A stretch of 64,000 nucleotides of DNA from contig CAMBNV010000003.1 in assembly GCA_945869195.1 (NCBI GenBank), forward strand, positions 186,001-250,000. Reading direction: 5' to 3'. The notes under the pieces are model-generated. The model was not told the DNA's origin, searched no databases, and worked only from the letters and a program-made list of their open reading frames with translations. Numbering within the stretch: position 1 is the stretch's first letter; the number at the start of each line of letters is the position of its first letter. Below are positions 1 to 64,000 of the stretch, in pieces. The translations under genes were made by a program, and so were the position numbers. This DNA is from Gemmatimonas phototrophica. Its GTDB lineage: Bacteria > Gemmatimonadota > Gemmatimonadetes > Gemmatimonadales > Gemmatimonadaceae.

Positions 1-99
1 GAACTCGATGGCCTCGCGCGGGCTCAGCTGCGCGCAGACCGCGAAGCGGGTGCGGACGCTGCCCTCGAGGCGTTGAAAAAGAAGATGGGGCGGGGCTAG
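1..99 (+). CDS. C-terminal end of an unidentified protein (partial)
   Basis: The frame opening at base 1 is read without a stop to TAG at 97-99, giving 32 residues rich in Ala, Leu, Arg and Glu that end in ALEALKKKMGRG. The charged, helical, Lys-rich ending resembles the tails of PspA/IM30-type coiled-coil proteins, but this is too short to assign. The strong hairpin terminator about 30 bases downstream supports this being a real gene end. Confidence 0.5.
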   Translation, partial: ELDGLARAQLRADREAGADAALEALKKKMGRG

Positions 100-129
100 G
101 TCGCGGTGCAGATTGGTGGGGTGTGCATA

Positions 130-163
130 AAGAACGGCGACCTGAAGAGGTCGCCGTTCTTTT
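130..163. terminator. Rho-independent terminator, bidirectional
   Basis: A perfect 13-bp stem (131-143 with 148-160) closes a GAAG loop and is followed by a short T run on the plus strand. The other strand carries AT-rich sequence at its own exit. It lies between the end of the partial plus-strand gene and the stop codon of the minus-strand transporter, so it can serve both converging genes. Confidence 0.9.
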
Positions 164-199
164 GCCCCGCTGTGTCTGGCTCGCCAGCGTGTCAGGCGA

Positions 200-1702
200 C
201 TACTTGACGCCGTGCAAGAGCTTGTTGATCGCGGGGGCCGCGAGGAAGAGCACCAGGCCGGCCGAGAGCAGCGCCCAGAATCCGAAGGTGTAGCCGCTGA
301 GTGCGGACGCAGTCGACATCCCGGTCTCGCCACTGACGGCGCTCGCGAAGATGCCAGACAGGTTATTGCCGATCCCCGTGGAGAGGAACCAGCCGCCCAT
401 GCCGAAACCCACGAGGCGGACGGGTGCCAGCTTCGTCACCATCGAGAGGCCGATTGGTGAAAGACAGAGTTCGCCGACCGACTGGATGAAGTAGACCGCG
501 ACGAGCGTCCAAAACGGGATCTTGTTATCAGAACCCAGGAGGCTCGAGAGCGCAAACATGAGGAGCAGGAACGCGAGGCCGTTGAAGAGCAGGCCGAGCC
601 CGAACTTGCGCGGAATGCTCGGGTTGCTGCCTTTGCGTGCCATCCAGACCCAGATCCAGGCGATGACCGGAGCCAACGCGATGATGGCCACCGAGTTGAC
701 GCTCTGGAACCAACCAGTCGGGAAGATGAATCCGCCAAGGTCCCGGTTCACGATCTGGTCAGCAAGGAAGGTGAACGAGCTGCCGGCCTGCTCAAAAAAC
801 ATCCAGAAGAGGATGTTGAAGGTGAAGATGATGAGCATCGCAATTGTCTTGTCGCGCGCTACTTTCCCGTCGCGAATGCCCTCGACCAGGAGCATCACCG
901 CCAACGCGAGGAACATCACGGTCAGTACGGATTGGAGGACCTGGGCTCCCACCGCGAGCAAGAAGTAGACGACCGGGATGGCCACCACCGCGCCGCCGAC
1001 CACATAGGCCACGCGCGTCATGCTCTGCGCCTCGAGCGGTGGCGCGCCGATCCCTTCGAGCTGCTGGCGTCCGAGGTAGAACCAGACCGTGCTCACCAGC
1101 ATGCCGATGCCGGCGGCGATGAAGACGACCTGGTAGGCGGGAACCGTGTCGGAGCCGAATACGGTGTTCGCGAGCCAGCCGGTGAGGAGCGGCGCCACGA
1201 ACGCGCCGGCGTTGATGCCCATATAGAAAATCGTGAAGCCACTGTCCCGGCGCTCGTCATTAGCCGCGTAGAGCTTCCCGACGATCGTCGAGATGTTCGG
1301 TTTAAACATGCCATTGCCCACGATGATGGTCGCGAGGCCGAGCTTGAATAGGTTCGGGTCAGGGAGTGAGATCAGGAAGAGGCCGATCGCCATGAAGACG
1401 GCGCCGGTGAGGATCGCCCGCTGGTACCCGATGACCTTGTCGGCAACGTAGCCACCGAAGATTGCGCCGGCGTACACGAGGGCGAGATACGACCCGTACG
1501 TCAGGTTGGCGTCGGCCTGTCCGCTGGCGGCGCCACCGTGAAACTGATCCACGATGTAGAGGACGAGCGCCCAGCGAATGCCGTAGAAGGCGAAGCGCTC
1601 CCAGAACTCGGACATGAACAGCATCCAGAGCGGCGACGGGTGACCCATCACCTGCTTGAACGGTGGCAGCGCGTCTGCTACTGCCGGCGTGCGATCGGCC
1701 AT
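200..1702 (-). CDS. POT/PTR2-family proton-dependent oligopeptide transporter
   Basis: This 500-residue inner-membrane protein belongs to the POT (PTR2) branch of the major facilitator superfamily, which imports di- and tripeptides with protons. The family signature around ExxERFxxYG is visible near residue 33 (EFWERFAFYG), followed by about 12-14 hydrophobic segments. The stretch MFKPNIST near residue 135 is the second conserved PTR2 block, and the length is normal for the family. The ATG at 1702 is the only start consistent with the family N terminus. The gene stands alone: it is divergent from nothing and its stop faces the terminator at 130-163. Exact substrate (dipeptides or other small peptides) cannot be read from sequence. 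Confidence 0.93.
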   Translation of the reverse strand: MADRTPAVADALPPFKQVMGHPSPLWMLFMSEFWERFAFYGIRWALVLYIVDQFHGGAASGQADANLTYGSYLALVYAGAIFGGYVADKVIGYQRAILTGAVFMAIGLFLISLPDPNLFKLGLATIIVGNGMFKPNISTIVGKLYAANDERRDSGFTIFYMGINAGAFVAPLLTGWLANTVFGSDTVPAYQVVFIAAGIGMLVSTVWFYLGRQQLEGIGAPPLEAQSMTRVAYVVGGAVVAIPVVYFLLAVGAQVLQSVLTVMFLALAVMLLVEGIRDGKVARDKTIAMLIIFTFNILFWMFFEQAGSSFTFLADQIVNRDLGGFIFPTGWFQSVNSVAIIALAPVIAWIWVWMARKGSNPSIPRKFGLGLLFNGLAFLLLMFALSSLLGSDNKIPFWTLVAVYFIQSVGELCLSPIGLSMVTKLAPVRLVGFGMGGWFLSTGIGNNLSGIFASAVSGETGMSTASALSGYTFGFWALLSAGLVLFLAAPAINKLLHGVK

Positions 1703-1832
1703 GCGGCCTCTCCAGGAAAAAGATTGGGTCGAACTGCGAGTGGCAACGCTGGAAGTATCCCGCCGCGAGGCCCGGTACGCAAACAGGGACGGGCGTCAGC
1801 GCGCATCGAGTTCTGGCGCTCGACGTGGCGCG

Positions 1833-2666
1833 CTAGCGCCGCCAGGTCCAGGAGGGCGCGTCGAACGCAATCACGAGGCGCGCGAGGTCGTCCTGAAGTG
1901 ACGCGGTCTCGGCGGCAGCGTCCCCTGACGGTTGGTCGACGAACGGCATTGTCTTGGCGCCGGTCGCGCGCGTGAACGTCCGGGCGAGCGCGTCGCGCAC
2001 CTCGCCATAGCCGACCGTCCGGTTGAGGATCGCCCCCAACGTCGCGGCCCGAGCCGTTGGCGGAACGTCGCTGGGGGCGCCGATGCGAAGGTCGTCGATC
2101 AGCCCCTGATCGTCGGCGAGCAGGATAGAACCATGCTGCAGGAGCGCGCCCCCCTCTCGTAGCTGGGCCGAGCCGACCAGCTTCGCGCCATCGAGCGTGA
2201 GTTCACCGAGAGAGGGCTCGGCAAAACAGGCGGCTCCTTCCGGTCGTAGGACGCGCCGCGCCGCGGCAGCCGCAATGGCGATCACGCCGAGGGACGCGAG
2301 CGCGTCGAGCAGCAGGGCGTTGATCGCCGCATAGCTCTGGCCGAGGGACATCGCGCTCAGGGGGGCAGTGACCGAGTAGGTGACCTCGCGATGGTGGAGC
2401 AGCGCGCGCCCCCCGGTCGGGCGGCGCACAACTCCGATACCCCGCGTTTCGAGGCGCGCGGCGTCGAACCGATCACGCGCGCGCTCGTGTCTCCCGAGCG
2501 AGAGCGTCGGCCGCTCCCAGGCGTACACGCGCAAGGTCGCCTCGCCGGTGCGACGTGCCTGCGCCATGAGCGCGGCATCGGTCGCCATGTTGGTCGCGCC
2601 GTCGGCCGCGCCCGAATCGAGAAATCGCCAACGCGAGGCGAGCGCCAGAAGAGCGGAGGCACTCAC
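1833..2666 (-). CDS. LipM-like octanoyltransferase / lipoate-protein ligase A family
   Basis: This 277-residue protein (GTG start) has the BPL/LplA/LipB catalytic fold. The lipoyl pocket motif RRPTGGRALLHH (about residues 80-91), the catalytic-Lys segment DGAKLVGSAQ and QHGSILL are all present. A Cys in ACFAEPS sits where LipM octanoyltransferases carry their acyl-accepting Cys, and ATP-using LplA enzymes do not need it. I therefore lean towards LipM, which transfers octanoate from acyl carrier protein to apo-lipoyl domains. It lies beside gcvP and about 3.2 kb from gcvH, whose product is the lipoyl carrier. A lipoate ligase role is the alternative. Confidence 0.85.
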   Translation of the reverse strand: MSASALLALASRWRFLDSGAADGATNMATDAALMAQARRTGEATLRVYAWERPTLSLGRHERARDRFDAARLETRGIGVVRRPTGGRALLHHREVTYSVTAPLSAMSLGQSYAAINALLLDALASLGVIAIAAAAARRVLRPEGAACFAEPSLGELTLDGAKLVGSAQLREGGALLQHGSILLADDQGLIDDLRIGAPSDVPPTARAATLGAILNRTVGYGEVRDALARTFTRATGAKTMPFVDQPSGDAAAETASLQDDLARLVIAFDAPSWTWRR

Positions 2667-2694
2667 CGGGGTGACAGGCGGAGGGCCTCCGCGC

Positions 2695-2856
2695 TCAGCG
2701 CGTGAGGGCGTAATAGACGACGTAAATCCAACTCATCATCCCGTGGACGCAGGCCCAGAGAATGGAGTGGTTGAGGCTCCAGGAAATTGCAATTGCGAGC
2801 GTCGACCCAAAGCCGACGCCAGCGCGCGTGACCTGACCACGGGTTGAGGATCCCAT
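2695..2856 (-). CDS. Small conserved-looking membrane protein
   Basis: This 53-residue ORF starts at the ATG at 2854-2856. After a short polar N terminus it is almost entirely hydrophobic or aromatic, with two short membrane segments and the pattern [19 protein letters not shown] followed by IYVVYYAL. The His, Trp and Tyr spacing looks selected rather than random, and it ends 28 bases before the LipM-like gene on the same strand, so the two may be co-transcribed. A longer in-frame start at 2976 would overlap the gcvP leader and adds non-hydrophobic sequence without protein character. Function unknown. Confidence 0.55.
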
Positions 2857-3019
2857 GGACGCACGGGGTGGGGGACCGTTGAAAATTTCTTGCACGATAG
2901 GAATGTACAGAGGCCGTCGTCCCCGTGTAGGTTTCGAGTCCGGCCCTGCGCCGGAGCCAGATGCACGTCCTACCACACTTGCACCGATTGGGGCGTTCGC
3001 GCCCCTGCGAGGATTCCCC

Positions 3020-5896
3020 GTGTCGACCTCTGCTCATCCGCAGCCGGACAACTTCATCTCCCGCCACATCGGGCCCTCGGCGACCGACGTCGCCGCGATG
3101 CTGACGTCCCTTGGCTATCCGTCGCTCGACGCGTTCATCGACGACACAATTCCCGAGAACATCCGGTTCCGGCGTCCGCTGGCGCTCCCGGGAGCCAAGT
3201 CGGAGCAGGAGGCGCTTGAGGCATTTCGCGGTGAGATGAGTGTGAACGAGGTGCGTCGCGCCTTCATCGGCATGGGATACTACGACACGCACACGCCGCC
3301 GGTCATCCAGCGCAATATTCTCGAGAACCCAGGCTGGTACACGGCGTACACGCCGTACCAGGCGGAGATCGCACAGGGGCGCCTCGAGGCCTTACTCAAC
3401 TATCAGACGATGGTGAGCGACCTCACGGGCCTACCGATCGCGAATGCGTCGTTGCTCGACGAGGGAACCGCGGCTGCCGAGGCCCTGACGATGGTCCATG
3501 GGATCGTCGGCAAGGACGGGCGCGACGTCTTCCTGCTCGCGAGCGATCTACATCCGCAGACGATCGAGGTGGTGCAGTCACGCGCGGAGGCGCGTGGGCA
3601 GGTGGTGCAGGTCATGGCGCCGGACGCGATGCAGCCCGATGCGACCACGGCCGGGGTGCTCCTGCAGTATCCGAACACGTTCGGAGCGGTCGAGGACTAC
3701 CGCGCGCTCTGCGAGCGCGTACACGCAGCGGGCGGCCTCGTGATCGTGGCGACCGACCTGCTCGCCCTCACCCTGCTCACGCCCCCAGGTGAATGGGGTG
3801 CCGACGTCGCGGTGGGCAACTCACAGCGATTCGGCGTGCCCTATGGCTTCGGCGGTCCTCACGCCGCGTTCTTCGCCACCAAGGATGAGTACAAGCGGCA
3901 GATCGCGGGCCGTATCATCGGCGTCTCGCGCGACTCGAGCGGCAAGCCGGCCCTACGGATGGCCCTCCAGACACGCGAGCAGCATATCCGCCGCGAGAAG
4001 GCCACGTCCAACGTTTGCACCGCGCAGGTGCTCCTGTCGGTGATGGCCGGCATGTATGCGGTCTGGCATGGCCCCGAGGGTCTGAAGCGGATCGCGACGC
4101 GAGTCCATCATCGCGCGGAGGTCTTTGCGGCCGGACTCCGCGAGCTCGGCATGGCGCCGGCACCGTCGGTGACATTCGACACCATCACCGTGGATGTCGG
4201 CACGCAGCGGGACACCATCGTGGCCGCGCTCGACCGGTTCGGCATCAATGTGCGCCACCTTAATGCCCGCACGCTCGGCGTCTCGATGGGCGAGAACACG
4301 ACAGTCAGCGACGTGAGCGACCTGCTCGACGCGTTCAATGGCGGCCGGGCAAACGGACTCGACCTCGAGGCCATCGCGACGGCGGTCGACACGCGGTACG
4401 ACGAGCGCTTCGGTCGCACGTCCAGCTATCTCACGCATCCGGTCTTTCACCAGTACCACAGTGAGACCGAGATGTTGCGCTACATGCGTAAACTCGAGTC
4501 CCGGGACCTCTCGCTCACGCACTCGATGATTGCACTGGGTAGCTGCACCATGAAGCTCAATGCCACGGCAGAGATGTTCCCCGTGACGTGGCGTGAGGTG
4601 GGCGGACTCCACCCGTTCGCACCGAGCGCACAGAGCAAGGGGTACGCCTCGATGTTCGCCCGGCTCGAGCAGGCGCTCGCTGAGGTGACCGGATTCTCCG
4701 CGGTGTCGTTGCAGCCGAACGCGGGCTCGCAGGGCGAATACGCGGGCCTGCTCGTGATCCGTGCGTATCACCGCGCGCGCGGGCAGGGGCATCGCACCGT
4801 CTGCCTGATCCCGCAGTCAGCCCACGGCACCAACCCCGCGTCGGCCGTGATGGTCGGCATGAGTGTGGTTGTCGTGAAGACCGACGCGAACGGCAACATC
4901 GATGTCGGCGACCTGCGCGCGAAGGCCGAGCAGCATTCGGCGAACCTTGCCGCCCTGATGGTGACGTATCCGAGCACGCACGGCGTGTTCGAGGAGAGCA
5001 TCAAGGACATCTGCGCGATCATCCATGAACATGGCGGCCAGGTCTATTTGGACGGTGCGAATATGAACGCGATGGTCGGCCTCTGCCGTCCGGGCGATAT
5101 CGGCGCCGACGTCTGTCACCTGAATCTTCACAAGACGTTCTGCATCCCGCACGGCGGCGGCGGTCCTGGCATGGGGCCGATCGGCGTGGTGCCGCATCTC
5201 GCACCGTTCTTGCCGTCGCACTGCGTGGTCAAGACCGGCGGGGCGACCGGCATTGGCGCCGTGTCCGCCGCACCGTGGGGGAGCGCAAGTATCCTCCCAA
5301 TTTCGATGATGTACATCGACATGATGGGGAGCGAAGGGCTCACGCAGGCGACGAAAATCGCGATCCTCAATGCGAACTACGTGGCCCATCAGCTGCGGGG
5401 CCACTTCGCGGTGCTCTACAGGGGGAAGAACGACCGCGTCGCGCACGAGTGCATCATCGACACGAGGCCCCTGAAGGTGTCGGCCGGTGTGGAGGTGGAG
5501 GACATCGCGAAACGCCTGATCGACTACGGCTTCCACGCCCCGACCGTGAGCTTTCCGGTGGCGGGCACGCTGATGATCGAGCCCACGGAGTCGGAGTCGA
5601 AGGCGGAGCTCGATCGATTCTGTGACGCGCTCATCGCGATCCATGGCGAGATCATGGACATCGAAAATGGTGTGCTGGGTAAGGAGGACAACCCGCTCCA
5701 CCACGCCCCCCACACCCTCGAGGTGACGCTCGCCGACGACTGGTCACGCGGCTACTCGCGTGAGCGTGCGGCGTTTCCGTTGCCATGGGTGCGCGAGCGG
5801 AAGTTCTGGCCGGCCGTCGGGCGGGTCGAGAGCGCGTTCGGGGACCGTAACCTCGTCTGCTCGTGCCCGCCGATCGAGGAGTACGCGTCGGTCTGA
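3020..5896 (+). CDS. gcvP: Glycine dehydrogenase (decarboxylating), glycine cleavage P protein
   Basis: This 958-residue, PLP-dependent P protein decarboxylates glycine and passes the aminomethyl group to lipoyl-GcvH. The PLP lysine is K705 in [16 protein letters not shown], and the Gly-rich loop [11 protein letters not shown] follows. The N terminus ([10 protein letters not shown]) matches the family if translation starts at GTG 3020; the open frame extends to 2855, but that upstream stretch lacks family similarity. Full length agrees with single-chain GcvP (about 950-960 residues) rather than the split P1/P2 type. It is preceded by an AT-richer leader around 2879-2907 with a weak TTGAAA, but I see no glycine riboswitch. 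It converges on gcvH with one base between the stops. Confidence 0.97.
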
Positions 5897-5897
5897 A

Positions 5898-6284
5898 CTA
5901 CTGCCCGAGCAACTTCGCGTAGGCGGCCGCGTCGAGCAGACCGCCGAGGGCGTTCGGGTCGATCTTCATCTTGATCATCCAGCCGTCGCCGAACGGATCG
6001 GTATTGACGAGCGCTGGCTCGCCTTCGAGCTTCGGGTTCACCTCGATGATCTCGCCGGCGAGCGGCGAAAAGAGTTCGGAGACCGCCTTGACCGCTTCGA
6101 TTGTGCCGAAGACCTCGTGCGCGCCGAACCTCTTGCCCGCCGACGGCATCTCGAGATAGACGATGTCGCCGAGCTCTCCCTGGGCGTAGTCGGTGATACC
6201 CACGAGGACCACCGAGGCATCGTGGGTCTGCTTCACGTACTCGTGGTCGGTGGTGTAGAGGAGGTCCTGCGGGATCGACGACAC
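5898..6284 (-). CDS. gcvH: Glycine cleavage system H protein
   Basis: This 128-residue lipoyl carrier shuttles the aminomethyl group between the P, T and L proteins. The lipoylated lysine is K66 in the motif GTIEAVKAVSEL, and the surrounding LGDIVYLEMP and PFGDGWMIKMK segments are typical. Start is GTG at 6282-6284. It is last in a minus-strand run (degenerate helicase, tdk, coaE, gcvH), 54 bases after coaE, and faces gcvP tail to tail. P and H are therefore transcribed from opposite strands, and gcvT is not in the window. Confidence 0.97.
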   Translation of the reverse strand: MSSIPQDLLYTTDHEYVKQTHDASVVLVGITDYAQGELGDIVYLEMPSAGKRFGAHEVFGTIEAVKAVSELFSPLAGEIIEVNPKLEGEPALVNTDPFGDGWMIKMKIDPNALGGLLDAAAYAKLLGQ

Positions 6285-6338
6285 GCGTGGCTCCGAACTG
6301 TTCGAGGGGAAAGAGCGAATCGAGCTTCGAACCGAAGG

Positions 6339-6965
6339 CTACCCGTGCCGACGGTGAGGGTCAAGCTGACCGAGCGCGCGGAGTTCGTCCACCAGCGTGT
6401 CGACCTGCGCGTCCAGTGCGTCTCGTGTGCCAATATTTTCGAGTACATGCTGGGCCGCGCCGCGTTTGTGTTCGACGGGAATCTGCGCGGCGATCATCGC
6501 CTCGGCCTCGGCAGTCGTGAGCCCGCGGTCGCGCACGAGTCGTTCGCGACGGACCGCGACCGGCGCGTCCACGAGCACAATGCGATCGACCGTCGGCACG
6601 AGCCCTGCTTCGAACAGCAATGGGATGTCGCACACGACCAGCGGAACGCCGCGCGCGCGTTCGGCCTCGACCGCGGCGTCGCGCAGCCGGGCCACTTCGG
6701 GGTGGACGATCGCATCGAGTGCGCGACGCTGGTCGGCGTTGCTGAACACGATGCGCCGGAGCGCCGTCCGGTCGAGCGAGCCGTCGGCAGAGAGGACAGC
6801 CCCCCCCCAATGGTCGACGATCGCACGCTGGGCAGCGGTGCCCGGCGCGACCGCGTCACGTGCCAGGAGATCGGCGTCGATGATGGGCACGCCACGCGAG
6901 GCCAGCCGAGCCGCGACGGTGCTCTTCCCTGCGGCGATGTTCCCGGTCAGGCCGACGACGATCAT
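6339..6965 (-). CDS. coaE: Dephospho-CoA kinase
   Basis: This 208-residue P-loop kinase phosphorylates dephospho-CoA in the last step of CoA synthesis. The P-loop GLTGNIAAGKST begins at residue 5, and DADLLARD and PLLFEAGL are family-typical. The reading frame continues upstream to 7121, but the family begins immediately before the P-loop, so ATG 6963-6965 is chosen. It lies 89 bases downstream of tdk and 54 bases upstream of gcvH on the same strand, probably one transcript. Confidence 0.95.
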   Translation of the reverse strand: MIVVGLTGNIAAGKSTVAARLASRGVPIIDADLLARDAVAPGTAAQRAIVDHWGGAVLSADGSLDRTALRRIVFSNADQRRALDAIVHPEVARLRDAAVEAERARGVPLVVCDIPLLFEAGLVPTVDRIVLVDAPVAVRRERLVRDRGLTTAEAEAMIAAQIPVEHKRGAAQHVLENIGTRDALDAQVDTLVDELRALGQLDPHRRHG

Positions 6966-7054
6966 GCCGAATCGTAAAGCGGTGGCCGGGTAGGGGCCAG
7001 CATACGCCCTCCTGACGGGGGCCGCCGGGAGCGCTCCAAGTCGCCCACGAGCGA

Positions 7055-7678
7055 TCAGCCCGGCGAGTCGAGTCGCAACTGTGCGAAGTCGCCTGGCGCC
7101 ACCGAGTGGCAGGCGCGGCACCGCGCCTCATACGCCTCGGCGCCACCGACCATCACCGTCGGTGAATCGTAGGCGGCCGGCCGGCCGTCAATGAGCCGCT
7201 GGTTCCGGCTCGCGGGCGCCCCGCAGAGCACGCAGATGGCGTGCAGCTTGTCGACCACCTCGGCGACGCACATCAGTTGCGGCATCGGGCCGAACGGCTC
7301 GCCGCGAAAGTCGGTGTCAGTCCCGGCGAGGATCACCCGCCGGCCCCGCAGGGCCAAGTCGCTTGCGAGCGCGACGATGCCCGCGTCGAGGAACTGCACC
7401 TCGTCGATCGCGATCACCTGCGCGAGCGGGTCGAGGCGGAGAGCAATCTGTTTCGACGAGTCCACGGGGAACGCGTCGATGGTTCGGCCGTCGTGGCTGC
7501 CGACAGCGAAGACGCCGCCGGCATACCGGTCATCGAGATGCGACTTGAACACCTGCACGCGTTTTTTGGCGATCATCGCCCGACGGATGCGGCGGATGAG
7601 CTCTTCGCTCTTTCCGCTGAACATCACGCCGGCGATGACTTCCATCCAACCGCCAGTGAGTTGAAAGCCTCCACTCAC
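7055..7678 (-). CDS. tdk: Thymidine kinase, type II
   Basis: This 207-residue enzyme phosphorylates thymidine to dTMP for salvage. The P-loop [15 protein letters not shown] is near residue 17, the DEVQFLD Walker B/catalytic segment is near residue 92, and the zinc lasso pairs CVLC with CRACH near the C terminus. The start codon overlaps the end of the upstream degenerate-helicase gene by four bases, which suggests translational coupling. A thymidine phosphorylase gene lies elsewhere in the window (29839-31185). Confidence 0.95.
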
Positions 7679-9183
7679 CGCGGCGTCCTCGGCCCTCTGG
7701 GACCGCCGCGACCCCCCTCGTCATCGCGACGCGGACCGCGGGGCTTGTCGCTGCGAGGCGCGAACCCCGGCTTGTCACCGCGGGGCGCGAATCCACGCGG
7801 CTTGTCACTACGCGGTGCGAAGCCCGGCTTATCACCGCGGGGCGCAAAGCTGCGTGGTTTGTCGCCACGGGGGGCGAAGGTACGGGGCTTGTCGTCGCGG
7901 GGCGCGAAGGTGCGTGGGCCACTACTGCCGCCGCTTCGAGGTGCGAACTCGCGCGGACGGTCGCTCCGCTCTCCGCGGGCTTCGCGCTCGACCTGCTCGC
8001 GCGAGGCTTCCTTCTCCGCCATCGCTTCCTTCATAATCGTGCGGACGCGAATCTCCGCGGCCTTCACCAGCTCGTCCTGATGCGCGCGCGTCTGCTCGAG
8101 CAGCTTCAGGGCGGCGGCGGCAATCTCGAGGCCATCAAACTCGCCGAGGAGCGGCTCGAGTGCGAGCACTTCACGGTTGGGCACGCCGGCGGCGAGCATG
8201 TCGCGCAGCTCCGTGCGGGCACGGGCATCGGCGGCGCGCGCCTTGAGCACCGCGGATCTCGCGGCGAACGGCACCACCAACGACTCACCGGCCAGCAGCT
8301 GCAACGCGGCACGCTGGCGGGGCGCGATGATCGCGACGACCTGCGCCGGCTTGGCCGCGATGATCTGAGCCCAGACGGTGCCGGTCGGGATGCCGAGCGT
8401 CACCACGAGCGTGGTGTTGGTGGCGACGTCGCCGTCGGTCACGCGGGCGAGCGTCTCGTTATCGGCGCCGATCGCACGAAGAATCGCACGCGCTGCCGTA
8501 GCCGAAGCCTCGTCGGTGACGACGATCGTCGCAGTCGGGGCATCGACCTCGTCGAGAACCTGCGGGAGGGCGTCAGTCGGGGCGCCACCGACACTGAGAA
8601 AGCGCACGTTGGTCACGCCGTCAGTTGGGGTCACGGGTTCCGCGGGGATCACGTCATCGACGAGGCGGCGCGCCTTGTGGAGGTAACGCTCGAGGAGCGC
8701 CTCCACGGCGGGGTTAGCTTCGAGTGCGGTAAGCACACGGGTCGCCGTTTTCGGGACTTCGGTGAGAATCGTCGCGAGGTCGGCATCGTCGGCATCGAGC
8801 TCGTCGGCGGCGGCGAACAAGACCGTGCCGAGGTGGTCAAGCTTGAGGGCAGTGGACGCGACGACGGGCGCCAGGATCGCGGTTGAGCCAATCACCACAT
8901 GCGCCGGGCCCGCGGCGAGGAGGCGCTTAGTGCGCGAGGCGCTCGTCGCGGCCACGATGCGCCGACCGTCGGCGGCGGGCAGCAGCGAGACGGCGCGTGC
9001 GAGCGCCACCGCAGCGGCGGCGTCAGGAACGAGGATCAGGAGATGCGGTGCCGAAACCTCGCGAGTGGAGCGCTCGAGCGCGGGGGACGCGAGCTGGGCA
9101 ATACGGCCCCAGTCGGGGGGAAGGAAATGCGCCACATGGGTGGAGCGGACGGAGCCAGCCGTCGGGCGCTCGGGAGCAGTCAC
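7675..9183 (-). CDS. Catalytically degenerate DEAD-box-helicase-like protein with Arg/Gly-rich tail
   Basis: About 502 residues from GTG 9183. An upstream start at 9300 is possible, but that stretch does not look like protein. Residues about 45-330 follow the outline of a superfamily 2 helicase core: LLILVP (motif Ia region), VVIGSTAIL (Ib region), [11 protein letters not shown] (motif II position, normally DEAD) and VLTALEAN (motif III position). No Walker A/motif I or Q motif is present, so ATP hydrolysis is unlikely. A charged linker is followed by a low-complexity tail with six copies of FAPRxDKP, resembling the basic RNA-binding tails of DEAD-box RNA helicases. It heads the helicase-like/tdk/coaE/gcvH run. 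An RNA-binding or ribosome-assembly role is inference. Confidence 0.7.
7741..7915 (-). repeat. Tandem repeat coding for FAPR-x-DKP units
   Basis: Six imperfect direct repeats of about 24-30 bases, each containing a GGCGCGAA-like core on the plus strand, encode the FAPRxDKP repeats at the C terminus of the helicase-like protein. Copies differ mainly at the residue before DKP (D, G or S) and after it (RT, RS, G, RG). Such arrays can change copy number by slippage. Confidence 0.85.
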
Positions 9184-9326
9184 TGCGGGACCTCGGTTTT
9201 CAATGGCGCGCCCAGGGGCGCGGAGTTTATCGTTCGTCGAACATCCTAATATAGCCGATGTCACGCCCGTGGCGTGCCCACCACTGCTGCCGCCTCCCAC
9301 CCTCGTCTCGTCGAGGAGGACTCCTC

Positions 9327-10529
9327 GTGCCCGGACCGCTCGCGTTCCACCCTTCCGCCAACATCAAGGAGCTCCGCGAATCCGTGACGATCGCGGTGTC
9401 ACAGCGCGCGCAGTCTCTTCGGGCGGCGGGACGCGACATCATCGACCTCGGTGCTGGCGAGCCAGATTTCGGCACGCCCGAGCCGATTCGGCGGGCGGCA
9501 CAGGAGGCGCTCGACCGGGGGGCCACACGCTACACGGCGGTCGATGGCATCCTCCCACTCCGTGAAGCGATCGCCGCCCAAGCGAATGCCCACTATAAGG
9601 CCGACGGCGCGATAACCGCCCCCGACATTGTCGTGTCGAACGGGTCGAAACAGGCGCTGTTCAACGCCTGCATGGTGCTCTTTGGTCCGGCGGATGAGGT
9701 CTTGATTCCGACGCCGAGCTGGACGAGCTATTACGAAATCGTGACGCTGGCTCGGGCGACGGTGGTCGAGGTGCATGGCGATCCCGCGCGGGGCTTCAAA
9801 GTCGATCCAGAGCGGCTCGCACGCCACGCCACGCCGCGCACCCGCGGCCTCATGCTCAACTCGCCGAGCAACCCGACGGGCTCGGTGTATTCGCCGGACG
9901 AACTGCGCGCGATTCTGGACTTTGCCGCCGAGCGCGGCTGGTGGGTGATCAGCGACGAGATCTATGGGCGCATTGCCTACGACGCACCGGCGGTCGGCGC
10001 GCTCGACGTTGCTGGGCGTCGCGACCGCCTCATCGTGGTGAATGGCGTCGCGAAGGCGTATGCGATGACCGGCTGGCGGATCGGCTGGACGATCTCTCCG
10101 ATGGCCGTCGCGAAGGCGATGACCGCGTTCCAGTCTCATACCACCAGCAACGCGGCCACGGTGTCGCAGCATGCGGCCCTTGCGGCTCTCACGCTGGGGG
10201 AGCCGGTCGAGCAGGCAATCCGGTCGATGGTGGCCGAGTTCGGCTCCCGACGCGACGCGGCATTGCCGATCCTGCGCGCGTCGAGCTCGCTCACGGTGCT
10301 CCAGCCGGCGGGGGCGTTCTATTTCTTTCTCAAAGTGCCAGGGACTGGCGTCGACGTCGGGGCCGCATTCTGTGCGACGCTCCTCGAGGAGCATGGTGTC
10401 GCGATTGTGCCGGGCTCGGCGTTCCGGACGCCCGATTGGGTGCGTATCTCGTACGCCGCCGAAAAATCGCTGGTCGTTGAGGCCTGCCGACGTGTGGTCC
10501 GACTCGCCGACGCAATCTCAGCGGGGTGA
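9327..10529 (+). CDS. Pyridoxal-phosphate aminotransferase, class I/II (aspartate aminotransferase family)
   Basis: This 400-residue aminotransferase starts at GTG 9327, five to six bases after a strong GAGGAGGA ribosome-binding site (9313-9320). The PLP lysine lies in VVNGVAKAYAMTGWRIGW. SNPTGSVY and the SDEIYGRIAY segment (PLP-ring Asp and Tyr) are present. The N-terminal pattern (AxSLRAAGRDIIDLGAGEPDF) is that of AspC-type I-gamma enzymes, though the exact amino donor is not determined. A candidate promoter has TAATAT at 9247-9252 with a poor -35 element. It is the first gene of the long plus-strand run reaching 19222, and the gene following it is about 100 bases away. Confidence 0.93.
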   Translation: MPGPLAFHPSANIKELRESVTIAVSQRAQSLRAAGRDIIDLGAGEPDFGTPEPIRRAAQEALDRGATRYTAVDGILPLREAIAAQANAHYKADGAITAPDIVVSNGSKQALFNACMVLFGPADEVLIPTPSWTSYYEIVTLARATVVEVHGDPARGFKVDPERLARHATPRTRGLMLNSPSNPTGSVYSPDELRAILDFAAERGWWVISDEIYGRIAYDAPAVGALDVAGRRDRLIVVNGVAKAYAMTGWRIGWTISPMAVAKAMTAFQSHTTSNAATVSQHAALAALTLGEPVEQAIRSMVAEFGSRRDAALPILRASSSLTVLQPAGAFYFFLKVPGTGVDVGAAFCATLLEEHGVAIVPGSAFRTPDWVRISYAAEKSLVVEACRRVVRLADAISAG

Positions 10530-10627
10530 CGATCCGATGCGCTCGACCGCGCCGCTCGGCAGCGTAATGCTGATGGCCCTAGATGCGGGGCGTGCGAGGG
10601 TCGTCGCATCCTGAACTGGAGGTCGTG

Positions 10628-11167
10628 GTGTCGCTCGACGTGCAAATGGACGAGGTCCCGGAGTCTGAGCTGGGGGCGGTGGACTATCGCTGGGACGGCG
10701 AGACGGAGATACTGTGCGTGACGCTGCGCTCGACCGGCGTGAGCGAGGGCGTGACTGGCTCGATCGATATTGAAGGGACCGACGGTGCGTGGCTCACGCT
10801 CGAGCTCAGTGCCGGGCGACTCGCGGCGATTGAGGTCGCGGCCTGGCCCGACGTGCGGACGGTCGATCCACTCGAGCCGCCCGTCCCCGTCGGTTCGGCT
10901 CGACTGCGAGTGCCCTCGCGCCTCGGAGGCGCGGCTGGGGCGGCTGCCGAGGTGGCGGTCGAGGTGGCGGTCGAGGCGCTCGAAGTCAACACGCTGATCC
11001 GGGCGGTAGCCGACAGGGCCGAGCGGACGATACACTTCCGCATTGGTTCGCAGCGTTCGAGTCGGACCATACGCGTGGCGCACGATGTGATGATTGCGGT
11101 CGATTCGCGCTCGCGCATCGCCGGGCTCTGGCTCCTCAACGTTCCCCCGTTCCCAACCACCCCATGA
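10628..11167 (+). CDS. Protein of unknown function upstream of the end-processing cluster
   Basis: About 179 residues, starting at GTG 10628 behind a TGGAGG ribosome-binding site. I do not recognise a family. The C-terminal 60 residues (RIGSQRSSRTIRVAHDVMIAVD followed by GLWLLNVPPF) resemble short beta-rich DUF2283-like modules, where a conserved Asp lies in a GxLW-type strand, but the match is weak. The middle contains an Ala/Val/Glu tract (AEVAVEVAVEALEV). Its stop overlaps the start of the AsnC/RAM gene (ATGA, 11164-11167), so the two are translationally coupled. Confidence 0.6.
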   Translation: MSLDVQMDEVPESELGAVDYRWDGETEILCVTLRSTGVSEGVTGSIDIEGTDGAWLTLELSAGRLAAIEVAAWPDVRTVDPLEPPVPVGSARLRVPSRLGGAAGAAAEVAVEVAVEALEVNTLIRAVADRAERTIHFRIGSQRSSRTIRVAHDVMIAVDSRSRIAGLWLLNVPPFPTTP

Positions 11168-11442
11168 TCACCACCATCGTTCTCGTCAACGCCGAACCGC
11201 GTCTCATCCCCACCTGTGCGGCCGCGCTCGCCGGTATCGAGGGTGTGACGGACGTCTACTCGGTGTCGGGCGCGTGGGACCTGGTCGTCATCGTCAAGGT
11301 CAAGGAGTACGAGGAGATCGCGAAGATTGTGACGGAGCACTTCCCGACCGTTCCAGGGATTGTGAAGACGACCACGCTCACCGCGTTTCGCGCCTACTCC
11401 AAGGCTGATCTGGAGCAGGCCTGGGACATGGGCGTCGACTGA
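11164..11442 (+). CDS. Stand-alone Lrp/AsnC ligand-binding (RAM) domain protein
   Basis: This 92-residue protein is a complete alpha-beta RAM domain with no DNA-binding helix-turn-helix. The pattern is MITTIVLVNAEP, then an effector loop GVTDVYSVSGAWDLVVIVKV, then PGIVKTTTLTAF. Free RAM domains usually form oligomers that bind amino acids and can modulate partner Lrp proteins. It overlaps the preceding gene by four bases and ends 12 bases before the NurA-like gene, so it may share that transcript. The effector is unknown. Confidence 0.9.
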   Translation: MITTIVLVNAEPRLIPTCAAALAGIEGVTDVYSVSGAWDLVVIVKVKEYEEIAKIVTEHFPTVPGIVKTTTLTAFRAYSKADLEQAWDMGVD

Positions 11443-11454
11443 GCGGCCAGTTCG

Positions 11455-12504
11455 ATGGACGTGAAGGCTCTTAGGGTCGCGATGGCAGGAGATCGACACA
11501 TTCAACCCATCGCCGCCCCGGACGCGGGGGCGGCAAACATTCGCCTGGCACTCCGTGCCCTGCGTGATAGTGGGCTGGAGGCCGGCGCCCGAGGGGCGTC
11601 ACTCGAAGTGCAGCCGCAAAGCGACCGGCCGCCCCGACTCGAGCGGGCGACCCCATTCGAAGGCTCCCGAATCGGCGTTCGTGCGGTTCCCGGTGCGCCC
11701 GTGGTGGGATTTCGCGCGTTCCTCGACGGGATCCAACGTTCGCAGGTCATCGCGTACGCGGGCGGCATTCCGCTTGTGCACGGCGCGGTCGCCGCGGCGA
11801 TCCGAGAACGCACCGACCGCCGCCTGCATACCTGGGGAACGCCGCAGATCGCTCAGGCGCTGTTTGCGCCACATGCGCTGCTTGACGCGACACTGCTCGC
11901 GTCGCTCGGTGCGCGGCTCACGGTGGTCGACACGCTCGCCAGCACGGGTGCGTCGGCACGCGATTTCGACGCCCCGTCGGCCGCCGCGCACCACCCACAG
12001 GAGCTCGTGGCGCGAGCACTCACGGCGGTTCAACGCGCGCGCGAGTCCGCCGAGTTGGCGCTCGTAGCGGAGTGGGTCGCACGCGGTGAGGGCCCGCTGT
12101 TGGTGGACGGTGGGACGAGCGGGAGTGCGGGCGCCGCGACGAGCGCGCACATCGTCGGCGTGATCAAGTCGCACCGCACGCTCTACGCCGACGAGGCCGC
12201 CCTGCCGCTCGTGCTCGGGCTACGGGAGGGGGAGCGCACGACCGCAATGACCGTCTCATCGCCGCGGCGGCATCCGGTTATGTCGTGGTATCTCCGCCTG
12301 CGCGAGCCCTCGTCGCGCTCGCCGCTTTTTGGGCTCGTGCGCGTCGAAACCGCGCGCGCGGACGACGTGACCGAACGCGCCGACCTCGTTTCGCGATGGC
12401 TGCTCGCGGAGCGCACGCCGGTCGCGCTGCCCGACCAACGCTGGGATGTGATGGTCTACGGTATCCGCGAGTGCGAGCAGTACCTTACGGCCATCCTCAG
12501 ATGA
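11455..12504 (+). CDS. NurA-like 5'-3' nuclease
   Basis: This 349-residue protein matches the NurA outline rather than giving a clear end-to-end match. A first acidic motif FLDGIQR (D91) precedes IAYAGGIPLVHG. A second, LLVDGGTS (D218), is followed by HIVGVIKSH (K238), the block NurA proteins show as DGS...VGxxK. NurA proteins are RNase H-like nucleases that form a ring complex with HerA and trim DNA ends. Here the next gene is a HerA-like ATPase eight bases downstream and mre11/rad50 homologues follow, which strongly supports the assignment. Start ATG 11455; ATG 11482 is an alternative. Confidence 0.72.
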   Translation: MDVKALRVAMAGDRHIQPIAAPDAGAANIRLALRALRDSGLEAGARGASLEVQPQSDRPPRLERATPFEGSRIGVRAVPGAPVVGFRAFLDGIQRSQVIAYAGGIPLVHGAVAAAIRERTDRRLHTWGTPQIAQALFAPHALLDATLLASLGARLTVVDTLASTGASARDFDAPSAAAHHPQELVARALTAVQRARESAELALVAEWVARGEGPLLVDGGTSGSAGAATSAHIVGVIKSHRTLYADEAALPLVLGLREGERTTAMTVSSPRRHPVMSWYLRLREPSSRSPLFGLVRVETARADDVTERADLVSRWLLAERTPVALPDQRWDVMVYGIRECEQYLTAILR

Positions 12505-12511
12505 GCAGAGT

Positions 12512-14476
12512 GTGAATCAGGTGAGCACAGCGATCATCGGACGCGTCGTCGCGACCGAACGGCGGCCCAATACTCCGCATCAGTTCCACTTCTGGACCGC
12601 ACTCGACGCACCGGTCGGGATCGGCACAATCGTGCGTGTGGAGACCACGCGTCCGGTGAGTGGGGTGTTGCCGCGGATTTTCGGTGTCGTGACCGAGGGC
12701 TTCGGCTACACTGACCTGCAGACGCCGCTACATGACGTGCTCGGCGCCGACGGGGAGCCGGGGGCGAGCGCCCTCGCCCCGACGGAGCGTACAGAGATCC
12801 GGCTCTACACGGCTGCGGTGCTCCGCCAGGTGCCGGAGGAGCCGTTGCAGCCGGTTCCGATGGGCACGGTCCACCTCGCGACCGAAGCCGATGTGCAGGT
12901 CGCGCTCCGGATGGATACCTATGCCACGGGAGAGACACACCGCGGGATCCCGGTCGGTCTGTACCGCGCGGGCGGCACCGAAGCGGCGATACACCTCGAC
13001 GCCGACTTCCTGCTCGGGCCCGAAGCGGCGCATCTGAGCATCTCGGGCGTGTCCGGGCTTGCCACGAAAACGAGCGCAGTCGAGTGGTTGCTCGCGAGTA
13101 TCTTCGCGCACTTGCCGGCGAGTAAGGGCAAGGTAGCGGCGGTCTGCTTCAACGTGAAAGGCCCGGATCTGTGCTTCCTCGATCAGCCGGCGAGCGCCCT
13201 CTCCGACGAAGATCGAGCGATCTACCAGCGGCTCGGGGTGCCGGCGACGCCATTTGCGAACGTGCGGTACTTCGCGCCCTGGTCGGCGAAGGGCGGCCAG
13301 CTCGCGACGCTCCGGTCGAACGACGCACTGCAGCACAATGTGCAGCCCCTCACTTGGGGACTGAAGGAGACGCTGCAGTACGCCGAGGTCCTGCTCAACC
13401 GCGACGACATCGACGCCAAGGCCGACGCGCTAATCGATTTCATCAAAGAGCGCGTCGTCGACCAGACATTCAGCGACCCCATGCTCGAGCGGTCACACCT
13501 GGTGCGGTCGTTCTCGGACTTGGAGCAGTGGTTCCGCGAGTTGCTGCGAGGGCTCGAGGGGCGGAACGCCGACGTCTGGCGCACGCACCATGTGGCGACC
13601 ATCCGGAAGGTGCGGAACAGGCTCTCGAATATCTCGACACGCTGCAAGGGCCTGGTGACCGACGACGGGTCGGTCAGTGACCTGCCCTTCAAGCAGTTTG
13701 AGGATCGTGCGGTCTACGTCGTGGACGTCGCGAATCTCGAAGAGGATGCGCAGGATCTCGTTTTCGCGCGCGTCGTCTCGCAGCTGCGCGAACATCTTGA
13801 GAAGCGGCAGCTCGGCGTCGACCAGATCGTCGTCTTTGTGGACGAGCTCAACAAGTATGCGCCGGCCGACGGTCCAGACACGTACGTCCGGAAGATGCTG
13901 CTCGATATTGCTGAGCGTGGGCGCTACCTCGGGCTCGTGCTCTTCGGCGCCCAGCAGTTCCGCTCACAGGTGCATCGCCGTGTCGTGGGTAATAGCGGAA
14001 CGTCACTGTACGGTCGAATGGATCCTGACGAGCTCGCGACGGCTGGTTACCAGACGCTCGCGCCAGCGACGAAGGCGCGCCTCGCCACACTTGAGAAGGG
14101 ACAGTTAATGGTGCGGCATCCGCACTTTGGGCAGCCGATTTTCGTGCGTTTCCCGCGGCCGGCGGTGCTCTCCGGGCGGGAGGGTGTGGAGCGGTTCCCA
14201 CAGGCCGAGGAACTCACGCTCGAGCAGTCGGTGGCGAAGGCGTTGCGCCGACTCGACCCGGCGATCACGGTAGGCTGGGTGCAGGATCAACTCGCGCTCG
14301 CGGGCGAGGACGACGACGGAGTTCTGCGCGCGCGAAATCGGACGCTGCAGGCACGACCGGACGATGTAAAGGCGTTCTTCAAAGCGCAGTTGAAGAAGCG
14401 GGCAACGCCGGAGGTCGCAGCGCGCCGAGGGCCGGCGCCGTTGCGGGTACCGCCACCGGATGATGTGTACGGATGA
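12512..14476 (+). CDS. HerA-like DNA-pumping ATPase with non-canonical P-loop
   Basis: About 654 residues, with GTG starts at 12512 or 12521. HerA/FtsK-superfamily ATPases form hexameric DNA translocases. The N-terminal ~90 residues (IIGRVVATERRPNTPHQFHF and following) are a HAS-type beta barrel. The P-loop region reads ISGVSGLATKTSAV (G179-K186), which keeps the Lys-Thr but has a longer loop than GxxGxGKS. Walker B is IVVFVDELNKYAP (D444/E445). The arginine-finger region ERGRYLGLVLFGAQQF follows, and GNSGTSLYGRMDPDEL matches the HerA C-terminal core. It sits directly after the NurA-like gene and about 100 bases before sbcD. Confidence 0.8.
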   Translation: MNQVSTAIIGRVVATERRPNTPHQFHFWTALDAPVGIGTIVRVETTRPVSGVLPRIFGVVTEGFGYTDLQTPLHDVLGADGEPGASALAPTERTEIRLYTAAVLRQVPEEPLQPVPMGTVHLATEADVQVALRMDTYATGETHRGIPVGLYRAGGTEAAIHLDADFLLGPEAAHLSISGVSGLATKTSAVEWLLASIFAHLPASKGKVAAVCFNVKGPDLCFLDQPASALSDEDRAIYQRLGVPATPFANVRYFAPWSAKGGQLATLRSNDALQHNVQPLTWGLKETLQYAEVLLNRDDIDAKADALIDFIKERVVDQTFSDPMLERSHLVRSFSDLEQWFRELLRGLEGRNADVWRTHHVATIRKVRNRLSNISTRCKGLVTDDGSVSDLPFKQFEDRAVYVVDVANLEEDAQDLVFARVVSQLREHLEKRQLGVDQIVVFVDELNKYAPADGPDTYVRKMLLDIAERGRYLGLVLFGAQQFRSQVHRRVVGNSGTSLYGRMDPDELATAGYQTLAPATKARLATLEKGQLMVRHPHFGQPIFVRFPRPAVLSGREGVERFPQAEELTLEQSVAKALRRLDPAITVGWVQDQLALAGEDDDGVLRARNRTLQARPDDVKAFFKAQLKKRATPEVAARRGPAPLRVPPPDDVYG

Positions 14477-14580
14477 CGTCGAGAGGAGCCCGTCGCAGCG
14501 AGACGGGAGAGGTCGACGGTAACGCGCGGAAAGAGGGTGCGGCTACAGTCGCCGTGATTGGCGGGTAGATTTCCGGTCGC

Positions 14581-15819
14581 GTGCGCATCGTCCATCTCTC
14601 CGACCTGCACCTCGGGTTCCGCCAGTTCCAGCGGCAGACCCCCGCGGGCATCAACCAGCGCGAAGCCGACGTCGCGCTGGCCTTCGCACGCGCGATCGAC
14701 AAGTTGATTGCGCTTGCGCCCGACGTGATCCTGATTGGCGGCGATGTGTTCCACACCGTACGACCGACGAACACGGCGATCCTGCACGCGTTCCGGCAGT
14801 TTGCTCGCTTGGTGGACGCGCTACCCGACACACAGATCGTCGTCATCGCTGGCAATCACGACATGCCGCGTTCGACCGAGACGATCTGCATCCTGCGACT
14901 CTTCGAGCAGGGATTCACGGCGCGCGCGCGTCCGGGTGCGTCGGGCGAGGCGCTGCCGGCGCTGCCGATCCACGTGGCCGACCGCGAGGCCAGGCGGATC
15001 CACTTCCCACACCTCGACCTCTCGGTGCTCGCGGTGCCGGATCTCCCACCGGGGACGGTCGAGCTCGCCCCAGATCCGGCGGTGAAGTACAACGTGCTAC
15101 TGCTGCACGGTGAGGTACAGGGCGCGCTCCCGCATGCGGACGGTGCCGATCGCGCGGCACTGCAAATCCCGCTCACGGATGTGACGCGCGTCGGGTGGGA
15201 CTACGTCGCGCTCGGACACTACCACGTCTACAAACGGATTGCGGACCACGTGTACTACTCCGGCTCGCTCGAGTACACGAGTACCAATCCGTGGGGTGAA
15301 CTGGCTGAGGAGAAGGCGGCGAAGCTCCCCGGCAAGGGGATGATCGAACGCGATCTGGCCACCGGGAAACAGACCTTCCATCCGCTGCCCCCGAGTCGCG
15401 CGGTGCTCGATCTCACCCCGATCGAGGGGCGCGGGATGTCGGCGGCGGATATCGATGCGGCGATCCAAGCGGCGATTGCGCGTATCGCGACGGGCATCGA
15501 TGGCAAGATCGTGCGGCTCGTGGCGAAAAACGTACCCCGGCACATCGCGCGCGATCTGGATCACAAGGCGCTGCGGGACTTACAGAAACGTGCGCTGCAC
15601 TTCCATCTCGATATGCGCCGTCCCGAGATGGTGCGCCGTGAATCATCGGGCGCACCGGGGCGTCGGCCATCACTCGCAGAGACTCTGCGCGACGCATTGC
15701 ATGCGCGTGTGGTCTCGGCGGGCGTGGAGCGTGATGCGCTGGTCGCGCTCGGGCTGCGCTACCTCGACGCGGCCGAGCTCTCGGAGCCCACTCGCGACTT
15801 TCCGGGGACCGACGGATGA
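14581..15819 (+). CDS. sbcD: SbcD/Mre11-type DNA exonuclease subunit
   Basis: This 412-residue metallophosphoesterase starts at GTG 14581. All dinuclear-metal motifs are present: SDLHLG (residues 7-12), GGDVFH, AGNHD, LLHGE and GHYHVYK. The C-terminal ~100 residues contain the capping and Rad50-binding region. SbcD/Mre11 cuts DNA ends and hairpins when bound to SbcC/Rad50. Its stop overlaps the sbcC start by four bases (ATGA). Its pairing with HerA- and NurA-like genes upstream is the archaeal arrangement, so it could equally be called mre11. Confidence 0.93.
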   Translation: MRIVHLSDLHLGFRQFQRQTPAGINQREADVALAFARAIDKLIALAPDVILIGGDVFHTVRPTNTAILHAFRQFARLVDALPDTQIVVIAGNHDMPRSTETICILRLFEQGFTARARPGASGEALPALPIHVADREARRIHFPHLDLSVLAVPDLPPGTVELAPDPAVKYNVLLLHGEVQGALPHADGADRAALQIPLTDVTRVGWDYVALGHYHVYKRIADHVYYSGSLEYTSTNPWGELAEEKAAKLPGKGMIERDLATGKQTFHPLPPSRAVLDLTPIEGRGMSAADIDAAIQAAIARIATGIDGKIVRLVAKNVPRHIARDLDHKALRDLQKRALHFHLDMRRPEMVRRESSGAPGRRPSLAETLRDALHARVVSAGVERDALVALGLRYLDAAELSEPTRDFPGTDG

Positions 15820-18260
15820 AGCTCGCGCGGCTAAGGCTCACGAACTTTCGCCAGCATGCCGACACGGATATCGAGTTCGGCACCGGGCTCACCGGCATCA
15901 TCGGCCCCAACGGCGCCGGTAAGTCGACGATTCTCGAAGCGATTGCCTGGGCGCTCTACGGCGGGAACACGGCACGCGGCGGCAATGAGTCGCTGCGTTT
16001 CAACCGGGCTCCGGCGCGGTCTCCAGTGCGCGTCGAGCTGGAGTTCAGCCTTGCCGGTCATCGCTATCGCGTCGTCCGTGGACTTTCGATGGCCGAGCTC
16101 TACCTCGATGATGGCGAGGTCGCGATCGCGAACTCAGTGACGACGGTCGCCGACATGCTACAGCGCCGCCTCGGAATGACGCGAACGGAGTTCTTTAACA
16201 CCTATTTCACTGGGCAGAAGGAACTCGCCGTGATGCAGTCGCTCACGGCGAGTGAACGCGGGCAGTTTCTGTCACGCGTCCTTGGCTATGAGAAGCTCCG
16301 CGTGGCCCAGGAGCTCTGCGGAGCGCGCCGAAAGGAGCTTGGCAGCGAGATCGCAGGATTGCGCGCCGGGATGCCCGACCGCGACGCTTTCGCCGTGCAG
16401 GAGCGCGAGGTACAAGCGACCGTCACCGAGGCGGCGGCAGCGGCGCTCGAGGCGGAGCGGGTCGAACGCGAGACGACGGAGGCGCTCGAGTCGGTCGCGC
16501 CCAGCTGGCTCGCCGCGCAGACTGGGCGGGACGAGCGCCAGCGGATCGAGACCGAGCTTGCGGCCGTCGACGGTGAGTCGCTGGCGCTCACGCGCTCGGC
16601 GGAGCGTTTCCAGCAGGAACTCGCGGAGGTGCACGAGGCGCGCACCGCACTGGCGCCACTGCTGCCGGACATCGAGGTGTTCACCCAGACCCAGCACGCG
16701 ATCGAGTCTCTGCGGACGCTCGCCGTGCACGACGGGCGGCGTCGTGCCGTGCTTGAGGCGCAGAGTGCGCTCGACGGCGAAGTCCGGGCGCTGCGGGAGC
16801 AGCGCGAGGGACTCGCGCGCGAGGTGGCGCTCGCGACCGCGGCGACGATCAATCTCGAGGAAAGCCGCCGCGTACACGAAGAGACGCACGGCAAGCTCGA
16901 AGCGCGGCGCACGGAGTGGGTGCGCGACCGCCAGGAGGTCGAGACCCGGCTGCGCGCCCTGCGTGAGCAGTATGCCGAGTTTCGCGACCAGCGCGACAAG
17001 CTCCTGCAGCTCGGTGAGGAGGGAGCCTGCCCCACCTGCACGCGACAGCTTGGTGAGCATTTCCGGACCGTGCTCGACGTGATCGAACGCCAGCTCGAGA
17101 CCGTCGAGGCCGACGGGGTCTACTTCCGGTCCCGGATGGAGCAGGTCACTGCGATGCCAGCCGACATCGCGTATCTCGACGAGCTGCGCAAGCGCTTGCA
17201 GGAGGATGTCAGTCACCACGAGCGACGGCACGCGCAGGTCCTCGCGGCGGCGCAGCAGCTGCCACGCGTGGAGCGCGAGCTCGCGTCGAAGGATGCGCGC
17301 CTGGCGGCGGCCACGACTGAACTCGCCGGCATCCCGGGCGGGTACGACGCGGACTATCATAAGGCGCTTGAAGCGGAGCACACTCGCCTCGCCGCATTGT
17401 CTACGCTGGCCAATCGACTCACCACACGCATCGAGCGCGAGCCGGCGCTCCTGCGTGAGCGCGAGTTACTCGCCAGGCAACGGAGCGCGCTTGACGACCG
17501 CCGGATGGTTGCAGGGACGCGCCTCGCCGCACTGCGCTTCCCAGAGGAAGAGTATCAGGAACTCCGTCGGTTGCACGACGAGGTCGCGACGGCGTTCGCC
17601 GAGGCCGCGCGCGTCGCGGCTGGTGCGCGTGCGATGCGCCTGGTGGCGCAGGGCGCCGCCCAGCGCACCGCGGAAGCTCGCTCGGCGTTTGAGGGCCTCG
17701 ACGCGCGCGTGGTGGCGCTCGACGACGACCGGCGGCTCCACGACGAACTTCACCGCGCGTACTCTGACCTGCGCACCGACCTCAACTTTCAACTGCGCCC
17801 TGAAGTCTCCGAAATCGCGTCGAATTTCCTGACCGAACTCACGGACGCACGCTACACCGAGCTTGAGCTCGACGACAAGTATCGGCTCATCGTCCTCGAG
17901 GAGGGCGTCGCGAAGCCCGTGATCTCCGGTGGCGAGGAGGATATCGCCAACCTCGTGTTGCGCCTCGCGATCTCGCAGATGATCGCCGATCGTGCGGGAC
18001 AGGCCTTTTCGTTGCTCGTGCTCGACGAGGTCTTTGGTTCGCTCGACGACGTGCGGCGACGCAACGTGCTCGCGCTGTTACGCGGATTGCACGATCGCTT
18101 TGAGCAGGTCATCGTGATCACGCACATCGATGGTGTGCGCGACGGCCTCGACCGCGTGATCTCGGTCGGCTTTGACGAGCGCACCGGGGCGGCGATCGTC
18201 TCCCAGGTGGATCCATCTCCCGATGAGAGCGCACTCCTGTCTGCTGGGACCGCCGCATGA
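15816..18260 (+). CDS. sbcC: SbcC/Rad50-type SMC-like ATPase
   Basis: This 814-residue protein has a split ABC ATPase head and a central coiled coil. Walker A is IIGPNGAGKST (residues 28-38). The zinc hook is C405-P-T-C408. The signature motif is ISGGEEDIANLVLRLA and Walker B is LLVLDEVFGSLDD. At 814 residues it is shorter than E. coli SbcC (about 1050) and close to archaeal Rad50, because the coiled coils are short. It is coupled to sbcD upstream and to the GNAT gene downstream, each by ATGA overlap. Confidence 0.93.
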   Translation: MKLARLRLTNFRQHADTDIEFGTGLTGIIGPNGAGKSTILEAIAWALYGGNTARGGNESLRFNRAPARSPVRVELEFSLAGHRYRVVRGLSMAELYLDDGEVAIANSVTTVADMLQRRLGMTRTEFFNTYFTGQKELAVMQSLTASERGQFLSRVLGYEKLRVAQELCGARRKELGSEIAGLRAGMPDRDAFAVQEREVQATVTEAAAAALEAERVERETTEALESVAPSWLAAQTGRDERQRIETELAAVDGESLALTRSAERFQQELAEVHEARTALAPLLPDIEVFTQTQHAIESLRTLAVHDGRRRAVLEAQSALDGEVRALREQREGLAREVALATAATINLEESRRVHEETHGKLEARRTEWVRDRQEVETRLRALREQYAEFRDQRDKLLQLGEEGACPTCTRQLGEHFRTVLDVIERQLETVEADGVYFRSRMEQVTAMPADIAYLDELRKRLQEDVSHHERRHAQVLAAAQQLPRVERELASKDARLAAATTELAGIPGGYDADYHKALEAEHTRLAALSTLANRLTTRIEREPALLRERELLARQRSALDDRRMVAGTRLAALRFPEEEYQELRRLHDEVATAFAEAARVAAGARAMRLVAQGAAQRTAEARSAFEGLDARVVALDDDRRLHDELHRAYSDLRTDLNFQLRPEVSEIASNFLTELTDARYTELELDDKYRLIVLEEGVAKPVISGGEEDIANLVLRLAISQMIADRAGQAFSLLVLDEVFGSLDDVRRRNVLALLRGLHDRFEQVIVITHIDGVRDGLDRVISVGFDERTGAAIVSQVDPSPDESALLSAGTAA

Positions 18261-19222
18261 ATGACGTCGCACATCGTGTGAGCGGGCCGTTTCAGATACG
18301 TCCCGAGGACGTTCCCGCACTCAACGTCGTATTCAGCAGCGCGTTCAGCGAGCGCTACCGGCGCGATGGCATGGTGGGAGTGCGCGTGCCACCACTGAAT
18401 CCGCGAATCTGGAACTTCGCACTTGAGGGGGCGGACAGCGGCGCGATGCTCTGGCGCGACGGACTGGGGAAGCTGGCGGCGTTCAACCTCGCGCATTTTT
18501 CTGGACGCGAGGGCTGGATGGGTCCGCTGGCGGTGCGCGAGGATCTTCAGGGCCGCGGACTGGGCCGCACGGTCGTGCGCGCGGGCATCGACCATCTGCG
18601 TGCCGCCGGCTGCACGGTGATCGGGCTCGAGACGATGCCCCGTACCATGGACAATATCGGCTTCTACGGTAGCCTCGGGTTTGTGCCCGCGCGCCTCACC
18701 CTCACCCTCACGGTTGATGCGACATCGCCTGCTGATGCGCCGCCGCCAGTGCTCAGCATGCTCGAAACGGGTAAGCGCGAGGCGGCCATCGCCGAGTGTG
18801 CCGGGCTCACCGAGCGGGTCCGCCCGGGCTCCGACTACTCGCGTGATATCAGGCTCACGTTGCGACACGGTATCGGCGACTGCGTGATGTTGCGCGATGC
18901 GGCGGGCGCCTTGGAGGGTTTCGCGCTGTTCCACGACGTGCCGCTCGTGGAGGGTCGGAGCCGCGAGGAGGTCCGTCTGCTCAAGTGCGTACTCGCCGAG
19001 GAGGCGATGATGGCGCGAATGGCCATCGCCCTCTCGGTGCAGGCGCGGAGGAGTGGTGCGCTCCGGTGCGCATTGCGTCTACAGGGGGAGTATCAGACGG
19101 CGTTTCGCGCGCTGATCGCCGCCGGCGCGCGCGTACGGTGGTCCGATCTGCGAATGACGCTCTCAGGGATGGAGGAGCGCCCGCTGGCGCGCGGACTCGT
19201 GCTTTCGAACTGGGAGATCTAA
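18257..19222 (+). CDS. GNAT-family acetyltransferase coupled to sbcC
   Basis: This 321-residue protein has a clear N-terminal GNAT domain: WMGPLAVREDLQGRGLGRTVV (acetyl-CoA binding R/QxxGxG/A motif, about residues 90-113) followed by DNIGFYGSLGFVPAR. The second half (residues about 180-320) looks like a degenerate second GNAT repeat without a clear acetyl-CoA loop. Its start overlaps the sbcC stop by four bases, so it is made with the end-processing proteins. Substrate unknown; modification of a repair protein is only a guess. Confidence 0.8.
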   Translation: MNDVAHRVSGPFQIRPEDVPALNVVFSSAFSERYRRDGMVGVRVPPLNPRIWNFALEGADSGAMLWRDGLGKLAAFNLAHFSGREGWMGPLAVREDLQGRGLGRTVVRAGIDHLRAAGCTVIGLETMPRTMDNIGFYGSLGFVPARLTLTLTVDATSPADAPPPVLSMLETGKREAAIAECAGLTERVRPGSDYSRDIRLTLRHGIGDCVMLRDAAGALEGFALFHDVPLVEGRSREEVRLLKCVLAEEAMMARMAIALSVQARRSGALRCALRLQGEYQTAFRALIAAGARVRWSDLRMTLSGMEERPLARGLVLSNWEI

Positions 19223-19264
19223 CCCGCCTGCGACGAACCGCGCGGCCAGCCGTCGGCGCCGCGA

Positions 19265-19450
19265 CTACTTCTCGGGGTCGCCCTTTCGGCCGGCGGTTCG
19301 AGCACGCTCGGAGCGCTTGATCGCGGCGAGAACGATGAAAAATAGGCCCAGCGTCAGCAGGCCGTGGATGAAACCCGGGGCTTCGAAGGCGAAGGTCCCT
19401 GCCGCCCAGAGGGCGAGCATGGCGAGTCCGGCGATGGTGAGCAGGTCCAT
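19265..19450 (-). CDS. Small membrane protein, Lmo0937/DUF5670-like
   Basis: This 61-residue protein has two membrane segments, with the first ending in LWAAGTFAF and the second containing GFIHGLLTLGLFFIVLAAI, followed by a basic tail (KRSERARTAGRKGDPEK). The arrangement LLxLWxxG...GGxIHxLLxxxxxxxL is that of the tiny Lmo0937/DUF5670 membrane proteins, often stress associated. It is convergent with the upstream GNAT gene. Function unknown. Confidence 0.75.
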   Translation of the reverse strand: MDLLTIAGLAMLALWAAGTFAFEAPGFIHGLLTLGLFFIVLAAIKRSERARTAGRKGDPEK

Positions 19451-19821
19451 CGTATTGGGGTCGGGGTGCGATTGACCTTCAAGTTATCGCACCCTACATT
19501 CGACACCAGTGGTATTCGGGGCGAAGAGAATTATTTTTTGAGCCGATAAGTCCTCGGAAGCGGATCCAACATCTCTATCCACGTCATGCCCGGACGCCGG
19601 GAAGTCGGAAGTAGGGTGCGGGCCTTAGCGTTCGACAGGGCTTCAAGAACACCTCTTCGTTCCCACTCTTGCCGAAGCCCCGTCCCGTCGGACGGGGCTT
19701 CGGTTTACCGGCCCGCGAGGGGTCGGAGCCTCGCGAACCCCCGCCCTGCGGTACAGGCTTCAGGGTATCTTTCGCGACAGGCGCCCTCCAGGGCTGCGAC
19801 AGTCCACATACCAGTACAACC
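19451..19821. other. 371-bp intergenic region with tandem palindromes
   Basis: No gene is supported here. It holds AT-rich sequence at 19478-19545, which probably contains the promoter of the minus-strand small membrane protein, followed by two palindromes (19672-19703 and about 19713-19738). The ribosome-binding site of the following pterin gene is not obvious. Confidence 0.6.
19672..19703. repeat. Perfect 14-bp palindrome, REP- or terminator-like
   Basis: CCGAAGCCCCGTCC at 19672-19685 pairs perfectly with 19690-19703 across a four-base CGTC loop. It is followed by TTTA only, so it is a weak candidate terminator. A second imperfect stem, GCGAGG with CCTCGC, follows within 40 bases. Paired GC-rich palindromes between genes are typical of REP/BIME-type elements, but no second copy is seen in the window. 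Confidence 0.6.
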
Positions 19822-20235
19822 ATGCCGATCGTCTCAATCACTCGAATCGTTCGGTTCAACGCCGCCCACCGCGTGTACAACCCCGCGTTTAGCGATGCGG
19901 AGAACGACCGGCTGTTCGGGAAGTGCAATAATCCCAACTGGCACGGCCACAACTACACGCTCGAGATCACCGTCGAGGGCGACGTGAATCCGGACACGGG
20001 ATTCGTGGTCAACCTCAGCGACGTGAAACGGATCGCCGAACGCGAGATCGTGGACGCGATTGACCACAAGAACCTCAATCTCGATGTCCCGTTCATGGCG
20101 GGAACGATTCCAACGACCGAGAACCTGGTCGTGGCCTGTTGGCGGATCCTCGCGCTGCACTGCGCGCCCGCGCGCCTGGCCAAGCTCAAGCTCTGGGAGA
20201 CGGAGAATCAGTATGTCGAGTACGACGGCCGCTGA
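19822..20235 (+). CDS. 6-pyruvoyltetrahydropterin synthase (PTPS), animal-like
   Basis: This 137-residue enzyme converts dihydroneopterin triphosphate to 6-pyruvoyl-tetrahydropterin. Zinc ligands H16, H41 and H43 are visible (AAH and HGHNY), the catalytic Cys is C35 in GKCNNPN, and the Asp-His pair is D81-H82 in [11 protein letters not shown]. The blocks DPxTG-like [27 protein letters not shown] and KLWETEN are closely similar to mammalian PTPS, more than to QueD. It is followed 13 bases later by folE and then by a short-chain reductase. QueD (queuosine) remains the alternative. Confidence 0.88.
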
Positions 20236-20248
20236 GACGATACTGACA

Positions 20249-20878
20249 ATGACAAAACCCATTTCGGGAAGCGATCAGATTCAGGCGGATTCGCAGCTGA
20301 ACGGCGAGCGGAAGCTTGAGTTCGCGAACCTCATTCGCCGTGAGCTCGAACTCATCGGCGAGGACCCCCAACGCGAGGGGCTCCTGAATACGCCAGAGCG
20401 CGTGGCGAAGTCGATGAGCTGGCTCACGCGCGGCTACGGCATGAGCGTGGCCGACGTCGTTGGTGACGCGCTGTTCGAGGAGCCGCACGCGTCGATGATC
20501 GTGGTTCGCGATATCGAATTCTATTCGATGTGTGAGCATCACATGCTGCCGTTCTTCGGGAAGGCCCACATTGCCTACATTCCCGCCGGACGCATCGTGG
20601 GACTGAGCAAGTTGCCGCGCATCATCGATGTCTTCGCGCGCCGGCTTCAGGTGCAGGAACGACTCACCGAACAGGTCGCCCAGGCGATCGAGGATGTGCT
20701 GCATCCGGCCGGTGTCGGCGTGGTGATGGAATGCGAGCATCTGTGCATGATGATGCGAGGCGTCGAGAAGCAGGCGTCGCGCACGATCACCTCGGCGCTA
20801 CGCGGCTCGTTCAGGGCCGACGGCAGGACGCGTGACGAGTTCCTCAGCTTAGCATATGGCAGCAGGAGTCACCGATGA
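20249..20878 (+). CDS. folE: GTP cyclohydrolase I
   Basis: This 209-residue enzyme turns GTP into 7,8-dihydroneopterin triphosphate. Zinc ligands are C95 and H98 in [11 protein letters not shown] and C166 in [33 protein letters not shown] is split across residues 118-140 and is typical. Start ATG 20249 follows PTPS by 13 bases; the frame is open further upstream inside PTPS but that part is not family-like. It overlaps the following reductase by 23 bases. Its product feeds both folate and the PTPS step. Confidence 0.96.
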
Positions 20879-21623
20879 GCCGCTGCGTCCCGACGGAGGC
20901 GCATTGACGGGGCTGCTCCATGGCCGAACGGCACTCGTCACCGGCGCGTCGCGCGGCATCGGCGCCGCCTGTGCCAGATCACTCGCGGCACTCGGTGCTC
21001 GTCTGGTGCTTGTCTCACGCGGCGCCGGCCCGCTCCATGCGCTGGCGGAGGAGATCGGTCCGGGGGCGATCGCCGTCGCGAGCGATCTCGTCGAGCCGAC
21101 GGCGGCAGCCCAGATCTCGCGACTGGCGCACGACGCGATCGGCGGCGCGCCCGACATTCTGCTCCATGCGGCGGGCAGCTTTCCGCTGTCGAGGATTGAG
21201 GCACTGACCGACAACGAGCTCGACACGGCACTGGCGCTCAACGTTGCGGCGCCGTTGCGCCTCACCCGTGCCTTTCTCGTGGCGATGCGGACACGCGGCA
21301 GCGGGCACGTGGTGACCATCGGCTCGGTGGCCGATCGTCTGATTTTCCCATCCAACGCGGCCTATGCCGCCAGCAAGCACGCCCTGCGCGCCGTGCACGA
21401 GACGCTGCGCGCCGAGACGCGCGGGAGTGGCATCCGCGCGACACTCGTCTCACCGGCGGCGACGGATACCGCGCTCTGGGACACGCATGACCCCGACGGG
21501 TCGGCGCACCTGCCGTCGCGCCACGAGATGTTGCGCGCTGAAGACGTCGCCGAGGCGGTGGTCTGGGCGGTGACGCGCCCGGCCCACATTGACGTCGAAG
21601 AGATTCGGCTCGCACGGAGCTAG
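20856..21623 (+). CDS. Short-chain dehydrogenase/reductase, candidate sepiapterin-type reductase
   Basis: This 255-residue SDR has the NAD(P) motif TGASRGIG (residues 29-36) and catalytic S157, Y170 and K174 (YxxxK). The Arg after the Gly-rich motif and SRGAGPL near residue 54 suggest NADPH preference. Its start lies 23 bases inside folE. Following PTPS and folE, the simplest reading is reduction of 6-pyruvoyl-tetrahydropterin to tetrahydrobiopterin. SDRs are promiscuous, so the substrate is inferred from context only. Confidence 0.8.
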
Positions 21624-21794
21624 ACGCGCGAAGGGTGCCCACGACGGTGTCTGCGCCCCTCAGGATCAACTCCACCAAGTGCTGGTTCGGTGTGACATGC
21701 GTCGGGTCGCAGGAGTCGGAGCAGGCACAGGCGCGGTGACAGTGTCCCGCGGATACTTTTCGTGGGATCATGAGTACCGACCCATCGACCTCCC

Positions 21795-22451
21795 ATGCGC
21801 CTTGAACTCGCTGAACGGCTCTGTTGCCCGTCGGCGCACGCGCCGACACCGCTGATCCTGGTCCGGCAGCTTGCCGTGGAGCGTGAGTTGATCACCGGAA
21901 TGCTCGGGTGTCCGGTCTGTCAGCTTGAGGCGCGGATTGCCAACGGTGATGTGCACTTTGGCCCCATGGTCGCGGTCGCGAGCGAGAGCGAGAGCATGGG
22001 AGCGGCGCCAGTTGCGGCCGTCCCCGATATCGACCGCGTGATGGCGCTGCTTGGCCTCGCGGAGGCCGGTGGCGCGGTGCTGTTGACGGGCCGCTATGCA
22101 GCGCTCGGTCCGCGCCTCGCCGTGCGCGCCGAGGTGAGCGTCGTCGTGATGGGGCCCCTGCGGGACCCGCCGACGCCGAACGCCGACGGCGCGGGAGTTA
22201 GCGTCCTGTACGGGCCACTCGATCGACTCCCGTTCACCGACGGCACCTTTCGCGGCGTGGCGCTCGACGTTGCGCTCCCGCTGGGCCTCGTGACCGAGGC
22301 GGTGCGTGCGACGAGCCTAGGCGGGCGCGTGCTCGCCCCCGTCGCCGTCGCGCCACCGGTCGGGGTGAAAGAACTCGCGCGCGACGACCAGGAATGGGTC
22401 GCCGCGCGCGAGCACAGCAGGCCGATGGTGGAGCTCACACGGCGTCAGTGA
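21795..22451 (+). CDS. Unknown protein: Trm112-like Cys motif plus degenerate methyltransferase fold
   Basis: This 218-residue protein has C10-C11-P and C39-P-V-C42, arranged like a Trm112-type zinc domain (CPxC...GCPxC). The middle and end follow a class I methyltransferase outline (VLLTGRYAALGPRL; LDRLPFTDGTFRGVALD, where active enzymes have LPFxDxSFDxV). The SAM-binding GxGxG loop is absent, so it is probably not an active methyltransferase. It is convergent with the acyl-CoA synthetase gene (eight bases between stops). I do not recognise the family. Confidence 0.65.
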   Translation: MRLELAERLCCPSAHAPTPLILVRQLAVERELITGMLGCPVCQLEARIANGDVHFGPMVAVASESESMGAAPVAAVPDIDRVMALLGLAEAGGAVLLTGRYAALGPRLAVRAEVSVVVMGPLRDPPTPNADGAGVSVLYGPLDRLPFTDGTFRGVALDVALPLGLVTEAVRATSLGGRVLAPVAVAPPVGVKELARDDQEWVAAREHSRPMVELTRRQ

Positions 22452-22459
22452 CGATCGGC

Positions 22460-24286
22460 CTAGGCCTCGTGTTCGCTCTCATACAGTGAATCGATAAGCG
22501 TCCGGTAGCTTGCGTCGATCACTTTCCGTTTTACGCTGAGTTTGGGGGTGAGCTCTCCTCGCTCGATCGAGAAGTCGTGTTCGAGCAGTCCGATCTTCTT
22601 CGGTGACTCGAAACTCGCGAGTCCCTGGAGCGTGCTGCGGACCTCCGAGTCCATCTTCGCCTGGATCGCCGGTAGTCGCAACAGCTCCGCGCGGTCGGTC
22701 CAGAGGATGCCAGTACGCGTGGCCCACTTCTCTAACTCGTCCCAGCTCGGGACGACCAGGACGATGGGGAACTTCCGTCGGTCGCCGATCATGACAGCCT
22801 GCGAGACGTAGGTGTTGAGCTTGATTCGGTTCTCGATTGGTTGGGGCGGAATGTTCTTGCCCCCCGCGGTCACAATGATCTCCTTCTTGCGGTCGGTGAT
22901 CCGCAGAAACCCGTCCTCGAGTACTCCGATGTCGCCAGTGCTGAACCAGCCGTCAGCGTCGATCGCTTGGGCGGTCGCGTCGGGGCGGTTGAAGTAGCCC
23001 TGCATAACGTGCGGACCGCGTGTGAGGATCTCACCGTCGGCTGCGATCCGCACTTCGACTCCGGCTCCGCACTTTCCGACCGAGCCGATACGGAAGGCGT
23101 CGGGGGTGTTGACCGCAATCACCGGGGACGTCTCGGTGAGGCCGTAGCCCTCGAGGATGGTGAGGCCAGCCGCATAGAAGAACTTGTTGATCGCCGGCGC
23201 CAGCGGCGCGCCGCCCGAGATGAAGTATTTGAGTCGCCCGCCGGTGCGCTGGGCGAGCTTGGCGAAGACGAGTTTTGTTGCGAGGCCATATTGCCAGGCG
23301 AGCAAGCCGCCCGGTTCCCGGCCGGCGAGCTTCTCGTCGGCCCAGCGGTCGGCGACGTTGCGCGCCCACGCGAAGATCTTTGCCTTGATCACGCCGCCCG
23401 AGGTCGCATTCTCTAGCACGCGGGCGTAGAGCTTTTCGAAGATCCGCGGCACGGCCATCGCGAAGTGCGGCTTCACTTCGGTGAGGTTCAGCCCGACCGC
23501 GTCGATGCTCTCCGCGTACGCGATACTTACGCCGCACGAGAAGAAGAGGTAATCGCCCATTCGTTCAAAGATGTGCGATAGAGGGAGAAAGCTCAGCGCG
23601 ATCTCGCCGGCGTTCAGCGGTACGGCCTGCTGTGCCGCGAGCACATTCGACGAGAGGTTGTCATGCGTGAGCATCACGCCCTTCGGCAGACCAGTCGTGC
23701 CCGAGGTGTAGATGAGCGTCGCGAGATCGCCTGGATTGACCGCCAGTGCCCCCGCCTTCCACTCGGCAGCCTTGGCCGCGGAGTCGAGCGCAGCCCCTTT
23801 GGCCTCGAGTTCGGCGAAGCTGTAGTCCACGCCCGGCGGCTTCGGCTCCACGAAGCTGATGATCGCCCGCACCGTCTTGAACTGCGCGCGGACGCTCGCG
23901 GCCTTGCTCGCCTGCACCTCAGTCGAGACGAAAAGCGCGACCGCTCCGGAGTCATTCAGCGGATGCACGATCTGGTCGCCAGGGAGGGTCGGGTAGATCG
24001 GTACGTCGGTCATCCCTCCGCCCAAGCACGCCCAGTCGGCCAGCGCCCACTCTGGGCGATTTTCCGACATGATCCCGATACGATCGCCGCGCTGCACGCC
24101 GATCGCCCCCAGCCCCAGCGAGACGCGGCGCGAGCGCTCGAGCACCTGCGCATGCGAAATCGGCGTGAAGGCGCCGTTTGTCTTGTACTGATATGCGTTG
24201 GGGAGCGCGAACGTCTCGATAGCCTCAAAGAAGATCGCGGTTAACGTGGTCTGGCTCGTGCGGGGTCCGCCGGCAGCATGCATCAC
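22460..24286 (-). CDS. Long-chain acyl-CoA synthetase (AMP-forming)
   Basis: This 608-residue ANL-superfamily enzyme has the P-loop YTSGTTGLPKG (residues 193-203), GYGLTETSP, the STGDIG motif and ITDRKKEIIVTAGGKNIPP near the C terminus. The family activates fatty acids with ATP and CoA. Its length and the C-terminal GGKNI...P pattern are typical of bacterial FadD15-type long-chain synthetases. It is the last gene of a minus-strand run TPR, ParA, lipoprotein and synthetase, 23 bases after the lipoprotein. Two adjacent ATG codons at 24281-24286 can both serve as start. Confidence 0.93.
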   Translation of the reverse strand: MMHAAGGPRTSQTTLTAIFFEAIETFALPNAYQYKTNGAFTPISHAQVLERSRRVSLGLGAIGVQRGDRIGIMSENRPEWALADWACLGGGMTDVPIYPTLPGDQIVHPLNDSGAVALFVSTEVQASKAASVRAQFKTVRAIISFVEPKPPGVDYSFAELEAKGAALDSAAKAAEWKAGALAVNPGDLATLIYTSGTTGLPKGVMLTHDNLSSNVLAAQQAVPLNAGEIALSFLPLSHIFERMGDYLFFSCGVSIAYAESIDAVGLNLTEVKPHFAMAVPRIFEKLYARVLENATSGGVIKAKIFAWARNVADRWADEKLAGREPGGLLAWQYGLATKLVFAKLAQRTGGRLKYFISGGAPLAPAINKFFYAAGLTILEGYGLTETSPVIAVNTPDAFRIGSVGKCGAGVEVRIAADGEILTRGPHVMQGYFNRPDATAQAIDADGWFSTGDIGVLEDGFLRITDRKKEIIVTAGGKNIPPQPIENRIKLNTYVSQAVMIGDRRKFPIVLVVPSWDELEKWATRTGILWTDRAELLRLPAIQAKMDSEVRSTLQGLASFESPKKIGLLEHDFSIERGELTPKLSVKRKVIDASYRTLIDSLYESEHEA

Positions 24287-24309
24287 GAGGTATCCGGGTC
24301 GTTAGGGGT

Positions 24310-25128
24310 TCACGGAACGGGAGGAGCGATTCTCACCACGAAACGCACGGGACTGCCCGGGACAGGCGCGCCATGCAAACGGATATCGGCAAGGACGATG
24401 AAGCTGTCGACTGGTGCGGGGATTCGTGTCGAAAAGATCCGGAGTCGCCGCGCGGACATGCCATCGGCCCCCGTGGTGTCGACGGCACTGCGAGTCCCGC
24501 TCGACGTCTGCAGGACGGCCCACGTAGTGTCGCTCGCCGCTAGAGTATCACGGGCGTGCACCGTCCGCCAGCGCACACGCCAGCCGCCGACACCCGGAAT
24601 CACGCCCGGGCTCACGCCGATGAGGTCGTCACTTACGAGGGCGATCCTCATCTCCGGCGCCACGTTGGTGGTCAGGTCGGGGATCGCGTAGGTCATCGTC
24701 AGTCTCGAAGCCCCCGTGGCAAATGTCGAATCGGGGCGGCGCGTGACGCGCACGAGGCGGTCGTCGCTCTGCAGGTCGCCGAGCGAGGCGACCACGCGCA
24801 CCGTACCATCGCGGCGCGTCGTCGCACGCATGGTGCCGTTGGAGTCGACCACGACGCCGGTGTCGAGCGTGAAATAGCGGAACGGTGCGTCAGGGATGAG
24901 GCGGCCGTGCGCGTCGAATGCGCGCGCACGAAGGGGGGCGGCCGCGCCGAGCGAGTCGCGCAGGGTGTCGCCGGCGATGAGCGCGGGCCAGGGGATGCCG
25001 TCGAACGCAAGGTACGACACGTTCCCGATGCCGGTGCCGAGCTCAGCGCACGAGGCGATCGCGAAGAGCGTCCCCGCGGCCCCGAGCCGCGCGAGTCGAC
25101 CCACGCCATGGGCGCGCCGTGGGATCAC
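24310..25128 (-). CDS. Putative lipoprotein with Ig-like repeats
   Basis: This 272-residue protein has a basic start, a hydrophobic stretch and a lipobox-like IASC around residues 24-27, followed by a polar mature part. The sequence is beta-rich with repeated patterns (GDTLRDSLGAAAPLRARAFDA and PFRYFTLDTGVVVDSNGT, as in bacterial Ig-like/BIG2 domains). I recognise no enzymatic motif. Its start overlaps the ParA stop by four bases (25125-25128). Confidence 0.7.
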   Translation of the reverse strand: MIPRRAHGVGRLARLGAAGTLFAIASCAELGTGIGNVSYLAFDGIPWPALIAGDTLRDSLGAAAPLRARAFDAHGRLIPDAPFRYFTLDTGVVVDSNGTMRATTRRDGTVRVVASLGDLQSDDRLVRVTRRPDSTFATGASRLTMTYAIPDLTTNVAPEMRIALVSDDLIGVSPGVIPGVGGWRVRWRTVHARDTLAASDTTWAVLQTSSGTRSAVDTTGADGMSARRLRIFSTRIPAPVDSFIVLADIRLHGAPVPGSPVRFVVRIAPPVP

Positions 25129-25895
25129 AGCCCCACCCGTTCGGCGAGCCGCGTGGCGAGGTTCACGTACGCCTGCGACGCGGGGTCGGCGGGGGACCGA
25201 AGCACGGCCGGCTGTCCAGCGGCGAAGGATTCAGCGACGGCATAGCTGCGTGGCACGACGATATCGAGCATAAGGTGCGCCGGCACTTTTTCACGGATGT
25301 ACGCAGCGGTCGTCTGGCAGGCCGGATTGCCTTCTTCGTACATCGTGAGGAGGATCCCGTCGAAGACTAGGCGTTCGTGCTCTGTGACGATGTCCTGAAT
25401 GCCGCGGAGGATTTGCGGCGTCGTCTGCAACGCGAGCGGCTCGGCCTGGAGCGGGATCAGGACGCGGTCGGAGGCGGCGAGCGTCGCGCGCGTGACCGGG
25501 CCCAGGCCGGGCGGTGTGTCGACAACCACGATGTCGCATCGCTCGGCGGCGGCGGTCAGCATGCGCGCCAGAAGGTTAGAGGAGGCGATCTGCTCCCCGT
25601 AGCGCGTGTGGTCGGCCTCGTCGGTCACGCTGCCCGCCAACATCACTCGGAGCCAGGGAAGCGAGGTGGGGAGGAGCACGTCGCGTAACAGGCGCTCGCC
25701 CGAGAGGTAATCGGCGAAGCCATACGTCGGGTGCCCGCGGCGGAGGCCGGCGCCGAATCGCACCGAGCCTTGCGGGTCGACGTCGACGAGCAACGTCTTG
25801 AGGCCTCGGCGCGCGAACGCGGCGGCGAGGTTTACGGCGGTCGTTGTTTTGCCGACTCCCCCTTTCTGGCTCACGACTGCTAGGACCGTGCCCAC
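25125..25895 (-). CDS. ParA/Soj-family ATPase (orphan)
   Basis: This 256-residue protein has the deviant Walker A KGGVGKTTTAVNLA (residues 11-24), then LLVDVDPQGS and VVVDTPPGLG. ParA-type ATPases position plasmids, chromosomes or protein clusters. No parB gene or parS-like array is adjacent; the partners are a small TPR protein one base upstream and a lipoprotein that overlaps its stop. The isolated setting suggests positioning of a protein machine rather than DNA partition, but this is inference. Confidence 0.92.
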   Translation of the reverse strand: MGTVLAVVSQKGGVGKTTTAVNLAAAFARRGLKTLLVDVDPQGSVRFGAGLRRGHPTYGFADYLSGERLLRDVLLPTSLPWLRVMLAGSVTDEADHTRYGEQIASSNLLARMLTAAAERCDIVVVDTPPGLGPVTRATLAASDRVLIPLQAEPLALQTTPQILRGIQDIVTEHERLVFDGILLTMYEEGNPACQTTAAYIREKVPAHLMLDIVVPRSYAVAESFAAGQPAVLRSPADPASQAYVNLATRLAERVGL

Positions 25896-25896
25896 G

Positions 25897-26352
25897 CTAT
25901 TCCCCTACTGGTGGCGAAGCCCCGTCAGCCGGAGCTCGCAGTTGATCGAGAGAACCCTGCGCGTGCGCCACCCAGCGCGCGGCGTCGGGACCGGTTGGTG
26001 GATGCGCCAAGAAGGCGGAGAGATGCTTGGTCGCTCCGGTCGCATCGCCACGCTTGATGAGCAGGAACGCGAGACCGTAGTGCGCACCAGACAGCGACGG
26101 ATCGAGATCGAGCGCCTTCCGATAGGCGCGGACGGCTTCTTCGACACGCCCGATCTTGGTGAGCGCAATCGCCATGTTCTGGAGGATCTTCACTTCGTTC
26201 GGACGCTCCCGAAGCGCGAGCCGGTAGCTTGTCACCGCGGCATCGAAATCGCCCTGACGCTCCAGCACCAGCGCCTCGTTGAGATAATCGAGACGCTGCC
26301 GGTTCTGTGCGGACTCGGAACGGCCGCCGAAGAGGCGGTCCCAGAAGGACAT
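25897..26352 (-). CDS. Tetratricopeptide-repeat protein
   Basis: This 151-residue protein has three TPR units (EALVLERQGDFDAAVTSYRLAL; MAIALTKIGRVEEAVRAYRKAL; YGLAFLLIKRGDATGATKHLSAFL) after a short N-terminal helix MSFWDRLFGG. ATG 26350-26352 is chosen because the longer frame upstream is not TPR-like. It ends one base before the ParA gene, so it is probably a ParA partner or adaptor. Cytoplasmic. Confidence 0.85.
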   Translation of the reverse strand: MSFWDRLFGGRSESAQNRQRLDYLNEALVLERQGDFDAAVTSYRLALRERPNEVKILQNMAIALTKIGRVEEAVRAYRKALDLDPSLSGAHYGLAFLLIKRGDATGATKHLSAFLAHPPTGPDAARWVAHAQGSLDQLRAPADGASPPVGE

Positions 26353-26481
26353 AGCGTGTCGGTGCGAGGCGGGGAGTCCCGACAAGTTATGGGTGCGCGA
26401 GAGGCCCAGCAACCGCGATTACGCCTGCGGGAACTAAGGCGTAGCTTGCGGTCGTACCCCAACCCGGACTCAGGAGCGCGC

Positions 26482-27009
26482 ATGGCCGCCCGCAAAGTGC
26501 CACACCTCCCAGTTCGGGACACCATGCAGGTGGATTGGCCCTTCTTCGGCGAGCTCTCGCGGGCTCTCGCCCTCAAGGTCTCCAAGGTCTACGACCCCGA
26601 GCTCGTGGTGGGGGTCGCCACGGCTGGAGTCGTCCCCGGGGCCGCCATCGCTGCGATGCTCGACCGTCCGTTCCACTCAATCATCGTGAGTCGTCGCTAC
26701 CTCTCCACCAAGGTGCGCGACAAGCCCGCGGTCCTTTCGGCCGCGCCGCCGGATGTGCTCGGCCGACGGGTGCTGATTGTCGACGAGACCTGCCGCGATG
26801 GCGACACGTTGCGACTCGCCATCGCGGCGATCATTAATGCCGGGTCGTCAGAGGTGCGCACCGCGGTCAGCTTCAAAACTGGGAGCTACACGCCGGACTT
26901 CCATGCGCTCGCGACCGACAGCGTGATTGTGCTGCCTTGGGACCGAGAGACCATCGTGGATGGGGAACTGCGACCCAATCCTAAGTACGGGCCTGGCGGC
27001 GGGTACTGA
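26482..27009 (+). CDS. Phosphoribosyltransferase-domain protein
   Basis: This 175-residue type I PRTase has the PRPP loop VLIVDETCRDGDTL (about residues 94-107), ELVVGVATAGVVPGAAIA as the pyrophosphate loop, and a C-terminal WDRETIVDG segment like the hood of bacterial and archaeal Gpt/HpT-type enzymes. Start ATG 26482 follows a CAGGAG ribosome-binding site by five bases. The base substrate (guanine, hypoxanthine or xanthine) cannot be read. It is divergent from the TPR gene. Confidence 0.88.
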   Translation: MAARKVPHLPVRDTMQVDWPFFGELSRALALKVSKVYDPELVVGVATAGVVPGAAIAAMLDRPFHSIIVSRRYLSTKVRDKPAVLSAAPPDVLGRRVLIVDETCRDGDTLRLAIAAIINAGSSEVRTAVSFKTGSYTPDFHALATDSVIVLPWDRETIVDGELRPNPKYGPGGGY

Positions 27010-27027
27010 GCGACGAGCCGGTGTCGC

Positions 27028-27588
27028 CTACTCGAGCTCGCCGAGCGCATCTTCGTACCCGACGCCCTCGGCGAGGCGCTGATACACGTGCCCGAGTATC
27101 TCCGGGCTACCGACGATGAATCGGCACCGCGCGGCACCGCTGGAGCGGCACTCGACCTCTTGGCACCAGAGTTGACCGTCGGAGATGTGGCCGAAGAAAT
27201 CGGCGAGCAGTCCCGCTGAGTAGTAGCAGGATGGGTAGGGCATCGCCGCGTCGGGATCGGACTCGGACCAGTTCGCAGCGTCGAGTGCGACGACTGCGTC
27301 GCCGAGCGAGGTGATGCTCACCGCCCCCCATCCAGCTTGTGCGAAGAAGTGCGCCGCCGACTCTTGAAAGAGGCTGATCGGGAGCTGCTCCGGCGCGGCG
27401 AGGCCATTCTCCGCGCACCACGCACGGAACGCCTGGAACAGTGACGCACCGCCGGCGCCCCCCGCTTCCTGTAGCATGCTCGCGAAACCGACGCCGAGGT
27501 CGCGTACGAGCGCGGCGCGGAGCGCCCGTAGCGATGCGTGCGGCACGGCGGAGAGGGTGCCGGGGCTTATGGTGCGAGCAGTCAGCAT
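27028..27588 (-). CDS. V4R-domain protein
   Basis: About 186 residues from ATG 27586-27588. The C-terminal ~60 residues match the V4R (4-vinyl-reductase) domain: YSAGLLADFFGHISDGQLWCQ, then EVECRSSGAARCRFIVGS with the three conserved Cys that can bind metal. V4R domains sense small hydrophobic ligands or haem-like compounds, often as regulatory or assembly modules. It is 16 bases downstream of ligA on the same strand. Function unknown. Confidence 0.8.
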   Translation of the reverse strand: MLTARTISPGTLSAVPHASLRALRAALVRDLGVGFASMLQEAGGAGGASLFQAFRAWCAENGLAAPEQLPISLFQESAAHFFAQAGWGAVSITSLGDAVVALDAANWSESDPDAAMPYPSCYYSAGLLADFFGHISDGQLWCQEVECRSSGAARCRFIVGSPEILGHVYQRLAEGVGYEDALGELE

Positions 27589-27604
27589 ATCAGGAAAGAA
27601 ACGC

Positions 27605-31185
<3,581 letters not shown>

Positions 31186-31191
31186 GTCCCT

Positions 31192-31422
31192 ATGAACATC
31201 GAGCAGCTGGGCGCCCTTGGGGCGCAGGGAGTCGCTGCGGGCACACTGCTCGCGTGGGCTGGCCTCGTCTACATCACGCGGCCAGTGTCGACGGGCGGGA
31301 TGAACGCCTCATCGCACCTCTGTCTTGCGGCGGCGGCACTTATGCCGTTCGCGCTGATGGCGGCTGCGCACGTCTGGCTCGCGCTCCAGCTCCGCCATGG
31401 CGCGGACTCGATTCGCGGCTGA
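31192..31422 (+). CDS. Small two-segment membrane protein
   Basis: This 76-residue protein starts six bases after the phosphorylase stop. It has two hydrophobic segments (GVAAGTLLAWAGLVYIT and HLCLAAAALMPFALMAAAHVW) separated by a Gly/Ser/Asn loop with a short basic tail. No family is recognised. The spacing suggests co-transcription with the phosphorylase, and the hairpin at 31451-31494 ends the unit. Confidence 0.7.
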   Translation: MNIEQLGALGAQGVAAGTLLAWAGLVYITRPVSTGGMNASSHLCLAAAALMPFALMAAAHVWLALQLRHGADSIRG

Positions 31423-31450
31423 CCCCGGAGCGACGCCACCGCAGTGAGAT

Positions 31451-31494
31451 GAGCGACGAAGGGCCGGAGCAACTGCTCTGGCCCTTCGTCGCTC
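31451..31494. terminator. Long hairpin between convergent genes
   Basis: GAGCGACGAAGGGCC (31451-31465) pairs perfectly with 31480-31494, and the inner GGAGCA/TGCTCT adds six more pairs (one G-T) around a two-base loop. There is no T run, so it acts on hairpin strength alone or as a Rho/pausing site. It separates the plus-strand phosphorylase unit from gyrB. Confidence 0.75.
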
Positions 31495-31513
31495 GCCATG
31501 GTCCGCGATGCGC

Positions 31514-33601
<2,088 letters not shown>

Positions 33602-33605
33602 TCAG

Positions 33606-33932
33606 CTAGCGGAGCAGTTCCCAGCGGATCCTCTTCACCGGCGTCTGAGATCCCGCTGCCGCCAGCTGCGCGATGAGCTGACGCTCCATCATCGACAGCT
33701 CCGTCATCCAGCCATGCGTCTTCACGCGCACGACCAACGTTCCGTCTGCGGTCATCAGGCGGGGTTCGGTCACACCGGCGATCTGCGTGCCGACGGCGGC
33801 CGCCCACGCCGACAGCACACCGGCGCGCGCGACGTCGGCGTCGAGTCCGGTCGCTTTGAGGAGGTCGGCCAGTGCGTCACCGATCGGCCGCGGCCGGTGC
33901 TCGCCCTGCCAGTCATACAGGCGCTTCCTCAC
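33606..33932 (-). CDS. DciA/DUF721-like protein
   Basis: About 108 residues from GTG 33932. The core (DALADLLKATGLDADVARAGVLSAW then WAAAVGTQIAGVTEPRL and TLVVRVKTHGWMTELSMM) is the DUF721 domain. DciA, its best-known member, loads the replicative helicase in bacteria lacking DnaC/DnaI. Its start overlaps the recF stop (GTGA, 33929-33932). Position between recF and gyrB is typical for this family. Confidence 0.85.
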   Translation of the reverse strand: MRKRLYDWQGEHRPRPIGDALADLLKATGLDADVARAGVLSAWAAAVGTQIAGVTEPRLMTADGTLVVRVKTHGWMTELSMMERQLIAQLAAAGSQTPVKRIRWELLR

Positions 33933-35113
33933 GACGGCGCTCCATCCGCCAACACAAACGCCCCATCGCGAACGTGCCACCGTGCGAGCCGCGTGTACTG
34001 CGCCGGAATCTCGTCTTCGCGCGGCACACAGAGCACGCACTGGCCGGTCCCTACCTCGTCCAGGAGCGCGAGGATCCGGCCCGTGCGCCGCCGGTCGAGC
34101 TCAGCGAACGGATCGTCGAGGAGGAGGAGCGGAGTCACGCCGTTCGCGTCGCGGTGGGTGGCCGCCTCGAGCAACCGCAGGACGATGGCCGCCGTGCGCT
34201 GCTGCCCCGCCGAGCCCACGCCACGCAACTCGTGGTCGTCGAGCTCGAGCGCCAGGTCGTCGCGATGCGGACCGCTCTGAGTGAGACCGCGGCGCACATC
34301 GTGATCTCGCTGGCGCTCGAGCTGCTCACGCAGGGCGGAGCGCACATCGCGCGTCTCGGCGAGCGCACTCGCGTACCGAAGCGTCGGGATCCCACGCTCA
34401 CCGATGGTCATGCAGTCCCGCGCGAACGCCGGACCGCGCGCGGTGACCCACTCCCGGCGCTGCGTGACCATCACGGCACCATGCTCGGCGAGCGCCGGCT
34501 CCCAGACGGCGACCGCGGCAAGCGCCGCCGCCTGATCGCGTCGCGTCGCTCGGCTGGCCTCGCGCAGTGCCGCGTTGCGACGGGCAAGGGCCGCGCGATA
34601 GTGCCGCAGCGCGTTGAGGTACGTGCGCGAGGTGAGTGCCAGCGTGATGTCGAGATATCGCCGCCGCTCAGCCGGCGCGCCAGCCACGAGGTCTACGTCG
34701 CGCGGAGAGAAGGAGACGGAGGGGAGGGTATCGAGTGCGTCGGTCAGTTTCTCAGGCTCGCCGCCGTCGAGTGTGATTTTCTTTCGTCCCTGCTTGTCGA
34801 CGGCTGCGGTCGCGCGATTGGCCGTGACGCCGCTCAGCTCCGCCGACACATGAAAGGCAGGCGCCCCGTGGCGGATGAGATCACGGTCGCGGGCACCGCG
34901 CTGCGAGCGCATGAGGCGCAGATATGCGATCGACTCGACGAGATTTGACTTGCCGTGCCCGTTCTCGCCGACCACCACGATGCCATCGGCGGCGACGCGG
35001 AGCTCCGCGTGCTCAATGTTGCGGAAGTTCCGGACCGTGAGCGCGTCGAGCCGAGCCGCCACGAGCGTGCGCTCGGGGTTGTCCGCCACGGGCGCGATCA
35101 CCGACGTCGCCAC
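33929..35113 (-). CDS. recF: DNA repair/replication protein RecF
   Basis: This 394-residue ABC-type ATPase has Walker A VVGENGHGKSN near residue 47, the signature GVGSAGQQRTAA and Walker B LLLLDDPFAELD. RecF helps RecOR load RecA at single-strand gaps. The N-terminal LTVRNFRNIEHAEL is typical. It directly follows the enoyl-CoA hydratase stop and is coupled to the DciA-like gene. Confidence 0.95.
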   Translation of the reverse strand: MATSVIAPVADNPERTLVAARLDALTVRNFRNIEHAELRVAADGIVVVGENGHGKSNLVESIAYLRLMRSQRGARDRDLIRHGAPAFHVSAELSGVTANRATAAVDKQGRKKITLDGGEPEKLTDALDTLPSVSFSPRDVDLVAGAPAERRRYLDITLALTSRTYLNALRHYRAALARRNAALREASRATRRDQAAALAAVAVWEPALAEHGAVMVTQRREWVTARGPAFARDCMTIGERGIPTLRYASALAETRDVRSALREQLERQRDHDVRRGLTQSGPHRDDLALELDDHELRGVGSAGQQRTAAIVLRLLEAATHRDANGVTPLLLLDDPFAELDRRRTGRILALLDEVGTGQCVLCVPREDEIPAQYTRLARWHVRDGAFVLADGAPS

Positions 35114-35905
<792 letters not shown>

Positions 35906-36085
35906 AGGCCTGGCGCTGGGGTCGTCTGGAGGGGAACGACTCCAATCTATACCTTTGGGTGATGGAACAGATTGTCCTGCCGGTCCTCCTGGTCGAATGG
36001 GGATACGATTACGGGGTGTTGGCGCCTCCGAATGATGCGTTCGCTCCAGTTGTCGCCGTGCTCCCACCGCCAGCCTGAGGCTTCT

Positions 36086-37570
36086 GTGCGCCATGTGCTC
36101 GCTCTTGACCAGGGCACCACCAGTTCGCGCGCGCTTGTCGTGGCCGCGGATGGCCGCGTCGTGGGGCGAGGTCAGTGCGAGTTTTCACAACATTTCCCGC
36201 AGCCCGGCTGGGTGGAACACGAACCCGAGGAGCTGTGGCAGAGCACCCTCGCGTCTGCGCGCGAGGCCATCGCGCAGGCGGGCGTGGTGCCCGATACGAT
36301 CGGCATCACGAACCAGCGCGAAACGATGCTCCTCTGGGACCGCGAGACCGGGCGGCCGCTCGACCGCGCCCTCGTCTGGCAAGATCGTCGCACGACGGCT
36401 CGGTGTCAGGCGCTCCGCACGGCGGGGCAATCTGAGGCGATCTACGCGGCGACGGGGCTCGTGCTCGATCCCTACTTCAGTGCGACCAAGCTGGAGTGGT
36501 TGCTTGAGCACAAGGCGCGCGCGTCCGGTCTGCCCATGGAGCGACTCGCGGCGGGCACCGTAGACACGTGGCTCATCTGGAAGCTGACGAACGGGGCGGT
36601 GCATGCGACGGATCCGACGAATGCGTCGCGGACGATGCTGTTCGACATCAATTCCCTCGCCTGGAGTCCGCAACTGTGTGCGCTCTTCGGTGTACCGGAT
36701 AGGATCCTTCCCGAGGTGCGCCCGTCGTCGGGTGACTTCGGTCTGAGTGCTGCCGAGCATCTGGGCGCGGCGATCCCGATCCGGGGTGTCGCCGGCGACC
36801 AACAGGCGGCGCTCTTTGGGCAGGGGTGTTGGAGGGCCGGGGAGAGCAAGAACACCTATGGCACAGGCGCGTTCCTCCTGTTGCACACCGGTCCGGCGCG
36901 ACCGGTGGGTGGTCAGGGGATCCTCACGACGATCGCCTGTGATGCCCGGGGCGGACCCGCGTACGCGCTTGAGGCGGGGATCTTCGTTGCCGGGGCGGCG
37001 GTGCAATGGCTCCGCGACGGGCTCGGCCTGCTCGGTCGTGCCCCCGAGAGCGAGGAAATGGCGCGCGCGCTGACGGGCAATGATGGCGTCTACTTCGTAC
37101 CGGCGCTCACCGGGCTCGGTGCACCGGCGTGGGAGCCCGAGGCGCGCGGGACGATGGTGGGCCTCACCCGTGGCACGACGCGCGATCATCTCGTGCGCGC
37201 GGCGCTCGAGGCGATGGCCTATGGGACGGCGGACGTCCTCGAGACGATGCGTGACGTGAGTGGGGCGCCACTGGATGTGATTCGCGTGGACGGCGGTGCG
37301 ACGACCAATGACTGGTTGATGCAGTTTCAGGCCGACGTGCTCGGCGTCCCGGTCGAGCGGCCCGCCATGATCGAGACGACGGCGATTGGTGCCGCCGGAC
37401 TCGCGGGGATCGCGGCCGGCGTCTGGCCGACCGCGGAGGCGTTCTTCGGGTCGCGGTCGTATGTGCGCTTCGAGCCCGCCGGTGCCGGCAATCCCGCGCG
37501 GCAGGGGCTCGGCGGGTGGCGGCGTGCGGTGCGGGCGGCGGTGAGCTGGGCACGGGATCGGGACGGGTGA
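36086..37570 (+). CDS. glpK: Glycerol kinase
   Basis: This 494-residue FGGY kinase starts at GTG 36086, five bases after TGAGG. The ATP-binding start LALDQGTTSSRA, the glycerol-binding VEHEPEELW and NQRETMLLW, the DPTNASRTMLFD segment and the C-terminal VDGGATTNDWLMQFQADVL are those of GlpK. It makes glycerol-3-phosphate. It is divergent from the enoyl-CoA hydratase gene (180-bp intergenic) and lies 38 bases before ccmE without an obvious functional link. Confidence 0.96.
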   Translation: MRHVLALDQGTTSSRALVVAADGRVVGRGQCEFSQHFPQPGWVEHEPEELWQSTLASAREAIAQAGVVPDTIGITNQRETMLLWDRETGRPLDRALVWQDRRTTARCQALRTAGQSEAIYAATGLVLDPYFSATKLEWLLEHKARASGLPMERLAAGTVDTWLIWKLTNGAVHATDPTNASRTMLFDINSLAWSPQLCALFGVPDRILPEVRPSSGDFGLSAAEHLGAAIPIRGVAGDQQAALFGQGCWRAGESKNTYGTGAFLLLHTGPARPVGGQGILTTIACDARGGPAYALEAGIFVAGAAVQWLRDGLGLLGRAPESEEMARALTGNDGVYFVPALTGLGAPAWEPEARGTMVGLTRGTTRDHLVRAALEAMAYGTADVLETMRDVSGAPLDVIRVDGGATTNDWLMQFQADVLGVPVERPAMIETTAIGAAGLAGIAAGVWPTAEAFFGSRSYVRFEPAGAGNPARQGLGGWRRAVRAAVSWARDRDG

Positions 37571-37608
37571 ATCCCGCTATATTCAGGTATTCCGTCTCAG
37601 GAGTCCTC

Positions 37609-38076
37609 ATGCAGCCACGAATTAAGTTCCTTCTCGGTGGTGCCGTCGTCCTCGGCGCCGCTGGTGTCCTCATGGCCGGGTCGATCAAGAACACGGCAGT
37701 CTATTTCCTCACGCCTGCGGAGCTGCAGGCGAAGGTCGTCGCCGACCCCACGATTCGCGAGACCGGCGTCAAGGTCGGCGCCCGCGTCGTGCCCGGCTCG
37801 GTCGAGCGCGACTCCAGCGGCAAGCGCGTCGTCTTCGATATGACTGATGGCGAGGCGACGTACAAGGTCGACTACCGCGGTCTGATCCCCGACACCTTCA
37901 GTGATTCGGTCGACGTCGTCGTTGAGGGGCGTCTCGGTGCTGACGGCGTCTTTCAGGCGACGACCCTGCTCGCCAAGTGCGCGTCGCGCTACGAGGCCGC
38001 ACCAGAGGGCTACAAGCCGGCGACGCGCGCGTCGTACAAGGCGGCCGCCCCCACGACGACACAACGGCTCAATTAA
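37609..38076 (+). CDS. ccmE: Cytochrome c maturation protein CcmE, Cys-type haem chaperone
   Basis: This 155-residue protein has an N-terminal anchor (FLLGGAVVLGAAGVLMAG) and an OB-fold periplasmic domain. CcmE binds haem covalently before handing it to CcmF. In the E. coli type the haem residue is His in HxxxY; here the aligned residue is C124 in AKCASRY (Y128), the CxxxY form known from some archaea and sulfate reducers. ATG 37609 follows a CAGGAG ribosome-binding site. ccmF follows four bases later. Confidence 0.9.
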   Translation: MQPRIKFLLGGAVVLGAAGVLMAGSIKNTAVYFLTPAELQAKVVADPTIRETGVKVGARVVPGSVERDSSGKRVVFDMTDGEATYKVDYRGLIPDTFSDSVDVVVEGRLGADGVFQATTLLAKCASRYEAAPEGYKPATRASYKAAAPTTTQRLN

Positions 38077-38079
38077 TCG

Positions 38080-40101
38080 ATGGTCCTCGTCGGCGAGCTG
38101 TCCCTGTGGATTGCGCTGCTCATGTGCGCCTGGTCCGTAACCCTTTCGTTCGCCGGCGGTGCGATGCGCCGCGCGGACCTTATCGCCTCCGGTGAACGTG
38201 GCCTCTACGCTGGCTTCGGTTTCATCGTCCTCGCTTCGGCCGGTCTCTGGACCGCCCTGATCACGAGCGACTTCTCGCTCCGGTACGTGGCCGCGTTCAC
38301 GAGCGCCAACCTTCCGGTCGTCTACAAGTTCTCAGCGTTCTGGGGCGGTCAGGCCGGCTCGATGCTTTTCTGGTGCCTCATCCTCGCCGGCTATGCGGCA
38401 CTCGCCACCTGGGCCAACCGGCGCAGCGTCCGTGAGCTCATGCCGTGGGTGACGGGCACCAACGCGCTCGTCCTGCTCTTCTTTGTCGCGACGACTGCGC
38501 TCGCGAGCAACCCGTTCGAGCATCTCGAGTGGGTCCCCGCCGACGGCCGCGGACTCAATCCGCAGTTGCAGAATCCGGCGATGGCGATCCATCCACCGAT
38601 GCTCTATCTCGGCTACGTCGCGACGGCGGTCCCATTCGCCTTCGCGATCGCGGCGCTCGTCACCCGCCGCCTCGACGCCGAGTGGCTCGGTGCGGTGCGG
38701 CGTTGGGCGCTCGTGAGCTGGGTGTTCCTGACGGTCGGCATCGTGCTCGGCATGTGGTGGGCGTACGTGGAACTCGGCTGGGGCGGCTACTGGATGTGGG
38801 ACCCGGTCGAGAATGCGTCGCTCTTGCCCTGGCTCACGGGGACGGCGTTCCTGCATTCGATCATGATCCAGGAGAAGCGCGGGATGCTCCGGAAGTGGAA
38901 CGTCACGCTCGTCGTGACGACCTTCATGCTCAGCGTGCTCGGGACCTTCATCACACGCTCGGGAGTGATCCAGTCGGTGCACTCGTTCGCCCAGAGCTCC
39001 GTGGGCAACTGGTTCGCCGCGTTCATGATCTTCGTGATCGTCGCCACCGTCTGGCTCGTCGCCGTGAGGCTCCGCGACCTCGAGCCACACGCCCAGCTCG
39101 AGGCGATGATCAGCCGCGAGGCCGCCTTCCTTTACAACAATCTCGTCCTAGTTGGGATCGCGTTCAGTGTGCTCTGGGGCACCCTCTTCCCAATCATCAG
39201 CGAGGCGGTACGCGGGTCGAAAATCACGGTCGGCGAGTCGTTCTTCAACGCCGTGAACGTGCCGCTCGGCCTGTTGTTGCTCGCGCTCACCGGCATCGGA
39301 CCGCTGATCGCGTGGCGCAAGTCGAGTGTGCAGAACATCCAGCGGCAGTTCGTGGGGCCGGCGGGATTCGGTCTGATCACCGGCGCCACACTCTTCGTGC
39401 TGGGCATCCGCGAACTCTACCCGCTCATGACGTGGACGCTCTCGGCATTCGTCGCCGGCACGATTATTCAGGAGTTCTGGAAGGGTGTCGGCGCGCGGCG
39501 GCAGATGTACAGCGAGAACGCGGTGATCGCGCTCGGCCGCCTCGTGGCGCGCAACCGTCGGCGATACGGGGGCTACGTCGTGCACGCCGGCATCGTGATG
39601 CTCTTCGCTGCCTTCGCGGGTATGGCGTTCAAGCTTGAATACGACATCACGCTCGCGGATGGTGAGTCGTACACCGCGAAGGATCCGTACGGTCGCGAGT
39701 GGACGTTCACCAACGAAGGGCTCTCGGAGTTCAAGGCGCTCAATCGTGAAGTCGTTGCGATCGCGTTGCGGCCGACGGTCGACGGCAAGCGGCTCCCGCT
39801 GATCACCAGCGAGAAGCGCCAGCATTTCGACTCGCGCGGCAATCCGACGTTCCAGCCGTCCACCGAGGTCGGGGTCCTTGTGCGCAACGACATGGACGTC
39901 TATCTCGTCTTGGCCGGCGTGGTACAGAATAAGGCCGAGATTCGAGTGAACTTTAATCCGCTTGTGGTCTGGGTCTGGCGAGGCGGCCTCCTGATGGCAC
40001 TCGGAGGGCTCATCGTGATGTGGCCGCAGTCGGAGAAGCGCCGTCGGCAGGGCGGGTACGTGACCGAACTCGCGCCGGCGGCCAAGATGGCGACGGGATG
40101 A
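38080..40101 (+). CDS. ccmF: Haem lyase CcmF
   Basis: This 673-residue, about 15-segment membrane protein carries the haem-handling WWD motif WGGYWMWDPVENASLLPWL near residue 230 and conserved His in IHPPMLYLGY and TRSGVIQSVHSFA. CcmF ligates haem from CcmE to apocytochrome c in the periplasm. Length fits full CcmF, not split forms. It overlaps the following CcmH gene by four bases. Confidence 0.95.
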   Translation: MVLVGELSLWIALLMCAWSVTLSFAGGAMRRADLIASGERGLYAGFGFIVLASAGLWTALITSDFSLRYVAAFTSANLPVVYKFSAFWGGQAGSMLFWCLILAGYAALATWANRRSVRELMPWVTGTNALVLLFFVATTALASNPFEHLEWVPADGRGLNPQLQNPAMAIHPPMLYLGYVATAVPFAFAIAALVTRRLDAEWLGAVRRWALVSWVFLTVGIVLGMWWAYVELGWGGYWMWDPVENASLLPWLTGTAFLHSIMIQEKRGMLRKWNVTLVVTTFMLSVLGTFITRSGVIQSVHSFAQSSVGNWFAAFMIFVIVATVWLVAVRLRDLEPHAQLEAMISREAAFLYNNLVLVGIAFSVLWGTLFPIISEAVRGSKITVGESFFNAVNVPLGLLLLALTGIGPLIAWRKSSVQNIQRQFVGPAGFGLITGATLFVLGIRELYPLMTWTLSAFVAGTIIQEFWKGVGARRQMYSENAVIALGRLVARNRRRYGGYVVHAGIVMLFAAFAGMAFKLEYDITLADGESYTAKDPYGREWTFTNEGLSEFKALNREVVAIALRPTVDGKRLPLITSEKRQHFDSRGNPTFQPSTEVGVLVRNDMDVYLVLAGVVQNKAEIRVNFNPLVVWVWRGGLLMALGGLIVMWPQSEKRRRQGGYVTELAPAAKMATG

Positions 40102-40715
40102 GCGAGTTCGACCGTCGCGCGTTCCTCGTTGCGTCGGTGGGCCTCGGCGCGGCGGCGGTCGCGCATGCCGTGACTACGGGCGCGCTGGGCGCTCAGCAGC
40201 CGGCGGCCAACTTCGCACCGATGGAGCAGGGTGCGTATCGCTCGACGATGCGCCCCGATAAGCCGGGAGCGACGCCTAAGCTATCGGTCGACGAACGCGA
40301 TGCGTTGGAGCACCGGATTAAGTGCCAGTGCGGTTGTATCCTCGACATTTACACCTGCCGCACGACCGACTTTAGCTGCCAGGTGTCACCGGCCATGCAC
40401 CGCGACGTGCTGCGCCTCGTCGCCGGCGGCTACGATGCGCCGGAGATCCTTGACGCCTTCGTACAGACCTACGGCGAGGTGGCGCTCACGGAGCCCAAGA
40501 AGGAGGGGTTCAACTGGGCCGGTTACTTCGTGCCCAGCATCGCGATCGCCACCGGGGGCGTGGTGATTACGCTGCTCCTGCGGAAGTGGGGTGCCGCGGC
40601 GCGCTCGGCGGCCGAGGCCCGTGCCGCAGCGTCCCCGGTGGGCGGCGAGAACGAACCCGGCCTGAGCACCGCTGACCTCGCCCGACTCGAGCGCGCCATG
40701 CGCGAGGACGCCTGA
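40098..40715 (+). CDS. CcmH-type apocytochrome c thiol oxidoreductase
   Basis: This 205-residue protein begins with a Tat-like signal (DRRAFLVASVGLGAAA) and has a membrane segment near residue 150 (YFVPSIAIATGGVVITLLL). Its Cys cluster KCQCGC (C76, C78, C80) plus C87 and C94 replaces the usual LRCxxC pair of CcmH. The following YGEVALTEPKKEGFN matches the CcmH helix bundle. It should keep apocytochrome Cys reduced. The five-Cys arrangement is unusual. It is coupled to ccmF upstream (ATGA). Confidence 0.82.
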   Translation: MSEFDRRAFLVASVGLGAAAVAHAVTTGALGAQQPAANFAPMEQGAYRSTMRPDKPGATPKLSVDERDALEHRIKCQCGCILDIYTCRTTDFSCQVSPAMHRDVLRLVAGGYDAPEILDAFVQTYGEVALTEPKKEGFNWAGYFVPSIAIATGGVVITLLLRKWGAAARSAAEARAAASPVGGENEPGLSTADLARLERAMREDA

Positions 40716-41236
40716 TGCTTGCCCTGATCGTCGGTAGCACGCTCGCCGTGCTCGGTCTGCTGTTCGTGTTGCAACCGTTGCTGGGAGGCGCGGGGTACAC
40801 CGGCCGGTCTTTCCCGGCGCCCCCTTCCGAGGAAGCGAGCGCGATCGAGGCGTTACGCGAGATCGAGTTCGACCTCGCGACGGGAAAGCTCTCTGTTGAG
40901 GACTACGCGTCCCTGCGTGCGGCCTATGCCCCGATGGCGCTCGCCGAGCTCGAAGCGCGCGATCTCGGCGTGCGCGTGACAGAAGCCTCAGATGTCGCGG
41001 CGCGCGAGATTGGCATCGATGCGTGGACTACGGGGGATGTGGCAGAGCAGATGATCGCGCGGATGAAGGCGCGTCAGCTCGCCTGTTCCGAGTGCGGTCC
41101 GCGCCCTGAGAGCGATGCGATTTTCTGTTCCGACTGCGGGCGATACCTTTCCCCCGGGTGCCTGCGTTGTGGGGCGATAATAGACGACCCGCACGCCCGT
41201 TATTGCGGGGAGTGCGGGTCGGCTCTCGCGGCGTAA
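40715..41236 (+). CDS. CcmI-like membrane protein fused to zinc ribbons
   Basis: This 173-residue protein starts by a one-base overlap (TGATG) with the CcmH gene. An N-terminal membrane segment (LIVGSTLAVLGLLFVLQPLL) and EALREIEFDLATGKLSVEDYASLR form the CcmI-type anchor and amphipathic helix. The C terminus has two zinc-ribbon knuckles (CSECGPRPESDAIFCSDCGR and CLRCGAII followed by YCGECG). The TPR half of CcmI is absent. A role in presenting apocytochromes is inference from position. Confidence 0.75.
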   Translation: MLALIVGSTLAVLGLLFVLQPLLGGAGYTGRSFPAPPSEEASAIEALREIEFDLATGKLSVEDYASLRAAYAPMALAELEARDLGVRVTEASDVAAREIGIDAWTTGDVAEQMIARMKARQLACSECGPRPESDAIFCSDCGRYLSPGCLRCGAIIDDPHARYCGECGSALAA

Positions 41237-41244
41237 TCCGCGGA

Positions 41245-41282
41245 GCGGCGTGACGCGCCGCGAGCGCGGCGCGTCACGCCGC
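41245..41282. terminator. Perfect 17-bp hairpin between convergent genes
   Basis: Bases 41245-41261 are perfectly complementary to 41266-41282 around a GAGC loop, the strongest palindrome in the window. There is no T run. It lies between the converging ends of the Ccm cluster and the M20D gene, so it probably works as a two-way terminator or transcript stabiliser. Confidence 0.75.
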
Positions 41283-41283
41283 C

Positions 41284-42612
41284 TCACATCCCGCCGCGGG
41301 TTGCTGTCCCCGCGGGCCTCGTCCCCGTGAGGAAGTCGAGCGCGAGGGACGACAGCGTCCGCACGCCGGCCGGCAGCGCGGACTCGTCGGCGAAGAAATA
41401 CGGCGAGTGGTTCTGCGCCACCTTGGCGTAGTCCTGGTCGCGCGGCGTGATGCCGAGGAACATGAAGACACCCGGCACCTTCTCCTGGAAGTAGGAGAAG
41501 TCCTCCGAGCCCGTCACCATCGGGGCGACGCCCACACGATCGGTTCCGACCGCACGGCGGATCGACGGCATCATCTGCTCGGTGAGCGCGAGATGATTTT
41601 CGGTCACCGGGTAACCGGCGGAGAGGTTGATCTCGACCGTCGCACCGGCGCTTGCGGCGATCCCTTCAGCCGTGCGTCGAACGCGTTCGAGGATGAGGGC
41701 ATTCTGCGCGGCGCCGAAGGTGCGGATCGTACCGATCAGCATCACCGAGTCGGGGATGATGTTGGATCGGATGCCGCCGTTGAACTGCGCGACTGTCACG
41801 ATCGCCGGCAGCTCGGTGATGTTGACCTGGCGACTCACGATCGTTTGGAGGCCAAGCACGATCTGCGCGCCGACGACGATCGGGTCCACGCCGCCCCACG
41901 GGGCCGCGCCATGCGTCTGCTTGCCGCGCACCTTGATCTCGAGCGTGTTGCCGCTGGCCATCGTGGCACCAGGACGGATCAACACGTTGCCCGCAGGGCC
42001 GGGCCAGACATGCAATCCGAAGATCGCCTCGACCTTCGGATTGTCGAGCGCCCCTTCGAGGATCATAGGCTTGGCGCCGCCGGGGCCCTCTTCCGCGGGC
42101 TGGAAAATGAATACAACCGTACCCGGGAGCTGCGCCTTCATGCCGGCGAGAACCTCGGCGGCGCCCATGAGGATCGACACATGGTTGTCGTGACCGCAGG
42201 CGTGCATCACGCCGACTTCTTGTCCATTAAACTGCGTGCGGACGCGTGACTTGAACGGCAGGTCCGTCATCTCGGTGACTGGCAGCGCGTCCATGTCGGC
42301 GCGCAGCGCAACCACCTTTCCGGGCTTGCCACCGCGAAGGACCCCAATCACGCCGGTGCCGCCAACGCCGGTGCGCACGTCCATGCCGAGGCCGCGTAGG
42401 TGCGTTGCGACGAGCGCGGCGGTGCGGGTCTCACTCATCCCGAGTTCGGGATGCTCGTGGATGTCGCGACGCCAGGCGACGACCTTGGGATTCACTTCGG
42501 TCACACGGCGGTCGAGCTCGGAATGAATGCGCGAGGCCTGCGCCTCAGCGGACGCCGCGATCGTGACGAGGGCGAGCACGAACGCGAAGATGCGAATGGA
42601 GCGACGGTGCAT
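41284..42612 (-). CDS. Secreted M20D amidohydrolase
   Basis: This 442-residue hydrolase begins at ATG 42610-42612 with a signal peptide (IRIFAFVLALVTIAASAEAQA). Metal ligands and catalytic residues are visible in ACGHDNHVSILMG, QPAEEGPGGAKPMI and TGSEDFSYF. Family M20D cleaves N-acyl amino acids and related amides (hippurate, IAA-amino acid, acetyl-aminoacids). The frame is open to 43215, but the extension covers a transposase remnant on the other strand and has no protein character. Confidence 0.93.
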   Translation of the reverse strand: MHRRSIRIFAFVLALVTIAASAEAQASRIHSELDRRVTEVNPKVVAWRRDIHEHPELGMSETRTAALVATHLRGLGMDVRTGVGGTGVIGVLRGGKPGKVVALRADMDALPVTEMTDLPFKSRVRTQFNGQEVGVMHACGHDNHVSILMGAAEVLAGMKAQLPGTVVFIFQPAEEGPGGAKPMILEGALDNPKVEAIFGLHVWPGPAGNVLIRPGATMASGNTLEIKVRGKQTHGAAPWGGVDPIVVGAQIVLGLQTIVSRQVNITELPAIVTVAQFNGGIRSNIIPDSVMLIGTIRTFGAAQNALILERVRRTAEGIAASAGATVEINLSAGYPVTENHLALTEQMMPSIRRAVGTDRVGVAPMVTGSEDFSYFQEKVPGVFMFLGITPRDQDYAKVAQNHSPYFFADESALPAGVRTLSSLALDFLTGTRPAGTATRGGM

Positions 42613-42848
42613 CGGTGGGCCTCGGGGAGCAGTGAGCCGGAGCGTCGCAGGGCGCGCGCTCCGTGCGGTAGATTCTAATCCGAATGGCTCCCGCGTCCAT
42701 CCCTCCGTCGTTTGCCGCGATTGCGCGGGCGCACGGTCAGTTCGACGAACGCGTCGGTCGACTGCTCGCCGCCGCGCCCGAGTCGGGCGTATGCTCGGCG
42801 CTCCCGGGTCCAGGAACGCGCGTGCCCGGCCCGGGGTCGGCGGCGCGT

Positions 42849-43095
42849 AGCGTCTACAAGCCCCGGCGGCCGTAGGCCTCGCCGCTCGTTCGGTTGCTGT
42901 CGGACCATCTGCACCGCCTGCAGACGGTCGGCGAGGAGCGCTTTGCGCGCGAGTACGGTCTGTGGCGGGCAGGTGGCCGACAAGTTCCTTGCCGTGCGAG
43001 GTGCTGGAGCACGGCTTGCCCGCATCTGCTGCGACGCCTGCCCGCAGGAGTCCCTCCTGGCCTTCTCGTGCAAATCCCGTTACTTCGCCGATTGG
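42849..43095 (+). pseudogene. Remnant of an IS91-family transposase
   Basis: Reading across an in-frame TAG (42873-42875) and a frameshift near 42970 gives YKPRRP, then ASPLVRLLSDHLHRLQT and ERFAREYGLWR, then GQVADKFLA, ICCDACPQESLLAFSCKSRYF. This is the N-terminal zinc-binding region of IS91-type transposases (Cx2C and SCKxRxFCPSC). The rest of the gene is missing, cut off at the 3' end of the outer-membrane protein gene. No intact copy is in the window. Confidence 0.75.
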
Positions 43096-43910
43096 CGCGG
43101 GTGTTCGAGCGAGAGGTAGAGCAGGATCTGGTTGTCGTCCTTGCTCGGCCCCACGCCGATCGGGAAGGCGATGCCAGGCACGACCTGCAGCCCCGACGCG
43201 AAGTCGTAGCCCCACCGAATTCCCGGGCTCAGGTAGAACGACGCGTTCCAGCTGTCGGTCGATCCCACCGTCCGCGAGGTGGCCGCCCAGACAGCCTCCA
43301 GCATAAAGTTGGTTCGCGACCGCGCTTCCCAGATGAAACTCTGACCGAGCGAAAAGGTCGTCGCCGAACCGGACGTTCCGGCGGCATCCTTCCCGCGTGG
43401 CAACAGCATCACCCCGACGTTCGAGTGCGAGACAACGCGCTCCGCGACACGGTGCGAGACGGGAAGGGCGCCCTGGATTCCCATGACGCCGGATCCGAAA
43501 CCCTTTGTGTAGTCACCGGTGGGCAGGACGAGCGAGACGCGCGGGGAGATCCAGGTGGCGCTGCCTTCGCTGCCGACGCTCTGGATTCTCCAGTTGAGCA
43601 TCACATCGCCGAGACCCTCACTGCTGCCTGGGTTTGAGAATGGAATCGTGTAACTGAACTGGTTCCGCTGTCCGCGCACCGGCCACTCCTGCGTGAACGC
43701 ATAGAACCAGCTGTCGCCCTGGCGCGCCTTCTGGAAGAGGCTGATGTGCTGGATGACGCCCGCCTCCTGGTTGTAGGCCTCCTCCATCAGGAACGAGTTG
43801 TCCGCAATCGGCGGCTTGGCGGTCGGCTCTGGCTTGGCTGCCTGCGCCGAGGCCTCGGAAGCGATGACCACGACGACGGCGGCGGCGATCCAGCGGTGCA
43901 TTCGGGTCAT
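43080..43910 (-). CDS. Outer-membrane beta-barrel protein (MetA/phenol-transporter-like)
   Basis: This 276-residue secreted protein starts at ATG 43908-43910 with a signal peptide (WIAAAVVVVIASEASAQA). The rest is beta-rich with alternating hydrophobic residues and aromatic strand ends (ISPRVSLVLPTGDYTKGFGSGVMG and LQVVPGIAFPIGVG), the pattern of the transporter/MetA-pathway-of-phenol-degradation barrel family. It ends in LLYLSLEHP, a typical final strand. A probable promoter lies about 190 bases upstream. Substrate unknown. Confidence 0.8.
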   Translation of the reverse strand: MTRMHRWIAAAVVVVIASEASAQAAKPEPTAKPPIADNSFLMEEAYNQEAGVIQHISLFQKARQGDSWFYAFTQEWPVRGQRNQFSYTIPFSNPGSSEGLGDVMLNWRIQSVGSEGSATWISPRVSLVLPTGDYTKGFGSGVMGIQGALPVSHRVAERVVSHSNVGVMLLPRGKDAAGTSGSATTFSLGQSFIWEARSRTNFMLEAVWAATSRTVGSTDSWNASFYLSPGIRWGYDFASGLQVVPGIAFPIGVGPSKDDNQILLYLSLEHPRQSAK

Positions 43911-44251
43911 GTCTATCCTCAAGGGGTGGGTAGAAGCGCCGTCGGGGAGCGTCACGGATCGAGCGAACGCTTTTCCGTGCGCGCCGAACACGGTGAAAAG
44001 TGATTCCCGCACCGCCGAGCGCAATGGGGAGGGCGATCGCGCCGGCGAACAGCGCAGCCAGCGTTGGGGCGATTCTGAACGGAGTCTCTGGGGCGAATAA
44101 ATTATTGACAAATACATTTCGGGCCAAGCGATGGACTAGTTGCTACATCTAAAGCTCTTAGTAGAAATACTGCACCAGCCTTACCTCGAGCCGATGATTC
44201 ACCGTTCGTCGTCCTATGGCCCACCATCCCCGTGACCAGCCAAAAAGGGCG
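43911..44251. other. Intergenic region, AT-richer, with promoter
   Basis: No gene is supported in these 340 bases. The part from about 44085 to 44190 is clearly AT-richer than the surroundings and contains the promoter candidate at 44099-44127. The remainder is the untranslated leader of the outer-membrane protein gene. Confidence 0.5.
44099..44127 (-). promoter_or_regulatory. Candidate promoter of the outer-membrane protein gene
   Basis: On the minus strand TTGGCC (44122-44127) and TAATTT (44099-44104) are spaced by exactly 17 bases inside an AT-rich stretch, reading towards the gene starting at 43910 with a leader of about 180 bases. Confidence 0.4.
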
Positions 44252-44388
44252 TCACGGCTTGACGGACTGCGTCATCCGTTCGCGGAGTGCATCCAGCCAC
44301 CCAAATACGATGATCGGGTGCTGTACCTGCCCCACCGGCCTCACCAATACGAACGTTTTCCTGTCGGGCGAAACATCATATGCCGCCT
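44252..44388 (-). pseudogene. C-terminal fragment of a TolB-propeller Ser/Thr kinase-type protein
   Basis: A short minus-strand frame reads AAYDVSPDRKTFVLVRPV then GQVQHPIIVFGWLDALRERM and stops at 44252. The pattern YDVSxDGKRFxxxRP...VVxxWxxELR is the usual C terminus of eukaryote-like kinases or other proteins with TolB/PD40 propellers. Nothing of the upstream domains remains; the fragment joins the next pseudogene at a run of ten C residues (44395-44404). Confidence 0.6.
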
Positions 44389-44391
44389 AGT

Positions 44392-44654
44392 TTACCCCCC
44401 CCTCATGAAGGGGTCGGTGAAGTGGGTGTCGCGGCGGATGACGCTGAACACCCGCCGTGTGCGATCTGCGCACTCGGATGATGCAGCGTCTGGTCGCGCG
44501 CCTCGTCGAGCAACGAGCCAGTAGGTCCGCTCACGACGTCGTAGTACGCCTTCATGATCCCGTCGAGCGTCGTGACGTCGTCTGAGCGCACGGGAGTTGG
44601 TGTCTGCGCAAGTGCGGAGGTCGAGAGGACTGCGACGACCAGGAGCACGACCAT
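44392..44654 (-). pseudogene. Truncated, frameshifted secreted NTF2/SnoaL-like protein
   Basis: From ATG 44652-44654 a signal peptide (MVVLLVVAVLSTSALAQ) is followed by DDVTTLDGIMKAYYDVVSGP, the start of a SnoaL/NTF2-type domain. After SAQIAH the similarity continues only in another frame (RRVFSVIRRDTHFTDPFM, then stop). About half of the expected domain is missing. It is divergent from the S9 peptidase gene. Confidence 0.6.
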
Positions 44655-44729
44655 CGTGGACACTCGGGAGAATGGTGCGTGTATCGAATAGGGTAGCGCG
44701 GTCAGCCACGACTCTCCAAGTTGGTGCAC

Positions 44730-47018
44730 ATGCGCTTCTCCCTCCGCTCCCATCTCGTTATTGTCGCGCTCCTTCCCGCGGCCCTCCTAGCTCAAGCGCC
44801 GCGCGCCATCACTCCGGCCGATCTCCTCCGCCTCCGCGCCGTCGGTGACCCGCGGGTCTCTCCCGACGGCGAGTGGGTTGCGTACACGGTAAGCACCGTC
44901 GACTCCACGCGCGACCAGCGCGACACCGACGTGCACATGGTGCGCTGGGACGGCTCACGCACCGTGCGCCTCACCGCGACCACCGCGCGCGAGTCGCAAC
45001 CGCGATGGAGTCCCGACGGCCGCTATCTCGCGTTCGTTTCGGCGCGCGGCGACGCGAGTGCGGCGCAGATCTGGCTCCTCGATCGCTCCGGTGGCGATGC
45101 GCAACGGCTCACCGACCTCCCCGAAGGCGTGAACGAGTACGCCTGGTCCCCCGATGGCACGCGCATCGTCGTCGTCACGCAGGACGCCGACTCCGCCGCG
45201 CGCGCCGACACGACCCGTCCGCGCCCGATCGTCATCGATCGATTCCTCAGCAAGCGTGACGGCGACGGCTGGCTCGACGGGCGCCGCACGCACCTGCACC
45301 TGATCGACCTCGCGACCAAGACGACCACGCGACTCACTGCTGGCGCCGCCGATGATCGCGAACCCGCCTGGTCCCCCGATGGTCAATGGGTCGCATTCAC
45401 GAGTGCGCGCCACACCGACGAGGATCGCACTGAGGACTCAGACCTCTACGTGATCGACGCTCGCGCACACGCGAGTGCCGAACCGCGACGGCTGACGAGT
45501 GCACCTACCTACGAGCGTTCGCCAGCCTGGAGCCCCGACGGGAAGTGGATTGCGTTCTTGCAAGGGACATTCGTGCCGGTGCCCATGTACGGGACGTCGC
45601 GAGTGACTGTGATCGCGGCCGAGGGCGGCACGCCGCGCGTGCTCGCGCCGACGCTCGACCGACCGCAGCAGGCGCCGACCTGGACGGACGACGGCGCGGC
45701 GCTGCTCACCGTGCTCGACGATGATCGCCGCGGGCCGCTCGTCCGACTCGCCCTCACTGACGGTTCTCTCACGCACGTAGTAGATGGCATGCGCGTCGTG
45801 GAGAGCGTGCATCAGGCGAAGGGTCATGTGACGATCCTGCTCACCGACCCAGCGACGCCGGCCGAGATCTATGCGTTGGACGCCGCTGGTCCGCGTCGAC
45901 TCACACACGAGAACGACGCCTGGCGCGCCACCGTGCGCACAGCGCCCCTGGAGGAGTTCGAGTCGCGCAGTCGAGACGGTACAGTGGTGCGCGGCCTGCT
46001 CGCGCGCGCGCCCCACGTGCCAGCGGGACGACCGAACAGGACGGTGCTCTGGATCCACGGCGGGCCGGTCGCCCAGAATGATCACGCCTTTTGGCTCGAG
46101 CGCGAGGCGCTCGTGGCTGCGGGGTGGCATGTGCTCCAGATCAACTATCGCGGCTCGAGTGGACGCGGCGAAGCATTTCAACGTGCCATCTACGCCGATT
46201 GGTGCGGCAAGGAAATCGAGGACCTACTCGCCGCGGTCGATCAGGCCGTGCGCAGTGGCATCGCCGACCCAGAGCGGCTCGCGGTCGGTGGCTGGAGCTA
46301 TGGTGGCATTCTCACCGACTGTCTCATCGCGTCCACTCCGCGGTTCAAGGCGGCGGTGAGCGGGGCAGGGAGCTCGCTCTTCATGTCGACGTACGGCACC
46401 GATCAGTACGCGGCACAGTACGAAGCAGAACTCGGGGTGCCGTGGAAGACCCCGAAAGTGTGGGAGAAGGTGTCGTACGCATTCTTCCAGGCCGACCGGA
46501 TCCGCACGCCAACGTTGTTCATGGGCGGCGCCGACGACTTCAATGTGCCGATCGCCGGGTCGGAGCAGATGTATCAGGCGCTGCGCTCACTGGGGGTCCC
46601 CACGCAGCTGGTGGTGTATCCGGGAGAGCATCACGGGATCACACGGCCGAGCTTTGCGGTCGATCGCGCGACGCGGTGGATCGAGTGGCTCGATCGGTGG
46701 GTGCCGCGCCGTGTCTCGGCTCATCCCGCAGCTATCCAAGAACCGCGTCCTCGGCGACCTCACCTGCCGGCCTCGTCAGCGACAGGGGGGTCGAGTCCCC
46801 CAAATCTCCTCCAAAAGGAGCCGCTAGTTGGTCGCCCGCACGCATCGAGGTGCGAAGATCCCGGCGCGTCGGTTAGCGGCGGTGGGTTCAGGCCCCACCT
46901 GTCGTTCGGGGTGACGAGGGGCGCGCCCGTCTGGCCTACGCGAGCGTTCCAAGTTGATGCAACAACGCGCCCGCCGACTGGATGCGCATCGACACATCTT
47001 TGGCAAGCAACTGCATGA
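44730..47018 (+). CDS. Secreted S9-family prolyl oligopeptidase-like peptidase with aberrant C terminus
   Basis: A signal peptide (VIVALLPAALLAQA) starts this 762-residue frame from ATG 44730; TTG 44721 is upstream. A beta-propeller with PD40-type WSPDG repeats fills about residues 40-370, and an alpha/beta-hydrolase domain follows. The triad is S523 (GGWSYGG), D603 (ADDFNVP) and H634/H635 (GEHHGI). The family end is near WIEWLDRW (about residue 658). The last ~100 residues are Pro/Arg/Ser-rich, resemble no S9 sequence, run through the tRNA-like hairpin at 46785 and overlap the kinase gene antisense by 83 bases. The original stop was probably lost by rearrangement. Confidence 0.88.
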   Translation: MRFSLRSHLVIVALLPAALLAQAPRAITPADLLRLRAVGDPRVSPDGEWVAYTVSTVDSTRDQRDTDVHMVRWDGSRTVRLTATTARESQPRWSPDGRYLAFVSARGDASAAQIWLLDRSGGDAQRLTDLPEGVNEYAWSPDGTRIVVVTQDADSAARADTTRPRPIVIDRFLSKRDGDGWLDGRRTHLHLIDLATKTTTRLTAGAADDREPAWSPDGQWVAFTSARHTDEDRTEDSDLYVIDARAHASAEPRRLTSAPTYERSPAWSPDGKWIAFLQGTFVPVPMYGTSRVTVIAAEGGTPRVLAPTLDRPQQAPTWTDDGAALLTVLDDDRRGPLVRLALTDGSLTHVVDGMRVVESVHQAKGHVTILLTDPATPAEIYALDAAGPRRLTHENDAWRATVRTAPLEEFESRSRDGTVVRGLLARAPHVPAGRPNRTVLWIHGGPVAQNDHAFWLEREALVAAGWHVLQINYRGSSGRGEAFQRAIYADWCGKEIEDLLAAVDQAVRSGIADPERLAVGGWSYGGILTDCLIASTPRFKAAVSGAGSSLFMSTYGTDQYAAQYEAELGVPWKTPKVWEKVSYAFFQADRIRTPTLFMGGADDFNVPIAGSEQMYQALRSLGVPTQLVVYPGEHHGITRPSFAVDRATRWIEWLDRWVPRRVSAHPAAIQEPRPRRPHLPASSATGGSSPPNLLQKEPLVGRPHASRCEDPGASVSGGGFRPHLSFGVTRGAPVWPTRAFQVDATTRPPTGCASTHLWQATA
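46785..46813 (+). other. tRNA T-arm/3'-end-like hairpin
   Basis: GGGGG-GTCGAGT-CCCCC forms a five-pair stem with a seven-base T-loop-like sequence, and TCTCCTCCA follows, like an acceptor 3' end. No 5' half, D-arm or anticodon arm lies upstream, so it is not a tRNA gene. A partial tRNA end beside a compositional shift can mark an old integration site, but the acceptor spacing is one base off. Confidence 0.3.
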
Positions 47019-48891
47019 CCAATGTCGAGACGTGCCGAGGAATGTCCGGACGCAACTCGTGGGGTGGTGTAATCGCGGCGCTCAGAATTTTTGAGATGAG
47101 AGCGACCGGCGATTTCCCCTCAAACGGCGGTCGGCCGATGAGACATTCATAGAGGACAACCCCCGCCGCATACAGGTCACTGCGCGCATCAACGTTTTCG
47201 TCCAACAGTTGCTCGGGTGACATATAGGTTGGTGTACCCACCACCATACCGACCTGCGTCAGATTGTTGCTGGTGCGCTGGACGAGGCGCGCGACCCCAA
47301 AATCCATCACCTTGAGCGTGCCGGTTGCGTCGAGCAGCAAGTTCTGCGGTTTGATATCGCGATGGATAATCCCTTCATCGTGCGCACATTTCAGCGCCTC
47401 GGCGAGTTGCTTCGCGATCGCTAACATTGCCGTCGTTCCTAACGTACCGCGGCGATCGATCACCGAGCGGAGTGTCGTGCCCTCCACGAACTCCATGGTG
47501 ACGTAGTATATGTCGTCTGTTTTCCCAAAGTCATGCGTCCGCACGATATTGCGATGGGCAATGCGGCGCGCGAGCCGGATTTCATTCCGGAAGCGTTCCA
47601 TCGCTGTTTCGTCGGCCGTGAGATGCTCTGGCAACAGCGTTTTGATGGCCACGCGCTCGCCGAGTTCCGTGTCGAGCGCGAGATACACCACGCCCATGCC
47701 TCCACGCCCAATGACACGCTCAATGGAAAAGCGGGAGGCAATGGTCGATCCCGGTTGCAGAAGCTCGGGCGACGATGCGTCCGATGTGACTGGCTCGTCA
47801 CTGACTCCGGCGATTTCTTCACGCAGTCTATCGATCTGTCCCCGCAACCGTTCTTCGCGGTCGCGAATCCCCGCGACCATGCTATCGAACACACGCGCGA
47901 GTGTCCCCAATTCGTCGGCGCGGAGCGAGATCTCGGTGAGTGAGCCGGCGCTGTAGCTCCCTCTTTCCACCTCAACGGCGGCCGCGACCACGCGAAGGAC
48001 GTCGTGCATGAATAACCGTTCGCGGTCTCGCAACTCTCGCTTTTCAAGACACGCGCTGATACGGGCTCTGAGGAGGACCGGGTCGAATGGCTTAGGCAGA
48101 TAGTCTTCAGCGCCCCGTTCAATGCATTTGACGATCATCGCCAATTCGTCTAAGGCAGAAATCATGATCACGGGAATGTCGCGTGTCTGGTCCTTCGCCT
48201 TGAGCTGCTGCAGTGTCTCGTAGCCGTCCATGTCCGGCATGATGACATCGAGTAATACCATGTCATAGCCGCCCTCCGCCGCCAGCGCGAGCGCCTCCCT
48301 CCCACTCTCCGCACACACCACCGTGTGGCCTTCACGTTGCAAGCGGCGCTGCAAGACACCGCGATTCTCCTCGATGTCGTCGACCACCAAGATCCGGGCC
48401 ACACCGTGTGTGCGCGGGGCCGTGGGCATCTGATAGTCAGCGGTGAAGGCGGGCCTGGCGACTTCAAAGGTGCTCGTCGGCTCGGCGCGGCGTCTGTCAC
48501 TGGGAATCAGCCGTTCAGCTGCCTCGCGAATGCGACGCACATCGCCAATGTACTCCGCGGTGTCGGCCGCCTTGCCATTCGCCAGCAATGAACTCATGGC
48601 AGTTAAGATTCGTGCTTGCGGATCCCGAATCGCATCGTAAAGGCCGGGCACCGCTTTGGGGTCGAGCACGGTCACACCGGCGGGCAGGCTGGCGTCAATC
48701 AGCGACGTGACACTCCGCGATGCGTGAAGCGCATCAATCAATGCTTGCTGGCGGTGCGTAAAATCAGGCTCATGAGCATCCTCCAGCAGCATTTCACAGT
48801 AGCCGATAATCTGATTGACCGGGGTGCGAAGGTCGTGCCGCAAACGCGCCACTTCGCTGACGGCCTGATGGGAGGCTCCGCTGTGCGTCAT
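46936..48891 (-). CDS. HisKA-receiver-Ser/Thr protein kinase fusion
   Basis: This 651-residue cytoplasmic protein has, in order: a HisKA-like phosphoacceptor helix (RHDLRTPVNQIIGYCEML, H19); a receiver (phospho-acceptor D215 in LLDVIMPDMDG, K267 in LPKPFD); a HAMP-like linker (about 320-350); and a eukaryote-like Ser/Thr kinase (GRGGMGVVYLA, K417, HRD 510-512, DFG 530). No HATPase_c domain is present, so it cannot phosphorylate its own His and must receive phosphate from a partner. It is the last gene of the binding-protein/hybrid-kinase/receiver operon, five bases after the receiver gene. The kinase core looks active. The 3' end overlaps the S9 gene antisense by 83 bases. Confidence 0.9.
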   Translation of the reverse strand: MTHSGASHQAVSEVARLRHDLRTPVNQIIGYCEMLLEDAHEPDFTHRQQALIDALHASRSVTSLIDASLPAGVTVLDPKAVPGLYDAIRDPQARILTAMSSLLANGKAADTAEYIGDVRRIREAAERLIPSDRRRAEPTSTFEVARPAFTADYQMPTAPRTHGVARILVVDDIEENRGVLQRRLQREGHTVVCAESGREALALAAEGGYDMVLLDVIMPDMDGYETLQQLKAKDQTRDIPVIMISALDELAMIVKCIERGAEDYLPKPFDPVLLRARISACLEKRELRDRERLFMHDVLRVVAAAVEVERGSYSAGSLTEISLRADELGTLARVFDSMVAGIRDREERLRGQIDRLREEIAGVSDEPVTSDASSPELLQPGSTIASRFSIERVIGRGGMGVVYLALDTELGERVAIKTLLPEHLTADETAMERFRNEIRLARRIAHRNIVRTHDFGKTDDIYYVTMEFVEGTTLRSVIDRRGTLGTTAMLAIAKQLAEALKCAHDEGIIHRDIKPQNLLLDATGTLKVMDFGVARLVQRTSNNLTQVGMVVGTPTYMSPEQLLDENVDARSDLYAAGVVLYECLIGRPPFEGKSPVALISKILSAAITPPHELRPDIPRHVSTLVMQLLAKDVSMRIQSAGALLHQLGTLA

Positions 48892-48896
48892 CCGCG

Positions 48897-49265
48897 CTAC
48901 CGCGGACCAATGAGCGCGGCAATTTTTCCAAGCAAGCTGTCGAGGTCGACAGGCTTCGTGTCATAGTCATCGCAGCCGGCCTCGATTGCCTTCGCCCGAT
49001 CGCCCGCCATCGCATGGGCGCTCAATCCTATGATGGGAATGTGTGCCGTTGCGGGATCTGCCTTCAGCTCGGAGGTCGCCTGCCACCCGTCTTTTCGCGG
49101 AAGGCTCATATCCATGAGGATCAAATCAGGAAGCGAACTGTGCGCGATCTCTACGCCCTCGACTCCGTCCACCGCCACAGTGATCTCATATCCCCGTTTC
49201 ACGAGACGGCGACTGAGCATGTCTCGATTGAGTTCGTTGTCCTCGACCAGCAGTATGCGAGTCAT
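48897..49265 (-). CDS. Single-domain response regulator
   Basis: This 122-residue protein is one complete CheY-like receiver: acidic pair in LLVEDNELN, phospho-acceptor D52 in LMDMSLPRKDG, and the conserved Thr/Ser-Lys positions in GLSAHAM and YDTKPVD. No output domain is attached. It lies three bases after the hybrid kinase gene and five before the kinase fusion, which fits a phosphotransfer shuttle between them. Confidence 0.94.
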   Translation of the reverse strand: MTRILLVEDNELNRDMLSRRLVKRGYEITVAVDGVEGVEIAHSSLPDLILMDMSLPRKDGWQATSELKADPATAHIPIIGLSAHAMAGDRAKAIEAGCDDYDTKPVDLDSLLGKIAALIGPR

Positions 49266-49268
49266 GTG

Positions 49269-51629
49269 TTAGACGATGTTATGTGGTGTGTTCGCCGCGT
49301 TGGCCCGCTCGAGTGCCTGCCAGACTTCCTTCACCACTTCGTTCGTGTGGCCACCCTTTTGCAGCACATTGTCGACGCTGCCGCGCAGACGCTGGCGGTC
49401 CTGATTCGTGAGGTCTTTCGCCGTGTGCACCACCACCGGAATGTCGCGTCCCGTTGAACGGCTGCGCAGTTGCTGAATAAACTCGAAGCCGTCCATCACA
49501 GGCATCATAAGGTCCAAGAGCACGAGGCTTGGCGGACTGCTCTCTATCGCCGCCAGGGCAACACTGCCGTTCTCTGCCTCCGCAACGGTCCAGCCTTCCT
49601 TTTCGAACAGCCGGCGCATCAGCTTCCGGGCATCGGCATCGTCTTCCACGATCAGTACATTCTTGCGCCCCGGCGTCGAGCGCACGCGGCGCAATACTTC
49701 GTACAGATGTTCGCGGTCGATGGGTTTGGTGATGTAGCCGGCCGCTCCAAGCGATACACTCAAGTTCCGGTCGTCAATGATGGTAGCCACGACCACGGGG
49801 ATAGCGGCGAGCGCGGGATTTGCCTTCAGTTTCGAGAGCACCGCCCAGCCATCCATTCCCGGCATCATAATGTCGAGCGTGATGACGTCGGGTGTGACGT
49901 CAGCGGCAATGCGCAACCCCTCGGGTCCATTCGCGGCGGTGATCACGCGATATCCGTCCTTGACGAGCATGCGGCTAATCATGTCGCGGGCCGTTGGCTC
50001 ATCATCGATGACGAGCACCGTGGCCGCGTTCGCATCGGACGACTCGCTCAGCACACCCGTACTGTCCGTCGGGTGCTCGGACGAGAGCGGGGAATTGGGC
50101 AAGCGAATGGTGAAGGTGGTCCCACGTCCGAGTTCACTTTCGACCGTCACGCTCCCACCCATCAATTCGGCAAGGTGTTTCGTGATCGCTAAACCAAGGC
50201 CTGTACCACCGAACCGTTTTGTGGTGGATGACTCGGCCTGCATAAACGGCTGGAAGAGCCGCGAAAGCTGTTCGGGTGACATCCCGATTCCCGTATCCCG
50301 TACCCGAAAGACAAAGACATCTTCACCTTTGAGCGCGACTTCCCGATCCACCGACATGGTCACGATACCATCTTTCGTGAACTTACTGGCGTTCGAAACT
50401 AGATTGAGCAGCATCTGTCGGACCTTCGTCTGGTCCGCATGGATAGTGCCCACGGTGGCCAGCACATTCACGGTGAGGGAGTTCGTGTTTTTATCCAAGA
50501 GCGGCTGTACGGTTTCGGCCACGTCTTGTATGAGCTGAGTAACATCGAATGTTTCGAGAAACATTTCCATGCGGCCAGCTTCGATTTTGGTGAGGTCGAG
50601 AATGTCGTTGATAAGGCCAAGTAAGTGCTTGCCGGAATTGCGGATCTTGTTGAGGTCCGGCAGATAATCGGAATGGCCGGAATCCTTCGCATCCTCACTC
50701 AGGATTTCGCTATAGCCGATGATCGCATTGAGTGGCGTGCGGAGTTCATGGCTCATGTTCGCCAGGAACTCGCTCTTGGTTTGATTCGCGGCATCTGCCA
50801 GAATCTTGGCCTCTTCGAGTTCTGCTGTGCGCTGCTTCATCGCATCTAGCAGTGCGCTCAGGCGATGCCGGGTATTCGCAAAGGCCTGGGCCAGCACCTC
50901 GTATTCCGCCGCACCACTGATCTCAGCGGTCAAGTTGCTGGGCCGCAAGTCGCCTTCGCCGAGCGCGACGAGATCACGAGTAAGCGCTGCAAGCGGTCGC
51001 GTCACCGCCTTGGCGGTGGTGACGCTGGAGAGGAAGCCGACGGCAAGGGCGGCAATAATGACAAAGCCTAACATGCGCAGGTCCCCGGCGAGCTCGGCGG
51101 CAAGCAATGCCTCGCGCGTATCAAGCCGAATAGCGCCTTCTGCACGCAGCGCTTTCAGCGTGGCGTCCAAGTCGTCCAGCAACTCCGCATTCTTTGCCAT
51201 TTCCGTGGCGGCAGCGTCCACTCGACCCAAGACCCTTTGCGCGTGCGCAACGGCCACGCCTATCTCGATGCGGCTTTGCAGGAGTCCGAGTTCCTCCAGC
51301 TTCTGACGCTCAACTGTTGAGAGTTGCGCCAGGTTTACCGCAATGCGACGCAGGCTGTCTGCTTGCTCGCCTAGGAGCCAGTACGTCGCTTCGTCGGTCC
51401 TGTTGCCAGTGGTGATGTATGCAAACCCGGCAGCACTCTCGCGCAGCATATACAACGCCACCTGCTGGATGGCTTCCTGCTGGGTGCGCAGCTCGATCAC
51501 GAGGTCGCGGTTCTGTTTTCCGCGCCGCTGCATGTTGGTGCCAGCAAAAAGTCCAGCGGAAAGCAGCAGCGCTAACGTCAGTCCAAAGCCAAAGCGCAGG
51601 CGAGCGCGAATCGTGGGAAGGCGCATCAT
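49269..51629 (-). CDS. Hybrid sensor histidine kinase with two receivers
   Basis: This 786-residue membrane protein has an N-terminal segment (about 12-31), an extracytoplasmic helical sensor region (about 32-185, CHASE3-like), a second segment (about 187-203), HAMP, HisKA (H294 in [15 protein letters not shown]), HATPase_c (N box [13 protein letters not shown]1 DTGIGM, G2 GGTGLGL), then receiver 1 (D586) and receiver 2 (D706). Its start overlaps the stop of the binding-lipoprotein gene by four bases, linking the two. The helical sensor domain could read the state of that lipoprotein; this is inference. Confidence 0.94.
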
Positions 51630-52741
51630 TTGCCCACCCGCTTGATGAGCGCCGACTTTTGTACATCGTGTCGAGCATCGAAGGCGAGGGGACCACCAAT
51701 GCCCTCGTAGGCTGGAAGGTCCTTGCCCACGGACTCGATGTAATCGCGGATTTTTGCTCGATCAGGACCGACGGCTCTCGCGGCGCGCCCAATAAGCATT
51801 GCCGCGTCAAACGCCATCGCGGCGCCTTGATCGGGCACTGCTTTAAAGGCGGCGACGTAAGCTTTAACGAAGTCGTTCGCCCGCGGCGTTGCGAGCTTCT
51901 GGGCATTGAAAAACGCGAGGTACCACACTGAGGGAAACTCTGCCACATGCGCTTCCATACCCGACATATCGTCGCCTCCGACAATGGGGATTGTTACGCC
52001 AAGGGTTTTCAGGGCTCGTAACAGCTGAACAGCCCACGGTGGTCTGCCCGGAAGTACAATGACGTCTGGGTTCAGCTTTTTGACGTACGCGGCATACACG
52101 GCGAAGGTGAGCGAGTCACCGACGCTGACGGGAAGTGGACTGCGCGAAACGATCGTTCCCCCGCCGGCGCGGAACGCTTCGATAAAGATTTTTACGAAAT
52201 CGCGACCGTACGAGCTACTTTCGTAGACAACGCTGGCGCGTTTCAGTCGGAGAGTGTCGTGGAGAAACTGAGCGACAGTTTTCGCATTCTGATTGTCGTT
52301 GGGGGTCAGGCGGAACAACCACTTATCGAGGCCAGACAATCCAGGGCTCGTCGCTGTCGGCGAGATTGCTACGACGGCGTTGCGGCCAGCGTGTTCTTGG
52401 TCAGAGTACACGCCGACCGCTGCGTATGCCTCACCACTCGTGCGCGGACCGACCACGCCGATCACGTTCGGGTCATCACGCAAGTGATTTGCGATTGTAA
52501 TGGGATCCTCAAGATCTGGCGGAGCCGAAATCACGCGAAAGGTGGCTTGTCCCGCATGCTCGGCGTTCAAGAAGTTCACGGCGATCTGCGCACCGTACAT
52601 CAGATCGATACCCGCGTTGCCTACCTCGCGCGGATTGTAGGCCGCGCCAATCCCAAAGTCGTCGGTCGTGACCTTCGTGCCCGAGCAGCCGCCAACGAAC
52701 ACGGTAAGTCCTAATAGGGCAGTGAGTCCTTGTCTATTCAT
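51626..52741 (-). CDS. Orphan type 1 periplasmic binding lipoprotein (Leu/Ile/Val-type)
   Basis: From ATG 52739-52741 this 371-residue protein has a lipoprotein signal ([16 protein letters not shown], lipid Cys near residue 19) and a two-lobe PBP type 1 fold: [52 protein letters not shown] and [20 protein letters not shown]. These match LivJ-type and urea/amide binding proteins. No permease or ATPase genes are near; the next gene is the hybrid kinase, overlapping by four bases. A ligand-sensing role is therefore more likely than transport. In-frame sequence upstream to 52957 is not protein-like. Confidence 0.9.
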
Positions 52742-52962
52742 AGGTTGATCAGACGACCTGGTAGAAGACATTGTCTGCCGCAAATGGCCCTGTGTCCTAG
52801 TGCCGAACTTGTGGGGCGTTTTGTGCTTTGGCAAGTGGAGAATGGCACGCCACTTGTGCTTCGCAGAGGGGACCCTGGCCGAGACGGCGAGCGCTGACAA
52901 GCTCCGGATCGAGCCGCCACGGAGTTGATCGCGGCGTCGAGCGAGCGGAGCGCGCACCAGGC

Positions 52963-54132
52963 TTACGACGAGTAGTAGCTCGCGTTTTCGTCCACATACC
53001 CCTTGGTGAGATCGCAGCCGTAGGCCGTCGCTTCGGCCATACCGACCCCGAGCGCGATCTCGAGGTCCACGACCTCCGCCAGGAGTGCGGTACGCACTAC
53101 GGCGTCGTCGAACGTCAGTCGCTCACCGCCCTGCACGACCTGAAACCCGTTGATCCAGGCATCGGTCGACTCCGGCCGGATCGTGCAATGGAAACATTTG
53201 CCAACGGCCATGAGCAGGCGCCCGACGTTTGGGTCAGCCCCATGCACCATCGTCTTCACCAGTGGTGAGTTGAGCACCGCCTTGGCGACGTACCGCGCCT
53301 CGTGGTCATCTTTCGCACCGCGTACCGTCACGCGGAGCAGATGCTCAGCCCCCTCGCCGTCGCGGCCGAGAATCTCGGTCATCCGCACACAGCCCGCTGT
53401 CAGTACCCGAAGAAACTCTGTCTCGTCGACCGGGCCAGCCAGGCCGTTCGCAAGGATCGCGCAGGTGTCCGAGGTGCTCGTGTCGGTGTCCACGCTGAGC
53501 ATGTTGAATGACGGCGACACCGCCAGACGGAGCAGTCGGTCGAGCGTTGCCGGATCGAGCGCGGCGTCCGTGAAGATGTAGCTGAGCATCGTCGCCATAT
53601 TCGGCTCGATCATTCCGGAGCCTTTCGCGACCCACGTAATCGTCGCGTCACCCACACTCGCGGAGAGTGCCTTGGGATGGGTGTCGGTGGTCATAATCCC
53701 CTCGGCGCCCACGAGCGGATCGTCCTGCAGGTCGGCGGCCATGCCGCGGATACCCGCTTCGATCTTCTCCACCGGCAACGGCACTCCGATCACGCCGGTC
53801 GAGCTCACGAGGATGCGGTCGGCAGTCGTACCGATTTCAGCGGCAGCGGCGGCGGCCATGCGCCGCGCCTTCTCCACGCCGCTTGCACCGGTGGCCACGT
53901 TGCTCACCTTGCTGTTTGCGATGATCGCGCGGAGCGTGCCGCCCTGCATCGTCTCGCGGCCGAGAATGATCGGCGCGCCGGGAAAATGATTCCGCGTGAA
54001 GACCGCGGCAGCACTTGCCTCGACCGCGCTCACAAACAGTGTGAGATCCTTCGCCTCCGGCTTGAGGCCCACATTGCGGCTGGCGCAGCGGAAGCCGCGC
54101 GGGAATTTCGGCTGGGCGTGGAAGCTCGACAT
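52963..54132 (-). CDS. argJ: ArgJ, glutamate N-acetyltransferase / amino-acid N-acetyltransferase
   Basis: This 389-residue Ntn-fold enzyme starts at ATG 54130-54132. The self-cleavage and catalytic Thr is T181 in GSGMIEPNMATML, and DTDTSTSDT and the C-terminal YVDENASYYS are typical. It recycles the acetyl group from N-acetylornithine to glutamate in arginine synthesis. The substrate-pocket block usually NSGNANACTG reads NSKVSNVATG (residues 73-82), an unusual change. No other arg gene is adjacent, but an ArgA-like GNAT lies at 55082-55558. Confidence 0.92.
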   Translation of the reverse strand: MSSFHAQPKFPRGFRCASRNVGLKPEAKDLTLFVSAVEASAAAVFTRNHFPGAPIILGRETMQGGTLRAIIANSKVSNVATGASGVEKARRMAAAAAAEIGTTADRILVSSTGVIGVPLPVEKIEAGIRGMAADLQDDPLVGAEGIMTTDTHPKALSASVGDATITWVAKGSGMIEPNMATMLSYIFTDAALDPATLDRLLRLAVSPSFNMLSVDTDTSTSDTCAILANGLAGPVDETEFLRVLTAGCVRMTEILGRDGEGAEHLLRVTVRGAKDDHEARYVAKAVLNSPLVKTMVHGADPNVGRLLMAVGKCFHCTIRPESTDAWINGFQVVQGGERLTFDDAVVRTALLAEVVDLEIALGVGMAEATAYGCDLTKGYVDENASYYSS

Positions 54133-54321
54133 AGCGGAGAAGTGTAACACGCTAGGTTTCACCCCGTGGCCCCCCTGCGCGCCTCTCGTACGCCGAGCAC
54201 GAGCAGTCCCGCGCTCGCCACCCGGCGGCAGACGAGGCAACGCAGGCGCGGCGGCATTTCGTGATCTGCCCGCTCCGCGTTCTTTTCCAACGTCAGCCTG
54301 CCCACACACGACGGAGTTTCT

Positions 54322-55065
54322 ATGCCCGATCCGACCTCCTCTCCCGCCACAGACAACACCACGATCATCGATGACCTCATCGAGATCTGGACGTCGCCGA
54401 GCACGGTCTTCGCGCGCCGCGCCGGTTCTGGATTTTTTCTGATGATGTGCCTGGTCACGCTCCTCATGGGCCTGCTCTGGCTCGCCAATCAGGGCACCCT
54501 GCAGGGGATCATGGACGCCGAGTATGCACGGCAGATGGCGGTCGTGATGGAGCAGAACCCGAGCGTGACGGCGGAACAGCTCGCCATGGGCCGGAAGTAC
54601 GCAGACTTCTTCACCAGCTACGGCCTCTTCATCGGCATTCCGATCGGCCTCTTCGTCATTGGATGTGGCACCTGGATGACCGGAAAGATCTTGGGTGGCG
54701 AGCTCGGCTTCGGCGCAGCCCTCACCGTGGCCTGCTACGGCTACGTGCCGAAGATGCTCGAGTTGCTCGGCGTGACGATCCAGGGCTTGCTCATCGACAC
54801 CGAAGCGCTGACCGGTCGCTTCCAGCTTTCACTCGGGGTCGGCCGCCTGCTCGACCCCGCCATGCAGCCGGGCTTGCTCGGCCTACTCGCTCGCCTCGAC
54901 CTGTTCACGCTCTGGGTGAGCGTGCTGCTCGGGATTGGGATCACCGTGGTGGGTAAACTACCGCGGTCGAAGATCGTCCCCGCGGCGGTCATCATGTGGA
55001 CGGTTGGATCAGTGGCGTCGCTCTGGGCCCTCCTGATGGAGACGTTGCGGAGCAGTGCGGGCTAA
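54322..55065 (+). CDS. Yip1-domain membrane protein
   Basis: This 247-residue protein has about five hydrophobic segments in the Yip1 arrangement. An amphipathic N-terminal part (DLIEIWTSPSTVFARR) precedes the first membrane segment, GELGFGAALTVACYGYVPKMLELLG is the signature region, and the C terminus ends in two close segments. Bacterial Yip1 proteins are common and of unknown role. It is a single gene between argJ (divergent) and the GNAT gene (convergent, 16 bases between stops). Confidence 0.85.
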   Translation: MPDPTSSPATDNTTIIDDLIEIWTSPSTVFARRAGSGFFLMMCLVTLLMGLLWLANQGTLQGIMDAEYARQMAVVMEQNPSVTAEQLAMGRKYADFFTSYGLFIGIPIGLFVIGCGTWMTGKILGGELGFGAALTVACYGYVPKMLELLGVTIQGLLIDTEALTGRFQLSLGVGRLLDPAMQPGLLGLLARLDLFTLWVSVLLGIGITVVGKLPRSKIVPAAVIMWTVGSVASLWALLMETLRSSAG

Positions 55066-55081
55066 CGTCACCCAATTCCGC

Positions 55082-55558
55082 TCAGCCCAGCTGCTTCGCG
55101 AAGCAGTGTTTCTCGCCCACTTCGATCTCCGTACTATCCACTTTCTGATACCGTGAGATTTTCTCAGGGTAGGTGCTCAGCGGCGCCCGTTCAAATCCGC
55201 AGCTCAGAAAAAGTTCGTCCGCGTACGAGACCGCGAAGAGTTCCGCGTATCCGCGGATGCGCGCCAGCTCCACGCCGGCCGCGATGAGCTGGCGACCGTA
55301 GCCGAGCCCGTGCGCGTCCGCTTCCACAGCCAGCGAAATCACCTCGGCAACGCTCGGGCTGTACTCATCGAGTGAGACACAGCCGAGGATCCCGCCGCTC
55401 GCGTCGCGGAGCACGCGGTAGTCGCTGAGATGATTCGCGGCGAACTCCGGCGACCGAGCGAGGGTGAGCCCCGCCGCCGAGTAGCGGTTGTTCAGCGAGA
55501 CCAAGGAGGGGATGTCGGTCTCGTTTGCCCGGGTGATACGCGTGTTCAGTATGGTCAT
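55082..55558 (-). CDS. GNAT acetyltransferase, N-acetylglutamate-synthase (ArgA)-like
   Basis: This 158-residue GNAT starts at ATG 55556-55558. ISLAVEADAHGLGYGRQLI carries the acetyl-CoA loop. The pattern ETDIPSLVSLNNRY then GLTLARS, the central EYSPSVAE and the late YPEKISRY match the GNAT part of ArgA-type N-acetylglutamate synthases. The kinase-like half of classical ArgA is absent. Its start overlaps the ABC permease stop by four bases. An arginine-pathway role would make sense beside argJ, but genetic coupling is to the ABC operon. Confidence 0.75.
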   Translation of the reverse strand: MTILNTRITRANETDIPSLVSLNNRYSAAGLTLARSPEFAANHLSDYRVLRDASGGILGCVSLDEYSPSVAEVISLAVEADAHGLGYGRQLIAAGVELARIRGYAELFAVSYADELFLSCGFERAPLSTYPEKISRYQKVDSTEIEVGEKHCFAKQLG

Positions 55559-57270
55559 CGTTCGACAGCCTCGAGCCTGGTGAGTGCCATTCGGATGGGG
55601 ACGATCGTGGCCGCGACGCAGAGGAGCGCTGCCGCGCCGAATCCGATCACCATCTCGCTCGAGTCGGCCACGGTGCCGAAGGCCTTCGCCGAAAGATATA
55701 CATAGACCGGCCGTGCCTCGAGGATCACGACGCATCCGATGACGACGACCGACATCATCATATACAATAGACCGCCGAAGCTCGTCGGGATCTGCGCCGC
55801 GTTCTCGGTCTCGAACTGTGGAAAGATCGTCCCGAACCCGATCGCTAGGCCCGAGAGGGCGAAGGTAAGCAAGGTGATGCTCGCGACCGACACGAAGAAC
55901 ATGAACATGCTGACCTGGAGCATGTAGTTCGTTACGCCAACGATCGCCAGCGCGAGGACCAGCAACGGCGTCGTTCCGACCCAGAACTTCGCCCAGAGCA
56001 GGTCGCGCACCTGCATCGGACTCGAGCGCAGCAACCAGAGCGTGCGCCCTTCGAGCGAGACGGCGGGGAAGATGAAACGCGCGGCGATAGATGCCAACAC
56101 GAAGCCCGCCAGCACGAGATTGAGGAACGGCACTACGTTCACGAGGAAGAAGGTGATTCCCTCCCCCCGGAGCGGTAGGTACTTGATATTGAAGACGTAG
56201 ACCACGACGAGCACCGCGAGCAGGATCAGCTGGGACCATTGCGTTGTGTCGCGAAAGAAGACCCGGAGCTCCTTCAGAATGAGCTCTCGCTTGAGCGTCC
56301 CGAATGGCGAGAGGAATGTGTCGCTGAGCCACGCCATCATGCCGCCGCCCTTCACGAACTTTTGAGCGCTCTCCTGCGCCTTGCTGAAGCCGTCGAGATA
56401 GAGCCGTCGATGCAGTAGCGCGCCGAGCACCGCCGCCGCCGCCGCCGTCGTCCAGAGGAGATACAGCGAGAGCCAGTCGGGCTCTCCGTTCAAAAACCCC
56501 ATCGTCGACTTCTGCACCCACTCGCTGGGGAGCAGCGGTGAGGTCGGGGTGCGCAGCACCGAGATGAAATCGATCAGCGAGCGGAATCCCTCTGGACGGG
56601 CGAGGCGCTCGGGCCGGATCAGCCGGAACAACAACACGATGCCCCCAGCCGTGAGCACCGCGACCACCGAGAGGATGTCGCGCGTCCGTCGCGCCGGGAA
56701 AATGTTTACCAGGGTCAACGTCACCGCACTCCCTACCACCGCCGGGATGATAAACAGCGGAATCAGCATCGCGAGCACGAGGAACGGGAAGCCGAGCCCT
56801 CCGTCGTAGACGAGGCCGTACGCCGTGAACATCGGCACCGAGACGATAAGCACCATCCAGCTCGACGCGAGCACGGTCTCGAGTAGCTTCGCCCCGTACA
56901 GCCGTAGCCAGTCCACCGGCGCGGCGACGAGCATGTCGAGGTCTTTTGCGAGAAAAAAGCTCGACAACGCGGTGATCACGTTCGAGAGCAGTAGGATCGA
57001 GGTGAATCCGAGCAGAATGAGCCCGAGCAGCTTTCCCGCGAGCAACTGACCGATCTCTTCGACCCCGCGAAAGTACGTGAGCAGGCGGTACAGCACACCG
57101 AAGATGAACGCCCAGAACAGGAACCCCACGAATCCGAGGATCGCGAATCGCACCCCCCGTCCCTTCTCGCCCTGCGCGCTCCGCGCCCGGGCCGTGAGCC
57201 ACTTGGGCAGCAAGAGATGCAGCATCGGCGGGTCCGGTAGCACCGCGAACGAGGGGTCCAGGTCAGGCAT
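55555..57270 (-). CDS. ABC-2-type transporter permease
   Basis: This 571-residue protein has about 12 membrane segments in two similar halves, each of the ABC-2 type. A long cytoplasmic stretch (about 225-330) separates them. It has no signal peptide and starts at ATG 57268-57270, overlapping the ATPase gene by eight bases. The paired ATPase lacks its own membrane domain, so the two form an exporter-like complex. Substrate unknown. Confidence 0.85.
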   Translation of the reverse strand: MPDLDPSFAVLPDPPMLHLLLPKWLTARARSAQGEKGRGVRFAILGFVGFLFWAFIFGVLYRLLTYFRGVEEIGQLLAGKLLGLILLGFTSILLLSNVITALSSFFLAKDLDMLVAAPVDWLRLYGAKLLETVLASSWMVLIVSVPMFTAYGLVYDGGLGFPFLVLAMLIPLFIIPAVVGSAVTLTLVNIFPARRTRDILSVVAVLTAGGIVLLFRLIRPERLARPEGFRSLIDFISVLRTPTSPLLPSEWVQKSTMGFLNGEPDWLSLYLLWTTAAAAAVLGALLHRRLYLDGFSKAQESAQKFVKGGGMMAWLSDTFLSPFGTLKRELILKELRVFFRDTTQWSQLILLAVLVVVYVFNIKYLPLRGEGITFFLVNVVPFLNLVLAGFVLASIAARFIFPAVSLEGRTLWLLRSSPMQVRDLLWAKFWVGTTPLLVLALAIVGVTNYMLQVSMFMFFVSVASITLLTFALSGLAIGFGTIFPQFETENAAQIPTSFGGLLYMMMSVVVIGCVVILEARPVYVYLSAKAFGTVADSSEMVIGFGAAALLCVAATIVPIRMALTRLEAVER

Positions 57271-58021
57271 CGAGGACGTCGATCAGATTCCGCGCCGCAT
57301 TCTCACCGGTGAGGCGCAGAAAGATCTGCTCGAGTCCGCGCTCGCCGCCCTGCAGGTCGCGCCGCAGGTCGCTCATGGTGCCGTAGGCCTTAATCTTCCC
57401 GTTTACGATGATCGCGAGCCGGTCGCACAGCGACTCGGCCACCTCGAGGGTGTGGGTCGAAAAAATGATCGTGTGCCCGCGGTGCGTATACTCGCGGAAG
57501 AGGTCCTTGAGAATGCGCGCCGCTTTCGGGTCGAGCCCGACCATCGGTTCGTCGACGACAATGACGTCGGGACGATGCACGAAGGCACTCGAGATGATCA
57601 GCTTCTGCCGCATTCCGTGTGAGTAGCTCTCGACGAGTTCATCGCGCCACTCCTCCAGGTCGAATAGGGCGAGCAACTCCCGCGCACGATGCTCGACCTC
57701 GGCCCCCTTCTGGTCGTAGAGCCCCGCCACGAAGCGCAGGAACTCGGCGCCCGTGAGCTTTTCGTAAATGAATGGCCGGTCGGGGATGAAGCCGAGCTTG
57801 GATTTGGCCGTGACCGGATCGGCCTGCATGTCAACGCCGGCAACGCGGATCGTACCCGCAGTCGGCTTGAGGATGCCAGCGATCATCCGCAACGTCGTCG
57901 TCTTGCCCGCGCCGTTCGGGCCGAGGAAGCCGAAGAGTTCGCCGCGCGGGACGATGAGGTCGATGTCGTCGACCGCGGTGAAGCCGCCGTAGCGCTTCGT
58001 GAGCTTCAGGAGTTCAATCAT
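57263..58021 (-). CDS. ABC transporter ATP-binding protein
   Basis: This 252-residue ATPase starts at ATG 58021. Walker A is GPNGAGKTTTL, the signature is YSHGMRQKL (a Ser-His variant of LSGGQ typical of the ABC-2/CcmA-type exporter ATPases), Walker B is VIVVDEPMVGLDP and the switch His is in STHTLEV. It overlaps both the transglutaminase-like gene (ATGA) and the permease gene (eight bases). The open frame runs upstream to 58372 inside the transglutaminase gene but is not family-like there. Confidence 0.93.
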   Translation of the reverse strand: MIELLKLTKRYGGFTAVDDIDLIVPRGELFGFLGPNGAGKTTTLRMIAGILKPTAGTIRVAGVDMQADPVTAKSKLGFIPDRPFIYEKLTGAEFLRFVAGLYDQKGAEVEHRARELLALFDLEEWRDELVESYSHGMRQKLIISSAFVHRPDVIVVDEPMVGLDPKAARILKDLFREYTHRGHTIIFSTHTLEVAESLCDRLAIIVNGKIKAYGTMSDLRRDLQGGERGLEQIFLRLTGENAARNLIDVLDA

Positions 58022-59616
58022 CTGGCGTCCAACACCTCGATCCGAAGGGTACCGACCAGGCGCAGAAACTCCCCCTGCCGGGTGAGTCCTCCGCGAACGA
58101 AGCGCAGGTGCGCCGCATCCGCGGGGAACTGCCCAAACGTGGGATCGACCGCGACCCAGTCGCGCAGCCAGATCTCCGGCCACGCATGGTAGTAGAACTT
58201 GCCGTTCACGTACACGAGGCCCGTCGTGAGCTGCGTCGGAATCCCCACCGCACGCGCAAGCGCCGTGAAGAGCTGCGTATGCTCGTTGCTGTCGCCGCGC
58301 CGACTCCGGAGCACCTGGGTGGCATTCGGCACGCTGCTCGCGGTCTCTTTGGCGAGCGAATCGTGCACCCACGCGTTGATCCGCTCGGCGACGACTCTCG
58401 GGTCCCGTTCGTTCCCGGCGATCCGCACCGCGAGCGACACAATCGCGGGATTGGTCACCTGTAAGAGCGGCTCGCTCGTGAGCGCGGAGGCGAAGCGATT
58501 GCGAAATCCCGAGTTGCGCGAAGCCAATGACCAGTCGGCAATCATCACGGCGCGCGATTCGCGCGTTACCGTCAGCTCATTGCCGACGCGGCGTTGGCGC
58601 TCGCCTTGGAGATCGTACCCGTCGAGTGAGGTCCCACTGAGGCGCAGGTGTAATCGCGAGGGACCCTCGCGACCAGGCAGGACGCCGGCGGCGATTGCGG
58701 TCCCCTCGATTAGATCACCGACTGATTTTCCCCGCGCACGCCGCCAGTTTTCAAATGCGATCTCATACGCGATCCTGGTGCGTGTGATCCCGCCCGCCTG
58801 TGTCGACTGCACCATGCGTCCTTGGGCATCCATCCAGGTACTGAACCCCTGCCCGTCGGACGGCACGAGGTTCCAGGCGCGCACCGTGTCGATGAGCGCT
58901 GGCACAAAGCGTCCCATGGTCGAATCGAATCGCGCGCTGTCGACGACCGAAAAGAGCGACTCGGCCGCGAACCGTAGGCTGAGGTCCTGCGTCGCCATCG
59001 TCGCCGGATTGAAGCTCGTGATCGTTACGGTCTTCCCCACTTTGGGATCGCGGATGAGCATCGCGACCGTAGGGATCAGCGACGGCAGCAGCACCGGTCC
59101 GCGTACCGCGATCCGCTGCGAGTCGGCTGGTTGGCCTGGCAGCTGCGTCATGACGAGGACGGCGCTGTCGCCAACGGCGCGTCCGCTGATGGCGAGCGGT
59201 GCGACCGCGCTCTCCACCTGGACGTCGAACGTCTTGAGGGCGAACCCGCGCGAGAGTGTCACGACTGAACTCGCGGTCGCGAGTCGCCCCTCTCCGGCCC
59301 CCTGGAGATCGGTCGTAGAGAAGTCGGTCACCTCAAACCCTGTCGACGACGTGTCAATCCGGATGGAGGCGTATCCGACTCGCCACCCATTCTGTTCGAC
59401 CACGTAATAGCCCGTGCTCGGCCCCAATCGCATCGCGGCTTCGGCGAGGATCGTGGCACTTTCGCGGAAGAACTCCCGCCGTATGAGTAGTCCCACCCCG
59501 ACGAACCAGGAGGCGAGAATGAGGGCCGCCGCGATCGTGCGCTGACGGGCACGTCGGCGCAATGGGAGCCCCCGGGGCACTGGAGTCGGATCGGGAGGGC
59601 GTGGTCGTATCGTCAT
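58018..59616 (-). CDS. Transglutaminase-like protein lacking the catalytic Cys
   Basis: This 532-residue protein has an N-terminal membrane anchor (IAAALILASWFVGVGLLIR), a long beta-rich region (about 60-380) and a C-terminal transglutaminase-like domain. The family motif GDCNEHTxLF is GDSNEHTQLF here, with S443 in place of the nucleophilic Cys; the later His (YYHAWPE) and Asp (WVAVDPTF) remain. A Ser nucleophile is not known to support transglutaminase-type chemistry, so it may be a binding protein. It overlaps the TPR gene upstream and the ABC ATPase gene downstream by four bases each. Confidence 0.82.
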   Translation of the reverse strand: MTIRPRPPDPTPVPRGLPLRRRARQRTIAAALILASWFVGVGLLIRREFFRESATILAEAAMRLGPSTGYYVVEQNGWRVGYASIRIDTSSTGFEVTDFSTTDLQGAGEGRLATASSVVTLSRGFALKTFDVQVESAVAPLAISGRAVGDSAVLVMTQLPGQPADSQRIAVRGPVLLPSLIPTVAMLIRDPKVGKTVTITSFNPATMATQDLSLRFAAESLFSVVDSARFDSTMGRFVPALIDTVRAWNLVPSDGQGFSTWMDAQGRMVQSTQAGGITRTRIAYEIAFENWRRARGKSVGDLIEGTAIAAGVLPGREGPSRLHLRLSGTSLDGYDLQGERQRRVGNELTVTRESRAVMIADWSLASRNSGFRNRFASALTSEPLLQVTNPAIVSLAVRIAGNERDPRVVAERINAWVHDSLAKETASSVPNATQVLRSRRGDSNEHTQLFTALARAVGIPTQLTTGLVYVNGKFYYHAWPEIWLRDWVAVDPTFGQFPADAAHLRFVRGGLTRQGEFLRLVGTLRIEVLDAR

Positions 59617-60641
59617 GCGCGCTGGGCGTCACGGGCGCGGCGATAGAACTCCGCCGCATCGGTTGAACGCCCGAGGCGATCGAGGACGATCCCGACCCCC
59701 TTGAGTGCCCGCCAGTGATCAGGCTCGAGCTCGGCCGCGCGCTGGTACTCGGCGAGCGCCCCCTTCAAGTCGTCGGTCTGGTTGAGCGCTTCCCCGAGGA
59801 AGTAGTGCGCCGTCACATGGTCGGCCTCGGACGCGATGGCGCGGCGCAGGGGCTCGATCGCATCGCGGTAGCGCGCCCGTCGACACGCGAGGATCCCGGT
59901 CTGCACCCGCACCTCCGCTGCCTCCGGTCGCAGCTTCGCAGCGAGCTTGATCATCTTCTCCGCATCGCCGTACCGGAGCTGGATGCCGAGGGCGCTGGCC
60001 CGCGCGCAGCTGAGGGTGAAGAGATCGGCCCCCCCCGCCTCGGCCGCGTCGAGCGCGGTCAGCGCGATCGACGTATCACCCGTCTTTTCAAGGGCGGCCA
60101 CATACGCCATCACCAGCGACGTGTCTCCCGGCACCTCCTCGAACGCTCGCCTCAGCGATTCGGTCGTCGGTCGGAGCGGCCGCGACGCAGGCGAGCTCGC
60201 CGGCGCTAGTGGGGGCGCTAGTGCGGGCGCTAGTGCGGGCGCTAGTGCGGGCGCCTCGGTCGTGCTCGGCCCATGAGACGCTCCCGCGGTGCTCCGAGCT
60301 GGCTGCTGCCGGGCCGTGGGCCGTGAGTCGATTTGCGCCCGAATCGGATGGATCGGTGTCGCCTTGCTCGTCGGCGCGGCGATTCCATCGATCCGTCGAG
60401 CGACAAACTTGGCCTCTTCCAACTCGCTGTCATCGTAGGACCACTCCCCGCAGACCGGTGGCTCACGGACGCTGATCATTACGATCTCGTCGTCCGGCCC
60501 GTGGGTCTCGACCGGGAGCATCGGCACACCCTCGAGCATCCCCAGACGGAGTTGCTCGGCGTCGGGCGCGGAGCCGACCGCGCGGTTGGGCTTGGCGTCA
60601 GACAACGGCAGAGGGCGTGAGGAGGCAGGAGAGGGAAGCAC
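59613..60641 (-). CDS. TPR protein with Ala/Pro-rich linker
   Basis: This 342-residue protein has an N-terminal ~110 residues of unknown type (PVCGEWSYDDSELEEAKFVARRI), an Ala/Leu/Pro linker made of repeated APAL units, and about four TPR units at the C terminus (TAHYFLGEALNQTDDLKGALAEY is a typical one). No signal peptide is evident. It is the first gene of the coupled five-gene operon. It could organise the membrane complex; this is inference. Confidence 0.85.
   Translation of the reverse strand: MLPSPASSRPLPLSDAKPNRAVGSAPDAEQLRLGMLEGVPMLPVETHGPDDEIVMISVREPPVCGEWSYDDSELEEAKFVARRIDGIAAPTSKATPIHPIRAQIDSRPTARQQPARSTAGASHGPSTTEAPALAPALAPALAPPLAPASSPASRPLRPTTESLRRAFEEVPGDTSLVMAYVAALEKTGDTSIALTALDAAEAGGADLFTLSCARASALGIQLRYGDAEKMIKLAAKLRPEAAEVRVQTGILACRRARYRDAIEPLRRAIASEADHVTAHYFLGEALNQTDDLKGALAEYQRAAELEPDHWRALKGVGIVLDRLGRSTDAAEFYRRARDAQRA
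60201..60254 (-). repeat. 12-bp tandem repeat inside the TPR gene
   Basis: The plus strand shows four near-identical 12-base units with core GGCGCTAGTGCG, encoding the APAL linker repeats on the minus strand. Units differ only by one or two bases at the ends, so recent expansion or slippage is likely. Confidence 0.85.
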
Positions 60642-60772
60642 ACTGCTGCATATTTGCCTGAATCTAGCGCCAGACCGCCGTCTCGCGAGAGCGCATTGCC
60701 CTTGTGGGCCTCTGACTTTCGCGGTACCGCCTCCCTTCCATAAACGGGCCCGCTCGTTGAACTTGATTGACT

Positions 60773-63607
60773 ATGCCCGGTGACTCTTTGATCGTGCGCG
60801 GTGCGCGCGAGCACAACCTCAAGAACATCGACGTCACGATCCCTCGGGATAAGCTGACCGTCATCACCGGGTTGTCAGGTAGCGGCAAGTCGTCACTCGC
60901 GTTTGACACGATCTTCGCCGAGGGCCAACGCCGCTATGTCGAGTCGCTCTCCGCCTACGCGCGGCAGTTCCTCGGGTTGATGGAAAAGCCAGACGTCGAC
61001 GCGATCGAAGGGCTCTCTCCCGCGATCTCAATCGAACAGAAGACCGCGGGCGCCAACCCGCGGTCCACCGTGGGCACCGTCACGGAGATCTACGACTACC
61101 TCCGCCTACTCTACGCCCGCGCCGGTACACCGCACTGTTCCAACTGCGGTCGCGGCGTCGCGAAGCAGACGCCGGCGCAGATCGCCGACATAGTGCTCAC
61201 CTGGCCTACGGGCACGAAGATTGAGATCCTCTCGCCCCTCGTGCGCGGCCGCAAGGGCGAGTTTCGCGACCTCTTTGAGAACGCCCGGAAGCAGGGGTTC
61301 GTCCGTGCGATCGTCGACGGGGAACTGATCGACCTTGCCGAGCCCCCAAAACTGAATCGCAAGCTCACTCATAGCGTCTCGATCGTGGTGGACCGTCTGG
61401 TTGTGCGTGTAGCCGATCGTGGCCGTCTCACCGACTCCCTCGAGACCGCGCTCCGGCTCGCCGAGGGGCTGGTCGAAGTCGTGCGTCGCGATACAGCGAA
61501 GGCCGTGACTCAGCTCTTCAGTGAGAAGTATGGGTGCCCGGACTGCGGTATTTCGATGCCCGAGCTCGAGCCGCGACACTTTTCGTTCAACTCGCCATTC
61601 GGAGCCTGTCCCGTCTGTAGCGGCCTCGGCACCAAGCGCACCGCGAGCCCCGAACTCATCCTCGGTGATCCGTCGATCTCCATCCTCGAGGGTGTGATTC
61701 TCCCGTGGGGCGAACCCGACGGCTATCTGCGCCGCGTGATCCTTCCCGGACTCGCCAAACAGCTCCGGTTCGAGCTGAACGCGCCGTGGGGTCAACTCGC
61801 CGACCGCGTGAAATTTGCGCTCCTCTTCGGCACCGCCAAGAAGCAGGGTGAGAATGAGTCGCGTTGGGAGGGGATCCTCTCCAATGTGCAACGCCGATAC
61901 ACCGAGACCTCTTCCGATTCAATTCGGAGCGAGCTCGAGGCGTACATGGTCGTAGCCGAGTGCCCCGACTGCGGCGGCAAGCGACTTAAAAAAGAATCCC
62001 TCGCGGTCACCATACATGGCCGCAACGTTGGTGAGTTCACCGAGTGCTCGGCCGCCGACGCGCTCGCGTTCGCCCTGAGCGTGCCGGTACGCCGCAATGG
62101 GACGCCCGGTCTCGACGAGGGGATCGCGGGCCCGATCCTCAAGGAAGTGCAGGAACGGCTGCGTTTCCTCGTCGATGTCGGCCTCGACTATCTCACCCTC
62201 GATCGTTCCGCCGAGTCGCTCTCAGGCGGCGAAGCGCAACGTATCCGTCTCGCGACGCAAATCGGATCACGGCTCGTCGGGGTGCTCTACATCCTCGACG
62301 AGCCGAGTATCGGCCTGCACCAGCGCGACAATGCTCGGCTCCTCGAAACGCTCAAGCGCTTGCGCGACCTCGGGAACACGGTGCTCGTGGTCGAACATGA
62401 CGAGGAGACGATCCTCGAGGCCGACCATCTGATCGACCTCGGGCCTGGCGCCGGCAAACATGGCGGTGAGGTCATCGCCGAGGGCACCGTCGCTGAGGTC
62501 ATGCAGGTGGAGAGCAGCGTGACCGGCCAGTATCTCACCGGCAAGCGCTCGATTCCCCTGCGGGATCGCCGCCGGCCGCGTGACCCCAAGCGCATCCTGC
62601 GGATCGAGGGCGCTGCCGAGCACAACCTGCAGAAGATTGACGCCGAGTTTCCGCTCGGCCTCTTTGTCGCTGTCACAGGCGTTTCGGGATCGGGGAAGAG
62701 TACGCTCGTCGAGGACATCCTTCAGAAGACGCTCTCGCGTCACTTCTTTCGCGCGCGTGTCCTACCAGGCGCGCACACGCGTATCCTCGGCCTCGAGCAC
62801 CTCGACAAGGTGATCGACGTCGACCAGTCGCCGATCGGCCGCACGCCGCGTTCCAACCCCGCGACGTACTCGGGTCTCTTCACGCCGATTCGCGAGCTCT
62901 TCGCCGAGATGCCGGAGGCCAAGCTGCGCGGCTACGGTCCCGGCCGCTTTTCGTTCAACGTGAAGGGTGGCCGGTGCGAAGCCTGTCAGGGCGACGGGCT
63001 CATGAAGATCGAGATGCACTTCCTCCCCGACGTCTATGTCACCTGCGAACTGTGCCGCGGCAAGCGCTACAACCGTGAGACGCTCGACGTGAAGTTCCGC
63101 GGAATGAGCATCAGCGAGGTGCTCGACCTCACCGTCGAGGATGCGCTCAGCACCTTCGAGAATCAGCCGCGCATTCATCACAAGCTCGCGACGCTCAACG
63201 ACGTCGGACTCGGCTATATCCACCTCGGCCAGAGCGCGACGACACTCTCCGGCGGGGAGGCCCAGCGGGTCAAGCTCGCGACCGAGCTGAGCAAGCGCGA
63301 CACCGGACGTACGCTCTACATCCTCGACGAGCCGACCACCGGTCTGCACTTCGAAGATGTGCGCGTACTCCTCGACGTGCTGCATAAGCTCGTCGATCGC
63401 GGGAACACGGTGCTCGTGATCGAGCACAACCTCGACGTGATCAAGACCGCCGACTGGATCCTCGACCTCGGCCCGGAAGGCGGTTCGGGAGGCGGGTTGA
63501 TCGTCGCCGAGGGGACGCCAGAGCAGGTCGCGACGGTGACGGCGTCGCACACCGGTCACTACCTGGCAGCGATGCTCAACAAGGGCCGCGCGTCGAGTGC
63601 CAGATGA
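60773..63607 (+). CDS. uvrA: Excinuclease ABC subunit A
   Basis: This 944-residue damage-recognition ATPase starts at ATG 60773. It has two ABC ATPase halves (P-loops GLSGSGKSS and GVSGSGKST; signatures [12 protein letters not shown] and [12 protein letters not shown]; Walker [13 protein letters not shown] and [12 protein letters not shown]), zinc modules (CSNC, CPDC with CPVC, and CEACQGDG with CELCRG) and the UvrB-binding insert. Order and length are normal. No LexA-like box is obvious upstream. sdaAB follows 24 bases later. Confidence 0.98.
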
Positions 63608-63631
63608 CCCGCACGCGTTAACTTGATTTTC

Positions 63632-64000
63632 ATGGTTTCCATCCTCGACATCATCGGCCCGGTCATGGTCGGGCCCTCCTCGAGCCACACCGCGGGCGCC
63701 TGTCGACTGGGGCTCATCGCCCGGGACCTCGTCGCCGGAACGCCCGAGTCGGCACTCATCGAACTCCACGGCTCGTTCGCCCGCACCGGCGAAGGGCATG
63801 GCACCGACAAGGCGATCGTCGGGGGCCTCCTGGGGTTCCGCCCCGACGACGAGCGCCTCCGCGATGCGCTCACCATCATGGAGAAAGAGGGCCTCGACTT
63901 CCGCTTTGAGAAGACGACGCTGGGCGACGAACCAGACGTGCATCCCAACTCGGTCCGCATCACCGTCAAGCGACAACACCGCGAACACGTGATGCTCGGC
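63632..64000 (+). CDS. sdaAB: L-serine ammonia-lyase beta subunit (partial)
   Basis: The frame from ATG 63632 runs off the window after 123 residues. The start (ILDIIGPVMVGPSSSHTAGA) and ELHGSFARTGEGHGTDKA are the beta-subunit signature of the iron-sulfur L-serine dehydratase, which converts serine to pyruvate and ammonia. In this branch the subunits are separate, so sdaAA is expected just downstream. Confidence 0.92.
   Translation, partial: MVSILDIIGPVMVGPSSSHTAGACRLGLIARDLVAGTPESALIELHGSFARTGEGHGTDKAIVGGLLGFRPDDERLRDALTIMEKEGLDFRFEKTTLGDEPDVHPNSVRITVKRQHREHVMLG

Follow-up and report, generated by a model that had tools for sequence, protein, structure and literature searches.

A HerA-NurA-Mre11-Rad50 operon in Gemmatimonadales, probably a DNA end-processing system that alternates with RecBCD

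In a 64,000-nucleotide stretch of a Gemmatimonas phototrophica genome (the window, C3:186001-250000 of a 2.33-Mb genome that is 98% complete), we found a four-gene operon, nurA-herA-mre11-rad50, that probably processes chromosomal DNA double-strand ends and stands in for AddAB or RecBCD in many Gemmatimonadales. The four break-trimming proteins HerA, NurA, Mre11, and Rad50 are best known from archaea, and RecBCD is the standard bacterial machine. The system is of a known kind, found here in bacteria and order-wide: most sampled genomes of the order Gemmatimonadales carry HerA-NurA with Mre11-Rad50. The pattern in which the first two genes have been lost is the added value of this analysis. We found no papers on HerA-NurA of Gemmatimonadota in the open literature; a 2004 HerA-FtsK survey outside it may already mention bacterial clusters. 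Bacterial HerA-NurA has been described from few bacteria, e.g., Deinococcus-Thermus (PMC9960219).

All four open reading frames are intact, on the plus strand, and at the positions given by the initial annotation, whose description of a single run with short gaps and an ATGA overlap agrees with our coordinates. The nurA-like nuclease gene (11455..12504, +; 349 amino acids [aa]) is followed after 7 bp by the gene for a herA-like hexameric translocase (12512..14476, +; 654 aa), and 104 bp separate the latter from mre11, which encodes an SbcD-type phosphoesterase (14581..15819, +; 412 aa; Pfam Metallophos, 9.8e-12). The ATGA at 15816-15819 is shared by mre11 and a short-form rad50 (15816..18260, +; 814 aa; NCBIfam PRK03918), and a co-located GNAT acetyltransferase gene (18257..19222, +; Pfam Acetyltransf_1, 6.5e-12) overlaps rad50 by 4 bp, from 18257. 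From these short gaps and overlaps we infer that nurA-herA-mre11-rad50 is probably one transcription unit; a promoter and terminator scan of the locus returned no more matches than shuffled sequence did.

The arrangement of adjacent, co-oriented genes is conserved far beyond chance. In a survey of 80 named loci from other Gemmatimonadota, 42 loci offered 9 kb or more of room, and 41 of these had the order nurA-herA-mre11-rad50; herA came next after nurA in all 76 loci where both were found. Where present, the module occurs once per genome. Its conserved neighbors are an aminotransferase gene and an Lrp-like gene upstream and the GNAT gene, a PTPS-like gene, and folE downstream; the GNAT gene sits close behind rad50 in 48 named loci. 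About two thirds of the surveyed loci have an extra gene between herA and mre11. We considered this gene as a fifth component and rejected it, as it encodes a secreted-looking DUF6263-like protein and is absent from the window.

The NurA-like protein had no Pfam match as a single sequence at an E value of 0.01, falling short of the PF09376 cut-off, which is a criterion of the library rather than of biology. PF09376 had no match in the window's own genome, and its best E value among relatives of the protein was 4.8e-4. Identification depends on family profiles and a structure model. A profile of 31 relatives matched Deinococcus NurA (7f6d_H, E value of 9.5e-5) and Thermotoga TM1739 NurA (1zup, 0.011) in the PDB. 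The AlphaFold2 model (mean pLDDT of 87.6) has an RNase H-like NurA fold; Deinococcus NurA was its best Foldseek match (7f6d_G, 7e-12), followed by TM1739 (7e-10), and these were the only matches with E values below 0.001. VIA-align gave Z scores of 18.6 for 1zup, 18.2 for 7f6d, 14.2 for Sulfolobus NurA (2ygk), and 11.9 for Pyrococcus NurA (3tai), and lower scores (9 to 10.5) for Argonaute and endonuclease V. Together, the family profile and the predicted structure identify the product of the gene at 11455 as NurA, as the initial annotation had proposed.

Nor have its nuclease residues been lost, a possibility that the initial annotation had raised. Seven residues (D91, E200, D218, R281, E298, D327, and Y335) are invariant in an alignment of 61 NurA sequences, among them a putative metal ligand, D91 of an “FLDG” motif (11725..11727, +), and two putative catalytic acids, E200 (12052..12054, +) and D218 of a “DG” motif (12106..12108, +), which gives the conserved series of a DG motif, a glutamate, and a second DG motif. 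E200 and D218 are also invariant in a wider NurA set, where one more distant relative (L047) has glycine at the D91 position. Matched by motif rather than by superposition, the surroundings of D91 resemble those of D58, a catalytic residue in Sulfolobus NurA (PMC4641729).

The HerA-like protein likewise had no Pfam match as a single sequence at an E value of 0.01; its identity depends on the family profile. A profile of 17 relatives matched Deinococcus HerA (7f6d_B) with an E value of 1.5e-59 over the HAS barrel and ATPase parts, and nothing else in the PDB, archaeal HerA included, at an E value of 1 or below. The archaeal HerA model of NCBIfam (NF040937) matched only weakly, with 15.9 bits against a cut-off of 800, and a HAS-barrel Pfam match was found in four of the HerA relatives. 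Walker A (GVSGLATKTS, 13046..13075, +) is nearly invariant in the HerA alignment and aligns with GISGVATKTS of Deinococcus HerA; the unusual P-loop, GxSGxATKTS, is common to both. The conserved Walker A lysine of the Deinococcus protein, K175, binds nucleotide in the crystal structure (PMC9960219). Walker B (VFVDEL, with D444 and E445; 13832..13849, +) is invariant and aligns with its Deinococcus counterpart. The protein thus has the HAS barrel, RecA-like ATPase, and Walker motifs of the bacterial kind and matched neither the equivalog model nor the structures of the archaeal kind. By these sequence comparisons, the HerA-like ATPase named in the initial annotation can be assigned to the Deinococcus rather than the archaeal type.

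The identification of the other two proteins as SbcD/Mre11 and SbcC/Rad50 is borne out by intact catalytic motifs. In Mre11, the phosphoesterase residues D8, H10, D55, H93, H176, and H215 are invariant, and N92 and H213 are nearly so. Rad50 has a Walker A motif (GPNGAGKST, 15903..15929, +) that follows the consensus of its alignment, with invariant glycines and lysine; a CxxC zinc hook (CPTC, 17028..17039, +; C405, P406, and C408 invariant); an ABC signature (SGGEE, 17925..17939, +; S704-G706 and E707 invariant); and a Walker B motif (LLVLDE, 18012..18029, +; D737 and E738 invariant). Both proteins score higher against archaeal relatives (M. jannaschii and P. furiosus) than against those of Thermotoga or E. 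coli. The Mre11 profile gave E values of 1e-25 for M. jannaschii Mre11, 6e-18 for the P. furiosus protein, and 1e-7 for E. coli SbcD; for Rad50, PRK03918 (archaeal) scored 172.7 bits versus 90.6 for SbcC, and archaeal Rad50 (3aux) reached 6e-41 versus 2e-15 for E. coli SbcC. The remark in the initial annotation that Rad50, at 814 residues, is short and archaeal-like therefore holds.

Because HerA and NurA are closest to Deinococcus proteins and Mre11 and Rad50 score higher to archaeal ones, the set is mixed, a Deinococcus-type HerA-NurA pair with an archaeal-like Mre11-Rad50. A module that is “archaeal-style” throughout, as first described, does not fit this composition or the synteny of the set across an order of Gemmatimonadota. 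Like the archaeal nurA-herA-mre11-rad50 operon of Sulfolobus, Pyrococcus, and Thermococcus, the window's operon unites the four functions, its Mre11 and Rad50 are nearer to those of archaea than to those of E. coli, and its NurA matches the fold of the Sulfolobus and Pyrococcus nucleases; unlike in archaea, its HerA-NurA pair belongs to the Deinococcus type, and the pair can be dispensed with among relatives, being lost in genomes with RecC. Deinococcus radiodurans HerA-NurA (7f6d and 7wrw) shares the NurA fold, the unusual P-loop, and HerA homology over the HAS barrel and ATPase core. However, its NurA is only about 20% identical to that of the window, and it is described without Mre11-Rad50 (PMC12977600), whereas the window's pair is linked to mre11-rad50.

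The initial annotation predicted a resection machine that could complement RecBCD/AddAB or take their place and proposed a search for recB and addA. We found an AddAB-like pair in the window's genome (C9:3327-9511), composed of an AddA-like protein of 1,004 aa with UvrD and PD-(D/E)XK domains and an AddB-like protein of 1,057 aa, both scoring under the equivalog cut-offs; RecJ and RecQ are also encoded. Given this pair, the module complements AddAB here. Replacement does not hold for this genome, and its pattern appears instead in many relatives.

Among 150 genomes of the phylum Gemmatimonadota, 84 encode Deinococcus-type HerA and 78 encode this NurA. HerA and strong PD-(D/E)XK (AddB/RecB-like) matches are anticorrelated across this sample (11 genomes with both, 73 with HerA only, 54 with AddAB-like genes only, and 12 with neither; p of 4e-18). 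Inside the order, HerA and AddAB were not associated (p of 1.0, using PF12705 only and before RecBCD was counted). A general rule that the module replaces AddAB was rejected, the phylum-wide signal being driven by clades and gone within the order and the window's genome having both. AddAB-like genes occur alongside HerA-NurA, with no loss, in eight members of the window's family (Gemmatimonadaceae), including the window's genome, and likewise in each of the 18 genomes from other families that carry a more distant HerA; redundancy is therefore not general. This coexistence, in the window's genome and in others, is what speaks most strongly against the explanation we prefer. PF12705 scores RecB of the window's family weakly, so it was dropped as a sole RecB detector, and RecC (PF04257) was searched for separately. 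A strong PD-(D/E)XK match in one genome (G019) was dropped as AddAB, as its locus adjoins a DpdJ-like helicase.

Once RecC was included, a different pattern emerged in the window's family, for which 54 genomes were sampled. The module is present in 48 of these, seven with RecC, eight with an AddAB-like gene, and 33 with neither, as judged by the lack of a strong AddAB-like or RecC match with our models. A RecC match was found in every one of the six genomes that lack HerA-NurA (Fisher p of 7e-5); a genome-wide profile search of the six found no NurA, and HerA was likewise missing. Five of them have a full-length or nearly full-length recC: NCBIfam names recC, recB, and recD in G055, the homologues of all three are clustered in G068 and G145, and G079 and G019 complete the five. 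The sixth, G028, shows only a fragmentary RecC, located at the end of a contig, and no recB was detected. The module-less loci keep the gene order of the window (aminotransferase, mre11, rad50, GNAT, and folE), with nurA-herA gone and the GNAT gene remaining beside mre11-rad50. On a tree of Mre11-Rad50 these genomes form five clades, or four if a weakly supported node (0.17) is wrong, so that nurA-herA appears to have been removed in four to five losses. Lineages with RecBCD account for 25% of the branch length, and the probability that all five losses fell there by chance is ~0.001, assuming losses rather than regains on a FastTree tree built from the retained Mre11-Rad50.

Since HerA-NurA is missing in the family only from genomes that show RecC (one as a fragment), the data suggest that this pair of motor and nuclease does the same job as RecBCD in living cells. 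Such a swap would be expected of an operon whose products process DNA ends in vivo, and by these comparative data the operon is most likely interchangeable with RecBCD as a DNA end resection system. AddAB and RecBCD, the proposed functional equivalents that alternate with the module in the family, are unrelated proteins that combine UvrD-like helicases with PD-(D/E)XK nucleases. The swap rule is not universal, as neither AddAB nor RecC was found in three module-less genomes (G013, G038, and G043) from neighboring families of the order.

We propose a mechanism drawn from work on Deinococcus and archaea (PMC9960219, PMC4641729, PMC2288612). Mre11-Rad50 would recognize and tether broken ends and clear or open them; HerA, a hexameric double-stranded DNA (dsDNA) translocase that has both a HAS barrel and an ATPase ring, would dock a NurA dimer and thread the ends into this RNase H-like nuclease, yielding a 3′ single-stranded tail for use by RecA. 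In the window's genome the module would work beside the AddAB-like pair. We extrapolate from these characterized relatives that the proteins form a complex, in which direction they resect, and how the steps follow one another; gene identities, intact motifs, the operon, the distribution of AddAB and RecBCD, and the family losses with RecC come from the sequence and comparative data reported here. The Deinococcus HerA-NurA pair has DNA end-resecting activity in vitro, and deletions of nurA or herA there have modest, even beneficial effects (PMC9960219). Whether HerA-NurA resects ends in cells is disputed, with PMC12977600 against and PMC4351679 and PMC9960219 in favor, and for Thermococcus it has been suggested that the pair perhaps degrades foreign dsDNA (PMC12977600). 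The RecC-linked losses and the losses of NurA only are natural knockouts and swaps, which make this question testable by genetics in culturable Gemmatimonadota.

The losses of NurA only concern six genomes of a neighboring family that retain full-length herA-mre11-rad50 (in G121, rad50 runs past the contig end) and in which nurA was found neither at the locus nor genome-wide. Of these, only G018 has an AddAB-like gene; the other five gave no AddAB-like or RecC match. The six are separate tips on the HerA tree, and the ATPase motifs of their HerA are intact. Positions otherwise invariant are broken in 20 of 264 cells in the HAS barrel versus 14 of 732 in the two ATPase parts, and the ratio of HAS to core conservation is below that of 25 NurA-bearing relatives (p of 0.02, driven by four of the six). 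Deinococcus NurA docks on the HAS barrel of HerA (PMC9960219). The drift is consistent with HerA and NurA interacting in this lineage and with HerA being used independently of NurA after NurA was lost; alternatively, HerA may be decaying in these genomes. We tentatively entertain a broader reading, to which we give somewhat less than an even chance, that HerA-NurA and RecBCD, as interchangeable processors of DNA ends, displace one another in the evolution of bacteria and that a NurA-less HerA-Mre11-Rad50 machine exists in several lineages of Gemmatimonadales in which no AddAB or RecBCD was found.

RecBCD both repairs DNA and degrades that of phages, so its exchange for the module is compatible with repair and with destruction of foreign DNA and cannot separate them. 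The module could be an antiphage defense system, in which HerA and the nuclease would shred the ends of foreign dsDNA, aided in their detection by Mre11-Rad50. In a PADLOC scan of the four module proteins, MADS models matched HerA (mad8, 5e-11) and Rad50 (mad3, 2e-30); bacterial HerA teams with defense nucleases (PMC11291478), and the HerA-NurA pair of T. kodakarensis cuts both DNA strands (PMC12977600). We nevertheless consider defense unlikely: the genes are single copy, core, and syntenic across the whole order, flanked by an aminotransferase gene and folate genes, rather than patchy or island-borne, and the neighbors examined are housekeeping genes.

It is quite improbable that HerA and Mre11-Rad50 form the functional core and NurA is an optional accessory nuclease. 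The six nurA-less genomes, with intact herA-mre11-rad50 at the locus, and the binding of HerA by Sulfolobus Mre11 (PMC2288612) point that way, but 78 of the 84 genomes with Deinococcus-type HerA keep nurA, the joint loss of nurA and herA where RecC is present argues for a NurA-HerA unit, and the drifting HAS barrel implies that HerA without NurA may decay or have a partner such as RecJ. That the NurA-like protein is a catalytically dead scaffold and Mre11 the sole cutter, as the unmatched Pfam model and the glycine in L047 (from genome G015) might hint, is highly improbable given the seven invariant residues.

Three other families of Gemmatimonadota (f5 to f7) have a second kind of cluster, in which herA, sbcD, sbcC, and nurA occur in varying order. 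These clusters unite the same four functions, and one of their NurA proteins scores above the Pfam cut-off; unlike the window's module, they combine bacterial-type SbcCD and a different gene order with the presence of AddAB-like genes.

The AddAB-like pair of the window's own genome (locus L089, 3327-9511) is distant from the pair found in relatives of the same family. Its AddA matched that of locus L090 at 29% in a same-family comparison, which gave no match for AddB. Such distant similarity within the family suggests that the pair was acquired separately from that of the relatives. In three other Gemmatimonadota families (f5 to f7), AddAB-like genes accompany a separate herA-sbcD-sbcC-nurA type of cluster (L091, 1540-8449; L092, L093, L094, L095, L096, and L097), in which SbcCD is of the bacterial type and gene order varies.

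In six genomes (L098, L099, L101, L102, L106, and L107), herA-mre11-rad50 is retained and precisely nurA is gone from the locus; the HAS barrel of HerA, the part that binds NurA in Deinococcus, is drifting in four of them. Several nurA-less genomes carry, adjoining herA, an ORF that looks similar to an uncharacterized 194-aa ORF of the window (10583-11167), for which no Pfam match was found. The NurA-like protein of genome G015 (L047, 9750-10622) has G in place of D91, an otherwise conserved residue of the FLDG motif and a putative metal ligand.

Downstream, a GNAT acetyltransferase gene (window 18257-19222) overlaps rad50 by 4 bp. Across most of the order it remains linked to mre11-rad50, including at loci that lost nurA-herA. 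The small genome G028 is without nurA-herA and is also missing the Lrp-like gene; its rad50 (L219, 5632-7555) lies in two reading frames around the zinc hook, possibly reflecting a frameshift or an assembly error.

Follow-up and report, generated by a model that had tools for sequence, protein, structure and literature searches.

A predicted single-chain tandem HisKA module fused to a receiver and a Ser/Thr kinase: possible output end of a phosphorelay in Gemmatimonas phototrophica

Introduction

How could a single polypeptide that joins a histidine phospho-acceptor helix to a receiver and a eukaryote-like kinase be phosphorylated on its histidine, and to what end? The question is raised by a gene of Gemmatimonas phototrophica lying in a stretch of 64,000 nucleotides (contig CAMBNV010000003.1, positions 186,001 to 250,000), which we call the window and whose numbering is used throughout. 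The original prediction described the product, here called the effector, as a direct link between two-component and Ser/Thr signalling. The domains were named correctly and H19, D215, K267 and K417 are at the positions given; the description was incomplete in that it missed a degenerate second HisKA hairpin (residues 78-142), a HAMP-like coil (residues 286-365) and the operon, in which a hybrid histidine kinase and a single-domain receiver that could charge H19 are encoded immediately upstream.

Domain organization of the effector and its operon

The features of the locus are as follows.

46936..48891, minus strand: effector gene, 651 aa, ATG start, encoding tandem HisKA, receiver, HAMP-like coil and Ser/Thr kinase (ORF call and Pfam)
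48688..48858, minus strand: HisKA hairpin 1 with H-box, residues 12-68 (Pfam HisKA at 14-66; hhalign to the operon HisKA, 99.6%)
48835..48837, minus strand: codon of H19, the putative phospho-acceptor (His in 36/39 kinase-type rows and in 34/34 of the intact-box set)
48466..48660, minus strand: degenerate HisKA hairpin 2, residues 78-142, with D86 at the His position (hhalign 95%, score 41)
48037..48399, minus strand: receiver domain, residues 165-285, with D215 and K267 (Pfam and residue counts)
48247..48249, minus strand: codon of D215 (Asp in 37/37 rows)
47797..48036, minus strand: HAMP-like helical coil linking the receiver to the kinase, residues 286-365 (HAMP match under the cut-off; model helices 271-312 and 319-363)
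46942..47751, minus strand: Hanks-type Ser/Thr kinase domain, residues 381-650 (Pkinase, 195.6 bits)
48897..49265, minus strand: single-domain receiver, 122 aa, PleD/DivK-like, Asp 52, a candidate phosphoryl carrier, ending 5 nt before the effector (ORF call, Pfam and comparisons)
49269..51629, minus strand: hybrid histidine kinase with HAMP-like stretch, HisKA, HATPase_c and two receivers, ending 3 nt before the single-domain receiver (ORF call and Pfam)
51626..52957, minus strand: periplasmic binding protein (Peripla_BP_6), overlapping the start of the hybrid kinase by 4 nt (ORF call and Pfam)

Pfam detected HisKA (residues 14-66, 31.1 bits, E 2.5e-7, curated cut-off 26.9), Response_reg (residues 167-278, 101.7 bits) and Pkinase (residues 389-645, 195.6 bits) in the effector, together with a HAMP-like stretch at residues 298-343 whose 16.5 bits lie under the cut-off of 25. 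Neither HATPase_c nor Hpt (PF01627) was among the matches listed at E<=10, where most matches above about 0.1 had been dropped by the filters. No HATPase was thus found, in agreement with the original prediction, and from this we infer that H19 is unable to phosphorylate itself.

Conserved residues were counted over 37 rows, which, like the tree described below, leave out L161, whose reading frame is split, and L162, which runs into the end of its contig. D171, D172, D215, S245 and K267 are each present in all 37 rows, which together with the output domain identifies the effector as a response regulator. The kinase is of the Hanks type, with G395, K417, H510, R511, D512 and N517 in 37/37 rows and D530 of the DFG motif in 36/37. 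Receiver and Ser/Thr kinase are therefore intact, in agreement with the original prediction. The best matches of the kinase domain among PDB sequences were 9ymt and 4eqm, followed by PknB; when a model of the whole N-terminal part was used for structure comparison, receivers were among the matches listed, with PleD first.

The binding protein, hybrid kinase, single-domain receiver and effector genes look like one operon. The effector gene closes a conserved unit, in which it follows the genes of a histidine kinase (a hybrid one here) and a single-domain receiver. No Hpt domain appeared in the Pfam listing of the scanned operon proteins, and a single one was found in the genome at E<=0.001, on a different contig; the tandem HisKA could therefore take the place usually held by an Hpt domain. 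We considered the single-domain receiver as a FATGUY-type carrier and rejected this, since it has GLSAHAM at the motif site (the motif is given in the part of PMC9981736 available to us). The Y/F switch residue fails to distinguish a carrier from a terminal receiver: it is Tyr in 34/34 single-domain receivers, and in the 37 cis receivers, that is, those within the effector chain, it is Tyr in 20, Phe in 8, His in 8 and Leu in one.

Two observations concern the flanks of this unit. The Peripla_BP_6 protein (51626-52957), immediately ahead of the hybrid kinase, has a lipobox-like start (VGGC); among the fetched loci BLAST detected it in L159-L161, the closest relatives, and in no others, and it is possibly a ligand sensor or partner of the hybrid kinase. 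At the other end, a convergent S9-peptidase ORF on the plus strand (44721-47018) overlaps the last 83 bases of the effector gene (46936-47018). The last 100 or so residues of this ORF, beyond the Peptidase_S9 match (462-661 of 765), do not look like protein; a frameshift or an assembly error may thus have removed the true stop.

Distribution of the kinase-type effector

Near-full-length matches to effector residues 1-330, defined as those starting at query residue <=15 and ending at 329, were found in 10 of 61 close genomes, the effector's own included. With residues 1-307 as the query, 52 of the 395 genomes of a phylum sample gave any match at E<=1e-35, and some of these 52 matches lack HisKA or kinase; the exact architecture can thus fairly be called rare, as it was at the outset. 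We examined 50 loci with their flanks, 38 of them kinase-type and 12 with another output or none. The match in G257 was not among them, and that in G309 was added afterwards as locus L227.

His occupies position 19 in 36 of the 39 kinase-type rows (the 38 homologues and the window protein); L128 has Tyr instead, and L185 and L186 have no HisKA. The H-box is intact in 33 of the 38 homologues, and every one of these 33 has a single-domain receiver directly upstream. A histidine kinase is visible in 31 of the 33 loci, and the contigs of the other two end within the kinase gene. The five homologues whose box is not intact (L128, L183, L184, L185 and L186) all lack an adjacent single-domain receiver; L183 and L184 kept the His and lost both the Thr and Pro of the box and the receiver partner. 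Exclusion of these five by the H-box criterion leaves the intact set of 34 rows (33 homologues and the window) used below. In the tree, 32 intact rows form one group (96/92). The association of H-box and single-domain receiver accordingly counts as about one evolutionary change, and we dropped its reading as many independent losses.

In 15 of the 33 intact loci, two histidine kinases stand in tandem within the fetched stretch, upstream of the single-domain receiver (L119-L125, L163-L175). The kinase nearer to the receiver in these loci often has no receivers of its own.

A tandem of HisKA hairpins

As first proposed, the helix at the N-terminus is genuinely of the HisKA type, with H19 in its H-box: the Pfam match is over the cut-off, and profile comparison of hairpin 1 with the HisKA of the neighbouring kinases (hhalign) gave a probability of 99.6%. 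This hairpin is followed by no degenerate CA-like domain, but by a second HisKA-like hairpin and then by the receiver. Hairpin 2 aligned in register with the H-box of the same HisKA profile (probability 95%, score 41), the top score from 100 column shuffles being 17. In the 34 rows, L84 and P91 of hairpin 2 are invariant, and residue 86 is Asp in 13, Glu in 9, Ala in 4, Thr in 3, Arg in 2 and Gly, Gln and His in one each, that is, other than His in 33/34. The sole row with a His at the H-box position of hairpin 2 is the kinase-type L126 (L126:3159-5102). The loss of His from this hairpin is therefore incomplete, and the notion that hairpin 2 never carries His was dropped.

AlphaFold placed effector residues 4-126 in four helices, and residues 1-135 modelled alone formed a single-chain four-helix domain (pTM 0.80, from a three-row alignment). 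Foldseek returned no match to this bundle model at E<=0.001. VIA-align returned generic four-helix bundles, the best being pectin methylesterase inhibitor (Z 12.8 over 116 residues, rmsd 2.4), where a Z below about 13 says little for helical bundles. DHp or Hpt chains were not among the best 50 rows of the Foldseek and VIA-align lists. Against PDB sequences the module gave a weak match to DivL (4q20, E 0.026, residues 14-129). DHp bundles are usually built from two chains, and with the modest Z this makes the structure comparisons neutral as to a DHp fold. The N-terminus of the effector is best read as a single-chain pseudo-dimer, with two HisKA hairpins and, in the window protein, one phospho-acceptor. 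Its tandem origin is evident from the sequence comparisons, and the single-chain bundle is a prediction drawn from the models.

The helix bearing H19 (residues 15-40) is the best conserved of the parts compared in the intact set, with a mean pairwise identity of 74%, a value somewhat favoured by the choice of the set by the H-box itself. By the same measure helix 2 reaches 38%, the two helices of hairpin 2 reach 40% and 49%, and the receiver, the kinase and the single-domain receiver reach 67%, 63% and 71%, respectively. E33, E37 and D38, none of which was used in choosing the rows, are each present in 34/34. The residue following the His (H+1) is acidic in 32/34 rows, and H+4 is Thr in 34/34.

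Docking faces

Four positions of the HisKA face, counted from the His, are nearly invariant in the effectors: Tyr at +12 (97%), Glu at +14 (100%), Glu at +18 (100%) and Asp at +19 (100%). The same positions in 47 operon histidine kinases hold Tyr (100%), Glu (100%), Glu (100%) and Glu or Asp (97%). In 65 histidine kinases from other phyla we found Phe in 40% at +12, Gln in 32% and Glu in 22% at +14, and Arg in 38% at +18, where Arg, Lys, Gln and Asp are the most frequent residues. The genome encodes nine HisKA proteins, and the face Y+12/E+14/E+18/D+19 is present only in the adjacent histidine kinase and the effector and in none of the other seven. By pattern search the effector is also the sole one of the nine without HATPase-like motifs.

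Among the receivers, 34/34 single-domain and 28/34 cis receivers carry the alpha1 motif N[RK]xx[LM]x[RK][RK][LF]. It occurs in neither of the two receivers of the operon histidine kinases (0/30 each), in none of the 149 control receivers (150 were taken, of which one could not be parsed) and in 0/5 cis receivers from homologues whose box is not intact. These residue patterns are most simply read as one docking group, made up of both HisKA faces together with the single-domain and cis receivers, though the effector HisKA may retain its face through descent from the histidine kinase.

The alpha1 motif had also been considered as proof of docking to H19. This was dropped, as the motif occurs in five of eight receivers of HisKA-less effectors as well (L187, L188, L196, L198 and L228; not L190, L192 or L194). 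In its strict form it is present in 8 of 17 cis receivers of the other HisKA-bearing effectors. Its presence in HisKA-less effectors means that it may signal docking to the histidine kinase rather than to H19, in which case the kinase could charge D215 directly.

Possible phosphorelay and alternative explanations

The gene order histidine kinase - single-domain receiver - effector, with genes that overlap or nearly abut, supports a phosphorelay of which the effector would be the output end: kinase - free receiver - H19 - D215 - Ser/Thr kinase. The same reading is favoured by the H-box kept together with the upstream receiver, the conservation of the H19 helix, the matching docking faces, the tandem hairpin, the single Hpt domain of the genome and the cyclase-type units of verrucomicrobial genomes, and every step of it has a precedent in known systems (see below). 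We give this reading an even chance. The hybrid kinase (49269-51629) would charge the single-domain receiver (48897-49265) at D52, and the charged receiver would dock on the tandem-HisKA bundle and pass its phosphoryl group to H19. H19 would then give the group up to the effector's own receiver at D215, and the resulting change, transmitted by the HAMP-like coil, would switch the Ser/Thr kinase. Hairpin 2, its His lost, would fill the role that the partner subunit has in an ordinary DHp dimer, which would make the module a single-chain, one-histidine domain of the Spo0B/ChpT/PhyT type without a CA-like domain. Phosphotransfer, its direction and the control of the Ser/Thr kinase are steps that we infer.

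Certain features of the family fit this relay less well. The acidity of H+1 in 32/34 rows goes beyond what a relay alone needs and counts against it. So do the single evolutionary change behind the association of H-box and receiver, the His retained in L183 and L184 and in hairpin 2 of L126, and the loose link between H-box and receiver in relatives with other outputs (see below). There are also HisKA-less relatives that keep the operon; in the effector, too, D215 might therefore be charged by the kinase without an intermediate, which would leave the tandem HisKA as an added layer of control. Such direct charging is the core of the main alternative, which we consider unlikely. Here the histidine kinase would charge D215 itself, and the tandem HisKA would drain the phosphate away, acting as a phosphatase or returning the phosphate to the single-domain receiver, which would serve as a sink; the Ser/Thr kinase would thereby be turned off fast. 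An acidic H+1 combined with Thr at H+4 is the motif rule for HisKA phosphatases, and the intact set follows it closely. The alpha1 motif of the cis receiver would serve docking to the histidine kinase equally, and the HisKA-less relatives L187, L188 and L228 indicate that such receivers can function without the module. For HATPase-less HisKA proteins, the part of PMC5847659 available to us suggests a role in phosphotransfer or as phosphatase. A pure phosphatase, however, needs neither H19 nor the pairing with a single-domain receiver that is seen in 33/33 loci. A sink at H19 fits both H19 and the pairing as well as a relay does, so that the direction of transfer alone separates the two.

Contact without chemistry seems to us improbable. 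The phosphorylated single-domain receiver would bind the tandem HisKA and alter the Ser/Thr kinase by that contact, with no phosphotransfer, for which DivK-DivL is a precedent. The DivK/PleD-like character of the single-domain receiver, the shared docking face and the weak PDB sequence match between the module and DivL all agree with this. Yet Tyr replaces His in DivL, unlike the 36/39 kinase-type rows that keep the His, and the sole row with Tyr, L128, is without a single-domain receiver in the fetched stretch. Phosphorylation of H19 in trans by the ATPase domain of the histidine kinase through a mixed helix bundle, a split-kinase arrangement as in CheA3/CheA4, is the most remote of the explanations: helix 1 of the effector HisKA is indeed very similar to that of the kinase, but the tandem hairpin apparently completes the bundle within one chain and leaves no obvious room for a second partner, and H+1 is non-acidic in 2/34 rows and in L039, L040 and L219-L221, whereas it is Glu in 46/47 operon kinases, with a gap in the remaining one.

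If the relay through H19 and D215 is true, the effector would by itself connect His-Asp relays with eukaryote-like kinases. Its module would also be a natural single-chain DHp domain with one histidine in most members, and would show how far phosphotransfer and partner choice depend on the symmetry of the DHp dimer. The matching docking faces make the assignment of partners directly testable with a few purified proteins.

Comparison with known systems

One of the closest known systems is the Spo0F - Spo0B - Spo0A relay of Bacillus sporulation, in which a single-domain receiver, a kinase-inactive phosphotransferase of the DHp type and a receiver with an output are fed by histidine kinases. Here, by contrast, phosphotransferase and output are in one chain, the tandem bundle is likewise predicted to form within a single polypeptide, a CA-like domain is absent and a Ser/Thr kinase serves as the output. 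The bundle of Spo0B is described in the part of PMC3433190 at hand. That part also presents ChpT, of the CckA - ChpT - CtrA/CpdR pathway, as a DHp-type phosphotransferase that is incapable of autophosphorylation and has a four-helix bundle. ChpT is, on the same partial account, a homodimer with an atypical Bergerat fold, whereas the bundle of the effector is predicted to consist of a single chain, which continues into receiver and kinase.

In the alphaproteobacterial stress pathway Paks - SdrG - PhyT - PhyR, the phosphoryl group passes from the single-domain SdrG to PhyT and on to PhyR, according to the excerpt of PMC5898713 available. The arrangement is alike in that a single-domain receiver hands on to a degenerate kinase acting as phosphotransferase, which serves an output receiver. 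In the same excerpt PhyP, which we take to be PhyT, is predicted to be membrane-anchored and has an HRxxN motif and a degenerated ATPase domain. The effector differs in having a classical HisKA box, no ATPase remnant that we could find, and a fusion to receiver and output.

The archaeal 'HisKA, no HATPase' proteins and REC-HisKA response regulators share with the effector a conserved His and the missing HATPase, and some of them combine REC and HisKA (PMC5847659, in the portion available). A Ser/Thr kinase output, a tandem hairpin and a unit with a single-domain receiver are not described in that portion. A literature search on HATPase-less, tandem or pseudo-dimer HisKA, DHp-type phosphotransferases and receiver-Ser/Thr kinase fusions found no description of the architecture in the titles and abstracts listed, with subscription journals mostly outside its scope. 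Phosphotransfer of the DHp type is known, and what appears new is a single-chain, CA-less form fused to its own receiver and output.

Relatives with other outputs

The effector is one member of a recurring HisKA-receiver module with a variable output. A kinase or a cyclase follows the tandem, SpoIIE follows a single hairpin in L225, HATPase is present in L041 and L224, and L223 has no output. The idea that the module is restricted to kinase outputs was dropped once cyclase and other outputs had been found. We tentatively propose, with slightly less than even confidence, a family in which a single-chain, half-dead tandem HisKA acts as a monomeric His phosphotransferase fused to the receiver that it serves, while the outputs, Ser/Thr kinase and cyclase among them, are interchangeable. 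The form with a kinase would take up phosphate on His, move it to Asp and convert it into Ser/Thr phosphorylation, all within one polypeptide.

Among the cyclase-type proteins, Pfam found two HisKA stretches in L039, L040, L193 and L197. The His is missing from one of the two hairpins in L039, L040 and L197, and the order of the hairpins is reversed in L189. The HisKA-receiver part of L039 was matched at E<=1e-40 in 8 of 240 verrucomicrobial genomes, in six of them over nearly the full query. The verrucomicrobial loci L219-L222 have the order kinase - single-domain receiver - tandem HisKA - receiver - cyclase; Pfam detected only their first HisKA, and the second was recognized through BLAST to L040.

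Outside the kinase type, H-box and single-domain receiver are only loosely linked. L189, L193, L197 and L227 have an intact His and no single-domain receiver adjoining upstream; L195 has the single-domain receiver and a His in neither hairpin; and L228 has the order histidine kinase - single-domain receiver - receiver-cyclase, without HisKA.

Two further arrangements were observed. In L193 (L193:3991-6186), an N-terminal extension with hydrophobic stretches precedes a tandem HisKA that keeps both histidines, a receiver and a cyclase; this is possibly the ancestral state of the half-dead tandem. In L225 (L225:3927-5423) and in the Armatimonadetes locus L041 (L041:9877-11328, with the order HisKA-receiver-HisKA-HATPase), single-hairpin HisKA-receiver proteins with SpoIIE and HisKA-HATPase, respectively, adjoin a single-domain receiver, and these may be dimeric versions of the tandem module.
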